From: an uncultured Clostridia bacterium
GTDB lineage: Bacteria; Bacillota; Clostridia; Oscillospirales; Acutalibacteraceae
Direction of reading: 5' to 3'
Assembly (NCBI GenBank): GCA_945875045.1
Contig: CAMCIX010000045.1
Span: 1 to 8,949, forward strand
Length of the DNA: 8,949 nt
The translations under genes were made by a program, and so were the position numbers. Below, one piece after another: positions 1 to 8,949 of this stretch; positions within the stretch are counted from its first letter, which is position 1, and every line of letters begins with the position of its first letter. The notes beneath the pieces were generated by a model. That model saw only the letters and a program-made list of their open reading frames with translations. It was not told the origin of the DNA and made no database searches.

Positions 1-46
1 AGATGTAGAGAGGTCTCGTGGGCTCGGAGATGTGTATAAGAGACAG
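1..46 (+). other. Illumina Nextera i7 adapter left on the contig end (artefact)
   Basis: This is library-preparation sequence, not genome. Bases 1-4 (AGAT) match the end of the P7 oligo. Bases 5-12 (GTAGAGAG) are the reverse complement of CTCTCTAC, which I recall as Nextera index N707. Bases 13-46 match the 34-base Nextera Read 2 transposon adapter exactly, with the 19-base Tn5 mosaic end at 28-46 (AGATGTGTATAAGAGACAG). The organism's DNA begins at about 47. The mosaic end is an engineered Tn5 sequence and must not be read as a native insertion sequence end. Confidence 0.97.
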
Positions 47-87
47 GGTATAAGCTTTTCTTTTATTTTCTCGAGGTGCTTTTTTGG

Positions 88-116
88 TTGACAATACAGC
101 GTATATGTGATAAAAT
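88..116 (+). promoter_or_regulatory. SigA-type promoter, extended -10
   Basis: A perfect -35 box TTGACA lies at 88-93. A 17-base spacer (94-110) leads to a -10 box TAAAAT at 111-116, one mismatch from TATAAT. A TG at 108-109 gives an extended -10 (TGATAAAAT). Transcription should start near 122-124, leaving a leader of about 75 bases before the ATG at 198. I see no comparable promoter further downstream, so this one probably drives the whole gene set through the broken helicase gene. Start site and operon extent are inferences. Confidence 0.8.
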
Positions 117-124
117 CTTAATAA

Positions 125-146
125 ATGTAAAATGGTTATTTTATGT
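125..146 (+). promoter_or_regulatory. Possible weak 5' leader hairpin
   Basis: Bases 125-133 can pair with 138-146 around a GGTT loop at 134-137. The pairs are A-U or U-A apart from two G-U pairs, so the stem is thermodynamically weak. It would sit at the very 5' end of the predicted transcript, where even weak hairpins can affect mRNA stability. In this AT-rich leader it could be chance. No U-tract follows, so it is not a terminator. Confidence 0.2.
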
Positions 147-183
147 GTATTAATGTTTAGATTTTGCAACTCTAAGAATAATT

Positions 184-193
184 AAGGGAGGAG
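184..193 (+). promoter_or_regulatory. Strong ribosome binding site of the broken helicase gene
   Basis: AAGGGAGGAG at 184-193 is a near-perfect Shine-Dalgarno core, four bases before the ATG at 198. Promoter and ribosome binding site are both intact while the coding sequence is broken, so the expression signals have outlived the gene. The truncated N-terminal peptide would still be translated if mRNA is made. Confidence 0.75.
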
Positions 194-197
194 TTTT

Positions 198-865
198 ATG
201 GCAATCGAGTTGTTTGAGCACAATGAAGATGCCTATAATTCTGCCCTTAAAGTGCTTCATACAAGCGGCAAAGCCGCAATAATTCACCCGACCGGTACAG
301 GCAAGTCCTTTATCGGTTTTAAATTGTGCGAGGATTTTCCGCAAAAAAGTATTTGCTGGCTTTCTCCCTCCGAGTACATCTTTAAAACCCAGCTTGAAAA
401 TCTTAAAAAGGCTTCGGGCGGTTATGAGCCTGATAATATTACTTTTTTCACATATGCAAAGCTTATGAACTTGAAGGGGCGCTCTCAACCTCTTGGGATC
501 TTATGTATAACTGTGCAAAGGAATACTATCTGGAGAACGGGAATTTAAGTGTTCCGAAACGGTATATAACTTCCGACGGTTACACTCTCTGTTCTTGGCT
601 CAATACGCAAAGTTTAGTGTATTCGGGAAGAGTAAAAGGAAATCTGCGCGTAGCTATAACGGAAGATAAATATGACGGCGTGGAGCTCGGCAGATGGATT
701 TATCAACTGCGCAATTAAAGTAAGAGCGGAACCCATACTGCAACATTGACTCCTGAAAGAATCTCCGATTTAGACAAAATAGGAATGATTTGGAACGTTT
801 CTAAATCTAAACGGTATTGGAATTACGAAGTGGCTGAGAATTACTCAAATAGGAGTAATCCTTAA
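198..865 (+). pseudogene. Decayed superfamily 2 helicase with helicase-associated (HA) repeats
   Basis: This is the remnant of a large DEAD/DEAH-type ATPase ending in HA repeats. The first part (198 to about 478) encodes an intact N-terminus with Walker A HPTGTGKS (residues 30-37) and a motif Ia-like LSPSEYIFKTQ stretch. Coding then jumps to another frame near 471-494, straight into HA repeats: SWDLMYNCAKEYYLENGNLSVPKRY, then LGRWIYQLRN. Motif II (DExH) and all later helicase motifs are missing. A TAA at 716-718 interrupts the second repeat, yet HA-like coding (TLTPERISDLDKIGMIWN) continues in the same frame to the stop at 863-865. The join after residues VKGNL also looks like a collapsed repeat, because repeat 1 goes directly into the middle of repeat 2. 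As it stands the first ORF ends at 548 and cannot make an active helicase. The family's role is unclear to me; such proteins occur near mobile or surface-polysaccharide regions. HA membership is by recognition, not by search. Confidence 0.85.
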
Positions 866-899
866 AACAAATTTTACATTGTTAAAGAACGGAAATAAT

Positions 900-2123
900 A
901 TGGATAAGTTTAAAGAAAAGATTTGGCTTTCCTCGCCCACAATGCACGGCGATGAGCTTAAATATGTCAAAGAGGCATATGAAACTAACTGGATGTCAAC
1001 GGTCGGTGAAAATATTAACGAGGCGGAAAGGCTTGCCTGTGAACAGGTGGGTTGTAAATATGCCGTGGGGCTGTCCTGCGGCACCGCCGCCTTACATCTT
1101 GCGGTCAAGCTAGCAGGGGTTAAGGCGGGCGACAATGTGTTCTGTACCGATATGACATTTGCGGCTACGGTTAACCCCGTGCTTTACGAAAAGGCAACCC
1201 CGATTTTTATTGATACCGAATATGACACATGGAATACCGACCCTCAAGCCCTCGAAAAAGCTTTTGAGCTTTATCCCGACGCAAGGGTTGTTGTTATTGC
1301 AAACCTTTACGGCACGCCGGCGAAATTTGACGAAATTCTTGAAATCTGTGAAAAGCACGGTGCGGTGCTTATAGAGGACGCGGCGGAATCGCTTGGGGCT
1401 ACATATAACGGCAGAGAAACAGGTACTTTCGGAAAATACAACGCGATTTCCTTTAACGGGAACAAGATAATCACAGGTTCATCAGGAGGTATGCTTTTAA
1501 CAGACGATAAAGCGGCGGCGGATAAAGCACGTAAATGGTCAACCCAAAGCCGTGAGGCGGCTCCTTGGTACAGCCATGAGGAGGTCGGCTACAACTATCG
1601 TATGAGCAATGTAATCGCGGGAGTTGTAAGGGGTCAGTTCCCGTATTTAAAGGAGCATATTAAGAGGAAAAAGGAAATTTATTTCAGATATAAAGATGGC
1701 TTAAAGAATTTGCCTGTAAGTATGAATCCGTATGACGAAGAAAAGTCAGAACCAAATTTCTGGCTGTCCTGCCTTATTATTGATAAGGACGCTATGTGTA
1801 AACAGGTTAGGAGCGAGAGCGAGGCCTGTTACATAAGCGAGCAGGGCAAATCCTGCCCGACAGAAATTCTTGAAACCCTTGCAAAATATAACGCCGAGGG
1901 CAGACCTATCTGGAAGCCTATGCATATGCAGCCTATTTACCGAATGAATCCCTTTATTACAAGAGAGGGAGACGGCAGGGCGAGAACAAACGCCTATATA
2001 GCGGGCGGCGGAATCGACGCCGGCGCGGATATTTTTGCAAGAGGGCTCTGCCTGCCCAGCGATATTAAGATGACCGTAGACGAGCAGGATAAAATCATTG
2101 AAATAATTAAATCTTGCTTTTAA
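900..2123 (+). CDS. pglE: PglE-like PLP aminotransferase (DegT/DnrJ/EryC1/StrS family)
   Basis: It probably transfers an amino group from glutamate to C4 of a UDP-2-acetamido-4-keto-2,4,6-trideoxyhexose, the second step of UDP-bacillosamine synthesis in the cytoplasm. I chose ATG 900 (407 aa) over an in-frame TTG at 879: the family normally begins a few residues before the KIWLSSP motif, and a weak GGAA at 891-894 is suitably spaced. Seen: SCGTAALHLA near residue 60, which binds the PLP phosphate; LIEDAAESLGATYNG with PLP-contacting Asp about 160; SFNGNKIITGSSGGM with Schiff-base Lys about 189; and C-terminal RPIWKPMHMQP and GLCLPSD as in Campylobacter PglE. Full length. The following phosphoglycosyl transferase starts 12 bases downstream. 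The long stretch from SESEACY to the RPIW motif is less typical. Other 4-amino-sugar nucleotides (UDP-4-amino-4,6-dideoxy type) remain possible, because donor specificity cannot be read with certainty. Confidence 0.88.
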   Translation: MDKFKEKIWLSSPTMHGDELKYVKEAYETNWMSTVGENINEAERLACEQVGCKYAVGLSCGTAALHLAVKLAGVKAGDNVFCTDMTFAATVNPVLYEKATPIFIDTEYDTWNTDPQALEKAFELYPDARVVVIANLYGTPAKFDEILEICEKHGAVLIEDAAESLGATYNGRETGTFGKYNAISFNGNKIITGSSGGMLLTDDKAAADKARKWSTQSREAAPWYSHEEVGYNYRMSNVIAGVVRGQFPYLKEHIKRKKEIYFRYKDGLKNLPVSMNPYDEEKSEPNFWLSCLIIDKDAMCKQVRSESEACYISEQGKSCPTEILETLAKYNAEGRPIWKPMHMQPIYRMNPFITREGDGRARTNAYIAGGGIDAGADIFARGLCLPSDIKMTVDEQDKIIEIIKSCF

Positions 2124-2135
2124 GGGGAAGTATTT

Positions 2136-2828
2136 ATGACTGAAACTCTTTTAAAAGAAACCGAAAAAGCAGAAAGCACCGTTACCGTTTCAAACGGAAT
2201 TTACGCAAGGTACATAAAGAGGATTATGGACTTTTTTCTTTCATTTTGCGCTTTGGTGGTTTTATCCCCTGTTTTGCTTATTCTTACGGCTATCGGAGCG
2301 ATAGTTATGAAGGGCAACCCATTTTTTGTGCAGGAGCGTCCGGGTAAAAACGAAAAGATATTTAAGCTTATTAAATTCCGCACAATGACCTGTGAAAAGG
2401 ATAAGGACGGAAAATTACTGCCCGATGATAAGCGGCTTACAGGGTACGGCAGACTGCTCCGTACTACGTCGCTTGACGAGCTTCCTGAGCTTATTAACAT
2501 ATTAAAGGGCGATATGTCGATTGTCGGTCCGAGACCGTTGCTTGTTAAGTATCTTCCCCTTTACACCGAAAAACAACGGCGCCGCCATGATGTACGTCCG
2601 GGTCTTACGGGGTTGGCTCAGGTAAACGGGAGAAATTCGCTTTCATGGGAAGACCGTTTTGAAATGGATTTGAAATATGTTAAAAATATATCTTTCTTAG
2701 GTGATGTTAAAATAATTACATATACTCTGAAAAAGGTTTTAATAAGAGAAGGAATATCTTCGGCGACTTCTGAAACTATGGAAGAATTTATTGGTACCGA
2801 TATTGCGCAAACGGAGAAAACGGTATGA
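2136..2828 (+). CDS. pglC: PglC-like monotopic phosphoglycosyl transferase
   Basis: It moves a sugar-1-phosphate from a UDP-sugar, probably UDP-diacetylbacillosamine or a relative, to undecaprenyl phosphate at the inner face of the membrane, starting glycan assembly. The 230 residues match the small PglC form, with no N-terminal multi-pass domain. Residues 31-58 form the hydrophobic re-entrant helix with Ser44-Pro45 as its kink. The catalytic Asp114-Glu115 pair lies in TSLDELPEL. KFRTM (80-84), VGPRPLLVKYLPLY (130-143) and RPGLTGLAQVNGR (154-166) are family signatures, and similarity to Campylobacter PglC runs nearly end to end, including YVKNISFL. About 20 extra residues precede the usual start. 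ATG 2136 follows AGGGGAAG at 2123-2130. The stop overlaps the next start as ATGA, which suggests translational coupling with the acyltransferase. Confidence 0.92.
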   Translation: MTETLLKETEKAESTVTVSNGIYARYIKRIMDFFLSFCALVVLSPVLLILTAIGAIVMKGNPFFVQERPGKNEKIFKLIKFRTMTCEKDKDGKLLPDDKRLTGYGRLLRTTSLDELPELINILKGDMSIVGPRPLLVKYLPLYTEKQRRRHDVRPGLTGLAQVNGRNSLSWEDRFEMDLKYVKNISFLGDVKIITYTLKKVLIREGISSATSETMEEFIGTDIAQTEKTV

Positions 2829-3472
2829 AAAAATTAATTATTATCGGCGCAAGCGGATTCGGACGTGAAGTGGCTTGGCTTGTAGAAAGAATAAATAAAC
2901 AAAACCCCACATGGGATTTAATCGGATTTGTTGACGATAATCCTAAAATACAAGGCGAGATAATCAACGGATATCCTGTAATCGGCGATTGTAACAGTTT
3001 AAAGAACATTCAGGACACTTTCGTGGTATGCGCTGTTGGTGCTTCTAAGATGCGTAAATCCATTATAGATAAAATTTGTTTAATAAATCCAAATATTAAG
3101 TTTGCTACATTAATTGATCCTTCTGTTGAAATGTCCAATCTTGTGAAAATTGGAAAAGGTACAATTATTTGTGCTCATACTATTATTACAGTAAATATTG
3201 AAATCGGTTCACATGTAATTATTAATTTGGATTGCACTATTGGACATGATGCGGTTCTTCGTGATTTTGTCACACTGTATCCAAGCGTTAATGTTTCCGG
3301 AGCAACCTATATCGGGGAATGTTCGGAGCTCGGGACCGGTATGCAAATTATTCAGGGAAAAAGCATTGGAGCACATTCAATAGTCGGTGCCGGTGCAGTG
3401 GTCATAAAAGATATACCGGAAAAGTGTACAGCAGTCGGCAGTCCTGCAAAGCCGATAAAATTTTTTGAATAG
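2825..3472 (+). CDS. pglD: PglD/NeuD-family sugar N-acyltransferase
   Basis: It probably acylates the 4-amino group of the UDP-amino sugar made by the upstream aminotransferase, using an acyl-CoA, in the cytoplasm. The N-terminal Rossmann-like UDP-sugar domain starts with IIIGASGFGREV (5-16) and includes FVDDNP (35-40). A left-handed beta-helix of hexapeptide repeats follows from about residue 93, ending with GSPAKPI (205-211). The catalytic base is His141 in TIGHDAVL, followed by Asp142. By my alignment to Campylobacter PglD (from memory), the residues matching its acetyl-site His15 and His134 are Phe12 and Thr150. This is a recurrent subfamily pattern but leaves the acyl donor open. Length (215 aa) is normal. 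GGAG at 2813-2816 serves the start, which overlaps pglC by four bases. Since a hydroxyacyl-CoA dehydrogenase and a thiolase follow at once, the donor may not be acetyl-CoA. Confidence 0.87.
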   Translation: MKKLIIIGASGFGREVAWLVERINKQNPTWDLIGFVDDNPKIQGEIINGYPVIGDCNSLKNIQDTFVVCAVGASKMRKSIIDKICLINPNIKFATLIDPSVEMSNLVKIGKGTIICAHTIITVNIEIGSHVIINLDCTIGHDAVLRDFVTLYPSVNVSGATYIGECSELGTGMQIIQGKSIGAHSIVGAGAVVIKDIPEKCTAVGSPAKPIKFFE

Positions 3473-3474
3473 TT

Positions 3475-3483
3475 GAGGTGAGG
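3475..3483 (+). promoter_or_regulatory. Ribosome binding site fixing a GTG start
   Basis: GAGGTGAGG at 3475-3483 lies directly after the pglD stop (3470-3472) and two to five bases before GTG 3486. The GTG gives the expected N-terminus of the dehydrogenase: the first Rossmann strand begins at about residue 3. No in-frame ATG lies close enough to replace it before the glycine-rich loop. Confidence 0.65.
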
Positions 3484-3485
3484 TT

Positions 3486-4793
3486 GTGATAATAAAAATA
3501 GTAACCGTTATAGGTGCGACAGGCACAATGGGTGCAAACGTTGCCGGAATATTTGCCTCTTTCGGCAACGCTAAGGTATATATGGTAGGTCGTGACATCG
3601 AAAAAGTTAAGAGAACAATTCCAAAGACAGTGAAGTCTGTTCGAGCGGATAGTATTGCGGAAAATTTGATTCCTGCAGATTTTTCCATGCTGGAGGATTG
3701 TGTAAAAGAATCCGATCTCGTTTTTGAAAGCGTCACTGAAAACATCGAAATAAAGCGAAGTATTGCATTAAGAGTAGGCGCGGTTTTAAAAAAAGATGCA
3801 ATTTCTTGCACCGGTTCATCAGGACTGTCGGTTACTGAACTTGCGGAATGTTATCCTGAAGAATTGCGCGGTAATTTTTTCGGTATACATATGTTTAATC
3901 CGCCGTACAGTATGTCACTTTGTGAATTTATTGCTACAAAATATTCAAGGCCGGAGCTCCAAGAAGACTTAAAAGCTTATTTACATAATGTACTTTACCG
4001 AACGGTTGTTGAGGTTAAGGATTCACCGGCTTTTCTCGGAAACAGAATTGGTTTTCAATTCATTAACGAAGCTCTGCAATATGCTGAAAAATATAAGGAT
4101 AACGGCGGTATAGATTATATAGACGCTATCCTTGGGCAGTTTACAGGGCGCTCTATGCCTCCGCTAGTTACGTCGGATTTTGTCGGTCTGGATGTTCACA
4201 AAGCAATCGTTGAAAATGTTTTAAAAAATGCCCCTGACTACGAGCAAACAACATTTGTCTTTCCTGTATTTGCTCAAAAGCTTGTTGCTGAAGGAAAACT
4301 CGGGCGCAAGTCGAACGGAGGATTATACCGTACAATAAAAGATGACAACTGTTTTAAACGTTCGGCTGTTTATGATATAGCTTCAGGTAGTTATCGCGAT
4401 AAAATGGATTATGTATTTCCATTTGCCGAGAATATGAAAAAGAATATCAGAGTCGGAAACTATAAAAAAGCCCTTGAAATTCTCGTCGGCAATCTCTCTC
4501 AAGAAGCCGAAATTTGTATGCATTTTTTATTGAGCTATATTGTATATTCGCTATACTCGGCGGATAAAATCGGATATGGTGTTGAGGCCGCAGACGACGT
4601 TATGGCGACAGGCTTTAATTGGTGCCCTCCGCTGGCTTTGATTGAGGGGATAGCCTCAGTGACTGATGTCAAAGCTCTTGTTGACGAAAGACTTGACCGC
4701 AAATTGCTTGAACAGATAGACATTGACAGGCTTTTCTCAGAAGTTAAGCCGTCAAAATATGATTATCGTTTGTACTTTAAGTCCGGATGCTAA
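3486..4793 (+). CDS. 3-hydroxyacyl-CoA dehydrogenase, stand-alone
   Basis: It interconverts 3-ketoacyl-CoA and (S)-3-hydroxyacyl-CoA with a nicotinamide cofactor in the cytoplasm. Seen: an N-terminal Rossmann fold with a GATGTMG loop (10-16), GxxGxxG where the family usually has GxGxxG; SS at 111-112 matching the substrate serine; IHMFNPPYSMSLCEF with catalytic His135 and, 12 residues on, Glu147; KDSPAFLGNR with Asn186. The first C-terminal domain holds TSDFVGLDVH (229-238) and GKLGRKSNGGLY (270-281). A degenerate second copy of that domain follows (about 320-435, with GFNWCPPLALIEG), which explains 435 residues rather than about 285. No enoyl-CoA hydratase domain is fused, so it is not a FadB/FadJ beta-oxidation protein. 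After strand beta-2 the residues are MVGRD, lacking the NAD-type Asp. It lies 13 bases after pglD and 12 before the thiolase. The start is GTG. Its substrate is unknown, and its place in a sugar operon is odd. Confidence 0.85.
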   Translation: MIIKIVTVIGATGTMGANVAGIFASFGNAKVYMVGRDIEKVKRTIPKTVKSVRADSIAENLIPADFSMLEDCVKESDLVFESVTENIEIKRSIALRVGAVLKKDAISCTGSSGLSVTELAECYPEELRGNFFGIHMFNPPYSMSLCEFIATKYSRPELQEDLKAYLHNVLYRTVVEVKDSPAFLGNRIGFQFINEALQYAEKYKDNGGIDYIDAILGQFTGRSMPPLVTSDFVGLDVHKAIVENVLKNAPDYEQTTFVFPVFAQKLVAEGKLGRKSNGGLYRTIKDDNCFKRSAVYDIASGSYRDKMDYVFPFAENMKKNIRVGNYKKALEILVGNLSQEAEICMHFLLSYIVYSLYSADKIGYGVEAADDVMATGFNWCPPLALIEGIASVTDVKALVDERLDRKLLEQIDIDRLFSEVKPSKYDYRLYFKSGC

Positions 4794-4800
4794 GAGGAGG
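4793..4800 (+). promoter_or_regulatory. Strong ribosome binding site of the thiolase gene
   Basis: AGAGGAGG overlaps the last base of the dehydrogenase stop codon and lies five bases before ATG 4806. It is the best Shine-Dalgarno match among the intact genes here, suggesting efficient translation coupled to the preceding gene. Confidence 0.75.
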
Positions 4801-4805
4801 TTCCT

Positions 4806-6059
4806 ATGAAAGAAAAAGTTTATATTCTGGGCGGAGCACAAACTGATTTTGAAAGGAACTGGACTAAAGAAGGCAAAAATATGATTGCCCTTCTTCGTGA
4901 AGCGATCTCGGACGGTTTTAAAAATGCCGGTGTTACGTATGACGATGTTATTTCTTTGAATCAACAAAACAGGGTCGCCTGTTTTGTCGGAAACTTTATT
5001 GCTGAAAAGTTTGTGGATCAAGGACATTTAGGAGCATTTTTAACCGAGATAGACCCTTCCTTTTACGGTGTTCCGTCTGCAAGATACGAGGCGGCATGCG
5101 CTTCTTCTTCGGTTGCTATTGATGCGGCTCAGGCTAAAATACAAACCGGAGACTATGATATGGCTATTGTGGTGGGCTGGGAGCTTATGAAGACAGTAAA
5201 CTCCAAGATAGGAGGAGATTATCTCGGCCGTGCCGCTTGGTACGAAAAAGAGGGTAAGGATATTGATCTGCCATTCCCAAAACTGTTTGGACGTCTTGCC
5301 GATGAGATGTTAAAAAAATATCAGACCGATGAAAATAGGATGATGGACGCGCTGGCAAGAATATCTGTTATTAACTATTCAAATGCAAAACGTAATCCGT
5401 TAGCTCAAACAAGAAAATGGTTTATGAGTTACGAACAGGCAAGAAACAGAGGTACACAGACAAATCCGCTTGTCGGAGGTAAGCTTGCAAACTCTGATTG
5501 CTCTCAGATAACTGACGGTGCGGCCGTTGTTATTCTTGTTTCAGAAAGGTATATAAATCAGCACGGAATACACGGGAAACCGATTATCAAGGGATATGGA
5601 CATAGAACGGCGCCAATGCTTTTTGATGAGAAGATGGCTGATAATGCAGGTTCGGATTTCATTCTTCCGTGGACCAGACAAGCTGTGCTTGACGCTTATA
5701 ACATGAGCGGTTTGACTGTAGATGATATTAATGTTTTTGAAACACACGACTGCTTCACTTCAAGCGAATACGCCGCAATTTCTGCATTTGGACTGACAGC
5801 TCCCGGAAAAGAATACGAGGCAGTTGAGAGCGGATTGATTGCATTTGACGGCAATAAGCCAATAAATCCCAGCGGAGGACTCATCGGCTGCGGACATCCA
5901 GTAGGTGCTTCAGGATCAAGAATGTTGCTTGATTTATATAAGCAAGTGACAGGTACTGCCGGAGGATATCAGGTTTCAAATGTGAAAAACGGAATAATGC
6001 TGAATATCGGAGGCAGTGCTACAACAAATTACGTATTTATTGTGGGAGAGGACAATTGA
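4806..6059 (+). CDS. Thiolase, SCP2/lipid-transfer-type (acyl-CoA C-acyltransferase)
   Basis: It is predicted to condense two acyl-CoAs to a 3-ketoacyl-CoA, or the reverse, in the cytoplasm. The 417 residues are full length for the family. Seen: the nucleophile Cys98 in [30 protein letters not shown] (230-244); HDCF at 314-317 in place of the NEAF of ordinary thiolases; INPSGG then [10 protein letters not shown] with catalytic His364; and a C-terminal [10 protein letters not shown] (400-409) without the CGGGxG cysteine loop. HDCF together with the missing CxG loop marks the SCP2-type subfamily, in which the HDCF cysteine is thought to take over acid/base duty. All catalytic positions are present, so it should be active. 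Archaeal members usually pair with a DUF35 zinc protein; none is here. Instead it follows the hydroxyacyl-CoA dehydrogenase by 12 bases. I infer the two form acetoacetyl-CoA and then 3-hydroxybutyryl-CoA for the sugar pathway, but chain length cannot be read. Confidence 0.87.
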
Positions 6060-6132
6060 CGGATTGGATAATACCTCAATCTCGTTTGTTTTAAAGAAAT
6101 ACTATTGAGTGAGTTTCAGGTGATTACATATA
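6060..6132 (+). other. 73-base gap between the acyl-CoA pair and the glycosyltransferases
   Basis: This is the longest gap between intact genes of the set. AGGTGA at 6118-6123 is the ribosome binding site for ATG 6133. CTCAAT at 6075-6080 and ATTGAG at 6104-6109 could pair across a 23-base loop, which is too weak to call a terminator. I find no convincing promoter. The gap may mark an edge of the inserted acyl-CoA module. Confidence 0.5.
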
Positions 6133-7341
6133 ATGAATGTCCTGTTTTTAACGCTTTTGGATTTTAATTCTCTTGACGAAAATAATATCTATACCGATTT
6201 ACTTCGTGAATTCGCAAAAAACGGTCATAATACGGTCGTTATTTCACCGAGAGAACGCCGACTTAATGAAGAAACGCAGCTGATAACAGAGGATAACTGC
6301 AAAATTTTAAAGCTTAAAATCGGCAATATACAGAAGACGGGCATTATTGAAAAGGGTATTTCCACATTTTTGCTTGAGGCCCAATTTAAAAGCGGAGTTA
6401 AAAAATATTTCGGCGATATTAAATTTGATTTGGTCCTTTATTCCACACCTCCTATTACCCTTGCGGGCGTTGTTGAATATATTAAAAAACGCGATAATGC
6501 AAAAACTTATCTTCTCCTTAAGGACATTTTTCCTCAAAATGCGGTTGATATAGGAATGATGACTAAGACAGGAATGAAATCAATAATTTATAAGGTTTTT
6601 CGCAGAAAAGAAAAACAGCTATATAAATTATCCGATCATATCGGCTGTATGTCTCAGGCGAATGTTGATTATGTAATTAAAAATAATCCTGAGATTCTGC
6701 CTGAAAAAGTACATATTTGCCCTAATTCGATAGAAGTAAGACCAAATCCGAAAAATGATAATAAAGAAGAAACGCGCCGCAAATACGGTATACCTCTTGA
6801 CAAAACCGTTTTTATTTACGGCGGAAACCTCGGCAAACCGCAGGACATACCTTTTATTATTGAATGTCTAAAAGCAAATGAAAAATACGATGACCGTTAT
6901 TTTGTTATTTGCGGAACGGGAACCGAGTATCCTAAGCTTAAAAAATACTTTAATGAATCGGCTCCTAAAAATGTGCTGCTTATAAGCGGTTTGCCTAAGG
7001 ACGAATACGAAGGCTTTGTCGGCTGCTGTGATGTTGGGCTTATATTCCTTGATCACCGATTTACAATTCCGAATTTCCCGTCGCGTATGCTTTCATATAT
7101 GCAAAACTGTATGCCGGTTCTTGCCTGTACCGACCCTAATACAGATATAGGACAGGTTATTACTGAGGGGCAATTCGGCTGGTGGTGCGAGAGCGATAAT
7201 CCCGACAATTTTACAAAAGCTGTAGATAAAGCCTTGCAGTCTGATTTACGTCAAATCGGTAAAAACGGATTTGAGTATTTAAAAAACAATTATACGGTTA
7301 AAAAAGGCTTTAACATGATAATGCAAAGAATAGAGAAGTGA
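6133..7341 (+). CDS. Family 4 glycosyltransferase, WbuB-like
   Basis: A GT-B enzyme likely to add a sugar from a nucleotide-sugar donor to the lipid-linked amino sugar at the cytoplasmic membrane face. The N-terminal acceptor domain begins MNVLFLTLLDF. YSTPPIT (103-109) and LLLKDIFPQNAVDIGMM (127-143) are hallmarks of the WbuB-type group, which in other bacteria includes transferases of N-acetylamino sugars. The C-terminal donor domain starts around 225 with FIYGGNLGKPQDIP (227-240), a second Rossmann strand at VICGTG (258-263), and FPSRMLSYMQNCMPVL (315-330) replacing the classic E-x7-E motif, as is usual for the group. Length 402 aa is normal and there is no membrane segment. The start has AGGTGA nine bases upstream. 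Its stop overlaps the region just before the next gene's ATG. It may add the second sugar after the PglC step; donor and linkage are unknown. Confidence 0.85.
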   Translation: MNVLFLTLLDFNSLDENNIYTDLLREFAKNGHNTVVISPRERRLNEETQLITEDNCKILKLKIGNIQKTGIIEKGISTFLLEAQFKSGVKKYFGDIKFDLVLYSTPPITLAGVVEYIKKRDNAKTYLLLKDIFPQNAVDIGMMTKTGMKSIIYKVFRRKEKQLYKLSDHIGCMSQANVDYVIKNNPEILPEKVHICPNSIEVRPNPKNDNKEETRRKYGIPLDKTVFIYGGNLGKPQDIPFIIECLKANEKYDDRYFVICGTGTEYPKLKKYFNESAPKNVLLISGLPKDEYEGFVGCCDVGLIFLDHRFTIPNFPSRMLSYMQNCMPVLACTDPNTDIGQVITEGQFGWWCESDNPDNFTKAVDKALQSDLRQIGKNGFEYLKNNYTVKKGFNMIMQRIEK

Positions 7342-7343
7342 AT

Positions 7344-8387
7344 ATGAAAATTTTACTCGTTTCTCCGCTTCCGCCTCCCGCAGGCGGTATGGCTCTGTGG
7401 ACTCAGCAATATCTGGAATTTATGAATAACAAAAATATTCAGGTTGACGTTGTTAATATCGCCGTCACGGGAAAAAGGGCTGCTAATTATACAAAAAAGA
7501 ATATATTGGGCGAAGTGCTGAGAACCTTAAATATTTTTAAAAATACGCTTATATTTGCGGTTAGGGGTAAATATGGTTTAGTTCACGTAAATACCTCTTG
7601 CAGTAAAAACGGTATTACCCGTGATAAAATAGTAGTGCAAATATTACACTTTTTTAAGAAGAAAATTATTTTGCAGTGTCATTGTGACGTAAGATACGCT
7701 CTCGGCAATGAGCGCTCCTTTAAAGCCTTTAAGCATATGCTTAAGCAGTCCGATAAGTGTCTGGTACTGAATAAGGCTTCAAGAGATTTTATAAGAGAAA
7801 ATTTTAACACTGAAGCTTTAATAGTACCGAATTTTATTTCAGAAGAATATGAAGCTGCTATTTCAGCCCCTAAAAGGATAAACGAGAATATTAAAACGGC
7901 TTTATATGTGGGTCATATTCTTGCTACCAAGGGCTGCGATATAATTATTGAGGCGGCAAAGCAATACCCTCAGATACAGTTCAGGCTTGTCGGTCATGTA
8001 AGCCGAAAATTTTCGGAGATTATATTACCCGAAAATGTTTTACTGCTCGGTGAAAAGGACAGGACGCAGGTAAACGAGGAATACAAAAACGCAGATGTAT
8101 TGCTTTTTCCCACCCATACAGAGGGCTTCCCGCTTACGGTAATAGAAGCGATGGCATACGGTCTTCCGATTATTACTACACGGGTCGGCGCTATCCCCGA
8201 TATTTTGGAAGATGAGGGCGCGTTTTATATACCCGTAAATTCCGAGCAGGCCTTGGTTGAAGCGATTGATAAAATAAAGGATACAAAATGCAGAAACGAT
8301 ATGTCTTCTTTTAATAGGGAAAAGGTAAAAAAATATCTGATTAATAATGTTTTGGACGAGCTTATAAATAATATTTATTGCGGTTGA
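7344..8387 (+). CDS. Family 4 glycosyltransferase, second
   Basis: A GT-B retaining-type transferase for a later sugar of the same glycan. I chose ATG 7344 (347 aa) over the in-frame GTG at 7338, because AGAGAAG just upstream (7332-7338) is spaced for the ATG and would overlap the GTG. Seen: KILLVSPLPPPAGGM at the N-terminus, a glycine-rich loop typical of GT4; LYVGHILATKGCD (near 187-199), the start of the donor domain; FRLVGH (about 213-218); and THTEGFPLTVIEAMAYGLPIITT with the E-x7-E pair Glu260/Glu268, which holds the donor sugar. Full length. It begins two bases after the preceding stop, so the two are likely translated together. The family does not reveal the donor sugar. Confidence 0.86.
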   Translation: MKILLVSPLPPPAGGMALWTQQYLEFMNNKNIQVDVVNIAVTGKRAANYTKKNILGEVLRTLNIFKNTLIFAVRGKYGLVHVNTSCSKNGITRDKIVVQILHFFKKKIILQCHCDVRYALGNERSFKAFKHMLKQSDKCLVLNKASRDFIRENFNTEALIVPNFISEEYEAAISAPKRINENIKTALYVGHILATKGCDIIIEAAKQYPQIQFRLVGHVSRKFSEIILPENVLLLGEKDRTQVNEEYKNADVLLFPTHTEGFPLTVIEAMAYGLPIITTRVGAIPDILEDEGAFYIPVNSEQALVEAIDKIKDTKCRNDMSSFNREKVKKYLINNVLDELINNIYCG

Positions 8388-8400
8388 AGGGATATAATTT

Positions 8401-8949
8401 ATGAATAAAGCGTTTATTACAATTTTTACTCCGTCATATAACCGTGCCTATACGTTAACCAAATTGTACAACAGCCTTTTAAGACAGGGCTGTAAGGATT
8501 TTATTTGGTACGTAATAAACGACGGCTCATCAGACAATACAGACCAACTGATGAACACATTTATTGCCGAACGAAAAATCAATATTACATATAAAAAGCA
8601 AGAAAACAGCGGCAAGCATTCCGCTCATAACAAGGCGGTTTCCGACTGTGAAACCGAGCTTTTTTTCTGCGTCGATTCCGACGACTTTCTGACCGATGAC
8701 GCTATCGAAAAAATCGAAAATGTATGGCAGAGTATACCCGAAGATAAAAAAAGCGGGCTGTCAGGAATAGTTGCTAACCGAGGAAACGAAAGCGGCGCGG
8801 TAATAGGAACAAAATTTCCGCCGGACATAACCGCGGCGGGGCTTTCTCAGCTATATGCAATGGGTAAGAGGGGGGATACCGCATTAATTTTCAGAACCGA
8901 AATCATAAAACAGTATCCTTTTCCCGTGTTTGAGGGGGAACGTTTTTTG
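8401..8949 (+). CDS. Family 2 glycosyltransferase, 3' end cut by the window
   Basis: The first 183 residues of a GT-A inverting transferase; the reading frame is still open at base 8949. Seen: FITIFTPSYNRAYTL (5-19), the family N-terminus; VINDGSSDNT (38-47), which binds the nucleotide; the QENSGKHSAHNKAV stretch (67-80); FFCVDSDDFL (88-97) with the DxD metal site at Asp92-Ser93-Asp94; and GDTALIFRTEIIKQYPFPVFEGE (158-180), a signature of a group found in capsule and exopolysaccharide loci. The catalytic base region lies near or beyond the cut. ATG 8401 is served by AAGGGA at 8387-8392. It is 13 bases after the previous stop, which continues the operon. The acceptor and donor are unknown. Confidence 0.88.
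   Translation, partial: MNKAFITIFTPSYNRAYTLTKLYNSLLRQGCKDFIWYVINDGSSDNTDQLMNTFIAERKINITYKKQENSGKHSAHNKAVSDCETELFFCVDSDDFLTDDAIEKIENVWQSIPEDKKSGLSGIVANRGNESGAVIGTKFPPDITAAGLSQLYAMGKRGDTALIFRTEIIKQYPFPVFEGERFL

Follow-up and report, generated by a model that had tools for sequence, protein, structure and literature searches.

Why an operon for an amino-sugar glycan should encode two enzymes of acyl-CoA metabolism was the question raised by a contig of an uncultured Clostridia bacterium (GCA_945875045.1, CAMCIX010000045.1), of which the whole stretch analysed, 8,949 nucleotides, is referred to here as the window. The two enzymes are a 3-hydroxyacyl-CoA dehydrogenase (HAD) and a thiolase (THL), and probably (at roughly 70%) they provide the PglD-like enzyme encoded next to them with (S)-3-hydroxybutyryl-CoA, whose acyl group would be transferred to the 4-amino position of a sugar of the bacillosamine type. 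At the level of sequence, this predicted role is supported by the intact enzymes, the conserved operon, a linked acyltransferase subtype, and the finding of no other thiolase or near-complete dehydrogenase in the genomes tested.

Gene layout and encoded enzymes

The PglD-like gene, HAD and THL lie head to tail at 2825-6059, with gaps of 13 bases between the first two and 12 bases between HAD and THL; these and all other features given here are on the + strand. Upstream of the trio are a DegT-family aminotransferase (900..2123; PF01041, 262.9 bits, cut-off 19.8), predicted to make UDP-QuiNAc4N in a PglE-like role, and a PglC-like phosphoglycosyl transferase (2136..2828; Bac_transf, PF02397, 208.5 bits, cut-off 27). 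Downstream are two GT4 glycosyltransferases (6133..7341, PF00534, 48.7 bits; 7338..8387, PF00534, 105.2 bits) and the start of a GT2 glycosyltransferase truncated by the contig end (8401..8949; PF00535, 72 bits). The first GT4 has a 54% identical counterpart directly 3' of THL in another locus, L003. Open reading frames, profiles and residues agreed with the preliminary description of an intact dehydrogenase and thiolase, spaced as above, after a PglD-like gene and before glycosyltransferases. Its naming of the set as PglE, PglC, PglD, HAD and THL was confirmed by profile at the level of families, but not for the name PglE: the window aminotransferase scored 313.4 bits against the LegC profile TIGR04181, below the cut-off of 420, so PglE denotes a role here and not a profile-proven name. 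The aminotransferase of L005 was above that cut-off (529.9 bits). No 4,6-dehydratase (PglF) is encoded within the window; other contigs of the same genome (G000) carry two PF02719 candidates (410 and 353 bits) with a near-complete Polysacc_synt_2 domain.

The sugar N-acyltransferase of the PglD/NeuD family (2825..3472; TIGR03570, 204.6 bits, cut-off 160.8) has its catalytic histidine at H141 and belongs to a pair-linked subtype carrying the motifs CTIGHD, PSVNVSG and GTGMQIIQ. HAD (3486..4793; 435 aa, GTG start) has both domains above cut-off (3HCDH_N, PF02737, 97.5 bits, cut-off 22; 3HCDH, PF00725, 45.7 bits, cut-off 22.1) and an intact catalytic pair, H135 and E147, twelve residues apart and invariant in 12 sequences. 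With both domains and the His-Glu pair present, it is a candidate L-3-hydroxyacyl-CoA dehydrogenase, predicted to act as an acetoacetyl-CoA reductase; HAD-family enzymes generally yield the S form. Its predicted structure (pLDDT 89) matches 3-hydroxyacyl-CoA dehydrogenases, a match that speaks for the fold only. THL (4806..6059; 417 aa) is an SCP2-type thiolase by profile (NF004936, 570.6 bits, cut-off 375; Thiolase_C_1, 93.3 bits, cut-off 28), predicted to synthesize acetoacetyl-CoA, with catalytic residues C98 (CxS), H314 and C316 (HDCF) and H364 (GHP) intact; its best PDB match is 4bi9. In excerpts of two papers (PMC12329534, PMC7682436), these motifs are common to SCP2-type thiolases, from which THL differs by its location in a glycan operon, whereas in thiolase-like aldolases and SLPs the place of HDCF is taken by YDHF, YDCY or YDCF.

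In the proposed pathway, THL would convert two acetyl-CoA to acetoacetyl-CoA, HAD would convert this to (S)-3-hydroxybutyryl-CoA, and PglD would transfer the acyl group to the 4-amino group of UDP-QuiNAc4N, itself presumably derived from the operon aminotransferase and a 4,6-dehydratase whose gene lies outside the operon in the same genome. The PglC-like enzyme would then load the sugar onto a lipid carrier, for extension by the glycosyltransferases.

Recurrence of the pair and the linked acyltransferase

Twelve close loci, spread over Clostridia, Bacteroidales and Verrucomicrobia, have HAD and THL side by side; in one of them HAD is broken. HAD was directly 5' of THL in 10/10 loci from named genomes, which argues against chance placement, and likewise in L019. 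All 12 of the close loci have a hexapeptide acyltransferase near the pair, 11 also have a DegT aminotransferase, and the thiolase residues C98, H314, C316 and H364 were kept in all 12. Far from being confined to one genome with unrelated neighbours, the pair thus recurs with amino-sugar enzymes. The sugar pathway varies among the loci (bacillosamine-type, legionaminic-type and others), so the bacillosamine-type setting first described stands for the window and is too narrow for the pair as a whole. In wider sampling, THL was present in 1/398 genomes of the phylum sample and in 1/344 genomes around that of L005, in both cases the centre genome only. Ruminococcaceae bacterium FB2012, a cultured bacterium, encodes a thiolase with 81% identity. 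Mantel tests on 7 loci gave r 0.61 (p 0.009) for HAD against PglD and r 0.51 (p 0.026) for THL against PglD; given this agreement, swapping of PglD is not proven. A phage or plasmid origin was rejected, as the patterns used gave no viral-contig match and 63 plasmid records were all below 60% identity (best 39%). E. coli DNA gave no match either.

It is highly improbable that an ordinary beta-oxidation or butyrate pair stands in the operon by chance. Both proteins do come from common lipid-metabolism families, and a relative pair with 54-56% identity (L020) lies outside a glycan locus; the thiolase of that pair, however, has lost the HDCF residues, with YDYY in their place, and the amino-sugar neighbours of the close loci are conserved across three phyla. 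Furthermore, in 11/11 genomes tested no thiolase and no near-complete 3-hydroxyacyl-CoA dehydrogenase (3HCDH_N) was found besides the pair, and crotonase had no ECH_1 match in 7/11 pair genomes, including G000, which is 85% complete. These last two counts led us to reject a chance or housekeeping origin of the pair.

The acyltransferase itself is tied to the pair. Across 13 genomes, 9 of the 10 NeuD-family genes above cut-off lay within 3 kb of it, and the subtype was found in 8/8 pair-linked NeuD proteins versus 5/34 in the order sample. Its motifs are missing from PglB (4m98), VioB (7txp), WeeI and the second PglD of L004 itself; one of the three also occurs in a NeuD protein of G189, a genome that gave no match to 3HCDH, and the G288 acyltransferase has no strict PSVN motif. 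Both the proximity and the motifs argue against the alternative that PglD uses acetyl-CoA as standard while the pair feeds a different acceptor, for example an O-acyl group of the glycan or a lipid. This alternative, which we consider quite unlikely, draws on the PglD family being best known for acetyl transfer (Campylobacter PglD uses acetyl-CoA) and on L009, where HAD-THL lies 29 bases downstream of a membrane acyltransferase (PF01757, 98 bits) with no aminotransferase within the 14.8 kb examined.

Relation to butyrate metabolism

All five order-sample genomes with the acyltransferase subtype have a 3-hydroxyacyl-CoA dehydrogenase, compared with 4/25 others. The pair was undetected in three subtype-carrying genomes (G194, G275 and G288), in each of which the dehydrogenase lies in a butyrate-type crotonase-hbd cluster; G231 also has a crotonase-hbd cluster. 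For the pair-less subtype genomes alone, the dehydrogenase count (3/3 versus 4/25 others) gave p 0.011, in a small sample uncorrected for relatedness, G194 and G275 being of the same family as comparison genomes G013, G139 and G242. G194 carries the window's operon without the pair, its aminotransferase being 79% identical to that of the window, and in G288 the contig ends by the acyltransferase, and a pair may follow beyond that point. A butyrate thiolase and hbd would catalyse the same two reactions as THL and HAD, but the butyrate-type hbd of G194, G275, G288 and G231 lie in open reading frames of 285-341 aa and reach 200-233 bits against 3HCDH_N, whereas the operon HADs reach 88-104 bits (435 aa in the window) and the operon thiolase is SCP2-type.

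These clusters bear on the identity of the donor. SCP2 thiolases, as a class, accept branched 3-oxoacyl-CoA, and the pair might give the same acyltransferase another acyl-CoA: 2-methyl-3-hydroxybutyryl, 3-hydroxypentanoyl, or crotonyl or butyryl where crotonase is present. Crotonase is encoded directly 5' of HAD in L007 and L008, and a CoA-transferase-family gene directly 5' of the aminotransferase in L006, so not all loci need have the same donor. For the window we regard another acyl-CoA as doubtful, since the butyrate-type crotonase-hbd clusters in the three pair-less subtype genomes point to a C4 donor and the acyl group reported on a QuiNAc4N-type sugar, in the part of the source concerned, is 3-hydroxybutanoyl.

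Supply of (S)-3-hydroxybutyryl-CoA by the pair is in line with the preliminary description of an acyl supplier for the glycan operon, which gained support from the recurrence, the sole thiolase and dehydrogenase status, the kept thiolase residues and the pair-less butyrate-type genomes, the chemistry being predicted. On this reading the pair would be a portable donor cassette, carried where the butyrate pathway is missing and spared where that pathway exists. A broader proposal, which we hold at about even odds, is that HAD-THL passes between phyla as an acyl-donor cassette independent of the sugar, serves several kinds of hexapeptide acyltransferase, and lets bacteria that lack butyrate metabolism place (S)-3-hydroxybutyryl on amino sugars of the bacillosamine, legionaminic acid and further types. 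Butyrate producers, in which the cassette would be dispensable (absent, or HAD decayed), would use their fermentation intermediate, and surface-sugar decoration would thereby be wired to butyrate fermentation. If this is true, the trade-off with the butyrate pathway is a testable link from central metabolism to surface antigens, and the two-gene cassette would predict 3-hydroxybutyryl decoration in uncultured bacteria from sequence alone.

Comparison with known systems

We know of no acyl-CoA genes in the Campylobacter Pgl locus. Its aminotransferase, acyltransferase and phosphoglycosyl transferase roles (system PglF, PglE, PglD, PglC) are common to the window, as far as the excerpted account goes. 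The viosamine island of Pseudomonas syringae (vioA, vioB, vioS, vioR, acp, vioM, vioT; flagellin sugar dTDP-viosamine), rightly cited in the preliminary description as a precedent, resembles the window in having its own acyl-supply genes beside an aminotransferase and an acyltransferase (VioB there); in the relevant sections of the source, the product is an N-(3-hydroxy-1-oxobutyl) amino sugar and the modified sugar is lost in a vioR mutant (PMC3927599). Unlike in the window, homology there points to an ACP-based route (ketoacyl synthase III, ketoreductase, ACP) and not to a thiolase and HAD (PMC3927599, same sections); a profile scan gave no match to ketoacyl synthase III, ketoreductase or ACP genes among the ten window ORFs. 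The other precedent, anthrose, held for an operon with an aminotransferase and a glycosyltransferase, but fatty-acid-type enzymes do not appear in the source passages on that operon. In the Vibrio cholerae NRT36S capsule locus, a '3-hydroxybutyryl-CoA dehydrogenase', known by its label alone, is listed in a table and absent from the section on synthesis genes, in the portion of the source concerned.

Among the papers listed by the literature search, no title or abstract opening links a thiolase-dehydrogenase pair to amino-sugar acylation, and the 12 listed of 34 papers that matched half of the topic terms have no hit for thiolase or for hydroxyacyl-CoA dehydrogenase; subscription papers were mostly outside its scope, which makes the negative outcome weak support for novelty. 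The sugar and an ACP-based analogue are already known, and a dedicated CoA cassette with apparent inter-phylum spread is not described in the papers found. Many known bacterial polysaccharides contain 3-hydroxybutyryl amino sugars, and the literature examined seldom says where their acyl donor comes from.

The sugar in question, QuiNAc4N bearing (S)-3-hydroxybutanoyl at N-4, is already known and is made by the qhbCB/gdr module of Acinetobacter baumannii through a dehydratase, an aminotransferase and an acyltransferase (PMC9676051, in part). Unlike the window, the module as excerpted there lists no donor-making genes; QhbC is set beside the window by description only, and no QhbC label (the Acinetobacter 3-hydroxybutyryl enzyme) was found among the 120 WeeI relatives listed (at least 83% identity). 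In the Acinetobacter legionaminic and pseudaminic acid modules, as covered in the same excerpt (PMC9676051), the acyl group has the (R) form, versus the (S) form predicted for the window.

Gene layout and active sites of the pair

The window spans an entire contig (G000:C45, 8,949 bases; assembly 1.7 Mb, completeness 85%), on whose forward strand ORFs were assigned by profile search to an aminotransferase (900-2123), a PglC-like transferase (2136-2828), a PglD/NeuD-family acyltransferase (2825-3472), a 3-hydroxyacyl-CoA dehydrogenase (HAD, 3486-4793) and an SCP2-type thiolase (THL, 4806-6059), followed downstream by two GT4 genes and a GT2 gene truncated at the contig end. The arrangement reported in the preliminary description, PglD-like gene, HAD and THL inside a glycan operon, was confirmed, and its intergenic gaps of 13 and 12 bases were both recovered in the ORF calls. 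Comparative genomics supports the interpretation of the HAD-THL pair as an acyl-donor source for the acyltransferase, with the chemistry predicted; its weakest link is the choice of 3-hydroxybutyryl over a different acyl group. Two short ORFs at 198-718 match parts of a helicase-like protein with ResIII and helicase-associated domains, which in the Clostridia locus L004 is intact (736 aa) and immediately upstream of the aminotransferase; they are a remnant of such a gene.

THL residues C98, H314, C316 and H364 were conserved in all twelve close loci (the window, L002-L011 and L019). H135 and E147 of HAD were kept in 12/12 sequences of an alignment comprising the window, L002-L011 and L020, with the broken copy of genome G231 omitted, and the HAD structure model (pLDDT 89) resembles 3-hydroxyacyl-CoA dehydrogenases. 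The HAD nucleotide-binding loop (window 3486-3540) reads GATGTMG, GANGTMG in the consensus of relatives, and has one extra residue compared with the usual GxGxxG. The pair of L020 (7809-10388) lies outside a glycan locus, adjoining genes read as xanthine-dehydrogenase-like; its HAD is 54% and its THL 56% identical to those of the window, and YDYY replaces the HDCF loop of the thiolase. Passages of PMC12329534 and PMC7682436 assign HDCF to SCP2 thiolases; the loop of thiolase-like aldolases and SLPs is described there as YDHF, YDCY or YDCF. The L020 thiolase is possibly an aldolase-like enzyme.

Several polysaccharides contain QuiNAc4N with (S)-3-hydroxybutanoyl on N-4, according to a passage of PMC8074265. 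In Acinetobacter baumannii this sugar is produced by qhbC, qhbB and gdr, a module for which the relevant passage of PMC9676051 lists no donor genes; legionaminic and pseudaminic derivatives are described there with the (R) form. The Pseudomonas syringae acyl supply, assigned by homology in the section of PMC3927599 concerned, is an ACP-type set, and the sugar is lost in the vioR mutant; the pair of the window, in contrast, is CoA-type. The novel element appears to be a CoA-type pair acting as a conserved, portable donor cassette. ORF14 of the Vibrio cholerae NRT36S capsule locus appears in a table of PMC1847822 as a 3-hydroxybutyryl-CoA dehydrogenase, with no role given in the section of that paper on synthesis genes.

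Occurrence, neighbours and apparent transfer

A scan of named genomes, which detects close relatives only because short exact peptide matches are required, yielded 10 THL loci, nine of them titled as MAGs: by record title, six in Bacteroidales or its families (L002, L005-L008, L010), three in Clostridia (L003 from Mogibacterium, L004, L009) and one in Verrucomicrobia (L011), and therefore three phyla. HAD was immediately upstream of THL in every case; the gaps, window included, ranged between -1 and 69 bases according to which start codon was taken. At E 1e-60, THL was present in 3/295 genomes of the window's order (G000; G231, locus L019, 81% identical; G035, locus L020, 56%), and at E 1e-100 none was found beyond the centre genome in a 398-genome phylum sample or a 344-genome sample around the L005 genome; the pair is therefore rare per species. 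A THL protein search gave at least 7,889 candidates at E 1e-60 or better among the best 8,000 scored; the best 120 were 80-93% identical, and weaker matches may be other thiolases.

A hexapeptide acyltransferase lay near the pair in 12/12 close loci, and a DegT-type aminotransferase was present in the DNA covered in 11/12, the exception being L009 (14.8 kb covered). Gene order was PglD-HAD-THL in the window, L003, L004 and L019, and HAD-THL-PglD in L002, L005, L006 and L011. The remaining hexapeptide proteins were of 259 aa in L010 (with an aminotransferase, immediately 3' of THL), 193-194 aa in L007 and L008, and 177 aa in L009 (with a membrane acyltransferase). Across the 13 pair genomes (37 Mb, including G231 and G035), nine of 10 NeuD-family genes above cut-off, two of them in L004, were within 3 kb of the pair, against about 0.3% per gene expected under random placement; the tenth was about 10 kb away on the L007 contig. 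Crotonase, immediately 5' of HAD, and an ATP-grasp protein (from a domain scan in L007, by reading of the sequence in L008) accompany the pair in L007 (366-3054, 6101-8650) and L008 (7931-8692, 11164-12935), L007 additionally carrying ketoacyl-synthase-III-like and AMP-ligase genes. An acetyl-CoA hydrolase/transferase family gene in L006 (6068-7354), immediately 5' of aminotransferase-HAD-THL-PglD, is perhaps an alternative acyl-CoA route.

The sugar differs between loci. The operons of the window, L003, L004 and L019 are bacillosamine-type. That of L005 (dehydratase-like, LegC, HAD, THL, NeuD, NeuB, NeuC, cytidylyltransferase-like and amidotransferase genes) reads as legionaminic-type, its dehydratase-like protein being below the PseB cut-off and its cytidylyltransferase-like protein also below cut-off. 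HAD and THL distance matrices were correlated (window, L002-L011 and L020; Mantel r 0.87, 0/5000 permutations equally high); agreement with PglD was lower (HAD r 0.61, THL r 0.51), but these values are not directly comparable since they cover only 7 loci. The Bacteroidales locus L008 has 72% THL and 45% UvrA identity to the window, 86% and 55% to L005, and 78% and 80% to L010. Horizontal transfer is the simple reading of these identities; unequal evolutionary rates could contribute to the contrast.

Acyltransferase subtype and sources of dehydrogenase

Across 11 genomes (G000 and the ten of the named-genome scan), Thiolase_N matched the operon thiolase in each, and the single near-complete 3HCDH_N domain per genome was always in the operon; remaining matches, several of them above cut-off, spanned no more than roughly 100 of the 180 positions. 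Eleven further partial Thiolase_N matches outside the operon were rejected as second thiolases; by reading of the sequences, all were FabH-like proteins of 318-361 aa or FabF-like proteins of 413-505 aa. Crotonase was present in 4/11 genomes, and none was found by profile search in the 85% complete G000. These absences are provisional because most genomes are MAGs; the gene content indicates a dedicated role for the pair, not a housekeeping one.

The pair-linked NeuD proteins share the ACYLTRANSFERASE subtype: besides P[ST]VN[VI]SG and GTGxxII[QN], 8/8 have C[TS][IVL]GHD at the catalytic His; the three motifs were not found in PglB (4m98), VioB (7txp), WeeI or the second PglD of L004. Among the 295 genomes of the order, 34 NeuD matches at E 1e-40 fell in 30 genomes, and four of the 34 carried all three motifs: those of G000 and G231, with the pair, and G194 and G275. 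G288 has two, the third reading PGTNISG, and one NeuD of G189 has a single motif; no THL was found in G194, G275, G288 or G189 at E 1e-60. Subtype-bearing genomes without a detected pair are a natural control. A 3-hydroxyacyl-CoA dehydrogenase was present in 5/5 genomes with at least two motifs and in 4/25 remaining NeuD genomes (G013, G023, G092, G139; none in G189). Restricted to genomes not used for motif discovery, the comparison was 3/3 vs 4/25 (p 0.011, ignoring relatedness). In G194, G275 and G288 the dehydrogenase gene adjoins crotonase plus an acyl-CoA dehydrogenase or thiolase, surroundings that, as read, resemble butyrate clusters. G194 has the window's operon without the pair (aminotransferase 79%, PglC 63%, PglD 58% identical), and the G275 acyltransferase lies within a legionaminic-type operon lacking it; because the G288 acyltransferase sits at a contig end, a pair could lie beyond. 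G231 carries a thiolase-crotonase-hbd cluster in addition to the pair operon, whose HAD (L019, reverse strand) lacks residues 212-321 and changes frame, from either decay or assembly error. L019 also has, upstream, a second copy of the aminotransferase that is only partial.

Tandem PglD-family genes, one with the pair-linked motifs and the other without, are recorded at L004 7314-8672 and L081 1-1311; the cell may make both acetyl and hydroxybutyryl forms.
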